Positions 1 to 43,404 of a DNA stretch of 43,404 nt are shown here, piece by piece. The stretch comes from Armatimonadota bacterium (GTDB lineage: Bacteria; Bacillota; Desulfotomaculia; Desulfotomaculales; Nap2-2B): assembly GCA_023511535.1 (NCBI GenBank), contig JAIMBK010000022.1:1-43404 (forward strand), read 5' to 3'. The notes below the pieces were generated by a model, which was not told where the DNA came from, did not search any database, and was given only the letters and a program-made list of their open reading frames with translations. Position 1 is the stretch's first letter; each line of letters begins with the position of its first letter. A program made the translations under genes and the position numbers.

Positions 1-123
1 CTGGAGACCGCCTCCGACCTGGAGCAGTTAAAAAGGCTCCGCCGGGAAATCTTCAAGGCCGCCTCCCTCGAAGACTGCCTGGCCCTGATCGCTAAGTTCA
101 CTAATGGAAACGGAAAGAAGTAG
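1..123 (+). CDS. C-terminal end of a truncated hypothetical protein
   Basis: The frame is open from the first base of the window and ends at a TAG at 121-123, giving about 40 residues. The tail is rich in Leu, Lys and Arg, helical in character, and ends in a polar NGNGKK stretch. The start lies outside the window, so no family can be assigned. It could be the tail of a nuclease or transposase-like protein, but nothing visible proves this. Confidence 0.5.
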   Translation: METASDLEQLKRLRREIFKAASLEDCLALIAKFTNGNGKK

Positions 124-173
124 GCGCACGCAGGGCAGCCCGTATTTTTCCCTGTCCATGCCAGCAGGTAGAC

Positions 174-371
174 ATGTCCTTACCGGAGATAGTCAGACCA
201 GGAGGTTTCTTACTGTTTTGTGTGGTATCCTCGAAGTTGCTTGCTGACACAAGCAGGGCAGTAGTATTAACGATACCGTTGCATGATGAATTAGACAGGG
301 GACTTTTGCGGTCACAAATTAGTAAATCCGGGTTGACCGTAAAGCAATTTTTGGAATTATTGAAAAATTAA
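174..371 (+). CDS. Possible small hypothetical protein
   Basis: A 65-codon frame from ATG to TAA. The second half (about residues 28-65) reads like a small helical protein ending in a Leu-rich amphipathic segment; the first 20 residues look less natural. Only a weak ribosome site (GCAGGTAG) precedes the ATG. A better AGGAGG-type site lies at about 200 but has a long spacing to an in-frame GTG at 222, so the true start may be there. A terminator-like hairpin follows at 379. It may be a fragment of a decayed gene. Confidence 0.25.
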   Translation: MSLPEIVRPGGFLLFCVVSSKLLADTSRAVVLTIPLHDELDRGLLRSQISKSGLTVKQFLELLKN

Positions 372-378
372 CAATTGT

Positions 379-402
379 GCCGCCCGGAACGGGCAGCCTT
401 TT
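379..402 (+). terminator. Possible rho-independent terminator
   Basis: A GC-rich hairpin, with the arms GCCGCCCG and CGGGCAGC around a GAA loop and a C-A mismatch, is followed by CTTTTG. It would end transcription from the small frame upstream. Confidence 0.45.
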
Positions 403-444
403 GCTGTCAGTTTCTCCAAAAAACTTCCCGGCAAACAGAAACGC

Positions 445-472
445 TTGCTTAAGCTGCCGTGTCTGGTAAAAT
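445..472 (+). promoter_or_regulatory. Sigma-A type promoter for the PPC-domain gene
   Basis: TTGCTT at 445-450 and TAAAAT at 467-472 are separated by 16 bases. A GAGGAG ribosome site and the ATG at 516 follow. Confidence 0.5.
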
Positions 473-515
473 AATGTAAGGAAGCAAAAAATGTTCCGGA
501 GAGGAGCGGTTGTTG

Positions 516-944
516 ATGAAGGGATCGGTGAGAACCGCCCGGCGAATTATGGGTCGGCTGAAAAAGGGGGACGATCTTCTGGAGGCCCTGACCAGGGAAT
601 GTGAGAACGCGGGTATAACACTGGGGGAAGTGCGGGCTCTCGGGGCGGTGAGCAGGGCGCGCGTAGGTTATTACGACCAGACCGGCCGGCAGTACAAGTA
701 CATTGAAAGGGAAGCGCCCCAGGAAATCCTGGCGCTGGTGGGCAATGTTTCGTTAAAGGACGGGCGGCCTTTCGTGCACGCCCACATCGTCTTCAGCGAC
801 GAAGAGGGGCGCGCCTGGGGCGGCCACCTGGCCGAGGGGACGATCGTCTTCGCCTGTGAATTCATTGTCCGGGAGTACCTGGCGGAAGAGCACTTCGAGC
901 GCCGGTTCGACGAAGAGACGGGGCTTTTTTTGTGGGGTGGGTAA
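516..944 (+). CDS. PPC/DUF296 domain protein (AT-hook-type partner domain)
   Basis: A protein of 142 residues matching the single-domain bacterial PPC (plants and prokaryotes conserved, DUF296) family. Recognisable parts are an N-terminal beta strand, the conserved VHAH segment near residue 90 and the downstream GGH motif; these His residues bind metal in solved bacterial members. Its cellular role is not established; in plants the domain accompanies AT-hooks and mediates oligomer formation. The ATG at 516 is preferred over TTG at 510 or 513 because the GAGGAG ribosome site at 501-506 is nine bases away from it but only three from the first TTG. It appears to be monocistronic, between its own promoter and a long inverted repeat at 974-1006. 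Confidence 0.85.
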   Translation: MKGSVRTARRIMGRLKKGDDLLEALTRECENAGITLGEVRALGAVSRARVGYYDQTGRQYKYIEREAPQEILALVGNVSLKDGRPFVHAHIVFSDEEGRAWGGHLAEGTIVFACEFIVREYLAEEHFERRFDEETGLFLWGG

Positions 945-973
945 AAACTTATTTTGGCAAGCAGGGAAGGAAC

Positions 974-1006
974 CGGCGGCCGGTTTTACTTCTTGTCCGG
1001 CCGCCG
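974..1006 (+). terminator. Perfect 10-bp inverted repeat, terminator-like but without a T-tract
   Basis: CGGCGGCCGG at 974-983 pairs perfectly with CCGGCCGCCG at 997-1006 around a 13-base loop. It lies between the 3' ends of the convergent PPC and thrC genes, the usual place for a shared terminator, but no run of T follows on either side. Confidence 0.4.
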
Positions 1007-1137
1007 TCTACTATGTGCAGGGTTGTTTCCTGCCGGCCTCGGGCTGCCCGGTTTCCTCGTTCGCGGCGATGCCCCGAGCGGGTAGTTTGCCTAGAGAGGG
1101 AAAGTCAATTACCAGAGGCAGCCAAAGCGTGGGTGCA

Positions 1138-2643
1138 TTACCGGCTTAAAATTTTTCTAACGGTCCCGGCCATGTCCGCCGGTTCGACGGCAAGGGTGTG
1201 CCGGACCGGCTTTTTGTTTAGATCCCTCAGCCCCGGCGGGATGGACAGACCGGTTTTTTGGGCGAGAAACTCCAAGAGAGCAAACTCGCTTTTTCCCCGG
1301 ACGGCTTCCGGGCCCCAGACGGCCTGCACCACGCTCTGGTTAAACTTAAAGGGGCTGGCGGTGGAGGCGACGATCGTTTTGCGGCGGTCCCCGGTTGCCT
1401 CGCGGTAGCGCTCGTAGACGTGCATCCCCACAGCGGTATGGGGATCGATTAAATAACCATACTGTTGGTACGTATGGCGGACGGCCGCCATGGTCTCAGT
1501 GTCGCCGGCCGCGTCCGACCAGAAAATTTCCCGGATTTTTGCGTGCGTTGCTGCGTCGACGCGGTAGCGGCCCTTCGCTTTCAACTCCTCCATCCAGGCA
1601 GTTATTTTTGTTCCGTCCCGGCCGGTGAGTTCAAAGAGCAGCCGCTCCAGGTTGCTGGAGATCAGGATGTCCATCGACGGCGAAATGGTTTTGTAAAAGG
1701 GCCGGTTCCGGTCGTAGATGCCGGTGCGGATGAAATCGGTCAGGACGTTGTTCCGGTTGGCGGCCAGGACCAGCCGGTGGACGGGGAGGCCCATCCGGCG
1801 GGCGTAAAAGGCGGCCAGGATATTGCCGAAATTCCCGGTGGGGACGACGAAGTTGATTTCCTCGCCGGCGGCCAGTTCCCCCTTCGCCAGCAGATCCAGG
1901 TAGGCAAAGAAGTAGTAAACTATTTGCGGCAGCAGCCGCCCCCAGTTGATGGAGTTGGCCGAGGAAAAGCGGCAGCCGGCGCGCCCGATTTCTTCGTTCA
2001 GGGCGCGGTTGCCGAAGATTTCTTTAACTCCGTTCTGGGCGTGGTCGAAGTTGCCGCGCACGCCGATCACGTGGACGTTGCCGCCCTCCTGGGTGACCAT
2101 CTGCAGCTTCTGGATCTCGCTGACCCCCTCGGCGGGGTAAAATACGATGATCCTGGTCCCGGGTACGTCTTTAAACCCTTCCAGGGCGGCTTTCCCCGTG
2201 TCGCCGGAAGTGGCCACCAGGATGGCAATCTCCTTGTTTTCGCCCGTTTTAACCATTGCTCTGGTGAGCAGGTGCGGCAGGATTTGCAGGGCAAAGTCTT
2301 TAAAGGCGCAAGTGGGGCCGTGAAAGAGTTCCAGGACATGCAGTCCGCGGCCGCGATCGAGCGGGCGCACCGGCGCGACGGCCGGGTCGGCGAACCTGTC
2401 CGCGCCGTAGGCGGGCGTGACGCAAGTTACGATTTCCTCCGCCGAAAAATCGGTCAGGTAGAGCTGCAAAATATCCCGGGCCAGATGCCGGTAGGACCTC
2501 CCGGCCATTTCGGCCAGTTGCTCCCGGGAAATCTTCACGGGCCGGTCCGGCACGAACAGACCCCCGTCGGGGGCAATTCCCATTTTGATCGCTTCCGCGG
2601 AAGTTGCCGGCGCGGCCTTCCCCCTGGTGCTTTCGTAGAACAA
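1138..2643 (-). CDS. thrC: Threonine synthase
   Basis: Converts O-phosphohomoserine to threonine with PLP, the last step of threonine biosynthesis. The 501-residue length and the N-terminus FYESTRGKAAP fit the long class of ThrC found in Clostridia and enterobacteria. The PLP lysine is K115 in HGPTCAFKDFALQ; a Ser/Thr-Gly-Asp-Thr-Gly-Lys segment (ATSGDTGKAA) and a PTGNFGN segment that would hold the PLP phosphate are also present. The start is TTG, seven bases after a GGGAG ribosome site. It lies 39 bp downstream of the flavin reductase-like gene on the same strand and may be cotranscribed with it. No T-box leader is visible upstream. Confidence 0.95.
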   Translation of the reverse strand: MFYESTRGKAAPATSAEAIKMGIAPDGGLFVPDRPVKISREQLAEMAGRSYRHLARDILQLYLTDFSAEEIVTCVTPAYGADRFADPAVAPVRPLDRGRGLHVLELFHGPTCAFKDFALQILPHLLTRAMVKTGENKEIAILVATSGDTGKAALEGFKDVPGTRIIVFYPAEGVSEIQKLQMVTQEGGNVHVIGVRGNFDHAQNGVKEIFGNRALNEEIGRAGCRFSSANSINWGRLLPQIVYYFFAYLDLLAKGELAAGEEINFVVPTGNFGNILAAFYARRMGLPVHRLVLAANRNNVLTDFIRTGIYDRNRPFYKTISPSMDILISSNLERLLFELTGRDGTKITAWMEELKAKGRYRVDAATHAKIREIFWSDAAGDTETMAAVRHTYQQYGYLIDPHTAVGMHVYERYREATGDRRKTIVASTASPFKFNQSVVQAVWGPEAVRGKSEFALLEFLAQKTGLSIPPGLRDLNKKPVRHTLAVEPADMAGTVRKILSR

Positions 2644-2682
2644 ACGCTCATCTCCCTATGCCCCGGGTGCTTGGGGGTAAAT

Positions 2683-3219
2683 TTAAGTTTCTTCCCGGCG
2701 GCCGCTGAAGTAGAACCATTTACCGCCCAGGTGATGGATGAGTTCGGCCGCCTCATACCAGCGCTCGCTAAAGAAATCGCTCTCTGCGCTGGCGGCCAGC
2801 ACTTCCCCCACAAAGAAAAAGTGATCGCCCGTCTTGTGGCGGTCGACAACCCCGCATTCCAGATGGCCCAGACATTCCGCAATCAAAGGAGCGCGGATTT
2901 TTTTCGCCCCCGCCGGCGTTAACCCCGCTTCCTTGAACTTGTCCTTTTCCCGGCCGGAAACTTTCCCGCAGCGCTGCACCTGCTTGAAGAGGCCGGCGCC
3001 GGGGATGTTGAGGGCAAACTCCTCGCTGGCCGTAATGAGCTCGGCGGTGAAGTGGGTCTGGGCGACGGAGATCCCGACCAGGGGCGGGCGCCTGGAAAGG
3101 GGGCTCTGCCAGGCCAGGGTCATCACGTTGGCTCTGTCCCGGTAGGCCGACGTGACCAGCACCACGCAACCGGGGTTGATTAGCCGGTAGGCTTCCTCCA
3201 CGGGAACTTCGATCTTCAC
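2683..3219 (-). CDS. Flavin reductase-like FMN-binding split-barrel protein
   Basis: A protein of 178 residues of the flavin reductase-like domain family (PF01613 type). It starts with the conserved segment in which alpha-carbon small residues precede a VLVTS strand, then NVMTLAWQSPLSRRPPLVGISV, the region that holds FMN in this family, and a central ALNI/P segment. In anaerobes such proteins are typically FMN-containing and act as electron carriers or NAD(P)H:flavin oxidoreductases; the substrate here is unknown. The start is GTG, seven bases after a strong AGGAGGT site. It is probably the first gene of a two-gene transcript with thrC. Confidence 0.85.
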   Translation of the reverse strand: MKIEVPVEEAYRLINPGCVVLVTSAYRDRANVMTLAWQSPLSRRPPLVGISVAQTHFTAELITASEEFALNIPGAGLFKQVQRCGKVSGREKDKFKEAGLTPAGAKKIRAPLIAECLGHLECGVVDRHKTGDHFFFVGEVLAASAESDFFSERWYEAAELIHHLGGKWFYFSGRREET

Positions 3220-3499
3220 TGTTCTGACCTCCTCTTTACTCCTGACTTTTATAATATACTTATTGATTACAACTTACAGATGAAAATATTGTTGAGCCAT
3301 TTTCAGCTCAAATTATGACAGTATTTTGGAGGGGAATGCGGGTGAGTATTCCGGGCGGGAATCATAAAAAGCATTTCCCGCTTTCTAGTTTACCACGCGC
3401 AGGGGAAGGTAAGCAATGGGGGAGCAAGGGCGGATACAGGGGCGGCCAATGGTCGGGAATGAAAGCCAGGCTGAATAATTACCGCTTTTTTCCGCTCGT
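3220..3499. other. Intergenic region between divergent genes
   Basis: AT-rich at its left side, with several TATAAT-like hexamers on the minus strand (for example around 3245-3260) that probably serve the flavin reductase gene. No clear minus-35 box stands out. The rest (3310-3490) holds short frames with no ribosome site, and I see no gene in it. Confidence 0.4.
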
Positions 3500-3528
3500 T
3501 TGCTATGGGGGTCCTTTTGTGGTATAAT
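3500..3528 (+). promoter_or_regulatory. Strong sigma-A promoter
   Basis: TTGCTA at 3500-3505, a 17-base spacer, then a consensus TATAAT at 3523-3528. The predicted start site is about ten bases before the AAGGAGG ribosome site of the zinc-ribbon gene. Confidence 0.8.
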
Positions 3529-3555
3529 TACCCAAACGAAAAGGAGGTTTTAAAC

Positions 3556-3843
3556 ATGAAGGATTGTCCGGTTTGTCATCAACCCTTGCGGGAAACCCCC
3601 CGTTACGGGGTGATCATCGACGTTTGTCCCGGTTGCCGGGGTGTCTGGCTTGACCGCGGGGAACTGGAAAAGGTTGTCGCGCTGGCCCGGGAGTTTCGCG
3701 CCGATGACGATGATTTTGACGAGCGCCGTCACAAGTACGATGATAAATATTACCGGGAATACCGCGATGAGTACCATGGGCATCACCATAAAAAGAAAAA
3801 GAAGCACGGCATTTTCGAGGTTTTTGGGGATCTTTTCGATTGA
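3556..3843 (+). CDS. TFIIB-type zinc-ribbon protein
   Basis: A protein of 95 residues. The N-terminal half is a zinc ribbon with CPVC at residues 4-7 and CPGC at 24-27, followed by the family signature G-V-W-L-D-R-G-E-L-E. This is the small zf-TFIIB (PF13453) family, whose function is unknown. The C-terminal half is highly charged: an Asp/Glu/Arg/Tyr-rich stretch, then a His/Lys tail (HGHHHKKKKKHG) and a hydrophobic end. The His-rich tail could bind metal. The ATG at 3556 has an AAGGAGG site eight bases upstream and a strong promoter; the longer frame starting at 3505 would begin inside that promoter. Confidence 0.85.
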   Translation: MKDCPVCHQPLRETPRYGVIIDVCPGCRGVWLDRGELEKVVALAREFRADDDDFDERRHKYDDKYYREYRDEYHGHHHKKKKKHGIFEVFGDLFD

Positions 3844-3919
3844 GAAAAACATTTTTCCTCTGCATTTATGCCGACCGGGTTTCTGGAAAAACTTTGGCTT
3901 TTTCCGGGGGTAGAGCGCA

Positions 3920-4250
3920 TTGCCCGTAACAATTGTTCCCCTTGCGCCATCCCACACCGGGATTCTCTTTGCCCTGGGGCTGGGGGATCAGGTTGCCGGG
4001 ATCACCGCGCATTGCGACTATCCACCGGAAGCGGCGGGAAAACCGCGGGCAGGTCTTTTTGCCCGGCCGGACCTGGCCAAAATCGTTTCTTTGCAGCCCG
4101 GCCTCGTTGTGGCCGGCGGAAACATTACCGGCAGCCAGGGGGAAGAGCTGCGGAAAGAGGGCATCAAGGTAATGGATTTCCTGCCGCGGACGGTGGCGGA
4201 ATTATTTGCCGGGATGGAAAAAATCGCTGAAATCGCCGGAGCGTTTCACC
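3920..4250 (+). pseudogene. Truncated BtuF-type ABC transporter substrate-binding protein
   Basis: About 110 residues match the N-terminal lobe of periplasmic-binding-protein type III (BtuF/FhuD-like) proteins for cobalamin or iron complexes. Visible are a PLAPSHTGILFALGLGDQVAG start, the C-D-Y-P-P-E-A motif, and a PDLAKIVSLQPGLVVA segment. The signal peptide and first strand are missing, because an in-frame TAG lies just upstream. After about residue 108 the match ends abruptly, and the frame runs into the region convergent with hicB. The second lobe is absent. The HicAB module now occupies the place where the rest of the gene should be. It is a relic, not an active transporter component. 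Confidence 0.7.
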
Positions 4251-4284
4251 GAAATATTTTTACCCGCCAGCGGGAGTTGTCTTT

Positions 4285-4662
4285 TTATTGCTTGTTCGCT
4301 TTGGTCGGATGGCCCTCTGCCCGGGCCAACTGATAACTGATGTACTGATTCAGGCTGACTTTTTCTTCTTTGGCCCTTTCTGCCAGAGTACGGTGAAGAG
4401 ATTTAGGGATGCGAATCCTGAGCTGTCCGGAAAAATCGCCGGTGATTGGTTCCGGCACCGATCGACCCAATTCCAGACAGGTTTCAATCCAGCATTTTTT
4501 AGCGTCTTCGATATTGGCCAGGGCTTCTTCAGGCGTTTCTCCATCGGAGATACATCCGGGAAGGAGAGGGATTTCCGCGAGCCATCCGCCCCCTTCTTCT
4601 TCCGTGAGCTTCCTTAGTTTAATTTCATAATTTAAGTCCAGGTAATAATTCAAATCTTTCAC
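4285..4662 (-). CDS. hicB: HicB-family antitoxin
   Basis: A protein of 125 residues with the two-part HicB layout. The N-terminal partial RNase H-like fold (residues about 8-70) has the signatures GGWLAEIPLLPGC and DGETPEEALANI. The C-terminal ribbon-helix-helix segment, about 80-115, has RIRIPKSLHRTLAERA...VSLNQYI and binds DNA. It would neutralise HicA and repress the pair. The ATG overlaps the stop codon of hicA by four bases (ATGA), the usual hicA-hicB order and coupling. Confidence 0.9.
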   Translation of the reverse strand: MKDLNYYLDLNYEIKLRKLTEEEGGGWLAEIPLLPGCISDGETPEEALANIEDAKKCWIETCLELGRSVPEPITGDFSGQLRIRIPKSLHRTLAERAKEEKVSLNQYISYQLARAEGHPTKANKQ

Positions 4663-4916
4663 ATCTGATCACTCTTTTCTTTTAGTTTTTCAATGGCAGC
4701 TATCGCCTGCTTTACATAAATTGCTTTGATCGGCTTATCTTTAGGGATGGGGAGGACGTCCGGGAGTTCCGGGTGATAGTAAATGTAATGACTGGATCCT
4801 TTACCCGGCTGCCTGCATTTAAATCCGTACCTTTTCAAGATTCTGTCCAGTTCTTCAAATTTAACATCTTTGGGGTTACGAACTATTTGGATGTATAGCT
4901 TATTTATCTTAGTCAA
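4659..4916 (-). CDS. hicA: HicA-family mRNA interferase toxin
   Basis: About 85 residues of the HicA dsRBD-like fold. Visible are the KFEELDRILKRYGFKCRQPGKGSSH segment and the catalytic His in GSSHYIYYH, followed by the strand and helix with IPIPKDKPIKAIYVKQAI. The family cleaves mRNA and is blocked by HicB. The TTG at 4916 is chosen as start, because GGTGATGA lies seven bases upstream. An ATG at 4949 would fall inside the promoter spacer (4938-4966), so it cannot be on the transcript. Confidence 0.85.
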   Translation of the reverse strand: MTKINKLYIQIVRNPKDVKFEELDRILKRYGFKCRQPGKGSSHYIYYHPELPDVLPIPKDKPIKAIYVKQAIAAIEKLKEKSDQM

Positions 4917-4937
4917 TTTCTCATCACCATGTCTTAA

Positions 4938-4966
4938 ATGATACCACATATGGAACCATTAATCAA
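4938..4966 (-). promoter_or_regulatory. Promoter of hicAB
   Basis: On the minus strand TTGATT (complement of 4961-4966) and TATCAT (complement of 4938-4943) are separated by exactly 17 bases. This places the transcript start near 4931, which decides the TTG start of hicA. Confidence 0.6.
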
Positions 4967-5191
4967 GGACGTTTAAACAATCTTGGCCAACTGAAGCTGG
5001 CTGATGTTTTATCGTTGCAGCCGAAAAATATGGGAACCTCCGGCGCCAGAGCCATGATCAAAATCCCCCTTCGCTTTTTGTCATCCGTAACGAAGGGGGA
5101 TGCAGTCCAATGGGGCAGGAAGCGTCAGACAACCCTACCGGACCAACAATTGTCTGAAAACTTGCGGCTACCCGGAAACCCTTGTAAATAG
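4967..5191. other. Intergenic region with an 11-bp inverted repeat at 5063-5101
   Basis: ATCCCCCTTCG at 5063-5073 pairs with CGAAGGGGGAT at 5091-5101 around a 17-base loop; no T-tract follows. A short frame before it (about 4975-5060) reads LKLADVLSLQP, which recalls the SLQP segment of the truncated binding protein at 3920, but it is too short to prove a relic. Otherwise I see nothing up to the tRNA copy at 5192. Confidence 0.4.
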
Positions 5192-5255
5192 ACTGGTGCC
5201 GAAGGCGGGAGTCGAACCCGCACGGGGGGTGAGCCCCACCGGATTTTGAGTCCGG
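5192..5255 (-). repeat. Left attachment repeat: 3' portion of tRNA-Leu(CAA)
   Basis: It reproduces the tRNA from the CCA end to the 5' side of the anticodon stem, differing from the intact tRNA at only two positions. Those two positions form one base pair in the T-stem (C-G here, T-A in the intact gene), so the stem remains perfect. This should be the displaced original chromosomal end (attR type). The central symmetry CCGGA-TTTTGAG-TCCGG is the anticodon arm, a usual crossover site for tyrosine integrases. Confidence 0.9.
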
Positions 5256-5290
5256 TAGTGTTTACCGAAACCCGGAACCCCGCATAAATA

Positions 5291-5376
5291 CTGCACTTTT
5301 TTCCTCTTCGGTATCGTCAACACCACCGGACTGAAATTGTTCTACAATTCGTTTTTCCCTTCAGTCCGGTAGTGTA
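5291..5376. repeat. Left-end repeats, candidate integrase arm sites
   Basis: Two signals are present. First, 5291-5311 is an inverted match (18 of 21) to 12863-12883 at the other end of the island; shared blocks are CTGCACT and CCTCTTCGG. Second, the 17-base segment at 5319-5335 and its inverted copy at 5360-5376 (core TTCAGTCCGGT.GTGT) form a stem. CAACACCACCGGA at 5318-5330 recurs in direct orientation at 12909-12921, and GTCCGGTAGTGT at 5250-5261 recurs at 5364-5375. These surround the attachment site as integrase arm sites would. Confidence 0.6.
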
Positions 5377-5435
5377 CCTTTCGTTAAAACTTCCCTCCCT
5401 CCTTCCGGTTTTATGATAAAATTTAGCCATAGCAG

Positions 5436-6218
5436 TTATAAGCTTTTCTTATATCTCCTGTACCAGTCCAGGGGTAAGCCGCACTCTTCGCAAATGCTGC
5501 GGTAGTCCTCCACCAGTTTATCCGAAACCCCGTGCTTTTTTATTTCTTCCCTTATCCTGCTTAACTCCTTTGCTGCTGCCTCCCGTTCTTCAGGAGGCAG
5601 TTTTTTTATTTCCCGGCTGGCGTGTACCCGGAGAACGTTTTGGAAGTTTTTCTTCCGGCTTTTCTCCGGCAGGCAGAAGGGACATGCCTTGCCGTGGAAA
5701 AACCGGAAGCAGCTCCGGCAGAATTTAAACGGCCTCCACCCGTGCATTACCGCAAGGACCACTTCTTTTGCCGTCGCTTCCAAAACTGTTTCGACCATGC
5801 AGAACCACCCCATTTTCCCGTTAAGCGCAAGACAGGGGAGTATTCCCACCGAAAAACCTTGCCCAGCCCATAAACGCAGCAAGGTAGGCTTTCCCGTGAA
5901 CCAATCGAGAAAACTCATAACTTCTCCTGCCTGCTGCTGGAGTTTTTCCGGCAGGGAGAGGTAGTCCTCAATCAGTTTTTCCACCTTTTTTGCACTCATC
6001 CCCGCGCTTACATACAGTGCTAACTCAACAAGAGGTTTGACCTTCCGGGCAATTTCCTCTTCTTCCGCCAGGCCGGTCATTTCCCGCAGCCTTGCGTAAT
6101 CCTCCGCCGTGTATGCGTTACCCAGTTCTACGACGAAAGGCGGAACGGCAACCCAGGCTTCTTTTTTATCATTCCAGAGGTATTCTTTTCCGTCCCGGAT
6201 GCGGAAAAACAAAAGCAT
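5436..6218 (-). CDS. Unknown island protein with a CxxC-x8-CxxC zinc motif
   Basis: A protein of 260 residues that I do not recognise. The first 100 residues are charged and helical. A more hydrophobic middle (about 110-165) leads into the motif C167-x2-C170-x8-C179-x2-C182, followed by a Lys/Arg-rich segment. The tail is helical and charged, with a second C243-x2-C246 pair. The arrangement recalls treble-clef or CGNR-like zinc fingers with a variable N-terminal domain, but the match is superficial. The ATG at 6218 has a GGGGGGTG ribosome site. It is transcribed toward the left end of the island, alone, from a consensus promoter with palindromic sites, a cargo position. Defence, immunity or regulatory roles are all possible and unproven. 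Confidence 0.8.
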   Translation of the reverse strand: MLLFFRIRDGKEYLWNDKKEAWVAVPPFVVELGNAYTAEDYARLREMTGLAEEEEIARKVKPLVELALYVSAGMSAKKVEKLIEDYLSLPEKLQQQAGEVMSFLDWFTGKPTLLRLWAGQGFSVGILPCLALNGKMGWFCMVETVLEATAKEVVLAVMHGWRPFKFCRSCFRFFHGKACPFCLPEKSRKKNFQNVLRVHASREIKKLPPEEREAAAKELSRIREEIKKHGVSDKLVEDYRSICEECGLPLDWYRRYKKSL

Positions 6219-6321
6219 GTAATACACCCCCCTTCTGTAATACCCATTACAAAGCATTTTTCAATAATGTGCTTAAACCTTGCGTTATCTGTATTATAAG
6301 CTGTCTGTAATGTGCTGTCAA
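6218..6321 (-). promoter_or_regulatory. Consensus promoter with TGTAAT-type operator palindrome
   Basis: On the minus strand a perfect TTGACA (complement of 6316-6321) and a perfect TATAAT (complement of 6293-6298) have a 17-base spacer. A palindrome TGTAATACCCATTACA lies at 6236-6251 in the leader. Further TGTAAT half-sites are at 6218-6223 and, inside the promoter spacer, at 6306-6311. A repressor binding these sites could silence the otherwise very strong promoter. The divergent AlpA-like gene starts about 50 bp beyond. Confidence 0.7.
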
Positions 6322-6373
6322 GAGTATGCAAACGTTTTTCTTTCGTGTAGAATACAGGCGGGAGGTGCAAAGA

Positions 6374-6565
6374 ATGAACGAATTCGTAACCCCGAAGCAG
6401 GCGGCGGAGATTCTGGGCATTTCACTTCGCAAAGTCTGGTTGTTGATTCGGGAAGGAAAGCTGCCCGTCCTTGACTTTGGCCCCCGGTCCCGAAGGATAC
6501 CGATAGCTGCCCTGGTGGAAATGGCCCGGCAGGGGGCGGAGAAAACTAGTCGAACGGCGGTGTAG
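6374..6565 (+). CDS. AlpA/excisionase-like helix-turn-helix protein
   Basis: A protein of 63 residues. It matches the MerR-like HTH_17/excisionase family: F-V-T-P-K-Q-A-A-E-I-L-G-I-S-L-R-K-V-W forms the helix-turn-helix, followed by IREGKLPVLDFGPRSRRIPIAAL, the usual wing. Such proteins act as excisionases or as activators of integrase or replication genes in satellites and prophages. The ATG at 6374 has GGGAGGTG seven bases upstream. It ends two bases before the primase-polymerase gene, so the two are cotranscribed. Confidence 0.85.
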   Translation: MNEFVTPKQAAEILGISLRKVWLLIREGKLPVLDFGPRSRRIPIAALVEMARQGAEKTSRTAV

Positions 6566-6567
6566 GC

Positions 6568-8496
6568 ATGTTCTGTTTGATACCCATTCATTCCGTTAAA
6601 AACGGCAAATGTTCCTGCGGGAATCCAGACTGCGATTCTCCCGGTAAACACCCGCGTATTCCGAATTGGAAGGAATACCAGGCCCGCAGACCCACGGCTG
6701 AAGAATTGGCCCGGTGGCGGAAGCAATTTCCTGGGTGCAACTGGGCGGTTGTCACCGGCCAGGTATCGGGTGTTATTGTCCTGGACGTTGACGGCCCCGA
6801 GGGTGCGGAAGCAGTTAAGGGGAAACACCTACCGCTAACCTGGGCGGTGCAGACCGGCAAGGGTATTCACTATTATTTCAAGCACCCCGGCTTTTCGGTG
6901 CCCAACGGCGTCCGGGTGCTGCCCGGCGTAGATGTTCGGGGTGACGGCGGCTATGTGGTGGCCCCCGGCAGTGTCCATGCTTCCGGCAGGAAATATGCAT
7001 GGGTGCCCGGCATGAATCCGGAGGACTTACCAGACGGCCCGGCCCCCTGCCCGAAATGGCTTTTGGAACTGCTTCAAGGCAAACGGCAGCCCGGGGGCAA
7101 ACGGGAGAAGGTTAACCCCGTCAACGTCCTGAACGGCGTCCCGGAGGGACTGCGAGATACTACCCTTTTCCGGTATGCCTGCCGTTTACGGACACAGGGG
7201 TTGACGAAGGAAGAGGCCCTGCGGCTGGTGCTGGAGGCGGCCCGGAACTCCCAGCCTCCCTTCCCGGAGGAAACGGCGAAAGAAAAAGTTGAATCGGCCT
7301 GGAAGTACCAAAAGGCCAAAGAAGAGGCCCAGAAATTGAATTTGCCTTCGGGTATCTCGGCCCAGGAACTAATCAACCGGGAATTTCCGGACCCGCTTTG
7401 GGTGGTTCCCGGCCTTCTCCCGGAAGGACTGGCGATTCTGGCCGGACGGCCCAAGATAGGAAAGTCGTGGTTAGCTCTGGGCGTGGCTGTTGCCGTTGCT
7501 TCCGGCGGCATAGCCCTGGGACAAATTAAAGTGGAAAAAGCCAATGTCTTGTATTTGGCCCTGGAGGACGGCCCCCGACGGCTGAAAAACAGGCTAACTT
7601 CCGTTCTGCAAGGTGAGGAGGCCCCGCAGGGACTGCACTTCTTCACTGAGTTCCCCCGGCTTGACCAGGGTGGATTGCAGGCATTGGAAGATGTTATCCA
7701 GGCGCATAACGCGAAACTCCTGATTGTCGATACCGTGGTGAAGCTGCGGCCCCCCGGACGCAGAAACAGCAACGTCTATCAGGAGGATTATGCCGTCATG
7801 GGTGCTTTGAAGACCCTGGCCGACCGGCATAACGCGGCCATTCTGGTGCTCCACCACCAGAACAAACAGGGGTACCTTGATATTCTGGACTCCGTTTCCG
7901 GTTCGACGGGTGTTACGGGTGCGGCGGACACGACCTGGATACTAAGAAGAAGCCGGGGGAAAGCGGATGCCGAATTGTTTGCCGTTGGCCGGGACTTCGA
8001 GGAAAAGGAACTGGCCCTGGAGTTTGACCGGCATACTACGTCATGGTACGCCATAGGGAACGCGGAAGAATACCGGCTTTCCCAGGAACGGCGGGAAATT
8101 ATCGAAATCCTGCGAGAGAACGGCGGTACTCCAATGTCTCCGAACGAAATAGCAGCCATACTCGATAAACCCTACAATGCAGTTAAAAAGCTGGTTTATA
8201 CCATGTCCAAAAGTGGGGAGTTAAAGTCAGTTACCAGGGGGAGATATATTATCGGTAACTTTGGTAACCATGGTAACTTTGGTAACGGTGGTAACTTCGG
8301 TAACTTTGACGAAAAGTTACCGGAGGATAGAGAAAGTTACCGGGAAAGTTACCGAAGCGAAAACCCGGAACGCCTACGGCCACAAGACTTTCCGGGGAAA
8401 GTTACCAAAGTTACCGAGGTTACCAATAATATTCAAGACGTCCCGGACGATTTTTGGGAAAACCTTAAAAGCAAGGTTGATGACTTTCCATTTTAA
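6568..8496 (+). CDS. Primase-polymerase/RepA-like ATPase replication protein
   Basis: A protein of 642 residues in three parts. Residues 1-170 form a bifunctional primase-polymerase (Prim-Pol) domain, with Cys pairs near 15-22, GKHPRIPNW, the catalytic VLDVDG (D73, D75) and GGYVVAPGSVH. Residues about 190-250 are a primase C-terminal helical region. Residues about 270-480 are a RecA-like AAA_25 ATPase, with Walker A GRPKIGKS and Walker B LLIVDT. A winged-helix region follows at about 505-555. The last 80 residues contain a GNF/GNH/GNG tripeptide repeat encoded by an iteron-like array. The protein would start replication of the excised island. The start is ATG with only a weak GGTG site, so translation is probably coupled to the AlpA-like gene. 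Confidence 0.92.
   Translation: MFCLIPIHSVKNGKCSCGNPDCDSPGKHPRIPNWKEYQARRPTAEELARWRKQFPGCNWAVVTGQVSGVIVLDVDGPEGAEAVKGKHLPLTWAVQTGKGIHYYFKHPGFSVPNGVRVLPGVDVRGDGGYVVAPGSVHASGRKYAWVPGMNPEDLPDGPAPCPKWLLELLQGKRQPGGKREKVNPVNVLNGVPEGLRDTTLFRYACRLRTQGLTKEEALRLVLEAARNSQPPFPEETAKEKVESAWKYQKAKEEAQKLNLPSGISAQELINREFPDPLWVVPGLLPEGLAILAGRPKIGKSWLALGVAVAVASGGIALGQIKVEKANVLYLALEDGPRRLKNRLTSVLQGEEAPQGLHFFTEFPRLDQGGLQALEDVIQAHNAKLLIVDTVVKLRPPGRRNSNVYQEDYAVMGALKTLADRHNAAILVLHHQNKQGYLDILDSVSGSTGVTGAADTTWILRRSRGKADAELFAVGRDFEEKELALEFDRHTTSWYAIGNAEEYRLSQERREIIEILRENGGTPMSPNEIAAILDKPYNAVKKLVYTMSKSGELKSVTRGRYIIGNFGNHGNFGNGGNFGNFDEKLPEDRESYRESYRSENPERLRPQDFPGKVTKVTEVTNNIQDVPDDFWENLKSKVDDFPF
8230..8424. repeat. Iteron-like GGTAAC/GTTACC array inside the replication gene
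   Basis: Six GGTAAC copies start at 8254, 8263, 8272, 8281, 8290 and 8299, exactly every nine bases. Inverted copies (GTTACC) start at 8230, 8316, 8336, 8348, 8401, 8410 and 8419; the last three again have nine-base spacing. That is thirteen sites in 195 bp. The nine-base phase gives the three-residue repeat in the protein. The array looks like binding sites for the replication protein, making this the likely replication origin. Confidence 0.75.
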
Positions 8497-8517
8497 TGAA
8501 AGGAGGCCATTTTAACC

Positions 8518-8982
8518 ATGCACAACTTCGACGACCAGTTTAGGCGCGGCCAGGACGGGGAAAAATTCCTGGACGAATTTTTCGCCGGCAAGTTTCACAT
8601 TTACCCTGCCACCCGGCGGCAGCAGCGGCAGGGAATAGACAGGGTTTTCGTCAACCGGGAAACGGGGGAAACCCTCAAGATTGAGTACAAAAGCGACTAC
8701 GCAGCCCACCGGACAGGGAACGCATTTCTGGAGACTGTCAGCGTGGACACCATAGGAAAAAAAGGCTGGATTTACACTTCACGGGCCGACTACTTGATTT
8801 ATTACGTGGTTGACGACCTGCTGATTTACGCCATCAAATTCGACACCCTGCGGCGGCTTTTCCCGGCCTGGCTGAAGAAATACCGGCGCGGGAAGGCGGT
8901 CAACGAAGGATACACCACCCACGGCCTACTGGTCCCGCTTACCGAGTTTGAGAAACACGCCGAGGCGGTCATCTCAGCATGA
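8518..8982 (+). CDS. Putative PD-(D/E)XK nuclease-like protein
   Basis: A protein of 154 residues. The pattern E16, then QGIDRVFVN with D41, then LKIEYKSD with E56-x-K58, fits the PD-(D/E)XK fold, in which the Asp and E-x-K bind metal. The segment after it is predicted beta/alpha and ends without other domains. Small nucleases of this type in phages act as resolvases or in DNA processing, but the exact activity is not readable here. An AAAGGAGG site precedes the ATG. It follows the replication gene by 21 bp and overlaps the next small gene by four bases. Confidence 0.75.
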   Translation: MHNFDDQFRRGQDGEKFLDEFFAGKFHIYPATRRQQRQGIDRVFVNRETGETLKIEYKSDYAAHRTGNAFLETVSVDTIGKKGWIYTSRADYLIYYVVDDLLIYAIKFDTLRRLFPAWLKKYRRGKAVNEGYTTHGLLVPLTEFEKHAEAVISA

Positions 8983-9158
8983 ACAAGGAGCAGAAAAAGT
9001 TGATTGAACTCCGCCTGACCAAATGCCGGCTTTACCTGACCGAACCGGAACTTGTTTCCCTGCTCCGGCATGACCCGGCCTTATGGCAGGAGGCCATCCG
9101 CCGGGCGCAGGCGGCTAGACCGCCGAAGCAACCCGGCACAAAAAAGCTAGAAATTTAA
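8979..9158 (+). CDS. Small hypothetical island protein
   Basis: A 59-residue protein whose ATG overlaps the TGA of the preceding gene (ATGA), indicating translational coupling. It is Leu/Arg-rich and helical, with a basic Pro-containing tail. I recognise no family. The next gene starts 15 bases after its stop, so it is part of the same transcript. Confidence 0.65.
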   Translation: MNKEQKKLIELRLTKCRLYLTEPELVSLLRHDPALWQEAIRRAQAARPPKQPGTKKLEI

Positions 9159-9173
9159 TAGGGAGGATTGATT

Positions 9174-9599
9174 ATGAACCGTGTTCGAGAAATTAGAGAG
9201 GCAAAGGGAATTACCTTGCAAGAGCTGGCAAAAAGGGCTAACCTGATGACAACGTATTTGCAACGGCTGGAAATGTATGGCTGGAAGCGCAGTCAAACAG
9301 GCATGGAGACAGACGAAAAAATTGCTGCGGCATTAGGTGAACCTCTCTGGGAAGTGTTTCCGGAGGTTTACGAATCACCGTACCCCCGGCCTAAAAAACC
9401 CGAACCGCCTCCCAGGGTGGACACCCGAACGCCGGAACAGCAGGAGGAGGACATCCGCCTGATGAACGAAAACCTCAAAAGGCGTGGCAAAATTGACGAT
9501 GAGTTTACACGCTGCGAATATCAGGAAACACAGCCCGGCGTTTATGAAGGTTTTGGAAACTTTAGCGTCTGGCAGCAACTACAAAAACAGAAAAAATGA
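9174..9599 (+). CDS. XRE-family helix-turn-helix protein
   Basis: A protein of 142 residues. Residues 1-60 form a Cro/CI-type helix-turn-helix: REIREAKGITLQELAKRANLMTTYLQRLE. A Pro-rich linker (PRPKKPEPPPRV) and a charged helical C-terminus follow. It could be a repressor or regulator of the island. The ATG at 9174 has GGGAGG seven bases upstream; the TTG at 9168 is too close to that site. It lies in the rightward replication operon. Confidence 0.8.
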   Translation: MNRVREIREAKGITLQELAKRANLMTTYLQRLEMYGWKRSQTGMETDEKIAAALGEPLWEVFPEVYESPYPRPKKPEPPPRVDTRTPEQQEEDIRLMNENLKRRGKIDDEFTRCEYQETQPGVYEGFGNFSVWQQLQKQKK

Positions 9600-9623
9600 C
9601 GGAGAGGAGGTTTCTTCTTTTCC

Positions 9624-9956
9624 ATGAAAACTCTCTCGAAAACTCGCCTTGAGTACAAAAAAGAGGAAGAGGAAGGGAAAGCCCTCCGGGATGAGATGCT
9701 GACTACCGGCGAAAATCCCCTTCTCCTCTGGAGAAAGCGACACAACCTGTCACGGGTAGACCTGGCCGTCCTGGCCGGTATTAGCGTCGGCACTGTTGAA
9801 AAGCTGGAGGTTGGTTATCCTAAGACTATTTCCCAAAAGCTGCTTCTTACCCTTCACGATAAGGCTGGAGTGCCTTATGAATTAGCTGCGTCATACATCC
9901 TCTGGCGAAATTCTCTGGCCGAAAAAGCGAGGGAAAAGGCAACAGGCCGGGGTTAA
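9624..9956 (+). CDS. Helix-turn-helix (XRE-like) protein
   Basis: A protein of 110 residues with a charged N-terminus and a helix-turn-helix at about residues 32-75: LLLWRKRHNLSRVDLAVLAGISVGTVEKLEVGY. The AGGAGG ribosome site lies 13 bases before the ATG, longer than usual, and no nearer start in frame exists. It is the last gene of the rightward operon, and a strong terminator overlaps its stop codon. It may be the counterpart regulator to the preceding HTH protein. Confidence 0.8.
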   Translation: MKTLSKTRLEYKKEEEEGKALRDEMLTTGENPLLLWRKRHNLSRVDLAVLAGISVGTVEKLEVGYPKTISQKLLLTLHDKAGVPYELAASYILWRNSLAEKAREKATGRG

Positions 9957-9978
9957 TTTTTCCCCGGCTTTTCTTTTT
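9946..9978 (+). terminator. Rho-independent terminator
   Basis: GCCGGGG at 9946-9952 pairs with CCCCGGC at 9962-9968, followed by TTTTCTTTTTCTTTT. It ends the AlpA-to-HTH operon of the island and overlaps the last codons of the HTH gene. Confidence 0.9.
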
Positions 9979-10056
9979 CTTTTGTTTTTCTCCCCCGTTT
10001 TCTCCGCAGAAAACCCCCGGAGAAAAACCATTGGGAATATTGGCCGGCAACCAAAG

Positions 10057-10305
10057 TTAGAAACGTTGGTACCACGGTACGAATTTCTGGCCCGGCTTTC
10101 TCATTTTGTACCGGCTTTTCCTCCGGCTGCCGGAACTTTTCTTCCTGGCCGGTGCAGACTGCATGGCCTTTCTTATCTGCCGTTCCGTTTTTTCGTCATA
10201 CTCCCACAATTCGGCCCGGCAGGTGGGACATTCCCAAAAAGCGTCCCCGTGCGCCTTCTTCTCAGTCATCGTTTCCCCGCATAAGGGACAGGTTACTCGT
10301 TCCAT
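10057..10305 (-). CDS. Small zinc-ribbon protein
   Basis: A protein of 82 residues. CPLC at residues 6-9 and CPTC at 26-29 form a zinc ribbon; the rest is strongly basic (KKSSGSRRKSRYKMRK) and ends in a Trp/Tyr-containing tail. Nucleic-acid binding is likely but unproven. No ribosome site precedes the ATG, and a TACAAT box ends seven bases before it, so the mRNA may be leaderless. It diverges from the 10343 gene. Confidence 0.65.
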   Translation of the reverse strand: MERVTCPLCGETMTEKKAHGDAFWECPTCRAELWEYDEKTERQIRKAMQSAPARKKSSGSRRKSRYKMRKPGQKFVPWYQRF

Positions 10306-10311
10306 GTTTTT

Positions 10312-10321
10312 ATTGTATCAT
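10312..10321. promoter_or_regulatory. Overlapping divergent minus-10 boxes
   Basis: TACAAT on the minus strand (10312-10317) and TATCAT on the plus strand (10316-10321) overlap. They lie between two genes whose start codons are only 37 bases apart. The minus-35 regions are weak on both sides, so this is a tentative call. Confidence 0.35.
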
Positions 10322-10342
10322 GTAAAGGGAGGTCTTGAAACT

Positions 10343-10561
10343 ATGCTGGTAAGCCGGGAAGAGTTTCAGACATTCTTTGAGGACCTTTGGGAAAAAGCAA
10401 AGGCCCGACCGAAACAGGCCATTGGCAAAAAGAAACCCCGGCAGCTTATCACTCCTTCTTCCTTCAAGGAGCTTACCCCCTGGTGGAAAGCAGCCCCGGA
10501 CATCCTTTGGGTGAACATCCTCACCGGCCAGGTGTTGGTGAACAGGTGGCCTTTGGAGTAA
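10343..10561 (+). CDS. Small hypothetical island protein
   Basis: A protein of 72 residues. The N-terminus is helical and acidic (SREEFQTFFEDLWEKAK), the middle is basic, and the C-terminus is Trp-rich (PWWKAAPDILWVNILTGQ). I recognise no family. The ATG at 10343 has GGGAGGT nine bases upstream; longer readings begin inside the divergent zinc-ribbon gene. Confidence 0.6.
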   Translation: MLVSREEFQTFFEDLWEKAKARPKQAIGKKKPRQLITPSSFKELTPWWKAAPDILWVNILTGQVLVNRWPLE

Positions 10562-10661
10562 GTTGTCCAAAAACTCTGCGAATGAAAAAACTTTGATTTT
10601 GCTCCCGGATTTACCCCGTCCCGGAACATGGATTTTCCGGGGGGAGGTTTTCCCCCGGTAG

Positions 10662-10970
10662 TGGGTAATAGGCACTATCCGGGCGGAATTGACAACCCTG
10701 GAACGCGGGGAGCATTTAAAACGCCGCAAGGAGATATACGAGGCGAAGTACCCGGAAGCGAAGAAAGGTCAGTATGGCTACAAAGGAAACAAGGTGGTTA
10801 CAAAAGCGGAAAGCGAAATAATTTCGTTTTCCGAAGCCACCGCCGCCAAACTGGGCGTTTCCCCCCGGACGGTGCAACAGGACGGCAAGACCCAGGAAGA
10901 AATAGCGGAGGCGGTGGGGTGCGGTTATAGCGTTTTCCTCCGAAACGGCAAACTTGCCGGAACGGAGTAA
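10662..10970 (+). pseudogene. ParB-like protein remnant
   Basis: The frame opens after a TAG at 10659 and reads IRAELTTLERGEHLKRRKEIYEA, then ISFSEATAAKLGVSPRTVQQD. Both are typical of the middle and HTH part of ParB-like proteins found in mobile elements. The N-terminal ParB/nuclease domain is missing. Directly after the HTH comes GKTQEEIAEAVG, which in relatives stands elsewhere, so part of the coding sequence has been deleted or rearranged. No ribosome site precedes the possible TTG at 10689. It is best read as a decayed gene. Confidence 0.6.
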
Positions 10971-11087
10971 AGCCGCCGCCAACCACCTGGTGGACTTCGA
11001 GCGGTTTTTGGGTATAAAATCGACGGGAAGGGAGACTCTTCGGCCCGGCGGTGCCCCTCCCCCCGGCCCGGCGAAAGGAGGACTAGC

Positions 11088-11330
11088 TTGCCCCGGCGAA
11101 CCACGTTATTCCCTGCCCAGGTAAACCCCTTCCACCAGGTGGAAAGCCTTTGCTGGACATGTTCACGTGCAACCGGCTGCGACTGCCCTTTCTTCTTTGA
11201 GAAAGACCCCCTGGCCGGCCTGGAGGCTGCCGGTGCGACCGCCTACACCCTAGAAACAAAAGAAGGCCCCCTCTTTAAGGTGGTCCGGTGCCTTAAATAC
11301 CGCAAGGGGAAGCTGCGGAAAAAAGCGTAG
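11088..11330 (+). CDS. Small Cys-rich island protein
   Basis: A protein of 80 residues, with the cluster C22-W-T-C25 and GCDCPFF (about residues 30-36) in the first half and a single Cys near the basic tail. Similar Cys-rich small proteins are common in phages and islands of Clostridia; their role is unknown. The TTG start is supported by an AAAGGAGG site eight bases upstream. Confidence 0.6.
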   Translation: MPRRTTLFPAQVNPFHQVESLCWTCSRATGCDCPFFFEKDPLAGLEAAGATAYTLETKEGPLFKVVRCLKYRKGKLRKKA

Positions 11331-11534
11331 GAGCCCCAAATTCGGGCGTATTCCTCCGGGCAGGTATCTCACTATTACCCGGAGTGCTTTCGCCCCATTT
11401 TTGGCCTTCTCTGCCGTTCTCCAGGCTGCGGAAACTTTATGACCCTCCCCTTTCGGCGGGTATTTTTCTGCCATCATTTTTACCAGCTTGTTTACCACCC
11501 ACGGCCTCACCTTTGAAAAGCGAAGGTTGCTCAT
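11250..11534 (-). CDS. Possible small basic protein
   Basis: A frame of about 94 codons from ATG at 11534 (weak GGGTGAT site). The first 60 residues are basic and helical (SNLRFSKVRPWVVNKLVKMMAEKY) and look protein-like. The last 25 residues overlap the opposite Cys-rich gene and look like antisense sequence, so the gene may be truncated or not real. Confidence 0.35.
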   Translation of the reverse strand: MSNLRFSKVRPWVVNKLVKMMAEKYPPKGEGHKVSAAWRTAEKAKNGAKALRVIVRYLPGGIRPNLGLLRFFPQLPLAVFKAPDHLKEGAFFCF

Positions 11535-11706
11535 AATATCACCCTTCTTCATTATCCCCTGGTGAAAAAGTCATCGGCTATTCGCCCCCCTTTTTTAACC
11601 GTTCGCCAAAGCCTTATTCCTGCCGGCCTGAAAAACGTTTAGGAGCGAATAAGGCCGGTGTTCGCATTGAAATTGCCGGGTAAAGGTTATTACGTTTAGA
11701 CCGGCC

Positions 11707-11742
11707 AAAAAACGAAAGAAGGCCGCCCGTTTTCAGGCGGCC
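11707..11742 (-). terminator. Rho-independent terminator of the integrase operon
   Basis: On the minus strand GGCCGCC and GGCGGCC pair around a TGAAAACG-type loop and are followed by TTCTTTCGTTTTTT. The stem overlaps the stop codon of the small gene downstream of the integrase. Confidence 0.85.
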
Positions 11743-11888
11743 CCGTTTTGCATTGCTTCCCGGCGTAGTTCCAGCAACTCTTTTATCTTCTCCAAAGCAA
11801 CCTCCGGCTGGTGTTCGTAAAGCACAAGGTAAGCCTCAATACACCCCAGGCAGGTGACGGCGTCCGTGTAGTCTGGTTGCCATTCCAT
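11733..11888 (-). CDS. Small protein coupled to the integrase
   Basis: A 51-residue protein whose ATG overlaps the integrase stop codon (TAATG), so translation is probably coupled. It is acidic and helical: MEWQPDYTDAVTCLGCIEAY, with a CxxC pair, then an amphipathic ALEKIKELLELRREA helix. It ends on a terminator stem. Function unknown; its position suggests a recombination accessory or directionality protein, which is a guess. Confidence 0.6.
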   Translation of the reverse strand: MEWQPDYTDAVTCLGCIEAYLVLYEHQPEVALEKIKELLELRREAMQNGAA

Positions 11889-12832
11889 TACGGCTTCACC
11901 TTCCTTACCCGGTGCCTTTGCGGAAGGAGGGTATTCAAGGGACTGGCTGCCGTGTTCATTTCCCGTAAATCGGCCTGGGTGAGATTGACGTAACGCCTGG
12001 TCATGGCCAGGGTGCTATGTCCCAGGGTACGCTGGAGACCCAATTCGTAACCCCCGTTGCGGATATAGGTTAGTGCGAAAGCGTGACGCAAGGCATACGG
12101 CCAGATTTTTGTCCCCAGCTTTCGGGAGTACATTTCCATCCTGTCATTCCAGGTATGCCTGTTCAGTGGTGTTCCGCCCTGTGTGCAAAAAACGGGAATG
12201 GTATTCTTCCAGGCCGGATGACGGGAGGAGATCAATTCCCGGACGGCATTGGCCGTAATCGGGAGAATCGGCAACGTCCGGCTTGTTCTCGTTTTGGCCG
12301 TTTCCCTCCGGACGGTGACTTGCAGGGACTTGAAATTAAAATCGTCCGGCAGCAGGGAAAATGCTTCCCCTGGGCGAATACCTGTATCTAAGGTGAGCAG
12401 CAACAAGGCATAGTCCCTCAATCCGGAGAAGGTGGTCTTGTCCGGGAGGGACAAAAGCCGTTCGAGGGTATCGGTGTCGGTGTCCACGACCCGGCCCTCA
12501 TCTTTTTTCTTCTGGAACCCCTCCAAAGGATTCTCCGGGAAGATCCCTTCCTTGACGGCCCATTTGAAGAACGTCCGCAGGTAAATAAGCCGCAGGTTGT
12601 AGGTGGTGGGTTTGCACTCTCTGGACATGTACTCCAGGACGCATTTCCGGACGTTTTTGGGATTGTAGGCGTCCGGGAAATGCTTAAAGAACTGGGTGAC
12701 GTGGTAGCGGTAATCCTCAATCGTTCGCTTGCTTTTCTGTTCCCCCTGCTTCCAGAAAAGGAACTGCTGCAATGCTTCCTCCCAGGTGGCTGGAACGTCC
12801 TTCCGCAGCTTCAGAACTTTTCCCTTAGCCAA
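11888..12832 (-). CDS. int: Tyrosine recombinase/integrase
   Basis: A protein of 314 residues. The N-terminal SAM-like core-binding domain spans residues about 15-105. The catalytic domain has the first Arg in LDTGIRPGE, box II as YALRHAF (Tyr at the usual His of H-x-x-R, a variant seen in other Firmicutes integrases), LGHS, and the nucleophile Tyr in TRRYVN. It would catalyse integration into, and excision from, the tRNA-Leu gene 150 bp away. The TTG start has an AAGGGGG site about nine bases upstream. It is followed by the coupled 51-residue gene. Confidence 0.93.
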   Translation of the reverse strand: MAKGKVLKLRKDVPATWEEALQQFLFWKQGEQKSKRTIEDYRYHVTQFFKHFPDAYNPKNVRKCVLEYMSRECKPTTYNLRLIYLRTFFKWAVKEGIFPENPLEGFQKKKDEGRVVDTDTDTLERLLSLPDKTTFSGLRDYALLLLTLDTGIRPGEAFSLLPDDFNFKSLQVTVRRETAKTRTSRTLPILPITANAVRELISSRHPAWKNTIPVFCTQGGTPLNRHTWNDRMEMYSRKLGTKIWPYALRHAFALTYIRNGGYELGLQRTLGHSTLAMTRRYVNLTQADLREMNTAASPLNTLLPQRHRVRKVKP

Positions 12833-12862
12833 ACTAAAAACCCCCTTCAGTATTTTTGTAAT

Positions 12863-12921
12863 CCGAAGAGGGAATTAGTGCAGTCCGGTGGGGTGATTCA
12901 GTGTCCGCCAACACCACCGGA
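12863..12921. repeat. Right-end repeats, candidate integrase arm sites
   Basis: 12863-12883 is the inverted partner of 5291-5311 at the left end. CAACACCACCGGA at 12909-12921 is an exact direct copy of 5318-5330. CAGTCCGGTGGGGTG at 12881-12895 is a further inverted variant of the same CACCGGACTG motif. All lie between the integrase start and the tRNA. Confidence 0.55.
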
Positions 12922-12982
12922 TTTATTTTTTTTCGGGTGTTTGTGGGAGATGTTTCCAACCCCGAAGGCCCCGAAAATCAAC

Positions 12983-13071
<89 letters not shown>

Positions 13072-13091
13072 GCGTGTTTTCGGCAGCTATA

Positions 13092-13120
13092 ATGCTAACA
13101 TATTAACGGGAAACTGTCAA
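13092..13120 (-). promoter_or_regulatory. Promoter of tRNA-Leu
   Basis: On the minus strand a consensus TTGACA (13115-13120) and TAGCAT (13092-13097) are separated by 17 bases, about 20 bases before the mature tRNA 5' end. It was not moved by the island, which entered from the 3' side. Confidence 0.6.
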
Positions 13121-13121
13121 C

Positions 13122-13532
13122 TTATTTCAGCTGTTCGTATTTGGCGAACACCCTTCCGCAGCGGCAGCCGTAGGTAACCAGGTGGTAGTCCCGGCGTTCC
13201 TGGATGCTTAAGATCCGGACTTTGCTGTTCATCCCGTAGAGGGATTCCCCGCACCAGGGGCACCGCTGGCCGGAAACAAAGTTTCTTGCCCGCACCGTGC
13301 AGAACCCTGGCATTTTAGTGGCTTCTACGGTATAATCAGGGAAGCTGAACCGCGAGATGCGGTAGCGGTCGAGAATAGCCCGGATGGTTTTCAACATTCT
13401 GTCCCGCGCCGCCCCCGTTTGGGAAGTCAGAAAAACTTCGATGGCGGTGCGGATTACCTGCTGGTCTTCGAAAGTAGGAAAGGGGTAAATCCGGGCGGGC
13501 ATGCGGGCATCGCTCCTGTCCTTTTCAGCCAT
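13122..13532 (-). CDS. Hypothetical zinc-binding protein
   Basis: A protein of 136 residues, mostly helical at first, with CPWC in the middle (about 90-93) and C-x-C (CRCGR) near the C-terminus. These could together bind one zinc. No known family is recognised. The start is uncertain: ATG at 13532 has a poor ribosome site, whereas ATG at 13502 follows AGGAG by eleven bases. It lies on the chromosomal side of the tRNA and ends just before the tRNA promoter. Confidence 0.6.
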   Translation of the reverse strand: MAEKDRSDARMPARIYPFPTFEDQQVIRTAIEVFLTSQTGAARDRMLKTIRAILDRYRISRFSFPDYTVEATKMPGFCTVRARNFVSGQRCPWCGESLYGMNSKVRILSIQERRDYHLVTYGCRCGRVFAKYEQLK

Positions 13533-13732
13533 TATTGCCCTTTGGGCCGGTTTTTATCCGGTCCTTTCCGGACCGGGGGATTTGCTTTGCGGCAATCAAA
13601 TTCTAACACCCAAATTTTTTTTGGACAAGCCGGTTGATCAGCCGTTTAGAGAAGTTAGTTTTGAGTTTTGGAAGATTAATTGTTTATAGGTGAGGCGAAT
13701 AAAATTATTTAAAAACTGTTGGGGGGTTTTTT

Positions 13733-14842
13733 GTGGGCGAAAGGAAATTGCGGGTGGCCGTTCTTTTCGGGGGACGCTCCGGCGAGCACGAAGTGTCGCT
13801 GCAATCCGCGGCTTCGATCATTTCTGCTTTGGATGAGGGGAAGTACGAGGTAATTCCGGTGGGCATCACGAAAGAGGGCAGCTGGCTGGCCGGGGTGGAG
13901 CCTTTGCAGATGGCCGAACAGGAACGGCAGGGGGTGCCCGTGGCGGGAGTGCCCGTAGCCATCCTGGCGGACCCCGCCCGAAAGGGGCTGGCCCGGCTTG
14001 ACCGGGGGCCGGCGGAGCGCTTCCGGGATGAAATTGACGTGGTTTTTCCCGTGCTGCACGGCACCTACGGCGAAGACGGCACCATCCAGGGGCTCCTGGA
14101 GCTGGCCGGCGTTCCCTATGTGGGCGCGGGGGTTTTGGCTTCGTCCCTGGGGATGGATAAGGTGCTGATGAAAACGGTCTTTGCCCGGGCGGGGCTGCCC
14201 CAGGCCGGGTTTTGGGCCTGTCTGCGGAAGGACTGGGAAAGGGATCCGGAGGCAATCATCGCCGCTATCGAAGAACGTTTTGGCTACCCGTGTTTTGTGA
14301 AGCCGGCCAACCTCGGTTCCAGCGTGGGCATTTCAAAGGCCCACGACCGGGAAGAACTGGCGGCTGCCCTGGCGGTGGCCGCGCGGTACGACCGCAAAAT
14401 GATCATCGAAGAGTTTATCGATGCGCGGGAGGTGGAGGTCAGCGTGCTGGGCAACGACGAGCCGGCCGCCTCCGTTCCGGGCGAGATCATTCCTTTGCGG
14501 GAGTTTTATGATTACGAGGCTAAATACGTGGACGGCAACTCGGAGCTGGTCATCCCGGCAGAATTGCCCCCGGATGTTGTAAGCATTTTACAGGATTACG
14601 CCGTCCGGGCCTTTCGGGCGCTGGATTGCGCCGGCATGGCGCGGGTGGACTTTTTCCTCGCGCGCTCCGGAGGCCGGGTGCTGGTCAACGAAATCAACAC
14701 CATCCCGGGGTTTACGCGCTTTTCCATGTACCCGAAGCTGTGGGAGGTCAGCGGGCTGAGTTACCCGCAGCTGCTCGACCGGTTGATTGAGCTGGCCCTG
14801 GAGCGGCACCGGGAAAAGACGAAAACCACCTACCGGCGCTAA
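13733..14842 (+). CDS. ddl: D-alanine--D-alanine ligase
   Basis: ATP-dependent joining of two D-Ala for peptidoglycan precursors. The 369 residues carry the full ATP-grasp layout: [11 protein letters not shown] at the N-terminus, [15 protein letters not shown], the GMDK segment, [17 protein letters not shown], and [20 protein letters not shown] with the metal ligands. The start is GTG, after a G-rich ribosome site. It stands alone, and the gene order gives no sign of a van-type resistance cluster. The Tyr/Phe residue that sets D-Ala versus D-Lac preference was not resolved. Confidence 0.95.
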
Positions 14843-15079
14843 ACGTCCGGCTCCGGCCCGCCCCGTTTCCGCGCTTCCGAAGACTCCGCCGCTACTGAGA
14901 AAGCTATTTGGAGCGGTTCCGTCGATCAGGAAATATTATATCCTGGTGGATGCAAGCCCCCTGTCGGCGGGACGGAAGTTTCGGCGCTATGTTGTTCTGC
15001 TTTCCTGCGGACAGCGGAGAACGAGCCTCTTTTAACTTTTGTGCCTGGCACCATTTTAACTTATCGAGACAGAATAACA
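14843..15079. other. Intergenic region between convergent genes
   Basis: No gene is seen. It contains the short palindrome GTGCCTGGCAC at 15041-15051, a motif often met beside REP-type sequences, but no other copy was noticed in this window. Confidence 0.3.
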
Positions 15080-18000
15080 TCAGCCTTCCAAAACCAGGGT
15101 GTATCCCGTCAACTCGTAAATTTCCCTGACCAGGGCCTGCCGGGCCGGATCTTCCGGCGCGGGCGGAGAAGCCAGTTTAACGCGGATTTCTTGCCGGTCT
15201 TTAAAAAAGCCCGGCTCTTTTTTTAACCCCCAGTGCGCCGGCAGCCGGGAGCGGACGATTTTTTTGATTTCGTTCTGGTTGGGTTCAGGATTGATCTGCA
15301 GTTCCCAGCCCGTCCGGCGGGCCAATTCCTCGAGCACCGGGCGGTATTTTTCCCCGGCCTGGGGGCTGAGGAAGGTAACTTCGATGTATTCGCGGCCGCC
15401 GGCCGCTTTTTTGCCGGTGCGGTAGACGGCGGCCCCCGCGCTCTGCAGGCGGCTTTTGATCAAGGCGTAGCTCTGGTTGATTTCCATTTTCCCGCCGCCG
15501 CCGGGAGCGGCAGAAGCGGCGAAAGAGGGGCCGGCACCGGGATCAGGGACGGCGGCCGAGGCAGGGGCGGCACCGGGAGAAGAGGGGGCGGCGGCATCTT
15601 CGGCAGCGCAGGGAACAGCCGAAACGCCCGCACCGGCGGAAGCGGCGGCGGCTCCGGGCGGCTGCGCCAGCACCAGGGTGTAGCCGCTGATTTGGGCAAA
15701 CACTTCCTGGAAGCGGGCGGCCGCCGTGGCGACCTCAGCGGGATTTTGCCCTTCTTTCGGGAGGCAGCGCACCGCGACCTGCCGTTGCTCGCGGTAGATG
15801 GAAGGAGATTTGCAGAGCGTCCAGCCCTCCGGGAGGAGCCGGTCGACCAGTTCGTTCAAGGCGCCGTGGTGGGCTTCCGGGTGCAGTTCCACTTCCCAGC
15901 CGGTGACGGCGGCCAGTTCCGCCAGCTCTTTTTGATATTTTTCGGCTGCCGTTTGGGGAAAATGAAAATATAAAACGATTTTCCCCCGCTCGCGCTCCAC
16001 TCCTTTCCGGTAGAGCCCGCTGCCGGGCGGAAAGGTGGTTTCGACCAGGGCCAGGGCGGCGTTTTGCTCCATTTGATCGACGATCCGCTCAACTGGTTCG
16101 CCCGGAGTTTCGTCCGGAGCCGCGGCCGCCTCACAGGCATCTCCGGGAATTTCCGGCCTGGGTTTGTACAGGGCGCACCCGGGCTTCCCGGGAAGGTGTT
16201 CAAAGTATTCGGGGTGGTTGTTCAGCCGGAAGGCGACCGCCAGGCGGTAAACCGCTTCTTCTGCCGTTTCCTCCGCAGTTTCCCCCGCTGTTTCCCCCGG
16301 GGCGCCCGCCGCGGCTTTTCCCCCCGGCGGCTCCCCGTTCTTTTTACCCGCCAGTTCCCCGGCCAACAAATCGACTATTTCGGCCAGCGGGCGGGGCACC
16401 GGTCCGGCGGCGTTTAACTTTTCCCACAGCGGGCGGGGCGCCAGGGCGGCGTAAACCGGCTTGACCCGGGAAAGCAATTGATGCAGCCGGATTTTTTCCT
16501 CCCGGGAAACCGGCGGGTCCTGGGTAAAGGGCCAGGGGGCGATGATTTCCAGGAGGCTCTCGGCCGGGTGGGCGGTCTCTTCCCGCCCGATTTTCCAGGC
16601 ATCGAAGCCCTGGTCGCCGACGGCGAAGCAAATCCCGGCGCGCGTCGCGCCGCCGGCGTCTTTAAGCAGCACCAGATGGCCGGCCAGGTGGCCCAGCTGC
16701 TGCATCAACTGCTCCCGCCGGAGTTCCCCGGCCACCAGATCGGGGCGGCGGGGACGGTAAAAATAGGGATGCTTCCAGTCGGAGGCAAAGTAGCGGCGAT
16801 CTTCGGCCAGCAGCTGACGCGTCCGTTCCTGCTGTTCGGCGGAGACTGCCGGCCCGTACCAGAGGGCGGCCAGTTCCTCGGCGGTATACAGCTGCTGCGG
16901 CTGGTTGATCTGTCTTTCCTGTTTTAAAAGATAATCCCACAGCGCCGCCAGATCAATCTCCCGGGTTTGCTTTTCCCCGGCGCCCGGGGCGATTACGGCC
17001 GGCGCCGGCGCCGGGTGGCTTTTCCGGCGGAAAGTAAACCGGAGTTCCTCGCCGTTGTCCGGCATGCTTACGGCGTGGCGGGGAGCAAGCTGCCCGGCCA
17101 GAGCCTGACGCGCCTCCTTTTCCCCGTGCACTAAAACCACCCGCCGGGGTTTGAGCTGACTGACCAGCGAACTCAGTTCCCCGGCATCGGCGTGAGCGGA
17201 AAGGCCGTATTTCGCTACCCGGCATTTCAGGCGGGTGGGCACTCCGTTCAGCAGGAACTCTTCCTCCGGGTTTTCGGCGAGGGCCAGGAGCCGGTGACCC
17301 GGGCTTTCTTCGTCCTGATAGCCGCAGAGCAGAATGGCGTTTTTTTCGTCCTCCGCCAGGCGGGCGGCGTAAAACTGGGAAGGGCCGCCGCTCAGCATGC
17401 CAGAACTGGCGACGATGCAGCAGGGAGCGCCGCTCAAAATCTTTTCCCGCTGCGCGGCGTTTTGCACCGGCCGGACGGCGGATTTTTCCCGGTAAAAAGG
17501 GTTTTGGCCGGTTAAAACCAGGCGTTTGACCGGCCCCTTCAGGTATTCCGGAAAGTTCAGGTAGGTCTGGCAGACGCTGCGCACCATTCCGTCCACCCAG
17601 ACGGGAAATTCAGGGATCCGGCCGGCTTGCTGGAAACCCTGCAGGAGCAGGAGCACTTCCTGGGCGCGCCCCAGGGCAAAGGCCGGCACCAGTGCATGGC
17701 CGCCCGCCGCCACTGTTTGCGCCACGGCTTCGGCCAGCCCCTTTTCTTCCTGCTGGCGGTTGGCGTGCAGGCGGTTGCCGTAGGTGGCTTCCAGCACCAG
17801 CAGGTGCGGCCGAAAGCGCGGAACCGTCAGGCTGGGGATGCTGCGCTGGTTGTCCAGGGAAATGTCGCCGGAAACCAGTACGTTTCCCTCGCTGCTTTCC
17901 AGGCCGATCATGGCCGCCCCCAGGATGTGCCCGGCACCAAAGAAATGCGCCCGGACCGGGCCCGCGACGGTGATGCTTTTTCCCAGCGGCACAGGGATCA

Positions 18001-18394
18001 CGCGGGTAAACATCCGGGCGACCAGGTCGGCGTCGTAAAGGGGACATTCCCTTTCCTGCTCCGCCTTTTGCGCCATCAGCTTGAGCGCGTCGGCCAGCAG
18101 GACCCGCATCAGGTGCACGGTGGGGGTGGTGGCGTAAATGGGGGCGGCGGGGAAGGCCTGGTGGACCAGGGGCAGGGCGCCGATGTGGTCCAGGTGGGCG
18201 TGGGTAACCAGGACGGCATCACACCCCCCGGTTTCCGACAGGAAGGCCAGGTCCGGCAGCGCATCCGCACCGATCCCCGCTTCCCTGCCGCCGAGCCGGA
18301 TCCCCGCGTCGATCAGCACGCGCACGTTGTCAATCTCTAAAAAATAGCAGCTGGCTCCTACTTCGTGGCCGCCGCCCAGGCATAAAAACCGCAT
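15080..18394 (-). CDS. MBL/beta-CASP RNase-like protein with duplicated C-terminal domain
   Basis: A protein of 1,104 residues. Residues 1-460 are a metallo-beta-lactamase/beta-CASP hydrolase of the CPSF/RNase J type, with HAHLDH at 65-70, GAGHILGA near 153-160, SGD at 175-177 and SAHAD near 399-403. These bind two zinc ions and cleave RNA in the family. Residues 460-770 are a long helical extension I cannot assign. Residues 775-910 and 970-1104 are two copies of one domain, each ending in GYTLVL, joined by an Ala/Pro/Gly linker. Common family members are 450-640 residues, so this is unusually long. ATG at 18394 has AGGAGAGGAC upstream; an ATG-less extension into the octamer repeats is rejected. 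RNA processing is inferred. Confidence 0.85.
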   Translation of the reverse strand: MRFLCLGGGHEVGASCYFLEIDNVRVLIDAGIRLGGREAGIGADALPDLAFLSETGGCDAVLVTHAHLDHIGALPLVHQAFPAAPIYATTPTVHLMRVLLADALKLMAQKAEQERECPLYDADLVARMFTRVIPVPLGKSITVAGPVRAHFFGAGHILGAAMIGLESSEGNVLVSGDISLDNQRSIPSLTVPRFRPHLLVLEATYGNRLHANRQQEEKGLAEAVAQTVAAGGHALVPAFALGRAQEVLLLLQGFQQAGRIPEFPVWVDGMVRSVCQTYLNFPEYLKGPVKRLVLTGQNPFYREKSAVRPVQNAAQREKILSGAPCCIVASSGMLSGGPSQFYAARLAEDEKNAILLCGYQDEESPGHRLLALAENPEEEFLLNGVPTRLKCRVAKYGLSAHADAGELSSLVSQLKPRRVVLVHGEKEARQALAGQLAPRHAVSMPDNGEELRFTFRRKSHPAPAPAVIAPGAGEKQTREIDLAALWDYLLKQERQINQPQQLYTAEELAALWYGPAVSAEQQERTRQLLAEDRRYFASDWKHPYFYRPRRPDLVAGELRREQLMQQLGHLAGHLVLLKDAGGATRAGICFAVGDQGFDAWKIGREETAHPAESLLEIIAPWPFTQDPPVSREEKIRLHQLLSRVKPVYAALAPRPLWEKLNAAGPVPRPLAEIVDLLAGELAGKKNGEPPGGKAAAGAPGETAGETAEETAEEAVYRLAVAFRLNNHPEYFEHLPGKPGCALYKPRPEIPGDACEAAAAPDETPGEPVERIVDQMEQNAALALVETTFPPGSGLYRKGVERERGKIVLYFHFPQTAAEKYQKELAELAAVTGWEVELHPEAHHGALNELVDRLLPEGWTLCKSPSIYREQRQVAVRCLPKEGQNPAEVATAAARFQEVFAQISGYTLVLAQPPGAAAASAGAGVSAVPCAAEDAAAPSSPGAAPASAAVPDPGAGPSFAASAAPGGGGKMEINQSYALIKSRLQSAGAAVYRTGKKAAGGREYIEVTFLSPQAGEKYRPVLEELARRTGWELQINPEPNQNEIKKIVRSRLPAHWGLKKEPGFFKDRQEIRVKLASPPAPEDPARQALVREIYELTGYTLVLEG

Positions 18395-18472
18395 CTGGCC
18401 GTCCTCTCCTTCTCCCCGGCAAAACCACCTGGAATAATAAGGTATTACTCTCCACAAGGCAGAATAAATAGA

Positions 18473-18596
18473 GGTACAAAGGCACAAAGGCACTGAGGCA
18501 CAAAGGAACAAAGGCACTGAGCACTCAGGCAATAGGCACAAAGGTAAATGGACCAGGAATTTACTTTGTGCCTCTGGGCCTGTAAACTTTGTGCCC
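18473..18596. repeat. Octamer repeats (GGCACAAA) followed by inverted copies
   Basis: Six adjacent 8-base units run from 18473 to 18520 (GGTACAAA, GGCACAAA, GGCACTGA, GGCACAAA, GGAACAAA, GGCACTGA), then degenerate copies follow to 18544. Two inverted copies (CTTTGTGCC) lie at about 18564-18572 and 18587-18595. The block can fold on itself and sits in the leader region of the beta-CASP gene. Confidence 0.7.
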
Positions 18597-18849
18597 GATC
18601 TTTACTTTATAAAAAAATTACGGGTTTAGCAAGCCCGCCCGTCTTATTTCTCTTTCCGGGAGCCGGTCTGTTATTAATACCTGCGTGAATTTTACCCCTG
18701 TTGAAATTTTACACTGCCGTTTCCAGCGCCCCTGCCGTCTGCCGGAAGCATTTTCGTCCGGATTCCCCGCCGTTCTTGCTTTGGTTCCGGCCTGGCCGGT
18801 TATTTCCCGGCTTGCTGCTTTTTTTCCGGAAAAATTTTTTCCAAAGTGC
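18597..18849. other. Intergenic region between divergent genes
   Basis: No gene is seen. It is the space between the octamer repeats and the PadR promoter, with T-rich stretches and no clear frame or ribosome site. Confidence 0.35.
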
Positions 18850-18878
18850 TTGTGCCCGAAAGATCTTTGTGCTATTAT
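18850..18878 (+). promoter_or_regulatory. Promoter of the PadR gene
   Basis: TTGTGC at 18850-18855, a 17-base spacer, and TATTAT at 18873-18878. The reading frame begins about 50 bases later. Confidence 0.5.
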
Positions 18879-18927
18879 TATAGGTAAGCTATATGCACGC
18901 AGTACCTAGTTGTGGGGTGTATTTAGT

Positions 18928-19328
18928 TTGAGGGACGGCGGGGAACATTTCCCGGGTTTTTTGAGCACCTGATTCAGCCGCTTCTTTTGTTTCTGCTCTG
19001 CCAAAAACCGGCGCACGGTTACGAATTAATCCAGCGCCTGAGCAGCCTCGCTTTCCTGGATGCGGAAGTCGACCCGGCCACGGTTTACCGCAACCTGCGG
19101 CGGATGGAGCAGGACGGCCTGGTTTCTTCCCGCTGGGAGGCGGGCGGGTCCGGACCGGCCAGGAGGTTATATACGGTGACTGCCGGGGGCAGGGCAATCC
19201 TCAAAGATTGGATGGCGGCCCTGGCCCACGAAAAAACCAGGTTGGAAAAGTTTATCCAGGAGTATGCCGGTTTGCCGGAAGGCGTCCCGGAGGACGGTCC
19301 GGGCAGAATTGTTGAAAGCAGGGAGTAA
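18928..19328 (+). CDS. PadR-family regulator with a -1 frame change at a slippery site
   Basis: From codon 20 or so (HGYELIQRL, then DPATVYRNLRRMEQDGLV and the wing GPARRLYTVTAGG) this is a typical PadR winged-helix regulator with a C-terminal dimerisation helix. The natural N-terminus FFEHLIQPLLLFLLCQK lies in this frame, but there is no start codon upstream of it before a stop. A TTG start at 18928 lies in the neighbouring frame and joins it if ribosomes slip back one base at T TTT TTG (18957-18963). Either a programmed shift, a one-base indel or a sequencing error explains this. It precedes the binding-protein and TauE genes and probably controls them. Confidence 0.6.
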
Positions 19329-19354
19329 AAAATGTGCGCGGGGAAGTGTGAATA

Positions 19355-20167
19355 ATGTCACAAGAAATCTTGCGGATTGTTCACGCCGGGGCGTTGCGCC
19401 AACCCCTGGCCAGATGCGTGGAAGCGTTTTGGGAGACCCGACCCGGGGTGAAGGTGGAAATGTTTGCGGCGGGCTCCCGGGAATGTGCCCGCCGGGTTAT
19501 GGAGGGGCTGCCTTTTGACGTGCTGGCGCTGGCCGACCCCGCCATTTTTGCCGAGTTTTTGGTGCCGGACCTGGTGAACGATTATTTTGTCCTGGCGACG
19601 GATCAGATTGTGCTGGCCTACGAAAGATTGTCCCGGTACAGGGAAACCATCAACACGCAAAACTGGGTAGACATTTTGTTAAGCGGGGAGGTGACTTACG
19701 CCCGTTCGGATCACAACCTGGACCCCTGCGGCTACCGGACGCTCCTGGTCTGGAAACTGGCGGAAATTTATTATCAGCGGCGGGGCCTTTTTGAGCGGCT
19801 CAGCACCGGGTGCGGGCCGGAGCATATTTATCCCAAATCAATTGATGCCGCCGTCGGCCTGCTGGAAGGCCGGGCCGATTATGCCTTCCTTTATTCTTCG
19901 GTGGCGCGGCAGCTCGGGTTGCGTTACGTTTCCCTGCCTGCCCGGATTAACCTGTCCAACCCTTCCTACGCCCAATATTACAGTGCGGTATATGTGGCCG
20001 TGGAGGGAAAATTTCCCCACAGTCCGACCATCATCAAAGGAGCGCCGATTGAGTTTGCCGTTGGCCTGGCGAAAGGCGCTTCTGTTTATGCGCGGGAGTT
20101 TGTGGAGCTGCTTACCGGCCGCCGGGGGCAGGAGATCCTGGAGAGCTGCGGCCTGATTCCCTGCTGA
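19355..20167 (+). CDS. Tungstate/molybdate-binding-type protein without signal peptide
   Basis: A protein of 270 residues of the WtpA/ModA class II periplasmic-binding fold. The opening strand LRIVHAGALRQPL, FEVDVLALAD-type segment, SDHNLDPCGYRTLLVWKLAEIYY and the C-terminal YAREFVELLTGRRGQEIL match the tungstate/molybdate (WtpA) group that binds oxyanions. It begins directly with the first strand and has no hydrophobic signal sequence or lipobox, which would keep it in the cytoplasm. No ABC permease or ATPase follows; instead a PadR regulator precedes it and a TauE/SafE permease follows. An intracellular oxyanion sensor is possible; a lost signal peptide is the alternative. Confidence 0.8.
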   Translation: MSQEILRIVHAGALRQPLARCVEAFWETRPGVKVEMFAAGSRECARRVMEGLPFDVLALADPAIFAEFLVPDLVNDYFVLATDQIVLAYERLSRYRETINTQNWVDILLSGEVTYARSDHNLDPCGYRTLLVWKLAEIYYQRRGLFERLSTGCGPEHIYPKSIDAAVGLLEGRADYAFLYSSVARQLGLRYVSLPARINLSNPSYAQYYSAVYVAVEGKFPHSPTIIKGAPIEFAVGLAKGASVYAREFVELLTGRRGQEILESCGLIPC

Positions 20168-20187
20168 TGAAAATCAGCGGGATTTTT
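20158..20187 (+). terminator. Terminator overlapping the stop of the binding-protein gene
   Basis: CCCTGCTGAT and ATCAGCGGG pair around GAAA with one bulge, followed by ATTTTTT. It overlaps the last codons and the TGA stop and lies 16 bases before the next gene, so it would reduce transcription into the permease gene. Confidence 0.8.
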
Positions 20188-20202
20188 TAGGAGGGAACTC
20201 AG

Positions 20203-21171
20203 ATGCATTTTCCGGTCTCGGGGGTGGATGTTTTTCCGCTGATCCCGCCGCTGGTGGCTTTTGCCGTATCTTCCGTTACTTCTCCGGCGGGGGTTTCGGG
20301 CGCCTTTTTACTGCTGCCTTTTCAGGTCAGTGTTTTAGGTTTTACCTCCCCGGCGGTTTCCCCGACCAACTTGATTTACAATATCGTTGCCATTCCCGGC
20401 GGCCTGGCCAGGTTTATCCGGGAGGGCAGGATGGCCTGGCCCCTCACCTGGGTGATTATCCTGGGCACTTTGCCCGGCGTATTCGGGGGCGCCTGGTTGC
20501 GCATCCGGTACTTTTTAGATCCCCGGTTGTTTAAATTTTTTGTCGGCCTGGTCTTGCTTTACCTCGGCGTTCGCCTCCTTTACGAAACGACGGGGCGTTA
20601 CCTGAAGAGCAAAGACCAGAGCAAAGCCCTGGAAAAGAAGTTTAAAGAAAGGATTCGGCAGATAAAGGCGGAGGAGCACGCGCGCCTTGCCTCCGGATTG
20701 CCCAAAGAGGCGGTAGTAAAAACAAAGAAGGTTTCCCTGGCGAAAATAGAATATGAATTTTGGGGCGAAACCTTTTCCTTCAGCACCCTGACCATCTTTC
20801 TTTTGGCCCTGGCGGTGGGGCTCGTCGGCGGAATTTACGGCATCGGCGGGGGCGCCATCATTGCTCCTTTCTGCGTTTCCATTTTGGGCCTGCCTGTCTA
20901 CACGGTGGCCGGCGCGGCGCTGGCGGGCACTTTTTTAACCTCCATCGCGGGCGTGGCCTTTTACGCGGCGCTGGCCTTTACCCCCCTGGGGATGCAAAAC
21001 GCCGTTTCGCCGGACTGGGCGCTGGGCGCTCTGTTCGGGATCGGCGGTTTTTTGGGGACATACTGCGGAGCTTACCTGCAAAAATATCTGCAGGAGCGGT
21101 TAATTAGAGGAGTTTTGGGGATAATTGTAACGGGTCTGGCGGTCAATTACGTTGTGCAGTATTTTCTCTAA
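20203..21171 (+). CDS. TauE/SafE family (sulfite exporter-type) permease
   Basis: A membrane protein of 322 residues. Hydrophobic segments occur at the N-terminus (with the family pattern SSVTSPAGVSGAFLLLPFQ), at about 60-115, and after 185 with the second repeat GGIYGIGGGAIIAPF. A charged cytoplasmic loop at about 125-185 separates the halves. The family moves sulfite, sulfonates or other small anions; the substrate here is unknown. The ribosome site AGGAGGG is followed by ATG. A terminator lies just upstream, so it may depend on read-through or its own promoter. Confidence 0.9.
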   Translation: MHFPVSGVDVFPLIPPLVAFAVSSVTSPAGVSGAFLLLPFQVSVLGFTSPAVSPTNLIYNIVAIPGGLARFIREGRMAWPLTWVIILGTLPGVFGGAWLRIRYFLDPRLFKFFVGLVLLYLGVRLLYETTGRYLKSKDQSKALEKKFKERIRQIKAEEHARLASGLPKEAVVKTKKVSLAKIEYEFWGETFSFSTLTIFLLALAVGLVGGIYGIGGGAIIAPFCVSILGLPVYTVAGAALAGTFLTSIAGVAFYAALAFTPLGMQNAVSPDWALGALFGIGGFLGTYCGAYLQKYLQERLIRGVLGIIVTGLAVNYVVQYFL

Positions 21172-21283
21172 CCCCTCCGGAGAGAGGTCCTGAGGAGGAA
21201 AGAAAGGAGGATTTTAGCCCGCCGGAGCGAATGAATCCAGGCAGGAAAAGAAAACCTGTCCTTATTTTGCTGGAGGGATGAAA

Positions 21284-21496
21284 GTGGCCGCAGAAAAACT
21301 GGTGCTGAACATCGCCGGCATGCAATGCGAGCATTGCCGGCGGAGTGTGGAGGGGGCGCTGAAGGCGGTGCCCGGCGTGCGGAAAGTGGCCGTCGACCTC
21401 GCCGGGGGAACCGCCGAAGTGGTTTACGAGCCCGCCGCCGCCAGTCCGGAAGCGCTTAAAAAAGCAGTTGTGGATGCCGGATACACGGTAAAATAA
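21284..21496 (+). CDS. Copper chaperone/heavy-metal-associated domain protein
   Basis: A protein of about 70 residues, a single HMA ferredoxin-like domain. The metal-binding motif is MQCEHC; the remaining family pattern (SVEGALKAVPGVRKVAVDL, then EALKKAVVDAGY) is complete. It would bind Cu(I) or a similar ion through the two Cys. GTG at 21284 is preferred because GGAGGG is six bases upstream; the ATG at 21278 touches that site. No copper ATPase is nearby in the window. Confidence 0.88.
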   Translation: MAAEKLVLNIAGMQCEHCRRSVEGALKAVPGVRKVAVDLAGGTAEVVYEPAAASPEALKKAVVDAGYTVK

Positions 21497-21762
21497 CACG
21501 CATAACATTGGCGCGTTAGATTTATTGCCCGGCGATATATAGGTGCGGTGAACCCGGAGTGTTTTTTAAGCCCGGTTGAGCGATGCGAAAACTCAGCGCA
21601 ATTAGAAATTTAAATTTAAGTGGAAATATTTGCCAAAGGAAATTTGCCAGGGGGGTAGAAATAAAAAATAGTGCCTCATTTACTGTATTGTACACTGCTC
21701 GAGATAGATTAAAGGAAACGGCCAGGCGGGCAAATCCAGGCAGTTCGGAGGATCTATGCCCG

Positions 21763-23079
21763 ATGGAGACAGAGAAGCTTGCCCCCCTTTTCGAACAGAC
21801 CCCCCTGCCGATTTATATTTACCAGGACGACTCCTTTAAATACGTGAACAGGTGCCTGGCAAAAATGGTTGGCTATAGCCAGGAAGAGTTATTGAACATG
21901 TGCGTTTGGGATCTCGTGCATCCGGGGGACAGGGAAATTATGCAGGAGCGGGCGCGCCGGCGGCTGCAGGGAGGGGAAGAGGTAACCGAGTGCGAATTCC
22001 GGGCATTTACCCGCGGCGGAGAATTACGGATTTTACACGGTTACTTTTCCCTGACGCAGTTTGCCGGCCGGCCGGCCGTTTTGGGCCAGCTCCTGGACGT
22101 CACCGAACAAAAGAAGATCATGCAGGCTTTGCGGGCGGCGGAAGCCCGCTACCGGGACCTTTTTGAAAATATCAACGACGTGGTTTACATCCACGATCCG
22201 GCAGGTCAACTCCTCGAGTTGAATCCGGCCATCACCCGCATTGCGGGATACCTCCCCGCAGAGCTGATCGGGAAAAACATTCGGGAAGTTCTGGCCCCCG
22301 GGGTAAAACACCTGTTGCGGCAGTACCTGGACGAGGTGCTTGGGCGGGGTTATAGCCGCGGCCCCATGCGCATCTGGACCAAACAAAACGAAGAGCGCTT
22401 TTTGGAGTATAATTCGGTGCTGTTTAGGGGCGACCGGCCTTTTGTGCGCGGAATTGCCCGCGATATTACCGGACAGGTGCAGGCCAGGCGGGAGCTCCGG
22501 GAATACGTCAGCCGCCTGGAACATATCAACAGGGAGCTTGCCCGGCTGAATGCGGAACTGAACGAAGCCAGAAAAAACCTGGAAAGGCAGGCGCGCCTCG
22601 ATCTCCTTACCGGTGTGGGCAACCGGCTGGCGTTTCAGGAAAAGATCCTGGAGGAAATGAACCGGGCCATTCGCTACGAAACGCCCCTGACGCTGCTGAT
22701 CATCGACATTACCAACTTTAAGCTGATTAATGATACGCTGGGCCACCTGGCGGGCGACGAAGCGCTGACGCGCACCGCCCGGCAGCTGCAGGCCAACTGC
22801 CGGAACTTTGACGCGGTTTTTCGCATCGGCGGCGATGAGTTTGCCGTGATCCTCCCGCAAACCGGCGAAGAAGAGGCGTTCAAGGTTGCGGAGCGGTTCC
22901 GGCGGCGCATTTCGGGCGAGGCCATCACGGGCGCCGGGGTAAAACTGCCTGTCCGGTTGAGCGTAGGTTTTGCCGTTTTAACGCCCGGCAGTCCCCCGCA
23001 GACAATCGACCGGTTAATCAAAGAGGCGGACGACCGCATGTACGAAGAAAAGCGCCGCCAGAAACTGGCCCTGGTCTGA
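21763..23079 (+). CDS. PAS-PAS-GGDEF diguanylate cyclase
   Basis: A protein of 438 residues, probably soluble. The first PAS domain (about 1-110) is followed by a second (about 130-250), a coiled-coil segment (about 260-290), and a GGDEF domain at the C-terminus. The active site is intact (RIGGDEF), and an I-site RNFD lies five residues before it, so it should make c-di-GMP and be product-inhibited. PAS ligands are unknown. The start at ATG 21763 follows GGAGG by 11 bases; 60 further codons are open upstream without a ribosome site. Confidence 0.88.
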   Translation: METEKLAPLFEQTPLPIYIYQDDSFKYVNRCLAKMVGYSQEELLNMCVWDLVHPGDREIMQERARRRLQGGEEVTECEFRAFTRGGELRILHGYFSLTQFAGRPAVLGQLLDVTEQKKIMQALRAAEARYRDLFENINDVVYIHDPAGQLLELNPAITRIAGYLPAELIGKNIREVLAPGVKHLLRQYLDEVLGRGYSRGPMRIWTKQNEERFLEYNSVLFRGDRPFVRGIARDITGQVQARRELREYVSRLEHINRELARLNAELNEARKNLERQARLDLLTGVGNRLAFQEKILEEMNRAIRYETPLTLLIIDITNFKLINDTLGHLAGDEALTRTARQLQANCRNFDAVFRIGGDEFAVILPQTGEEEAFKVAERFRRRISGEAITGAGVKLPVRLSVGFAVLTPGSPPQTIDRLIKEADDRMYEEKRRQKLALV

Positions 23080-23105
23080 AGGCCGCGGCCCGGACAAGAA
23101 CCCGC

Positions 23106-23128
23106 TCCCGCCTTTTCGGGACTTTTTT
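23106..23128 (+). terminator. Rho-independent terminator
   Basis: TCCCG and CGGGA pair around CCTTTT and are followed by CTTTTTTG, 27 bases after the stop of the GGDEF gene. Confidence 0.75.
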
Positions 23129-23197
23129 GTTCCCCCCTTTTACCTGGTGTTTAAACCTGTCCGGGGAAGGAAAAAGCGCGGGCGGAGTCCGCGGGCC

Positions 23198-23476
23198 TTA
23201 GGGGTTTCCTTTTGGTTTCGCGACATCCAGCTTCCACTGGTGCATTTTCCCGCAGCAGTCTTCGCCCCGGCAGGAAACTTCCAGCCCGGCGGCCGGGTAT
23301 TGTTGCTGAAATTCTTCGGCGATGGCGTGAATTTGCTCGTAAGCCACGTCAAAATAACTGGCTGTCAGTTTATCGTCCAGGTAGACAAAAAGATCCCTTT
23401 TTTCTACTCCTTTTAACCCCAGCTCAACTTCAATGAAAATTTTTTGACCACCTGGCAAAGACCTCCCGGAACACAA
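23198..23476 (-). CDS. Hypothetical protein with a Cys cluster
   Basis: Up to 92 residues. A beta-rich first half (IFIEVELGLKGVEKRDLFVYLDD) leads to a helix and the C-terminal cluster C-x4-CC (SCRGEDCCGK), then a short basic tail. I recognise no family; metal binding is possible. The start is uncertain: TTG at 23476 has no ribosome site, and a TTG at 23458 follows GGGAGGT very closely. It is divergent from the CobO-type gene, with about 70 bases between. Confidence 0.55.
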   Translation of the reverse strand: MCSGRSLPGGQKIFIEVELGLKGVEKRDLFVYLDDKLTASYFDVAYEQIHAIAEEFQQQYPAAGLEVSCRGEDCCGKMHQWKLDVAKPKGNP

Positions 23477-23545
23477 AAATAGGGACCGTTTTCATCTAAT
23501 GATACCAGCAACGGTTGGGGTTGTAAATGAATTTGAGGAGGAAAA

Positions 23546-24079
23546 ATGGCTGAAGCAAAAGGTTTGGTGATGGTTTTTACCGGAAACGGAAAAGGGAAAA
23601 CGACCGCCGCCCTGGGGATGGGCATGCGCGCCTGGGGACAGGGGAAAAAGATCCTGGTGCTGCAGTTCATCAAGGGCCGGTGGCGCTACGGAGAATTAAA
23701 CGCGGCGGCCCGGCTGGGGGAGAATTTCGAAATCCGGCAGCTGGGGGAGGGTTTTACTTACCTCAACAATGAAGTAACTATGGCAGAACACCGCGCCGCC
23801 GCCCGCGCCGCCCTGGCGGCCGCCCTTAATGAGCTTGTCCGGGCGCAGGTGGACATGCTTATTTTGGACGAAATTTTATACGCCCTGAAATTGAAGCTGA
23901 TTACCCTGGAGGAGGTGCTGGGCCTGCTCGACCGCAAGCCGGCGCAAATGCACCTGGTTTTCACCGGGCGCAATGCCCCGCCGGAAATCATCGCGCGCGC
24001 GGACCTGGTCACGGAAATGAAAGAAATCAAACACCATTACGCCAGGGGGATCAAGGCGCAGAAGGGGGTGGAGTTTTGA
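23546..24079 (+). CDS. cobO: CobO/BtuR-type cob(I)alamin adenosyltransferase
   Basis: Transfers the adenosyl group of ATP to cob(I)yrinate diamide or cobalamin. The 177 residues show the P-loop GNGKGKTTAALG (13-24), the LVLQFIKG strand, LILDEI (Walker B), and the RNAPPEIIARADLVTEM region typical of this family. The C-terminal KGVEF is also characteristic. It has a GAGGAGG ribosome site. No other cobalamin biosynthesis gene adjoins it, but it stands next to corrinoid methyltransferase genes that need cobamides. Confidence 0.93.
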   Translation: MAEAKGLVMVFTGNGKGKTTAALGMGMRAWGQGKKILVLQFIKGRWRYGELNAAARLGENFEIRQLGEGFTYLNNEVTMAEHRAAARAALAAALNELVRAQVDMLILDEILYALKLKLITLEEVLGLLDRKPAQMHLVFTGRNAPPEIIARADLVTEMKEIKHHYARGIKAQKGVEF

Positions 24080-24097
24080 TGGGCAAATTTGCCGTTT

Positions 24098-24889
24098 TTA
24101 ATGTTTCTGGTGGTTGCGGAAGTTCCTCTTTTCTTCTTGAAAAAAGGAGATAAAATTTAAAATAAATCGGAATTCCTGCCCGTTGCAATCACGCACTGCG
24201 CTAAGAAGAACCTGCACCTTGGGGTCGCAAATAGTTTCCATGCTATATTCATCGAAGTTTTGCAATGCCCTGGCAACGTCGTATTCTTCAGCAAAGAGAT
24301 TTACCAGGGTTACATTAAGGCAGCTTGCAATTTTTTCAAGAGTTTCCAATAAGGGAACAGACTGCCCACGCTCAATCTGGCTGATTAGACCCGGAGACAC
24401 ACCTACTCGTTCGGCCAGTTCTTTCACGCCCAGGCCCTGTTCGCGCCGGATTGTTCGAACCCGTTGCCCTAATTGGGCAAAAAAAGATGACTCCTCTACA
24501 TTTACGGGTTCCCCCAAAGGATGATTAAGTGCTTCGGAGAGTTTTTGCGCTTCCCGGGTAGTTGGAACAGCCTCTCCTTGTTCAATTTTTTTGATTACCT
24601 CTTCAGGGATATCGCTGATTTCCGCCAGTTCAGCAGTATTCAGGCCCCTTTCTTCTCTTAGCTCTCTGACCTGTCGTCCTTCCAGGATGTCTTCGCTGCA
24701 ACTTTTTAGATAAGTTGGAGAAATCTGCAGAACGGTGCTGGCTACCTGGACAAAAGAAGGCCCCGCCTTTTTTAATCCTCTTTCGATAGAGCTGATGTAT
24801 GAGGGGGAAAACCCGGTAAGCCGGGCAAATTCGATAAGGCTGATCTTTTGCTGCTTGCGCAGCTTCCTCAGGTGCCTTCCGAGAAGCAA
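24098..24889 (-). CDS. Regulator with three tandem XRE helix-turn-helix domains
   Basis: A protein of 263 residues made of three Cro/CI-type HTH domains at about 4-62, 70-126 and 139-198. The first and third have the cleanest recognition helices (SPSYISSIERG and SPGLISQIERG); the second is weaker. The C-terminal 65 residues carry a motif (DPKVQ, then VRD and ILNFI.FF) shared only with the paralogue at 25655. There is no cupin, peptidase or other known sensor domain. It is the last gene of an operon with a MtaA-like protein, its paralogue and a corrinoid protein, so it probably controls methyltransferase genes. The TTG start follows AAAGGGGG. Confidence 0.85.
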   Translation of the reverse strand: MLLGRHLRKLRKQQKISLIEFARLTGFSPSYISSIERGLKKAGPSFVQVASTVLQISPTYLKSCSEDILEGRQVRELREERGLNTAELAEISDIPEEVIKKIEQGEAVPTTREAQKLSEALNHPLGEPVNVEESSFFAQLGQRVRTIRREQGLGVKELAERVGVSPGLISQIERGQSVPLLETLEKIASCLNVTLVNLFAEEYDVARALQNFDEYSMETICDPKVQVLLSAVRDCNGQEFRFILNFISFFQEEKRNFRNHQKH

Positions 24890-24913
24890 AAAGAAGACCC
24901 CCTTTCGGGCAGA

Positions 24914-25603
24914 TCAACCGCTTAGAGCAGCTCTCAGCACCGGGTCATTTTTTATGGAAGCAAGAATATCGATTGCTACCTTTAACGCCTTCGTTGCATT
25001 GTTCGCGTATCCGCTGGCTCCCCAGCGAATAGCAATGTCTTCCGTAACGGGAGCCCCCCCGATCATGATCTTGACCTCCGGATTTGCCTGCTTAAGCTGG
25101 ACTATTACCCTCTTCATTTCCAGCATGGTTGTTGTCATCATTGTTGAAAGACAAACGATGTCGGGCCTTAATTGTTCGTATAAGTTCAGGAAACTCTCCA
25201 GGGAGACGTCCCGGCCAAGATCGTAAACTTCAAAGTTGGCGCTTTCAAACATCATTTTAACAATATTTTTGCCAATATCATGGATATCTCCTTCTACTAC
25301 TCCGATCAAAACCGTCCCTTTAATTCCTAAATCCTTTTTTTCTATCCGGTCTTTCAGCAATTCCAGACCTCGGTATAATACATCCGCACAGAGCAGCATT
25401 TCGGGAATAAAGTAAACTTCCTGCTCATATAAACGGCCTACTTCCTCAATGCCGGGAACAAGGCCGTCAAAAATTGCCCGTCCGGCACTGATTCCTTTTT
25501 CCAGGCAGGTTTTGATAATCTGCGTTACTTGTTCTTCGTCATAATTTATAACTGCATCCTTTAAACACATGAGTAATTCTTTTTCATCCTGGGGACATTG
25601 CAT
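24914..25603 (-). CDS. Corrinoid (B12-binding) methyltransferase protein
   Basis: A protein of 229 residues of the MtbC/MttC/MtaC type. The N-terminal helical cap (about 1-90) holds EVGRLYEQEVYFIPEMLLCAD; the Rossmann-like B12 domain has VVEGDIHDIGKN, whose H108 is the lower ligand of cobalt, then STMMTTTM and GGAPVT. It carries the methyl group between a substrate methyltransferase and an acceptor methyltransferase. It is closely similar to the corrinoid protein at 35928. It lies between two triple-HTH regulators and downstream of a MtaA-like gene. No activase is encoded in this operon. Confidence 0.93.
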   Translation of the reverse strand: MQCPQDEKELLMCLKDAVINYDEEQVTQIIKTCLEKGISAGRAIFDGLVPGIEEVGRLYEQEVYFIPEMLLCADVLYRGLELLKDRIEKKDLGIKGTVLIGVVEGDIHDIGKNIVKMMFESANFEVYDLGRDVSLESFLNLYEQLRPDIVCLSTMMTTTMLEMKRVIVQLKQANPEVKIMIGGAPVTEDIAIRWGASGYANNATKALKVAIDILASIKNDPVLRAALSG

Positions 25604-25654
25604 AGTTTCGACCCCCTTGGAGTTTACCCCTTGAGAATTGGCCGAAGAGAAGAT

Positions 25655-26422
25655 TTACAATAAATTGCGGTTTTGTTTAAAGAAATGGATAAAGTTGAGG
25701 ATGTATTTAAGCTCGCTGGAATCAAAATCCCGCACAGATCTTAAAATACTTTGCACCTTGGGATCGCCCAGGGTTTCCAAAACATCAGGGTTAAGGGTAG
25801 AAAGGAGGTCCTCTATATCATCCTGAGGCATCAAAAAATAAGTAACCGAAACATTTAAACTTTTAGCAATTTGCTCCAAGGTTTCTAAAAGGGGGGTTGT
25901 CTGACCGTTTTCGATTTGGCTGATCAGGCCCGGCGAAACTCCGCAGCGTTCAGCCAGAGCAGCAATAGTCAAACCCTGTTTAAGGCGCAACTTTTTGAGC
26001 CGGTAACCGAGGCTATTGATGCGGTTGGAGTGCTCAAGGAAGTACCGGAGAGTTACATTAAGGGCCTCAGATAGTTTTTTCAGGTCTTCCAGATCGGGGG
26101 TAGCCTGCCCCCTTTCAAATTTTTCCAAAGAACTGACCGGGAGCTCACTAATTTCTGCTAAATCTTCAATGCTCAAACCCCTGCTCTCGCGAAGAAAGCG
26201 TAATTTTTCCGCCGTCGCTTCGTCGTCTGCAGAACCGACCAGATAAGCAATTGATACATTTAGGGCCTCGCTGATCTTTCTCAGCATCGGAATCGATGGT
26301 TTACGGATACCCCTTTCGACCGCGCTGAGATAAGAAGGGGAAATGTTTAATTGTTCTGCCAGTTTGCTCAGGGTTACGCCCCGCTCTTTGCGAAAGTCAC
26401 GGATCTTTTGGCCCAGGCTCAT
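25655..26422 (-). CDS. Regulator with three tandem XRE helix-turn-helix domains (paralogue)
   Basis: A protein of 255 residues. HTH domains lie at about 3-63, 71-130 and 137-198; the recognition segments are SPSYLSAVERG, PVSSLEKFERG and SPGLISQIENG. The C-terminus (DPKVQSILRSVRDFDSSELKYILNFIHFF) matches the paralogue at 24098 and no domain I know. The ATG at 26422 overlaps the stop of the upstream MtaA-like gene by four bases and has AGGAG eight bases upstream. Three HTHs per chain suggest recognition of an extended or repeated operator. Confidence 0.87.
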   Translation of the reverse strand: MSLGQKIRDFRKERGVTLSKLAEQLNISPSYLSAVERGIRKPSIPMLRKISEALNVSIAYLVGSADDEATAEKLRFLRESRGLSIEDLAEISELPVSSLEKFERGQATPDLEDLKKLSEALNVTLRYFLEHSNRINSLGYRLKKLRLKQGLTIAALAERCGVSPGLISQIENGQTTPLLETLEQIAKSLNVSVTYFLMPQDDIEDLLSTLNPDVLETLGDPKVQSILRSVRDFDSSELKYILNFIHFFKQNRNLL

Positions 26423-27492
26423 CTTTTTGCTCCTTTTTTTTTCGTACAAAAGTTTTTCCGTAACCACAGCTTACCACCGTAATTTTTTGTTGCCTCGATC
26501 ATGGCGATCAGGTTATTCTCAGGAGCGGCAAGTGATATTTCGCAACTCGGCCAGATGCCATCCGAGCCCTCTTCCAGGCAACGGATTACTTCCGCCTGCA
26601 CCTCTTTCGGGGTGCCGTTAACCAACACCCCATATCCATCAAGGTTCCCGAAAATCAAGGGTTTTGAACCGGCGCGGCTCCTCGTTTGGGCCAGGCCATT
26701 TTTGTTTTCGACACTGATTGCGTTTGCCCCGCAATCCAACATTTCGTGGATAAGAGGAAGTGAACCGCCGCAGATATGTAAAATTTTTGGGATCCGGATA
26801 TTTTCAAATATGTTTTTTAAGTGGGGCTTGATCATTTTGGTGAAAATTTGGGGCGGCAAAATATCTGTTGTCGCTCCCATTTCTCGCACGGTAAGGTAAT
26901 CTGCACCGGCCTCGACATAACAAATACAGATTTTGATAATTAGCTCTGTAAGTCTGGAAAGTAAATCCATGACCTTGTCCGGTTTACGGATGGTGAACCG
27001 CAGCAACGAATTAAGATCCATGACCTGGCCGGCCAGGGTATAAGGGCCTAAAACATGGGAACCAACCGGAACTATCTGGCCAACCGTTTCTTTTAACCGT
27101 TGGATGGCCTCGGTAACTACGGGGATCCGGGCAAGACCGGCAACCTGTTCGGGAATTGACAAACATGATAAATCGTTTTCTGAATTAATAATCTGCCGGA
27201 CAATCTTGGGATAAATTGGCTGCTGTTGATGGGGATAAAAAGTAGCCTCGCACCCCAAAATTTCCGCTTCTGTGCATAAGTCAAACGGAACCACGGCACA
27301 TTCATATCCATATGCCTGGGCAGGAAACGCAGCCACCCTGGCTAATTTGTCGGCTGATTTATGAACTTCCGAAAAACTATAACCGTATTCTTGCAGGGCC
27401 TGGCCCCAAACGGTACCCATTCCACTAAAACACGCGACTCGATCAACAGACTTATCTGTCAACAACCCCAAAATACGCTCTCTAGAAAACAT
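26419..27492 (-). CDS. MtaA/CmuA-like (uroporphyrinogen decarboxylase fold) methyltransferase
   Basis: A protein of 357 residues of the UroD superfamily group that contains MtaA, MtbA and CmuA. The zinc motif of the methyltransferases is present as H239-x-C241 (HICGG) and C317 (WPSCE). It would move a methyl group to or from the corrinoid protein encoded in the same operon. It is more similar to the protein at 39877 than to MtaA at 34319 (shared GYECAVVPFDLC-type segment). Whether it acts on a substrate methyl group (MT1) or on a carrier (MT2) is not decided by sequence. A promoter lies at 27555-27583. Confidence 0.9.
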   Translation of the reverse strand: MFSRERILGLLTDKSVDRVACFSGMGTVWGQALQEYGYSFSEVHKSADKLARVAAFPAQAYGYECAVVPFDLCTEAEILGCEATFYPHQQQPIYPKIVRQIINSENDLSCLSIPEQVAGLARIPVVTEAIQRLKETVGQIVPVGSHVLGPYTLAGQVMDLNSLLRFTIRKPDKVMDLLSRLTELIIKICICYVEAGADYLTVREMGATTDILPPQIFTKMIKPHLKNIFENIRIPKILHICGGSLPLIHEMLDCGANAISVENKNGLAQTRSRAGSKPLIFGNLDGYGVLVNGTPKEVQAEVIRCLEEGSDGIWPSCEISLAAPENNLIAMIEATKNYGGKLWLRKNFCTKKKGAKR

Positions 27493-27554
27493 ACCGTATA
27501 TACGCCCCCTTGTTTTAAGGTAAAAAGGGCGCTAAAGAGTTTAGTTTTTTCAAA

Positions 27555-27583
27555 ATCTTAACACGCCCTCTTAAAAACGTCAA
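27555..27583 (-). promoter_or_regulatory. Promoter of the MtaA-like/regulator/corrinoid operon
   Basis: On the minus strand TTGACG (27578-27583) and TAAGAT (27555-27560) are separated by 17 bases. The leader to the ATG at 27492 is about 55 bases. Confidence 0.6.
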
Positions 27584-27728
27584 GCAGCCAGACAGACCAC
27601 CAGCAGCGGGATACGCATAAATTTTGTGAAATGATTCTGATCAGGCAACTAATTTTGAAATAGCCTGGAAAGGGAATTATCTTTGGTTTTTGGTCTATTT
27701 TTCTTTCGGATAATGCTATAATTGTCGA

Positions 27729-27814
27729 AATTTGAAGGAATAAAATTCCTCAGCTATAAGCGATAACTGAGGATGGATGAGGCTTTTATTCCGGGGAAAC
27801 GTTCCAACGTTTTT
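27729..27814 (+). ncRNA. Candidate structured small RNA
   Basis: An extended minus-10 promoter (TGCTATAAT, 27714-27722) faces into a 90-base stretch with no frame. The RNA would fold with an outer stem GGAATAAAA (27737-27745) with TTTTATTCC (27784-27792) and an inner stem TCCTCAG (27747-27753) with CTGAGGA (27767-27773). A short GGAA/TTCC hairpin and a T-run at 27810-27814 could end it. It lies between minus-strand genes and overlaps the end of the membrane-protein gene in antisense. No known riboswitch class is recognised; it could instead be only a terminator structure. Confidence 0.35.
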
Positions 27815-28646
27815 ATAAGAGGGCAACAAAAAAGCTCATTATTGCAATGGAGGTAGCCCAGGTGTCTATAAAAGTATCTCCATCGTTGATGAATAAATTA
27901 TGCAAAACCTCTTCAAGGAGAATGGTAATTGCTCCAAAAACAGCTGCTATATACAGGTTTTGAGTCGCCAGGGCGCTTGTTGCGGCGATTAAAGCCACGT
28001 TGTGGAGAATGGGGCAATCATCCGCTCCTGCCTGCAAAAAGATTAATGCTGCCAAAGCAATCCCAAAGCCTAACACTGCCTGACCCGTAAGCAAAGCTAC
28101 ATAGCCGTTGAGAAACCCAAAAACCAACCCTATGAGAATGTTCAAGGCAAGCGTTTGGGTACAAGGAAGCGTTTTTTTGGGCCCCTCGGGCTTGCCAAAA
28201 GGGCCGGTACGGCCAAAAATAAGCCGGGCCGCAATGCAGACGATAAATACAGTACACGCCAAAGAATTACCATGATTTCCTAATAATGTAGCCAGGCCTA
28301 AGTTAATAAAATAACCTGCCAGGCCAAATAGCCCTCCAATTGCTATTTGATCTATTCTCTTAAACTTGATCAGAGGGATAGTAATCTGTTGTCCGTGGAG
28401 GAAACCCCGGCGGCCGGCATAAGCCAGCGCCGCAAGCCCTGCGGCCCAGGAAATATGTGGGCCAAAAAAGGGACCCAGCCCAACGACATTAAGAAAGGTT
28501 GCGTCCCCTCCGGCCATTATGATAGCAGAGCCAATCACGATAAAAAATCCTGACATGATTAATGCCGGCAAGGGACCGATTAAGGCAGCAAAAGTCCCTC
28601 CCGCAAAAGAACTGATTGCTGAAGCAACAACCGGGAGCCCGCCCAT
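27813..28646 (-). CDS. Multi-pass membrane protein of unknown function
   Basis: A protein of 277 residues with about eight hydrophobic segments and Gly/Ala-rich loops, without a recognisable family motif. The loops include GRRGFLHGQQ and GADDCPILHN, and FINDGDTFIDTW lies near the C-terminus. The ATG at 28646 has AAGGTGGT upstream. It lies at the end of the methanol operon direction (after mtaB, mtaC, GTPase, activase, PPOX protein), 160 bases downstream of the last. A role in uptake of a methylated substrate is possible by position only; it is not a BCCT or MFS transporter. Confidence 0.8.
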   Translation of the reverse strand: MGGLPVVASAISSFAGGTFAALIGPLPALIMSGFFIVIGSAIIMAGGDATFLNVVGLGPFFGPHISWAAGLAALAYAGRRGFLHGQQITIPLIKFKRIDQIAIGGLFGLAGYFINLGLATLLGNHGNSLACTVFIVCIAARLIFGRTGPFGKPEGPKKTLPCTQTLALNILIGLVFGFLNGYVALLTGQAVLGFGIALAALIFLQAGADDCPILHNVALIAATSALATQNLYIAAVFGAITILLEEVLHNLFINDGDTFIDTWATSIAIMSFFVALL

Positions 28647-28806
28647 TTTAAACACCACCTTTTTGAATTACATTTTCAAACTATGATTCAAAACAATAAG
28701 TAATTTAATATTTTAAGTGATACCAGACAATCCTCTCCTGTTCGTTCCGGTAATTCCGGCTGCGGGCAAAAGTGGCATCCGTTTAGAAGATCGAGAGTTT
28801 TATGCG

Positions 28807-29202
28807 TTAAGCAATCCTTCCGCCCGGGTTTTTAATTCCTAAATCATAGATCGCCTCAACCTTCACCTTTACTGCCGCGGCCGGCCGGGGCAGCTTCATT
28901 TCGGCAAACCTTTGCGCAAACCGCTCAAAGAGCGGCCCTTCGGTTTCTAATTCCACCGGGCCCACAAAGCGGTAGCCCACCCGCTGCTCGTAGTCCATGA
29001 CCGCAATAGCCGCTTTGGGGTTTTCCTGCAGATTCTTGTAGGTCTGCCTCCCCGTTACCTCCCCAAAGGCCAGCGTGGAATCGTCCAGCACGATCACCGA
29101 ACCCTTCGGGCCGACATTCGGCCACCCGTCCTTGCCGGCGGTGGCCACCAGGCACCTTCCGCTTTTCACCAACTCCTTCATCTGCTCAGTCAACGCGGCC
29201 AT
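28807..29202 (-). CDS. Pyridoxamine 5'-phosphate oxidase-like FMN-binding protein
   Basis: A protein of 131 residues of the PNPOx-like split-barrel family. Typical are the N-terminal helix, CLVATAGKDGWPNVGPKGSV, TGRQTYKNLQENPKAAIAVMD, and the last strand GYRFVGPVELETEG. Members bind FMN or F420-like cofactors and are often of unknown substrate. It starts 26 bases after the RamA-like gene and is probably cotranscribed with it; it may pass electrons to the activase, but this is inference. Confidence 0.85.
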   Translation of the reverse strand: MAALTEQMKELVKSGRCLVATAGKDGWPNVGPKGSVIVLDDSTLAFGEVTGRQTYKNLQENPKAAIAVMDYEQRVGYRFVGPVELETEGPLFERFAQRFAEMKLPRPAAAVKVKVEAIYDLGIKNPGGRIA

Positions 29203-29227
29203 TTGTAAATACCCCCTGTATTTTAAT

Positions 29228-30847
29228 TTAAACCATAAATTTTTTAAGGGAAAAAACTTTTTCGGGGCAAACCCGTTCGCAACGCAAACAGGCAGTACCG
29301 TTGCACCGATCAGCCCTTAAACTAAACACGCTTTGATTTCCTTTGCTTTCTTTTAGTTCCAGGGCTTTTTCGGGACATTCGGAAATGCACAATCCGCAAT
29401 CCAGGCAGCCGGAAAAAGATGTATGGTAAATATTACCTACTTGCTCAATTACCTGCAGTCCGTGTGTCCCTATTACGTCTATATCCCGCGTTACGATCCT
29501 GTGAATATCGGGGCTTCCCTCGGGTAAAGGCAAATCTGGCAGTTTAAAGGTTCGTCCGAGCTTCCAGTATTGTTTCCAGGGCATCCCTTCTCCCCAGAAA
29601 GACAACTCTAATAAATAGGCATTGGCAAAATCTTTGGACATTCCGAACATACAATGCCGGGCTCTTAATTTGTTTGCCAGGTCTTGTAGTTCGCCCAATA
29701 ATTCAGGTTGCTTGATTAACCGGCGGGCCAAGGCCAAAGATGTATTGCCGATCTGGTAAATCTTTTGCACTGCCGGAGGAACCATGCCAATCCGGTAGGC
29801 CTTAAAGGCATCTACATAAGTTCCGGAAGCCCCCGCCATGTAAGCGCACTCGATTTCGGCAAGCGCGATTCCCGCTTCTTTAGCCAGCGTCAGGTACCCG
29901 GCCCGTAAAGCACCGATGGCTTTGCCCGCTTCTCCTAAATCTTGCTTGCTGAATCTAATTCCATTTGTTAAATGTAAGCCGCTGCTGATTTTGATTTCAG
30001 GCAAGCGAATGAGGTTGGCTTTCATTCCCTCGTAGATTACCGCGATTACCCCGGTGCCGGTAATTCCTGTCGCTTCCAAAGGACCCTTTTCCAGAACAGT
30101 TCCGCGGGCAAGATCGATCAAGTCACCTGCTTTGGCGATCAAATTTTGATCAAGAATAAACAGCCGGTGACCGGTCCCCTCGGCACGCAGATCGGCAATC
30201 GCTCCTGGTGCGGCCAGCATTCCATTGGTGATGTGTTGGCCTTCCAGGGCCGGCCCGGCGGCACAAGATCCGGTGTAAATTACCTCGCCAACTTTTAAGG
30301 CCATTTCAGCATTGGTTCCGTAATCGGTGACCAGGGCAGTTTCCGGTTTGTCCAGCAGACCTGATAAAATCATCATCGCGAGGGCGTCCGCGCCGATTTC
30401 GTGTCTGACCGCCGGAGGAATATATACCCGGGTCTGTGTCGGCAAGGCCAGGCCGCGAATTCTGTCCGCGGGTAGCATTTTACTGTCCCTGTTCGGTGGA
30501 ATCACGCCCAGCGCCTTTTTTTTGCGTTCGCCGGCATAAGCCAGGTCGCGAATTTCGATTTCTTCGAATATAGACAACTGAATGGGGTTTCCGCAAACCG
30601 CCAGTCTGGTTACTTTCTCCGGCGGAACCCCCAGATTGAAAATTATCTGATTAATGGCCGAGATAACCAGATCATGAGCGATATCAAGACCAAAATCAAC
30701 AGCAAAATTCAAGTGGTCCATTATGTTTGCCCCGGGCACAGGGTGGCGGGAAGTAATAACAGTGGCCAGCACTTCGCCGCTGGTCAATTCTATAGCTTGC
30801 CCCCGAAAACCGCTGGTCCCGAGGTCCAGAGCAATACCGTAACCCAC
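29228..30847 (-). CDS. RamA-like reductive activator of corrinoid proteins
   Basis: A protein of 539 residues. The N-terminal actin-like (ASKHA/DUF4445-type) part holds ALDLGTSGFR and later DYGTNAEMAL and GTGVIAVIY phosphate-binding motifs. The C-terminus carries two four-Cys clusters, CLDCGLCISECP and CNGTACLRCERVCP, as in methanogen RamA. It would reduce inactive cob(II)amide of the corrinoid protein to cob(I)amide using ATP. It differs from the activase at 36740, which has an N-terminal 2Fe-2S domain instead. It starts four bases after the GTPase gene (GTG start). Confidence 0.92.
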   Translation of the reverse strand: MGYGIALDLGTSGFRGQAIELTSGEVLATVITSRHPVPGANIMDHLNFAVDFGLDIAHDLVISAINQIIFNLGVPPEKVTRLAVCGNPIQLSIFEEIEIRDLAYAGERKKKALGVIPPNRDSKMLPADRIRGLALPTQTRVYIPPAVRHEIGADALAMMILSGLLDKPETALVTDYGTNAEMALKVGEVIYTGSCAAGPALEGQHITNGMLAAPGAIADLRAEGTGHRLFILDQNLIAKAGDLIDLARGTVLEKGPLEATGITGTGVIAVIYEGMKANLIRLPEIKISSGLHLTNGIRFSKQDLGEAGKAIGALRAGYLTLAKEAGIALAEIECAYMAGASGTYVDAFKAYRIGMVPPAVQKIYQIGNTSLALARRLIKQPELLGELQDLANKLRARHCMFGMSKDFANAYLLELSFWGEGMPWKQYWKLGRTFKLPDLPLPEGSPDIHRIVTRDIDVIGTHGLQVIEQVGNIYHTSFSGCLDCGLCISECPEKALELKESKGNQSVFSLRADRCNGTACLRCERVCPEKVFSLKKFMV

Positions 30848-30851
30848 TTTT

Positions 30852-31820
30852 TTATTCCCCCGTTTTTCCGGCAGAAGATAACAGGCATTTTTGTAAGTTC
30901 TCGGCCAAATTGGAATGAACCAGGTTCTGGCCGATAATCAAAACCCGGCTCTGATCGAAATTTTCCGCCAGCGGGGTGATGATGGTGCCGCTCGCCGGTA
31001 CGAAATCGATCCTTTGCCAGCCCTCCGGGCACCGGAAGATTCCCTTCGCGCGGACAACCTGACCTTGCGAAAGGCTGCCGAAACTATCAAAATATTTTTT
31101 TAGACGGTTTAAATCAAAGATCCCATGGTCTTTCCGTGTAAAGGTTTGATAGGTAGTAATTTTTTTCTCAAAATCGTCATGATGGTGATGGTGGCGGAGA
31201 CATCTGTCGCCGCCACCATCATTCAGATCGCCCGGAACAGGCGGGGTACCCATTTGCTCCAGAGCGACCTGTCCATACTTCGTATCCAGCACAATTGCCC
31301 GCTGGTTGATTTTTGAGATCGTTTTCCGGATTTCCCGGACAACGGCGGATGGAATCAAATCGCATTTGTTGATGATCACGACGTCCGCCAGGGAAATTTG
31401 AGATTCCATAAACGTCTGGTAGCCGGCATGGAAATCTGTAAATTCAACTCCGTCAATTAAAAGGATTACTTTTATTGCTTCCACATATTTTTCCAGGCGC
31501 AAACCGCCGACAACGGAGAGCAGTCCCTGGATTGTGGCGACACCTGTCGGCTCAATGATCACCCGGTCAGGCTTGATTTTGGTGGCAATCTTCAACAACT
31601 GCCTGCCTAAATCGGGAGCCAGGCTGCAGCAGATGCACCCGCTGGTCAACTCTACGACCTCTAAATCATCTTTTGCCAGCAGGGCTCCATCAATGCCTAT
31701 ATCGCCAAATTCGTTTACCAGGATGACAATCCGTTCCAGGGGAACGAGTTGTTTAACTAAATTTTGAATAAAAGTTGTTTTGCCGCTGCCCAGGAAACCG
31801 TTAACAATATCAACCAGCAA
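30852..31820 (-). CDS. G3E-family (CobW/COG0523) GTPase
   Basis: A protein of 322 residues. Walker A is GFLGSGKTT (8-16); the metal motif G-C-I-C-C is at 61-65; NKCD is the guanine specificity motif; and a His-rich loop RHHHHHDD lies near 209-216. The C-terminal CobW_C-like domain follows. Such proteins deliver metals, mostly zinc, to client enzymes, or assist cobalamin-dependent enzymes. Here it sits between mtaC and the activase, so zinc insertion into MtaB/MtaA or corrinoid handling are both plausible. It starts 11 bases after mtaC. Confidence 0.92.
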   Translation of the reverse strand: MLVDIVNGFLGSGKTTFIQNLVKQLVPLERIVILVNEFGDIGIDGALLAKDDLEVVELTSGCICCSLAPDLGRQLLKIATKIKPDRVIIEPTGVATIQGLLSVVGGLRLEKYVEAIKVILLIDGVEFTDFHAGYQTFMESQISLADVVIINKCDLIPSAVVREIRKTISKINQRAIVLDTKYGQVALEQMGTPPVPGDLNDGGGDRCLRHHHHHDDFEKKITTYQTFTRKDHGIFDLNRLKKYFDSFGSLSQGQVVRAKGIFRCPEGWQRIDFVPASGTIITPLAENFDQSRVLIIGQNLVHSNLAENLQKCLLSSAGKTGE

Positions 31821-31831
31821 CGTCGATCACC

Positions 31832-32575
31832 TTAACCGTTCCATTTTTCGCGCATTTGCCGCCAGTCCTTGCCGGAAACGGCATCCGCAGCCATTAACGG
31901 AGCCTGGGAGGCGTCCTTCCCCCAGATGCCTAAATCAAAGCTGGTGACGTATTCTTCTGAAACGGCCCCGCCGCCGCAGACAAAAGGCAGGCTTATTCCC
32001 TCCCGGACCAGACGTTTGGAAATCCGTTCAAAGGCGGTCATCGTGGTAGTCATTAAGGCGGTTCCGGTAACCATGGCCGGCTTATGTTGCTTTACAGCCG
32101 CTACAACATCGTCAACGGGTACGTCCTTGCCGAGGTCGATTACCTGATAGCCGTTGGCCCGGAGGAGGGCATTGGCGATTTTCTGGCCCAGATCGTGAAT
32201 GTCGCCTTCGGCTGTGTGCGTAATGACCACGCCTTTTTTCGCCAGCGCCTTGCCCATTTTTTCTTCGCAAATTTCGATCCCTTCGAGCATGGCGTCGGAA
32301 GAAAGGATGGTCTGGGGCAAATAATATACCCCTTCGTCCCAAAGCCGGCTGACCTCGTTCATGCCTTTGACCAGGGCATTGATGACATCCATGGGATCTT
32401 TGGTTTCTAACGCTTTCCTGACTACCGCGCCGATGTTATCCGTATCTCCTTCGACAACGCATTGAATAACGTTTTGCATAACTTCATCTTCTGCTGCAAC
32501 GGCCCTGGCTTCGCCCCGTTCGCGCTTTAAGTCGTAGCGGACAAAAATTCCAGAGTAATCATCGAGGAAGTACAT
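31832..32575 (-). CDS. mtaC: Methanol corrinoid protein MtaC
   Basis: A protein of 247 residues. The helical cap is followed by the B12-binding domain with AEGDIHDLGQK, whose H127 ligates cobalt, then GTALMTTTM and FVCGGGAVSEEY, which is the MtaC variant of this motif. It receives the methyl group from methanol bound by MtaB. The ATG has TAGGAGGG upstream. The gene follows mtaB by 38 bases. Confidence 0.93.
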   Translation of the reverse strand: MYFLDDYSGIFVRYDLKRERGEARAVAAEDEVMQNVIQCVVEGDTDNIGAVVRKALETKDPMDVINALVKGMNEVSRLWDEGVYYLPQTILSSDAMLEGIEICEEKMGKALAKKGVVITHTAEGDIHDLGQKIANALLRANGYQVIDLGKDVPVDDVVAAVKQHKPAMVTGTALMTTTMTAFERISKRLVREGISLPFVCGGGAVSEEYVTSFDLGIWGKDASQAPLMAADAVSGKDWRQMREKWNG

Positions 32576-32613
32576 TCGCTATCCCTCCTAAACCTGATTT
32601 ATTTAATTAGTAA

Positions 32614-33987
32614 TTAAAGGCCATAATTGGCGGGTTTGAAGCCACGCACGTGCTTTTGATAGATCGGGATGCATTCGGCAATAAAATCATCTTCTTTGTC
32701 AGGTAGGGACAAAAGCGTTTTGTAAGTAGATTCAAGAACTTCTTTTTCGAAATCCGACAGAAGCAACCTGGCATCTCCCCGCATCAATTCGGCCGCCTTG
32801 ATTGCCGCCGCCCGGGCGCGGCTGTAGTAAGATTCGGCGTTGCTGACAATTGCTTTCCCGATTTCGTAGGCGTTGTCCGGCGAAAGGATGAATCCGTGCG
32901 TATCCCGGTACTTGTCCGAATTGATCATCATATCCCTTAAATCTTTGGCCTTCCCCATCTTGATCGCCGTATTCATCAGGGCAACGTCGTATCCTAAGAT
33001 TTCTGTAAATACCGCTGCGGTAGTTCCGCCGAACATATCGTGATATTCCACAGCCTCGTTGCTCCAGAGGTCACAAACCGCAGCCACCAGGTTGCCCAAT
33101 AAGTCGGAGTGGGCACAGGCGCAGGTTTTGCCTTCCATGGAAATCGGGATGCCGGCAATCGCCTTAATAATTGTATCTTCATAGCCACAGTCTTTAGTTG
33201 GTCCCTTTGCACCCTGTTCGTAAGCTACAAGCGTCCGGGGCGCGGCGATTGCTCGACAAATTGCGGCAAAAGTATGCGGGACGGATTTGTCGAGGAATCC
33301 GCCGGCCATAAACATGGCAACGTTGGCCTGGGCGCAGTCGGTTTCGCCGCCGGGAGTCGCCCCGTATTTGTTGGCAATTTCGACGATTTTCTTCCATAAA
33401 AATTCAACGTCACGACTGCCCAGAACGCCAATGCCGAAGAGAACGCCCCGAATATCCTGACGGACGATTGCGTAATCAGTGATTTCTTTACCTCCCATGG
33501 ACTCGATCGAGAGGTTGTCCGCTCCGGCGGCGGCACTTGCTTCGAATGTAGCCAGGATATTTTTCAGGGCATCGCCGTCCCGGATATTTTCTTCGTCAGG
33601 CTTGCGGTAATCGGCAGGGGTAGCTCTAATAGCACTTTTTAAACCATATTTCTGGTAATAATCATCCATTATGCGCTTTGTTGCGGCAGCGATTTCCCCG
33701 CCCCAATCCGGATGCCTGGTCATCTGATAAACGTGTTCCAGTTCGATCTGCAAACCCGGGAGACCTATTTGTACGCAGCGCTCTAAAGCATCGTTCACCA
33801 TTTTTTCGTACTCCCGAACCAGGCTCTTTTTCGATTCTTCGGAACCCGGACGGGGGTGGGGCACCAGCTCCGGATAAACGAAACCGCCTCCCGCTACAAA
33901 ATCGCGCCCGTATTTTACCGGGTACTTGGCCGTTCCGAAGACCATTTCGTCAGCACTCTTGTAAGCCATTGAAGTGTACTTCGCCAT
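32614..33987 (-). CDS. mtaB: Methanol:corrinoid methyltransferase MtaB
   Basis: A protein of 457 residues that matches MtaB over its whole length. The zinc ligands known from Methanosarcina (Glu164, Cys220, Cys269) correspond exactly, with an offset of two, to E162 (SIESMGG), C218 (ETDCAQAN) and C267 (KDCGYED). It activates methanol and methylates Co(I) of MtaC. The ribosome site AAAAGGAGG is strong. It is the first gene of the operon mtaB-mtaC-GTPase-activase-PPOX. Confidence 0.96.
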   Translation of the reverse strand: MAKYTSMAYKSADEMVFGTAKYPVKYGRDFVAGGGFVYPELVPHPRPGSEESKKSLVREYEKMVNDALERCVQIGLPGLQIELEHVYQMTRHPDWGGEIAAATKRIMDDYYQKYGLKSAIRATPADYRKPDEENIRDGDALKNILATFEASAAAGADNLSIESMGGKEITDYAIVRQDIRGVLFGIGVLGSRDVEFLWKKIVEIANKYGATPGGETDCAQANVAMFMAGGFLDKSVPHTFAAICRAIAAPRTLVAYEQGAKGPTKDCGYEDTIIKAIAGIPISMEGKTCACAHSDLLGNLVAAVCDLWSNEAVEYHDMFGGTTAAVFTEILGYDVALMNTAIKMGKAKDLRDMMINSDKYRDTHGFILSPDNAYEIGKAIVSNAESYYSRARAAAIKAAELMRGDARLLLSDFEKEVLESTYKTLLSLPDKEDDFIAECIPIYQKHVRGFKPANYGL

Positions 33988-34013
33988 GGTCGAACCTCCT
34001 TTTAGTAAGTTAA

Positions 34014-34318
34014 TTTTAAAAGTTTAAAACACTCGTTAGGGTCTGTTTTGCGAATGGTTTTTCTGCAAGCGCATACCGGAAAAACCTCGCTGTGATCTGA
34101 TTATTCAGCACCTCGTTTACCCCGGCGTCACCCCCCATGTGATTCAGGTTTTTTAGATGCTTTTGATTTATATGATTTCACTGCAAAAATCTTAAACTTC
34201 CTGTGCTCCCAGGTATAGTGACTTGATACCAAGGAGAGCACTATATGTTGAGTAGTCGAAGAATAAAAAGTGGTTTTTGCCCCAGAATCATTTGTATAGA
34301 TTTTATCGAATCCATTTT
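34014..34318. promoter_or_regulatory. mtaA-mtaB spacer with two alternative hairpins
   Basis: Between mtaA and mtaB (both minus strand). GTGCTC (34203-34208) can pair with GAGCAC (34236-34241), with GGTAT (34212-34216) and ATACC (34226-34230) inside. TATAGTG (34214-34220) can instead pair with CACTATA (34239-34245), which competes for the same bases. The arrangement could be an attenuator or operator. No clear T-tract or minus-35/minus-10 pair was found, and no gene is seen. Confidence 0.4.
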
Positions 34319-35353
34319 TTACTTCATAAAACCCTCTTCGACCTGCTCTACCATTGCCCTTAAGCTGGCGATTGAAGTTGCGGGAGGAATGGAACACCCC
34401 GGGGCAATCATGTGATATCCATCTTCAATAGCTTTCTTTACTTCTGATTTAACTTTTTCTACATTGCCGGAAAATAATGTGTGGGCAGCATCAACTCCGC
34501 CAAGAAGCGGGATGTGGCGGTCAAATTTTTTTAACTTTTCGATTGCCTTCGGAGCGTCAACTTTTGTTTCCACGCTTATCGCCGTTACCCCCAGACCGGC
34601 AATATCTTCGATTACATCATCCAACTTACCGCAAATATGAATAATTGTGGGGATATCCTGGAGTTCGGCGAGCAGTTTCTTTTGCCAGGGCAGGACAATC
34701 TCACGGTAGATTTTGGGGCTAATCATATCCAGGGAAGCCATCATATCTTCGATGCAAATAGCATCAGCACCGGCCTTAATTAGTTCCCGGGCCAGGAGGC
34801 GTCCGGCGACCTCACCTATTTCCATAAATGGTTCTACCAGGTGGGGTTTTCGAAAACTGTTCCGCAGTAGATCAGTAACGCCGATCAGACTTCCCGCAAT
34901 GCTGTACGGCCCAATGATTCCGCCAATGACCAGGACCTCATCACCAACCATTTCTTTTAATAACTTTAAAGCCTGGATTAATTCCGGTATCCTTCCTCTT
35001 TGCAGGTAATCTTCCGGCATGACGGGACGCTCGTCCGGCTTATATGGATAGGCGGCAGGGCTCGGTACATTTTTGCTGCCCCCGTCCTTAATTGGGCAAC
35101 CCAGGGCTTCTGCTTCTATTGTCTGGCAAAAAGGAACACGCACCGCGTCGAAACCCAGTATGGAGTAGGCTCCCGAAGCCAGCCTGGCCATCTCCTCGGC
35201 CCGAAAATTGGCTTCTGGCCAATATGCCCCTAATTGTTCCATTTGTTCGTAAGTGGCTGTCTGGTTAACGCAGAGAACCGGCAGACGATCTGTTTTTTCG
35301 CCTTTTAAAGCTTTGAACATTCTTTCGCGGCCGCTGAGTTTTACTTTATCCAT
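34319..35353 (-). CDS. mtaA: Methylcobamide methyltransferase MtaA
   Basis: A protein of 344 residues of the MtaA/MtbA branch of the UroD superfamily, with the zinc ligands H239-x-C241 (HICGK) and C320 (APGCS). In methanogens the acceptor is coenzyme M; in acetogens and sulfate reducers using this system it is thought to be tetrahydrofolate. It differs clearly from the two other MtaA-like proteins in this window. It lies upstream of mtaB with about 330 bases between, so it may be transcribed separately or attenuated. The ATG has GTAGGAGG upstream. Confidence 0.92.
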   Translation of the reverse strand: MDKVKLSGRERMFKALKGEKTDRLPVLCVNQTATYEQMEQLGAYWPEANFRAEEMARLASGAYSILGFDAVRVPFCQTIEAEALGCPIKDGGSKNVPSPAAYPYKPDERPVMPEDYLQRGRIPELIQALKLLKEMVGDEVLVIGGIIGPYSIAGSLIGVTDLLRNSFRKPHLVEPFMEIGEVAGRLLARELIKAGADAICIEDMMASLDMISPKIYREIVLPWQKKLLAELQDIPTIIHICGKLDDVIEDIAGLGVTAISVETKVDAPKAIEKLKKFDRHIPLLGGVDAAHTLFSGNVEKVKSEVKKAIEDGYHMIAPGCSIPPATSIASLRAMVEQVEEGFMK

Positions 35354-35927
35354 CCCTTGAACCTCCTACTTTTTTGCATTCCGGTGACTTTTTCATTGGT
35401 TTAGCAAGTACAACACATATACACTATAACTAAACATCTAGTAAAAACTTCAAGAAATCGTTACAGTGATTTTATTAAAGATATCCATCCGATGTAAATC
35501 TTTTTTCCTTGAATGGTAAAATGTGAACACCTAAATGCTGATTTTCGCCCCTTAATGGTTTCCCCGGAGATTTTGCCAGGCGGTTCGGGCAAGTAACTAA
35601 AAACTACCGCCAAGACCTTTTGCCCGCAAATATTACCCAACAACCTTTCAACCATTACCTGGTAATACCATTCGGGTTTTGAAAGCTACCACTTACAGGC
35701 AAAAAATTACCTTTCGAGGCGGATAGATTGTTTTTTAGAAATTTACGTTGTTAAATTAAGGGGGGAGGAGGTGCAAAAAAATTTAATAGCAGAGCAAGAT
35801 AACGATACATATTGAACTTAATTATTGAAATTTGGAGTGGAGGTGGATCTGTTTCGGGCGATTGAAATTTGGAGGACGACACCATTATTGCCGGAAAAAC
35901 ACGTTTAAGTGAAAGGAGAAAGTAATT
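35354..35927. other. Divergent intergenic region with a direct repeat
   Basis: It holds the promoters of mtaA (minus) and the corrinoid operon (plus). AT-rich hexamers such as TATAGT at about 35423 on the minus strand are candidates. ATTGAAATTTGGAG occurs exactly twice, at 35824-35837 and 35861-35874, just before the plus-strand operon. Two ribosome-site-like purine runs near 35760 and 35835 precede no good frame. A 64-codon minus frame at 35461-35655 has no support. Confidence 0.4.
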
Positions 35928-36596
35928 ATGACGCCGGAACGGGAAAATGAATTGTTGGAAAAGTTGGCTCAGGCAGTGGTCAACTTTGACGAGGAGGGTG
36001 TAAAGGTTATTGCGCAAGAAGCCCTGGCTGAAGGTTTGGACCCCAATAAGGCTGTGTTTGAAGGTCTGGTTAAAGGAATGCAAGAGGTTGGCCGCCTTTA
36101 CGAGGAGCAGGAATATTTTGTCCCTGAGTTGCTGATGTGTGCCGATGCGTTATATGCCGGACTGGATATATTTAAACCATTAATGAAAGCCGACCGGACG
36201 AGTGTGCGCGGACAGGTAGTGATGGGGGTGGTGCAGGGGGACGTGCACGACATCGGCAAGAATCTGGTTAAGGTCATGTTTGAAGCGGCTGGCTTTCAGG
36301 TTTATGACCTGGGCAGGGACGTCCCTTTAGAGAAATTTGTTGAGGAACAGTTGCGTACTGACTCTGAGATAGTAGCTTTGTCAGCGATGATGACCACTAC
36401 CATGGTGGGAATGAAAGATGTAATTAAAGCCATCAAAGAGAAAAATCCGAGAGCAAAAATCATGATCGGCGGTGCTCCCGTGACCGAAGATATTGCTGCC
36501 AAGTTTGGAGCTGACGGGTATGCCAAGGACGCCAGCAATGCCCTCAAGGATGCCATCAACATGATCAGCTCACTGCGGGATTTACAGAAAGATTAA
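35928..36596 (+). CDS. Corrinoid (B12-binding) methyltransferase protein
   Basis: A protein of 222 residues, closely similar to that at 24914. The helical cap has EVGRLYEEQEYFVPELLMCAD; the B12 domain has VVQGDVHDIGKN with cobalt ligand H107, SAMMTTTM and GGAPVTEDIA. It belongs to the MtbC/MttC-like group rather than MtaC. It is the first gene of an operon with a RACE activase, a MtrH-like methyltransferase and a MtaA-like protein, so it should carry methyl groups between the last two. AAAGGAG ribosome site, ATG start. Confidence 0.93.
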   Translation: MTPERENELLEKLAQAVVNFDEEGVKVIAQEALAEGLDPNKAVFEGLVKGMQEVGRLYEEQEYFVPELLMCADALYAGLDIFKPLMKADRTSVRGQVVMGVVQGDVHDIGKNLVKVMFEAAGFQVYDLGRDVPLEKFVEEQLRTDSEIVALSAMMTTTMVGMKDVIKAIKEKNPRAKIMIGGAPVTEDIAAKFGADGYAKDASNALKDAINMISSLRDLQKD

Positions 36597-36739
36597 AGAA
36601 ACAAAAGGGTTAGCCGGGTAATCAATTAAAATAGGGAGTGTTGTCGTTAAAGTTTAGTAGCAGAACACAACTGATGATCGGATAAACTAATTGGTTGAGA
36701 AATGACTTTTGTCGACAAGGTTTTTGAGGAGGTTTGTTA

Positions 36740-38758
36740 ATGGCGGCACAGGTAATCTTTCAGCCATCCGGGCGGCGGGGCCGGGTGGAAGAGGGGATTT
36801 CTCTCCTGGAAGCGGCCCGCCAGCTGGGCGTGGACATCGAAAGCGTTTGCGGCGGCGCCCGGGTTTGCGGGAAATGCAAAGTAAAAATTGAAGAGGGCTT
36901 TTTTGAAAAGTTCGGCATTGATTCGCGAATAAGCCACCTGTCCCCCCTCCTGGAAGAAGAACAAGATTTCCTGGAGGAAAAGGAACTTGCCGACAATTAC
37001 CGGCTGGCCTGCTGCGCCGAGGTGCACGGGGACGTGCTGGTTTTTGTGCCGGAGGAGAGTCGCGGGGCCAAACAGGTGGTTCTGGAGCACGGCAAAGAAC
37101 GCGTTTATAAACTTAACCCGGCGGTGCGCAAGTATTTCCTGCAGGTGGAAAAGGCCACCCTGGAGGATCACCGGGGGGATTTCGAGCGGATCCGGGATGC
37201 CCTGGCGGCGAAATACGGCCTTCCCCGCGATTTAACCATCGATTACCTGGTTTTGCGTGAGCTCCCTTTTATCCTGCGGAACCAGAGCGGGTTTACCCGG
37301 CGCACCCTGGGCGGCAAATTTTTTGCGGGCCTGCCGCTGGTCACCGGGGAGGGTACCTGGGACGTAACCGTCACCGTCTGGAACAACCAGGAAATTATTC
37401 TGGTGGAGCCCGGCCTGGCGGAGACCTGCGTGGGACTGGCGATCGACGTGGGCACCACCACCGTGGCGGCCTACCTGTGCGATTTGCGCAGCGGGCAGGT
37501 GCTGGCCGTCGATTCGATGATGAATCCCCAGGTTCGCTACGGCGAAGACGTCCTCTCCCGGATCACCTACGCCATGATGAACGAGGACGGCCTGCAGCGC
37601 ATGCACGAAGCAATTATCGAAGGAATCAACACGCTGGCCCGGCGGATGACCGAAAAGGCGGGGCTGGTGCCGGAAGACATCCTGGAGGTCACGCTGGTTT
37701 TCAATACCGCCATGCAGCACATCGCCCTGGGCATCGAGCCCAGTTTCCTCGGCCGCTCGCCCTTCACCGCCGGGGTGAAAAGCTCCCTGGACATTAAAGC
37801 GCGGGACCTGGGCATCAAGGTCTGCCCGACGGCCAACGTGCATACCCTGCCCGTGGAAGCCGGCTTTGTGGGCCCGGACAACGTGGGCGTGCTGATTGCC
37901 GAGGAGCCTTACAAGGAGCAGGAAAAGATCCGGATGTGCATTGACATCGGCACCAACGGGGAAATCGACATCGGCAACGCGCATAAGATGATGTGCACTT
38001 CCTGCGCCACGGGGCCGGCCCTGGAGGGGGCGCAGATCAAATTCGGGATGCGGGCCGCGCCTGGTGCCATTGAAAAAGTGAAGATCGATCCCGAGACCCT
38101 CGAAATTTCGTACAAAGTCATCGGCCAGGAATTGTGGTACCCGGAGATCAAGAAGACCGAGGCAAAAGGCATTTGCGGCTCGGGCATCATCGACATCGTC
38201 GCCGAACTTTTCAAGACCGGGATCATTGACAAAAACGGGCGCTTCAACCTGAAGCTCAATTCCCCCCGGGTGAGAAGGGGGGAGGACAACAAGCCGGAGT
38301 ACGTGCTGGCCTGGGCGGAAGAAACGTCCATCGGCAAGGACATCACCTTCACTCAGGGGGACGTGCGGGCCGTCCAGCTGGCGAAGGCCGCCCTGTACGT
38401 CGGCGCGCGCTACCTGATGGAGAAGCTGGGGGTCGACCGCGTGGACAGCATCACCCTGGCCGGCGCTTTCGGCAATTACATCAACAAGGAGAGCGCCATG
38501 GTCATCGGTATGATTCCCGACTGCGACCTGGCGAACGTGGTGGCCGTGGGCAACGCTGCCGGCGACGGAGCCAAGCTGGCCCTGTTAGACGTGGATAAAC
38601 GGGCGGAGGCGGCCTGGATTGCCCGGGAAATCGAATTTGTGGAAACGGCCATCGAACCCGATTTCCAGGAGCGTTTTGCCGCGGCCATGGCTTTCCCGCA
38701 CGCGAAGGAAAAATTTCCGCACATCCAGCACATCCTGGACAGGATCCCTAAACGTTGA
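36740..38758 (+). CDS. RACE-type corrinoid activation protein with N-terminal 2Fe-2S domain
   Basis: A protein of 672 residues. The N-terminal ferredoxin domain has C37-x5-C43-x2-C46 and a later Cys at 91 or 92, as in acetogen activases. A middle domain (about 130-220) precedes the actin-like DUF4445 part, with AIDVGTTTVAAY, MCIDIGTNGEI, ATGPALEGA and CGSGIIDIVAELF. It uses ATP to reduce the corrinoid protein to Co(I). The ATG at 36740 has GAGGAGG seven bases upstream. It is a different class from the RamA-like activase at 29228, so the two modules carry separate activases. Confidence 0.94.
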   Translation: MAAQVIFQPSGRRGRVEEGISLLEAARQLGVDIESVCGGARVCGKCKVKIEEGFFEKFGIDSRISHLSPLLEEEQDFLEEKELADNYRLACCAEVHGDVLVFVPEESRGAKQVVLEHGKERVYKLNPAVRKYFLQVEKATLEDHRGDFERIRDALAAKYGLPRDLTIDYLVLRELPFILRNQSGFTRRTLGGKFFAGLPLVTGEGTWDVTVTVWNNQEIILVEPGLAETCVGLAIDVGTTTVAAYLCDLRSGQVLAVDSMMNPQVRYGEDVLSRITYAMMNEDGLQRMHEAIIEGINTLARRMTEKAGLVPEDILEVTLVFNTAMQHIALGIEPSFLGRSPFTAGVKSSLDIKARDLGIKVCPTANVHTLPVEAGFVGPDNVGVLIAEEPYKEQEKIRMCIDIGTNGEIDIGNAHKMMCTSCATGPALEGAQIKFGMRAAPGAIEKVKIDPETLEISYKVIGQELWYPEIKKTEAKGICGSGIIDIVAELFKTGIIDKNGRFNLKLNSPRVRRGEDNKPEYVLAWAEETSIGKDITFTQGDVRAVQLAKAALYVGARYLMEKLGVDRVDSITLAGAFGNYINKESAMVIGMIPDCDLANVVAVGNAAGDGAKLALLDVDKRAEAAWIAREIEFVETAIEPDFQERFAAAMAFPHAKEKFPHIQHILDRIPKR

Positions 38759-38815
38759 CCGGCGGCAACCCGGCAGGCCGGAGAATCTAAAAATGAATCG
38801 AGGAGGGGAAAAGAA

Positions 38816-39754
38816 ATGTTTAAGCTCAATCGCCCCCAAAAGGTGTGCCGGATCGGCAACTGGAAGGTAGGGGGACAGCCCGGCGAAAATCCGCCGCTTC
38901 TGATCTCGTCCATGTTTCACAACGGCGACCGGATTTTGGAAAGCCGCAAAGAACGCAAGTTTGACCGGAATAAGGCGCGGGACTACGTCCTGCGCCAGGA
39001 AGAGCTTTCCGCCCAGACGGGGATTCCGGCCCTGGTGGCGATGGTGGCCAACTCCCTGGACGAAATGAAGACTTACATCGAATTTTTCTTGGGCATCAGT
39101 GAACAGCCTTTTGGAATTGATATCTGGGTGGAGAAAACCCGGCTGGAGGTGGCCGCCTACATTGCCGAACTGGGGATTCAGGACCGGGTTTTGTACAACA
39201 GCATTACCCCCTGGGATAAGGACATCGCCGGGCAGGCTGCACATTTAAGGGAACTGGGCATCAAGCACGTGGTGGTGCAGGCCTTTAACCAGGAAGACCA
39301 GACGCCCCGCGGCCGGGTGACCGGCTTAAAGAAAATGCTGGAGGCAATCAAGGAAGACGGCTTTGCCGCCATTCTGGTGGATACCGCCGTGATGAACCTG
39401 CCCTCGACAGCCTTCTCCTGCCTCGCCAGCCGGCTGGTGAAGGAGGAATTCGGCTGGCCCGCCGGCGTGGCTTCTTCCAACGGCACGTACATGTGGAAGG
39501 AGGCCCGGGAAATGTGGGGTTCCGAGGGCTTTTCCGCCATGAACGCGGCCGGCCAGGCCATCGCCGCTTTCCTGTGGACGGATCTCTTGTTCAGCGGACC
39601 CATCGTGAACATTCCCAAGATCATCCCTGCCGTGGCCACCGCGGCGATGATGCTGGCCACCCTGGTTTACGACGAGACGAAAACTTTGCCGGCCAACGAA
39701 AACCATCCGCTGTATAAGTTTTTTGGCGATTTTGTGAAACAACTGCAGCAATAA
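38816..39754 (+). CDS. MtrH-like methyltetrahydrofolate methyltransferase
   Basis: A protein of 312 residues of the MtrH/MtvA family (TIM-barrel pterin-binding type). Characteristic parts are the N-terminal GNWKVGGQPGENPPLLISSMFH, the FGIDIWVEKTRLEVAAYI strand, and the C-terminal NIPKIIPAVATAA. It would transfer the methyl group from the corrinoid protein to tetrahydrofolate (or the reverse). GAGGAGGGG ribosome site, ATG start. A fragment of a second copy survives at 42211. Confidence 0.92.
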   Translation: MFKLNRPQKVCRIGNWKVGGQPGENPPLLISSMFHNGDRILESRKERKFDRNKARDYVLRQEELSAQTGIPALVAMVANSLDEMKTYIEFFLGISEQPFGIDIWVEKTRLEVAAYIAELGIQDRVLYNSITPWDKDIAGQAAHLRELGIKHVVVQAFNQEDQTPRGRVTGLKKMLEAIKEDGFAAILVDTAVMNLPSTAFSCLASRLVKEEFGWPAGVASSNGTYMWKEAREMWGSEGFSAMNAAGQAIAAFLWTDLLFSGPIVNIPKIIPAVATAAMMLATLVYDETKTLPANENHPLYKFFGDFVKQLQQ

Positions 39755-39876
39755 AGGGATCAACATTACAGTTTGCCGGGACGATGTTTCAGCCGGCCTG
39801 AACTCACGGCGGCAAACGCGCGCCAGGTAAAAAAGTCACTTTCGGAAGAAAAGAAAACCGGAAAGGGGTTTTAGCG

Positions 39877-40929
39877 ATGACGATGACTTCCCGCGAACGG
39901 GTACTGGGTCTTTTCGAGGGAAAAGAAGTGGACCGGATGACCTGCTATAGCGGCATGGGGAACGTGACCACCGCCGCCCTGGAGGAACTCGGCTACCGGT
40001 TTCCCGAAATCCACGGCGACGCCCAAAAAATGGCCGCCGCCGGGGCCAGTTCGTACCGTTTGTTCGGCTACGAATGCGCCGTCATTCCGTGGGACATGTG
40101 CGTGGAGGCGGAGGCCCTGGGCTGCGTGATGAACGTCTACGAGGACGTAGCCCACCTGCTCTATCCGACGATCAAAGAAAAAATTATCCACTCTCCGGAA
40201 GAAATGAACAAGGTGGAAATTCCGCCCGACTACCCCGAACGGGGGCGCTTTCCGGTGGTGAGGGAGGCGCTTGGGATCATTAAGAAGGAAATCGGCAACG
40301 AAGTGGCCGTCGGCACCTGGCTTTTAGGGCCCTTTACGCTGGCCGGGCAGATTATGGACTTAAACGACCTGTTCAAGCTTGTTTTTAAAAAGCCGGCCGA
40401 GGTCAACGCCCTTCTGGACACCCTGGCCGAAGGACTGATCATGGTGGCCAAGAAATACCGGGAGGCGGGCGCCGACTACATTACCATCCGGGAAATGGGC
40501 GCGCCCACCGACGTTTTGAGTCCGCGCAGTTTTAAACAGGTGATCAAGCCCCACCTGGAAAAAATCTTCAGCCGGATCGATTCTCCAAAAATCCTGCATA
40601 TCTGTGGCGACACCAACCTGATTATCGGCCTGATGAACGAGTGCGGCGCCGACGCCATCAGCGTGGAAACCAAGAACGACCTGGTTAAGAGCAGGGAAGT
40701 GATTGGTCGTGAGCCGCTTCTTTTCGGGAAGGTGGACGGCTACAACGTGCTGGCCAACGGCACGCCCGAGGATGTGGAGAAGGCGGTGCTGGAAAGCATT
40801 GAGGGCGGCGTAGATGCCGTCTGGCCGGCCTGTGACATCTGGCCCACGGCGCCGCTTGCCAATCTGCGCGCCATGGTGGAGACGGTGAAGAAGTACGGGG
40901 CGGAGAAGTGGGCGCGAAAAAAGCGGTAA
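39877..40929 (+). CDS. MtaA/CmuA-like (uroporphyrinogen decarboxylase fold) methyltransferase
   Basis: A protein of 350 residues, paralogue of the one at 26419. Zinc ligands are H241-x-C243 (HICGD) and C319 (WPACD). In an operon with a corrinoid protein, RACE and MtrH, a MT1 is expected, and this is the only candidate. It may therefore accept methyl groups from an unidentified donor, such as a methoxylated compound. The alternative is a second acceptor transferase. AAAGGGG precedes the ATG. A diverged fragment of a second copy lies at 42250. Confidence 0.9.
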   Translation: MTMTSRERVLGLFEGKEVDRMTCYSGMGNVTTAALEELGYRFPEIHGDAQKMAAAGASSYRLFGYECAVIPWDMCVEAEALGCVMNVYEDVAHLLYPTIKEKIIHSPEEMNKVEIPPDYPERGRFPVVREALGIIKKEIGNEVAVGTWLLGPFTLAGQIMDLNDLFKLVFKKPAEVNALLDTLAEGLIMVAKKYREAGADYITIREMGAPTDVLSPRSFKQVIKPHLEKIFSRIDSPKILHICGDTNLIIGLMNECGADAISVETKNDLVKSREVIGREPLLFGKVDGYNVLANGTPEDVEKAVLESIEGGVDAVWPACDIWPTAPLANLRAMVETVKKYGAEKWARKKR

Positions 40930-40943
40930 AACAGCAGTTGCAT

Positions 40944-40977
40944 GGACAAAGGGAAACCCTTGCGTTTCCCTTTGTCC
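40944..40977 (+). terminator. Perfect 14-bp hairpin after the methyltransferase operon
   Basis: GGACAAAGGGAAAC (40944-40957) pairs perfectly with GTTTCCCTTTGTCC (40964-40977) around a six-base loop. There is no T-tract, so it may terminate weakly or protect the mRNA 3' end. Confidence 0.55.
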
Positions 40978-41026
40978 GCCTTCCCGGGTTAGGTGGGTTA
41001 TTTTAATAACGGGGTGCTTACGGGCC

Positions 41027-41761
41027 GTGGAAAGTGCAACAAAACATTTCCTGGCGGCGTTTGAGATAAAGAATTACCTGCTGAAAATGGGTGCCACCCT
41101 GGTCGGTATTGGCGACGTAAGCCATGGCCTGGCCGTGGAATTACGGCACCTGCCGGTAGCCATTTCTCTGGCCGTCCGGCACCCGTCTCCCGGGAGAAAC
41201 CTGATCTATGCCATGCAGGGCCCCCTTTATTCAAGCCGGTACGAACAGGTTGATTTAATGCTGGAACAAATCCAGAAGAAAGTGGTTAACCTTTTAAGGA
41301 GCCAGGGATTTAAGAGCCTGGCCATACCCCCCGACACCCACAGGCGGGACAACAGATTTATAGCCCGCCTTTACCCCCTCTTTTCTCACAAAATGGCGGC
41401 AACCTGTGCCGGCCTGGGCTGGATCGGCAAGAATGGCCTGTTGGTGAACGAAATCTACGGTCCACGGTTGAGCTGGGCAACGGTTTTGACCAATGCTCCC
41501 CTGGAGGTTTGTACCAGTCCCTATGTTGCCAGCCGTTGCGGCAACTGCAGGCGTTGCGTGGACGCCTGTCCGGCCGGGGCCATATCCGACCGGGAGTGGA
41601 GTCGGGACGAGGGTCCGGTGTCCCATATCGACGTTGAGGCCTGCCGCGCGCAATTGGAAAAGAACCGGCAACTGGTAGGGGAGGATCTCTGCGGCCTGTG
41701 TATCCTGGTCTGTCCAAGGGGGCAGCTGCTTTCGGCAAGAAAAAAGGGACTTACCAAATGA
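41027..41761 (+). CDS. QueG-like protein with two 4Fe-4S clusters
   Basis: A protein of 244 residues. The first 130 residues resemble the cobalamin-binding N-terminal region of epoxyqueuosine reductase-like proteins (ISLAVRHPSPGRN, then AGLGWIGKNGLLV). Two cluster motifs follow: CGNCRRCVDACPAGAI and CGLCILVCP. It lacks the C-terminal HEAT repeats of true QueG (about 380 residues), so it belongs to the short double-cluster group often found beside corrinoid genes. Electron transfer to a corrinoid enzyme is plausible. GTG start with GGGGTG upstream. Confidence 0.8.
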   Translation: MESATKHFLAAFEIKNYLLKMGATLVGIGDVSHGLAVELRHLPVAISLAVRHPSPGRNLIYAMQGPLYSSRYEQVDLMLEQIQKKVVNLLRSQGFKSLAIPPDTHRRDNRFIARLYPLFSHKMAATCAGLGWIGKNGLLVNEIYGPRLSWATVLTNAPLEVCTSPYVASRCGNCRRCVDACPAGAISDREWSRDEGPVSHIDVEACRAQLEKNRQLVGEDLCGLCILVCPRGQLLSARKKGLTK

Positions 41762-41789
41762 AATGCTTTTGACTTCACTTCAGGAAAGG

Positions 41790-42041
41790 TTAAATAGATC
41801 TGGATGTTTTCTGCCTAACCAGTTTTTCTAATTTTTTTGATGTCTTCAGGCAGCTCAAGCCCGTAAGCTCCGCTTCCCTGGCGAGGATTTTCCTGGCAGC
41901 GTGCACCTGCGCAAGGGCAGGGTCATTTGGAAAATCCTCTTCTGCTTGTTTTTTGCCGGCCTTCGTAATTACCACTTCCTCGCCTTCTTTTACCCGCCCC
42001 AAAAGTTTTGAAAAGTAGGTTTTTGCCTCGTGAACGTTCAC
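41790..42041 (-). CDS. Phd/YefM-like antitoxin, apparently an orphan
   Basis: An 83-residue protein. The first 30 residues (NVHEAKTYFSKLLGRVKEGEEVVITKAGK) are a clear Phd/YefM DNA-binding N-terminus. The usual continuation (PVARLV-type) is absent and the rest is an unrelated helical, basic sequence, so the gene may be rearranged. No toxin gene adjoins it. GTG start. It lies in a decayed region. Confidence 0.6.
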   Translation of the reverse strand: MNVHEAKTYFSKLLGRVKEGEEVVITKAGKKQAEEDFPNDPALAQVHAARKILAREAELTGLSCLKTSKKLEKLVRQKTSRSI

Positions 42042-42080
42042 CTGAACCGCCGTCCGGATCCATCTCCGTTGGTGCCAGTA

Positions 42081-42104
42081 TGGACTAAGTCATGGACTAA
42101 GTCA
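42081..42104. repeat. Two tandem copies of a 12-bp unit
   Basis: TGGACTAAGTCA occurs at 42081-42092 and immediately again at 42093-42104. It is near the start of the Phd-like gene and could be its operator or a small duplication. Confidence 0.6.
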
Positions 42105-42210
42105 AGAGAGATAATGAGTTTTAACGATGCTACAGTGCAAATTATCAGCAAAATCATTCCTCAAGTGAACGTCTACCTTTTCCAACTGGTGGCTGCCGGC
42201 TGGCATACAG

Positions 42211-42308
42211 CGCCATGAACGCGGCGGGCCATTGCCGCTTTCTTGTTGACGCTCGGTATCATCAAGAAGAAGATCGGCAACGAGGTGGCCGTTGGCACCT
42301 GGCTTTTT
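42211..42308 (+). pseudogene. Chimeric relic of mtrH-like and mtaA-like genes
   Basis: 42211-42250 matches part of the MtrH-like gene (39535-39580) with a few bases deleted. It is joined directly to 42249-42308, which matches 40268-40327 of the MtaA-like gene at 51 of 60 positions. About 690 bp between the two sites are missing. Most differences in the second part are silent, so it came from a diverged functional copy and not from a recent duplication. Confidence 0.8.
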
Positions 42309-42346
42309 GTAGCTGTAAAATAATTGTGGGTGGTCACCAGTAATCT

Positions 42347-42379
42347 CCAGGGAGAAAAAAGAAGGCTTTTTCTTCCTGG
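42347..42379. terminator. Hairpin, terminator-like
   Basis: CCAGGGAGAAAAA (42347-42359) pairs with TTTTTCTTCCTGG (42367-42379) at 12 of 13 positions around a seven-base loop. It lies between the relic and the promoter of the small-protein pair. Confidence 0.5.
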
Positions 42380-42419
42380 TTGTCAGCAAATCCTTTTTAT
42401 TTTATAATTTTGGAGATTA

Positions 42420-42428
42420 TGGTATAAT
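42420..42428 (+). promoter_or_regulatory. Extended minus-10 promoter
   Basis: TGGTATAAT matches the extended minus-10 consensus. The minus-35 region is poor, as is common with this type. It precedes the gene at 42470. Confidence 0.55.
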
Positions 42429-42469
42429 CGGCTTGCGAGAAGGATTGTTTGAGAGGGGAGAGGGACGTT

Positions 42470-42790
42470 TTGGCGCGCGCCAGGGTGACGGCCGGGGCCT
42501 GCGGGTTTACCAGTGTAATTAAAGTGCACAAGGTGGGCAAAATGAAAGTACAGGTGCAGATTATCAGCGCCTGCCAGGATTTGCGCAGCATGAACGAGGA
42601 CCTTGCGCTGGTGGACTGCAGCAAAGGGGTTTTCGGCAAAATGATCGATTCGGTAATTTATCAGGTAGCCAGCAAACGCCTCAAACACCCCGACTGCCCG
42701 GTTCCCTGCGCGATCATCAAGACAATCCAGGTGGAACTGGACGGCGCGATTCCCAAGGACGTCATCATTAAAATTGAACGTAGCGGATAA
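42470..42790 (+). CDS. Small protein, paralogue of the next gene
   Basis: A protein of 106 residues. The pattern A-G-A-C-G-F-T-S-V-I at the start, an internal Cys (ISACQDL), and HPDCPVPCAIIKTIQVE near the end are shared with the downstream protein. The conserved Cys and AG.CGF start suggest a defined small domain that may bind metal or a cluster. I do not recognise a characterised family. TTG start with GGGAGAGGGACG upstream. Confidence 0.75.
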   Translation: MARARVTAGACGFTSVIKVHKVGKMKVQVQIISACQDLRSMNEDLALVDCSKGVFGKMIDSVIYQVASKRLKHPDCPVPCAIIKTIQVELDGAIPKDVIIKIERSG

Positions 42791-42853
42791 GTGATCGGCC
42801 GGACAGTCTAAAAGGTTCCGGATCGCGCATGGCAAGAAGGGAGTATTCAGGCA

Positions 42854-43186
42854 ATGGCGAAGGCAGAGATATATGGCGGCATTTGCGGATTCACCACCCT
42901 GGTAACGGCTGTAAAAGGGGCAGGAAAAGGCCGTGAGATGGAAGTAGCAGTCCGGCTGGATTCGGAATGTCCGTCCTGGCAAAAGGTAGCGGAGGAGATC
43001 GGTTCTCTGAAACCCTTTCAAGAGCTGTTTTCGTTGCCCCACGAAGGCCAGTTGTACGGGGTGGCCAGACGCTTCGTCCGCCACCCCGCCTGCCCGGTTC
43101 CGGCCGGAATTTTGAAAGCCGTGGAGGTGGCGGCAGGCCTGGCCCTGCCCCGGGACGCCACGATTAAAGTTGCCGCTGAAGATTGA
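42854..43186 (+). CDS. Small protein, paralogue of the previous gene
   Basis: A protein of 110 residues with GGICGFTTLVTAVK at the start, DSECPSW in the middle and HPACPVPAGILKAVEV near the end. These match the upstream protein in order and spacing, so the pair arose by duplication. The middle of this protein is longer. AAGGGAG lies about ten bases before the ATG. It lies between the corrinoid region and a cobalamin adenosyltransferase gene, which hints at a corrinoid-related role. Confidence 0.78.
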   Translation: MAKAEIYGGICGFTTLVTAVKGAGKGREMEVAVRLDSECPSWQKVAEEIGSLKPFQELFSLPHEGQLYGVARRFVRHPACPVPAGILKAVEVAAGLALPRDATIKVAAED

Positions 43187-43332
43187 TTTTTAAGCAGGGA
43201 AAGTATATTTTGGGCAGGATTTTGTAAAAGGAAAAGATTTTTTTAAAACAAGGAAGGAACGCGCCGGATAGCCGAAGAAAAATCAAAGTAAGGAAGGAAA
43301 AAGGCTGGAGGGGGAAAATAGGGAGATTAGGG

Positions 43333-43404
43333 GTGAATTTTTTGAAAACGTTTAACGAAAAGGGGGACCGGGCCGAAACGAGCCTGCTCTACGGCCGGCG
43401 GATC
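43333..43404 (+). CDS. PduO-type cobalamin adenosyltransferase, 5' part
   Basis: The frame is open to the end of the window and reads NFLKTFNEKGDRAETSLLYGRR, matching the N-terminus of PduO-type ATP:cob(I)alamin adenosyltransferases (K-x-G-D-x-G-x-T-S-L pattern, with Ala at one Gly position). The start is GTG at 43333 or TTG at 43342; GGGGTGA fits the TTG better. It would make adenosylcobalamin, in addition to the CobO-type enzyme at 23546. Confidence 0.8.
   Translation, partial: MNFLKTFNEKGDRAETSLLYGRRI

Follow-up and report, generated by a model that had tools for sequence, protein, structure and literature searches.

Three-XRE-domain proteins as candidate local regulators of corrinoid methyltransferase operons in Bacillota

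Regulator genes and methyl operons at the locus

The stretch of DNA analysed here (the window; 43,404 nucleotides), from a sulfate-reducing bacterium, encodes two proteins with three helix-turn-helix (HTH) domains each, and the corrinoid protein gene reported between them in the initial annotation is present (24914-25603). All three genes are on the minus strand. Regulator 1 (25655-26422, 255 aa) is a three-XRE transcription factor whose ATG at 26422 overlaps by 4 bases the stop of the upstream gene for a UroD/MtaA-family methyltransferase (mtaA2, 26419-27492, minus strand), and the corrinoid gene lies directly 3' of it. Regulator 2 (24098-24889, 263 aa) is a divergent paralogue with a TTG start preceded by a AAAGGGGGTC ribosome site. 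Both frames are intact. A corrinoid adenosyltransferase gene (BtuR/CobO, 23546-24079, plus strand) converges on regulator 2; BtuR/CobO genes also occur near the regulator in loci L123 and L156.

These genes end a long minus-strand series for methanol use, in the order mtaA (34319-35353), mtaB (32614-33987), mtaC (31832-32575), a CobW-type GTPase (30852-31820), a RamA-type corrinoid activase (29228-30847), a PNPOx-type protein, a 281-residue protein, the UroD gene and the regulator-corrinoid-regulator set. The 281-residue protein (27813-28658) is membrane-like and has no Pfam or NCBIfam match. An O-demethylase-like operon (35928-40929, plus strand) diverges from mtaA and encodes a corrinoid protein, a RACo activase, an MtrH-like protein and a UroD methyltransferase. 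The promoter proposed near 27555 is matched by TTGACG-17-TAAGAT at 27583-27555 (minus strand), which would serve mtaA2-regulator-corrinoid-regulator as one unit, and a similar promoter is present in L007; however, promoter matches in the region are no more numerous than in shuffled sequence. A terminator-like hairpin (27747-27773, minus strand) lies upstream of this unit. The relatives that bear names are records of Desulfovirgula, Desulfofundulus and Desulfotomaculum copahuensis.

Each chain has three stretches that match Pfam HTH_3 (E = 8e-54 and 180 bits for regulator 1, E = 1.5e-38 and 131 bits for regulator 2, against a curated cut-off of 23). The two proteins are 42% identical over the entire chain and have in common the C-terminal motif DPKVQ...VRD...ILNFI.FF (DPKVQSILRSVRDFDSSELKYILNFIHFFKQ in regulator 1, DPKVQVLLSAVRDCNGQEFRFILNFISFFQE in regulator 2). 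The description of three HTHs per chain with a common C-terminal motif is thus confirmed by the HTH_3 matches and the alignment. Neither protein has a listed B12 domain in Pfam, where a MerR match falls below the cut-off. In the AlphaFold models each regulator has three XRE folds of five helices and a C-terminal helical part; the packing of the domains is unreliable (pLDDT 74 and 69, pTM 0.35 and 0.34 for regulators 1 and 2), and the C-terminal part of regulator 2 is mostly below pLDDT 60.

In regulator 1, XRE domain 1 (26234-26416) has the canonical recognition helix SPSYLSAVERG and domain 3 (25829-26014) the canonical SPGLISQIENG, followed by the C-terminal helical part (25658-25828) with the family-wide motif DPxVQ...VRD...ILNFI.FF. 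Domain 2 (26033-26218) is degenerate throughout the corrinoid-linked clade described below, with LAEISeLP...LEKFExG in place of LAxxAGISxSYLSEIERG, whereas domains 1 and 3 of the clade keep the usual recognition-helix signature. By sequence, two of the three HTH domains thus look canonical.

A corrinoid-linked clade within a widespread family

Three tandem HTHs had been taken as an unusual design, which is not borne out because the family is common. At a family-profile threshold of E <= 1e-30 it is present in 65 of 113 genomes of the class and in 108 of 399 sampled genomes of the same phylum, mostly as full-length matches. Regulators 1 and 2 match at full length with E = 9.4e-115 and 1.9e-97, both being themselves rows of the model. 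Most genomes of the window's order have one copy, about 42% identical to regulator 1, in a housekeeping context flanked by AlaS/RuvX/VanW/MltG/U32/PBP genes and FmdB/thioredoxin genes (neighbour names are our reading of the cluster sequences). The C-terminal segment is common to all subgroups of the family, and we rejected it as a methyl-specific mark.

Stretches around approximately 150 copies were collected, their neighbours were labelled using the methyl proteins of the window, and a tree was built from 147 distinct proteins. Copies with a corrinoid gene no more than three genes away were counted as corrinoid-adjacent. There are 29 of these, from 14 family codes, and one clade of 40 proteins (SH-aLRT 99) includes them all; none of the 107 proteins outside it has a corrinoid neighbour. 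This clade contains both regulators of the window. In a tree rooted on other family members and the housekeeping group, from which regulator 2 was excluded, a single origin of the corrinoid-linked copies is recovered (support 90/83; 84% of bootstraps), and their nearest relatives are copies that precede a gene for an FAD-linked oxidase. For most clade members the next gene on the 3' side encodes a corrinoid protein, also at loci whose catalytic operon includes one; orthologues of regulator 1 that are 62-84% identical to it lie directly upstream of corrinoid genes. Within the class, a clade member occurs in 6 of 8 genomes with mtaB versus 9 of 105 without it (Fisher 4.8e-5, the genomes being related); the two mtaB genomes that lack one are G076 and G022.

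The evidence supports a subfamily whose linkage to corrinoid methyltransferase genes is specific and extends over many families of Bacillota. The idea in the initial annotation of a regulator family for methyl-compound use is supported for this clade but not for the family as a whole, which is broader. Likewise, the motif is widespread in unrelated contexts when the whole family is considered, but not when only the clade of these proteins is. Since one lineage has kept the corrinoid pairing across so many families, its members probably switch genes for the use of methyl compounds. The regulators could instead be general cell-state regulators of the SinR type, placed beside corrinoid genes only by operon shuffling; the PBP/MltG/FmdB context of the housekeeping copies and best PDB matches to SinR and similar single domains are compatible with this. 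We regard it as very improbable given a clade-specific linkage that recurs in 14 families and has no instance among the 107 other proteins.

Ten of the 11 remaining clade members group together, and most precede a gene for an FAD-linked oxidase/CCG protein of about 900 residues. The three-XRE gene is directly upstream of it in L154, L189, L201, L197, L158, L194 and L132, in what looks like a further local pairing of regulator and enzyme; the Pfam check covered L154. Because the clade also includes these copies, sensing of corrinoids cannot be general to it.

Regulator 2 has the longest end branch of the 147-protein tree (1.78) and no counterpart in the other genomes of the class (113 searched). 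The duplicated pair presented in the initial annotation as part of the design is therefore not conserved, regulator 2 being found only in the genome of the window. It is probably an additional copy that is diverging rapidly in this lineage. That it is non-functional, a duplicate in decay, or a protein that acts on regulator 1 in a dominant-negative way is a real though less favoured prospect that would be compatible with any reading of regulator 1: the long branch, the missing counterparts and the low-confidence C-terminal model fit such a reading, but the frame of 263 codons is intact, the ribosome site is good, domain 3 is canonical and the C-terminal motif is conserved, all of which speaks for a working protein.

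A candidate sensor and a candidate operator

The corrinoid protein next to regulator 1 is of the two-domain, B12-binding type, and its DIHDIG motif is intact. All regulator-adjacent corrinoid proteins keep DxHxxG, and thus look catalytically competent. Only in L156, L157 and L161 is the adjacent protein of the catalytic type; at the other loci it belongs to neither the MtaC nor the OdmA-type clade. The adjacent proteins form one clade in a quick tree (support 96) but not in a careful rooted tree. At the f29 loci, the regulator and its corrinoid gene form a unit divergent from a methyl operon in which a separate corrinoid gene is already present. Desulfofundulus-type loci have the order regulator, corrinoid, corrinoid, then about 300 bp with a promoter, then the mta operon. 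A small DUF6951-like protein recurs beside the regulator-linked corrinoid genes of L151, L200, L212 and L147 (with a Pfam match in L151).

The position of these proteins outside the MtaC and OdmA-type clades, together with the separate corrinoid gene in the methyl operon, suggests that the adjacent protein is a dedicated partner of the regulator. Tentatively, this would be a non-catalytic protein that acts in trans as the cobamide or methyl-cobamide sensor of the three-XRE regulator. An alternative of similarly limited probability is that the regulator controls local methyl operons while the adjacent protein is another methyl carrier, serving a UroD-type methyltransferase; the signal would then be the methyl substrate, another small molecule or the regulator's own level. 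The retention of DxHxxG in every case, the presence of more than one UroD methyltransferase in the window and in Desulfofundulus-type loci, and the catalytic-type proteins of L156, L157 and L161 are expected of a carrier. The divergent f29 pair beside an operon that already has a corrinoid gene, and the f9 unit set about 300 bp from mtaA with a promoter in between, are less so.

We aligned the stretch that follows the regulator unit in eight relatives with the mtaA leader of the window. This revealed a conserved promoter, TTTACA-17/18-TAAAAT, with an element of about 28 bp on its 3' side, GTTTAGYnnnAGAGCAwnTnnnTTnAAC. In the window the promoter is TTTACA-18-TAAAAT (35469-35498, minus strand) in the region between the divergent operons, aligned with the Desulfofundulus-type loci. 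The element was found again before OdmA-type corrinoid genes, and in all it precedes methyl operons of three kinds. A search of the 113 class genomes with up to two mismatches found it at the locus in seven f9 genomes, as one or two sites in each, along with three scattered matches (one in G058, plus G094 and G104); the reversed control pattern gave two. Within the seven f9 genomes a single match, with two mismatches, lies away from the locus. In Desulfofundulus-type genomes the element is thus nearly confined to the linked methyl operons; four of the second sites lie outside the sequence used to derive it, the element being otherwise derived from the loci that it marks. It is seen only in f9 and, more weakly, in the window, G001 and D. 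copahuensis (L011).

Both candidate operators of the window are in the region between mtaA and the odmA-like gene. The mta-type site (35408-35435, minus strand) faces mtaA with three mismatches to GTTTAGYNNNAGAGCAWNTNNNTTNAAC, and the odm-type site (35782-35808, plus strand) faces the odmA-like gene with two mismatches to TTTARTNNNAGAGCAANNNNNNTMAAC; each is the sole match to its pattern in the window, where 0.01 and 0.05 are expected. In L064 the element is located about 27 bases 3' of the -10, which is a repressor-type position, and it is absent from the promoter region of the regulator itself. Some leaders repeat TKAAC half-sites at about 10 bp, a spacing suggestive of use by a protein with several HTHs.

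Other features were noted in these regions. The sequence TTTAGTAGCAGAACA (36653-36668, plus strand), between the odmA-like and RACo genes, is close to the odm-type element and may be a third site; the loose pattern behind it gives about as many matches by chance. In L064 (12534-12600) and its relatives a conserved block 5' of the -35 contains the near-palindromes ATTAATTGCAATTAAT and TGCCTGGCA, which cannot be made out clearly in the window. In L008, L009, L062, L127 and L011, relatives in which no mta genes follow, the conserved promoter stretch stands before another operon; the first gene of this operon is of the UroD family (URO-D in L009), with an aquaporin gene further on. The palindrome TGCCNGGCA, found upstream of the mtaA promoter in some Desulfofundulus-type loci, was rejected, as it is absent from the mtaA region of the window. 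We also rejected an RNA leader or riboswitch: no structure around the element is conserved, and Rfam gave no cobalamin match, only a tRNA (12986-13071) reaching the gathering score.

On balance, regulator 1 is best read as a local regulator, and probably a repressor, that acts on corrinoid methyltransferase operons, and the corrinoid protein encoded beside it is the candidate sensor. In the window, regulator 1 would act on the mta operon and on the odm-like operon that diverges from it. We propose that regulator 1 dimerizes via its C-terminal part, and that HTH1 and HTH3 of the dimer probably bind the element in the mtaA/odmA intergenic region, with HTH2 as a spacer or dimer contact. Transcription would be blocked until a signal arrives, most likely by way of the adjacent corrinoid protein, which might for example report that cobamide is present or methylated. 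Of this reading, the architecture, the phylogeny, the gene linkage and the element itself are shown, whereas dimerization, binding to the element, repression and the sensing of corrinoids are inferred.

How corrinoid methyltransferase systems for methanol and methoxylated aromatics are switched on in anaerobic bacteria is poorly known. If the sensor reading is true, many families of Bacillota would share a B12-controlled switch for anaerobic methylotrophy that is made of two separate proteins.

Comparison with known regulators and methyl systems

The closest structural likeness is to single-domain XRE regulators (SinR, ClgR, ImmR and DdrO; Pfam HTH_3, PF01381), in family and in the fold of each domain; no PDB entry matches the whole chain at E <= 0.001. 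Unlike these, the regulators described here have three domains in one chain and a conserved C-terminal helical part, and domain 2 is degenerate in the corrinoid-linked clade. The housekeeping three-XRE protein (core copies L041-L060 and L068) has the same length, architecture and C-terminal motif and is about 38-44% identical, but it belongs to another clade, lies in another gene context and has canonical recognition helices in all three domains. CarH-type B12-dependent repressors combine the sensor and a MerR-type HTH in one chain. The logic of B12-controlled DNA binding would be common to both if the corrinoid-sensor reading is right, whereas here the corrinoid protein is separate and the HTHs are XRE domains, with no B12 domain in the HTH chain.

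The methanol operon of Desulfofundulus kuznetsovii 17T (Desku_0050-60) has the same gene set and order as in G058/L064, and the gene order suggests the same species. Its induction needs methanol and cobalt or B12 (PMC5770442), and the induced operon starts at mtaA (PMC5770442, PMC10907483), so that by gene order the regulator unit lies outside it. The proteome of strain TPOSR includes two cobalamin-binding proteins encoded upstream of the operon insert; both are low and do not respond to cobalt (PMC10907483), and they would be the regulator-linked ones. The parts of both papers that we consulted do not discuss a regulator of Desku_0050-60 and name none, and the three-XRE protein is a specific candidate, with a candidate site and sensor.

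In open-access full text we came across no three-XRE protein described as regulating methyltransferase operons, and within this scope the methyl-linked subfamily appears undescribed, as the initial annotation had proposed. Local control of corrinoid methyltransferase genes has been proposed for the MecA/MecD two-component system (PMC9768040), and a GAF/PAS-sigma54 activator in L131 is likewise a proposed local regulator of a methyl operon; both resemble the three-XRE regulators in this role and belong to unrelated protein families.
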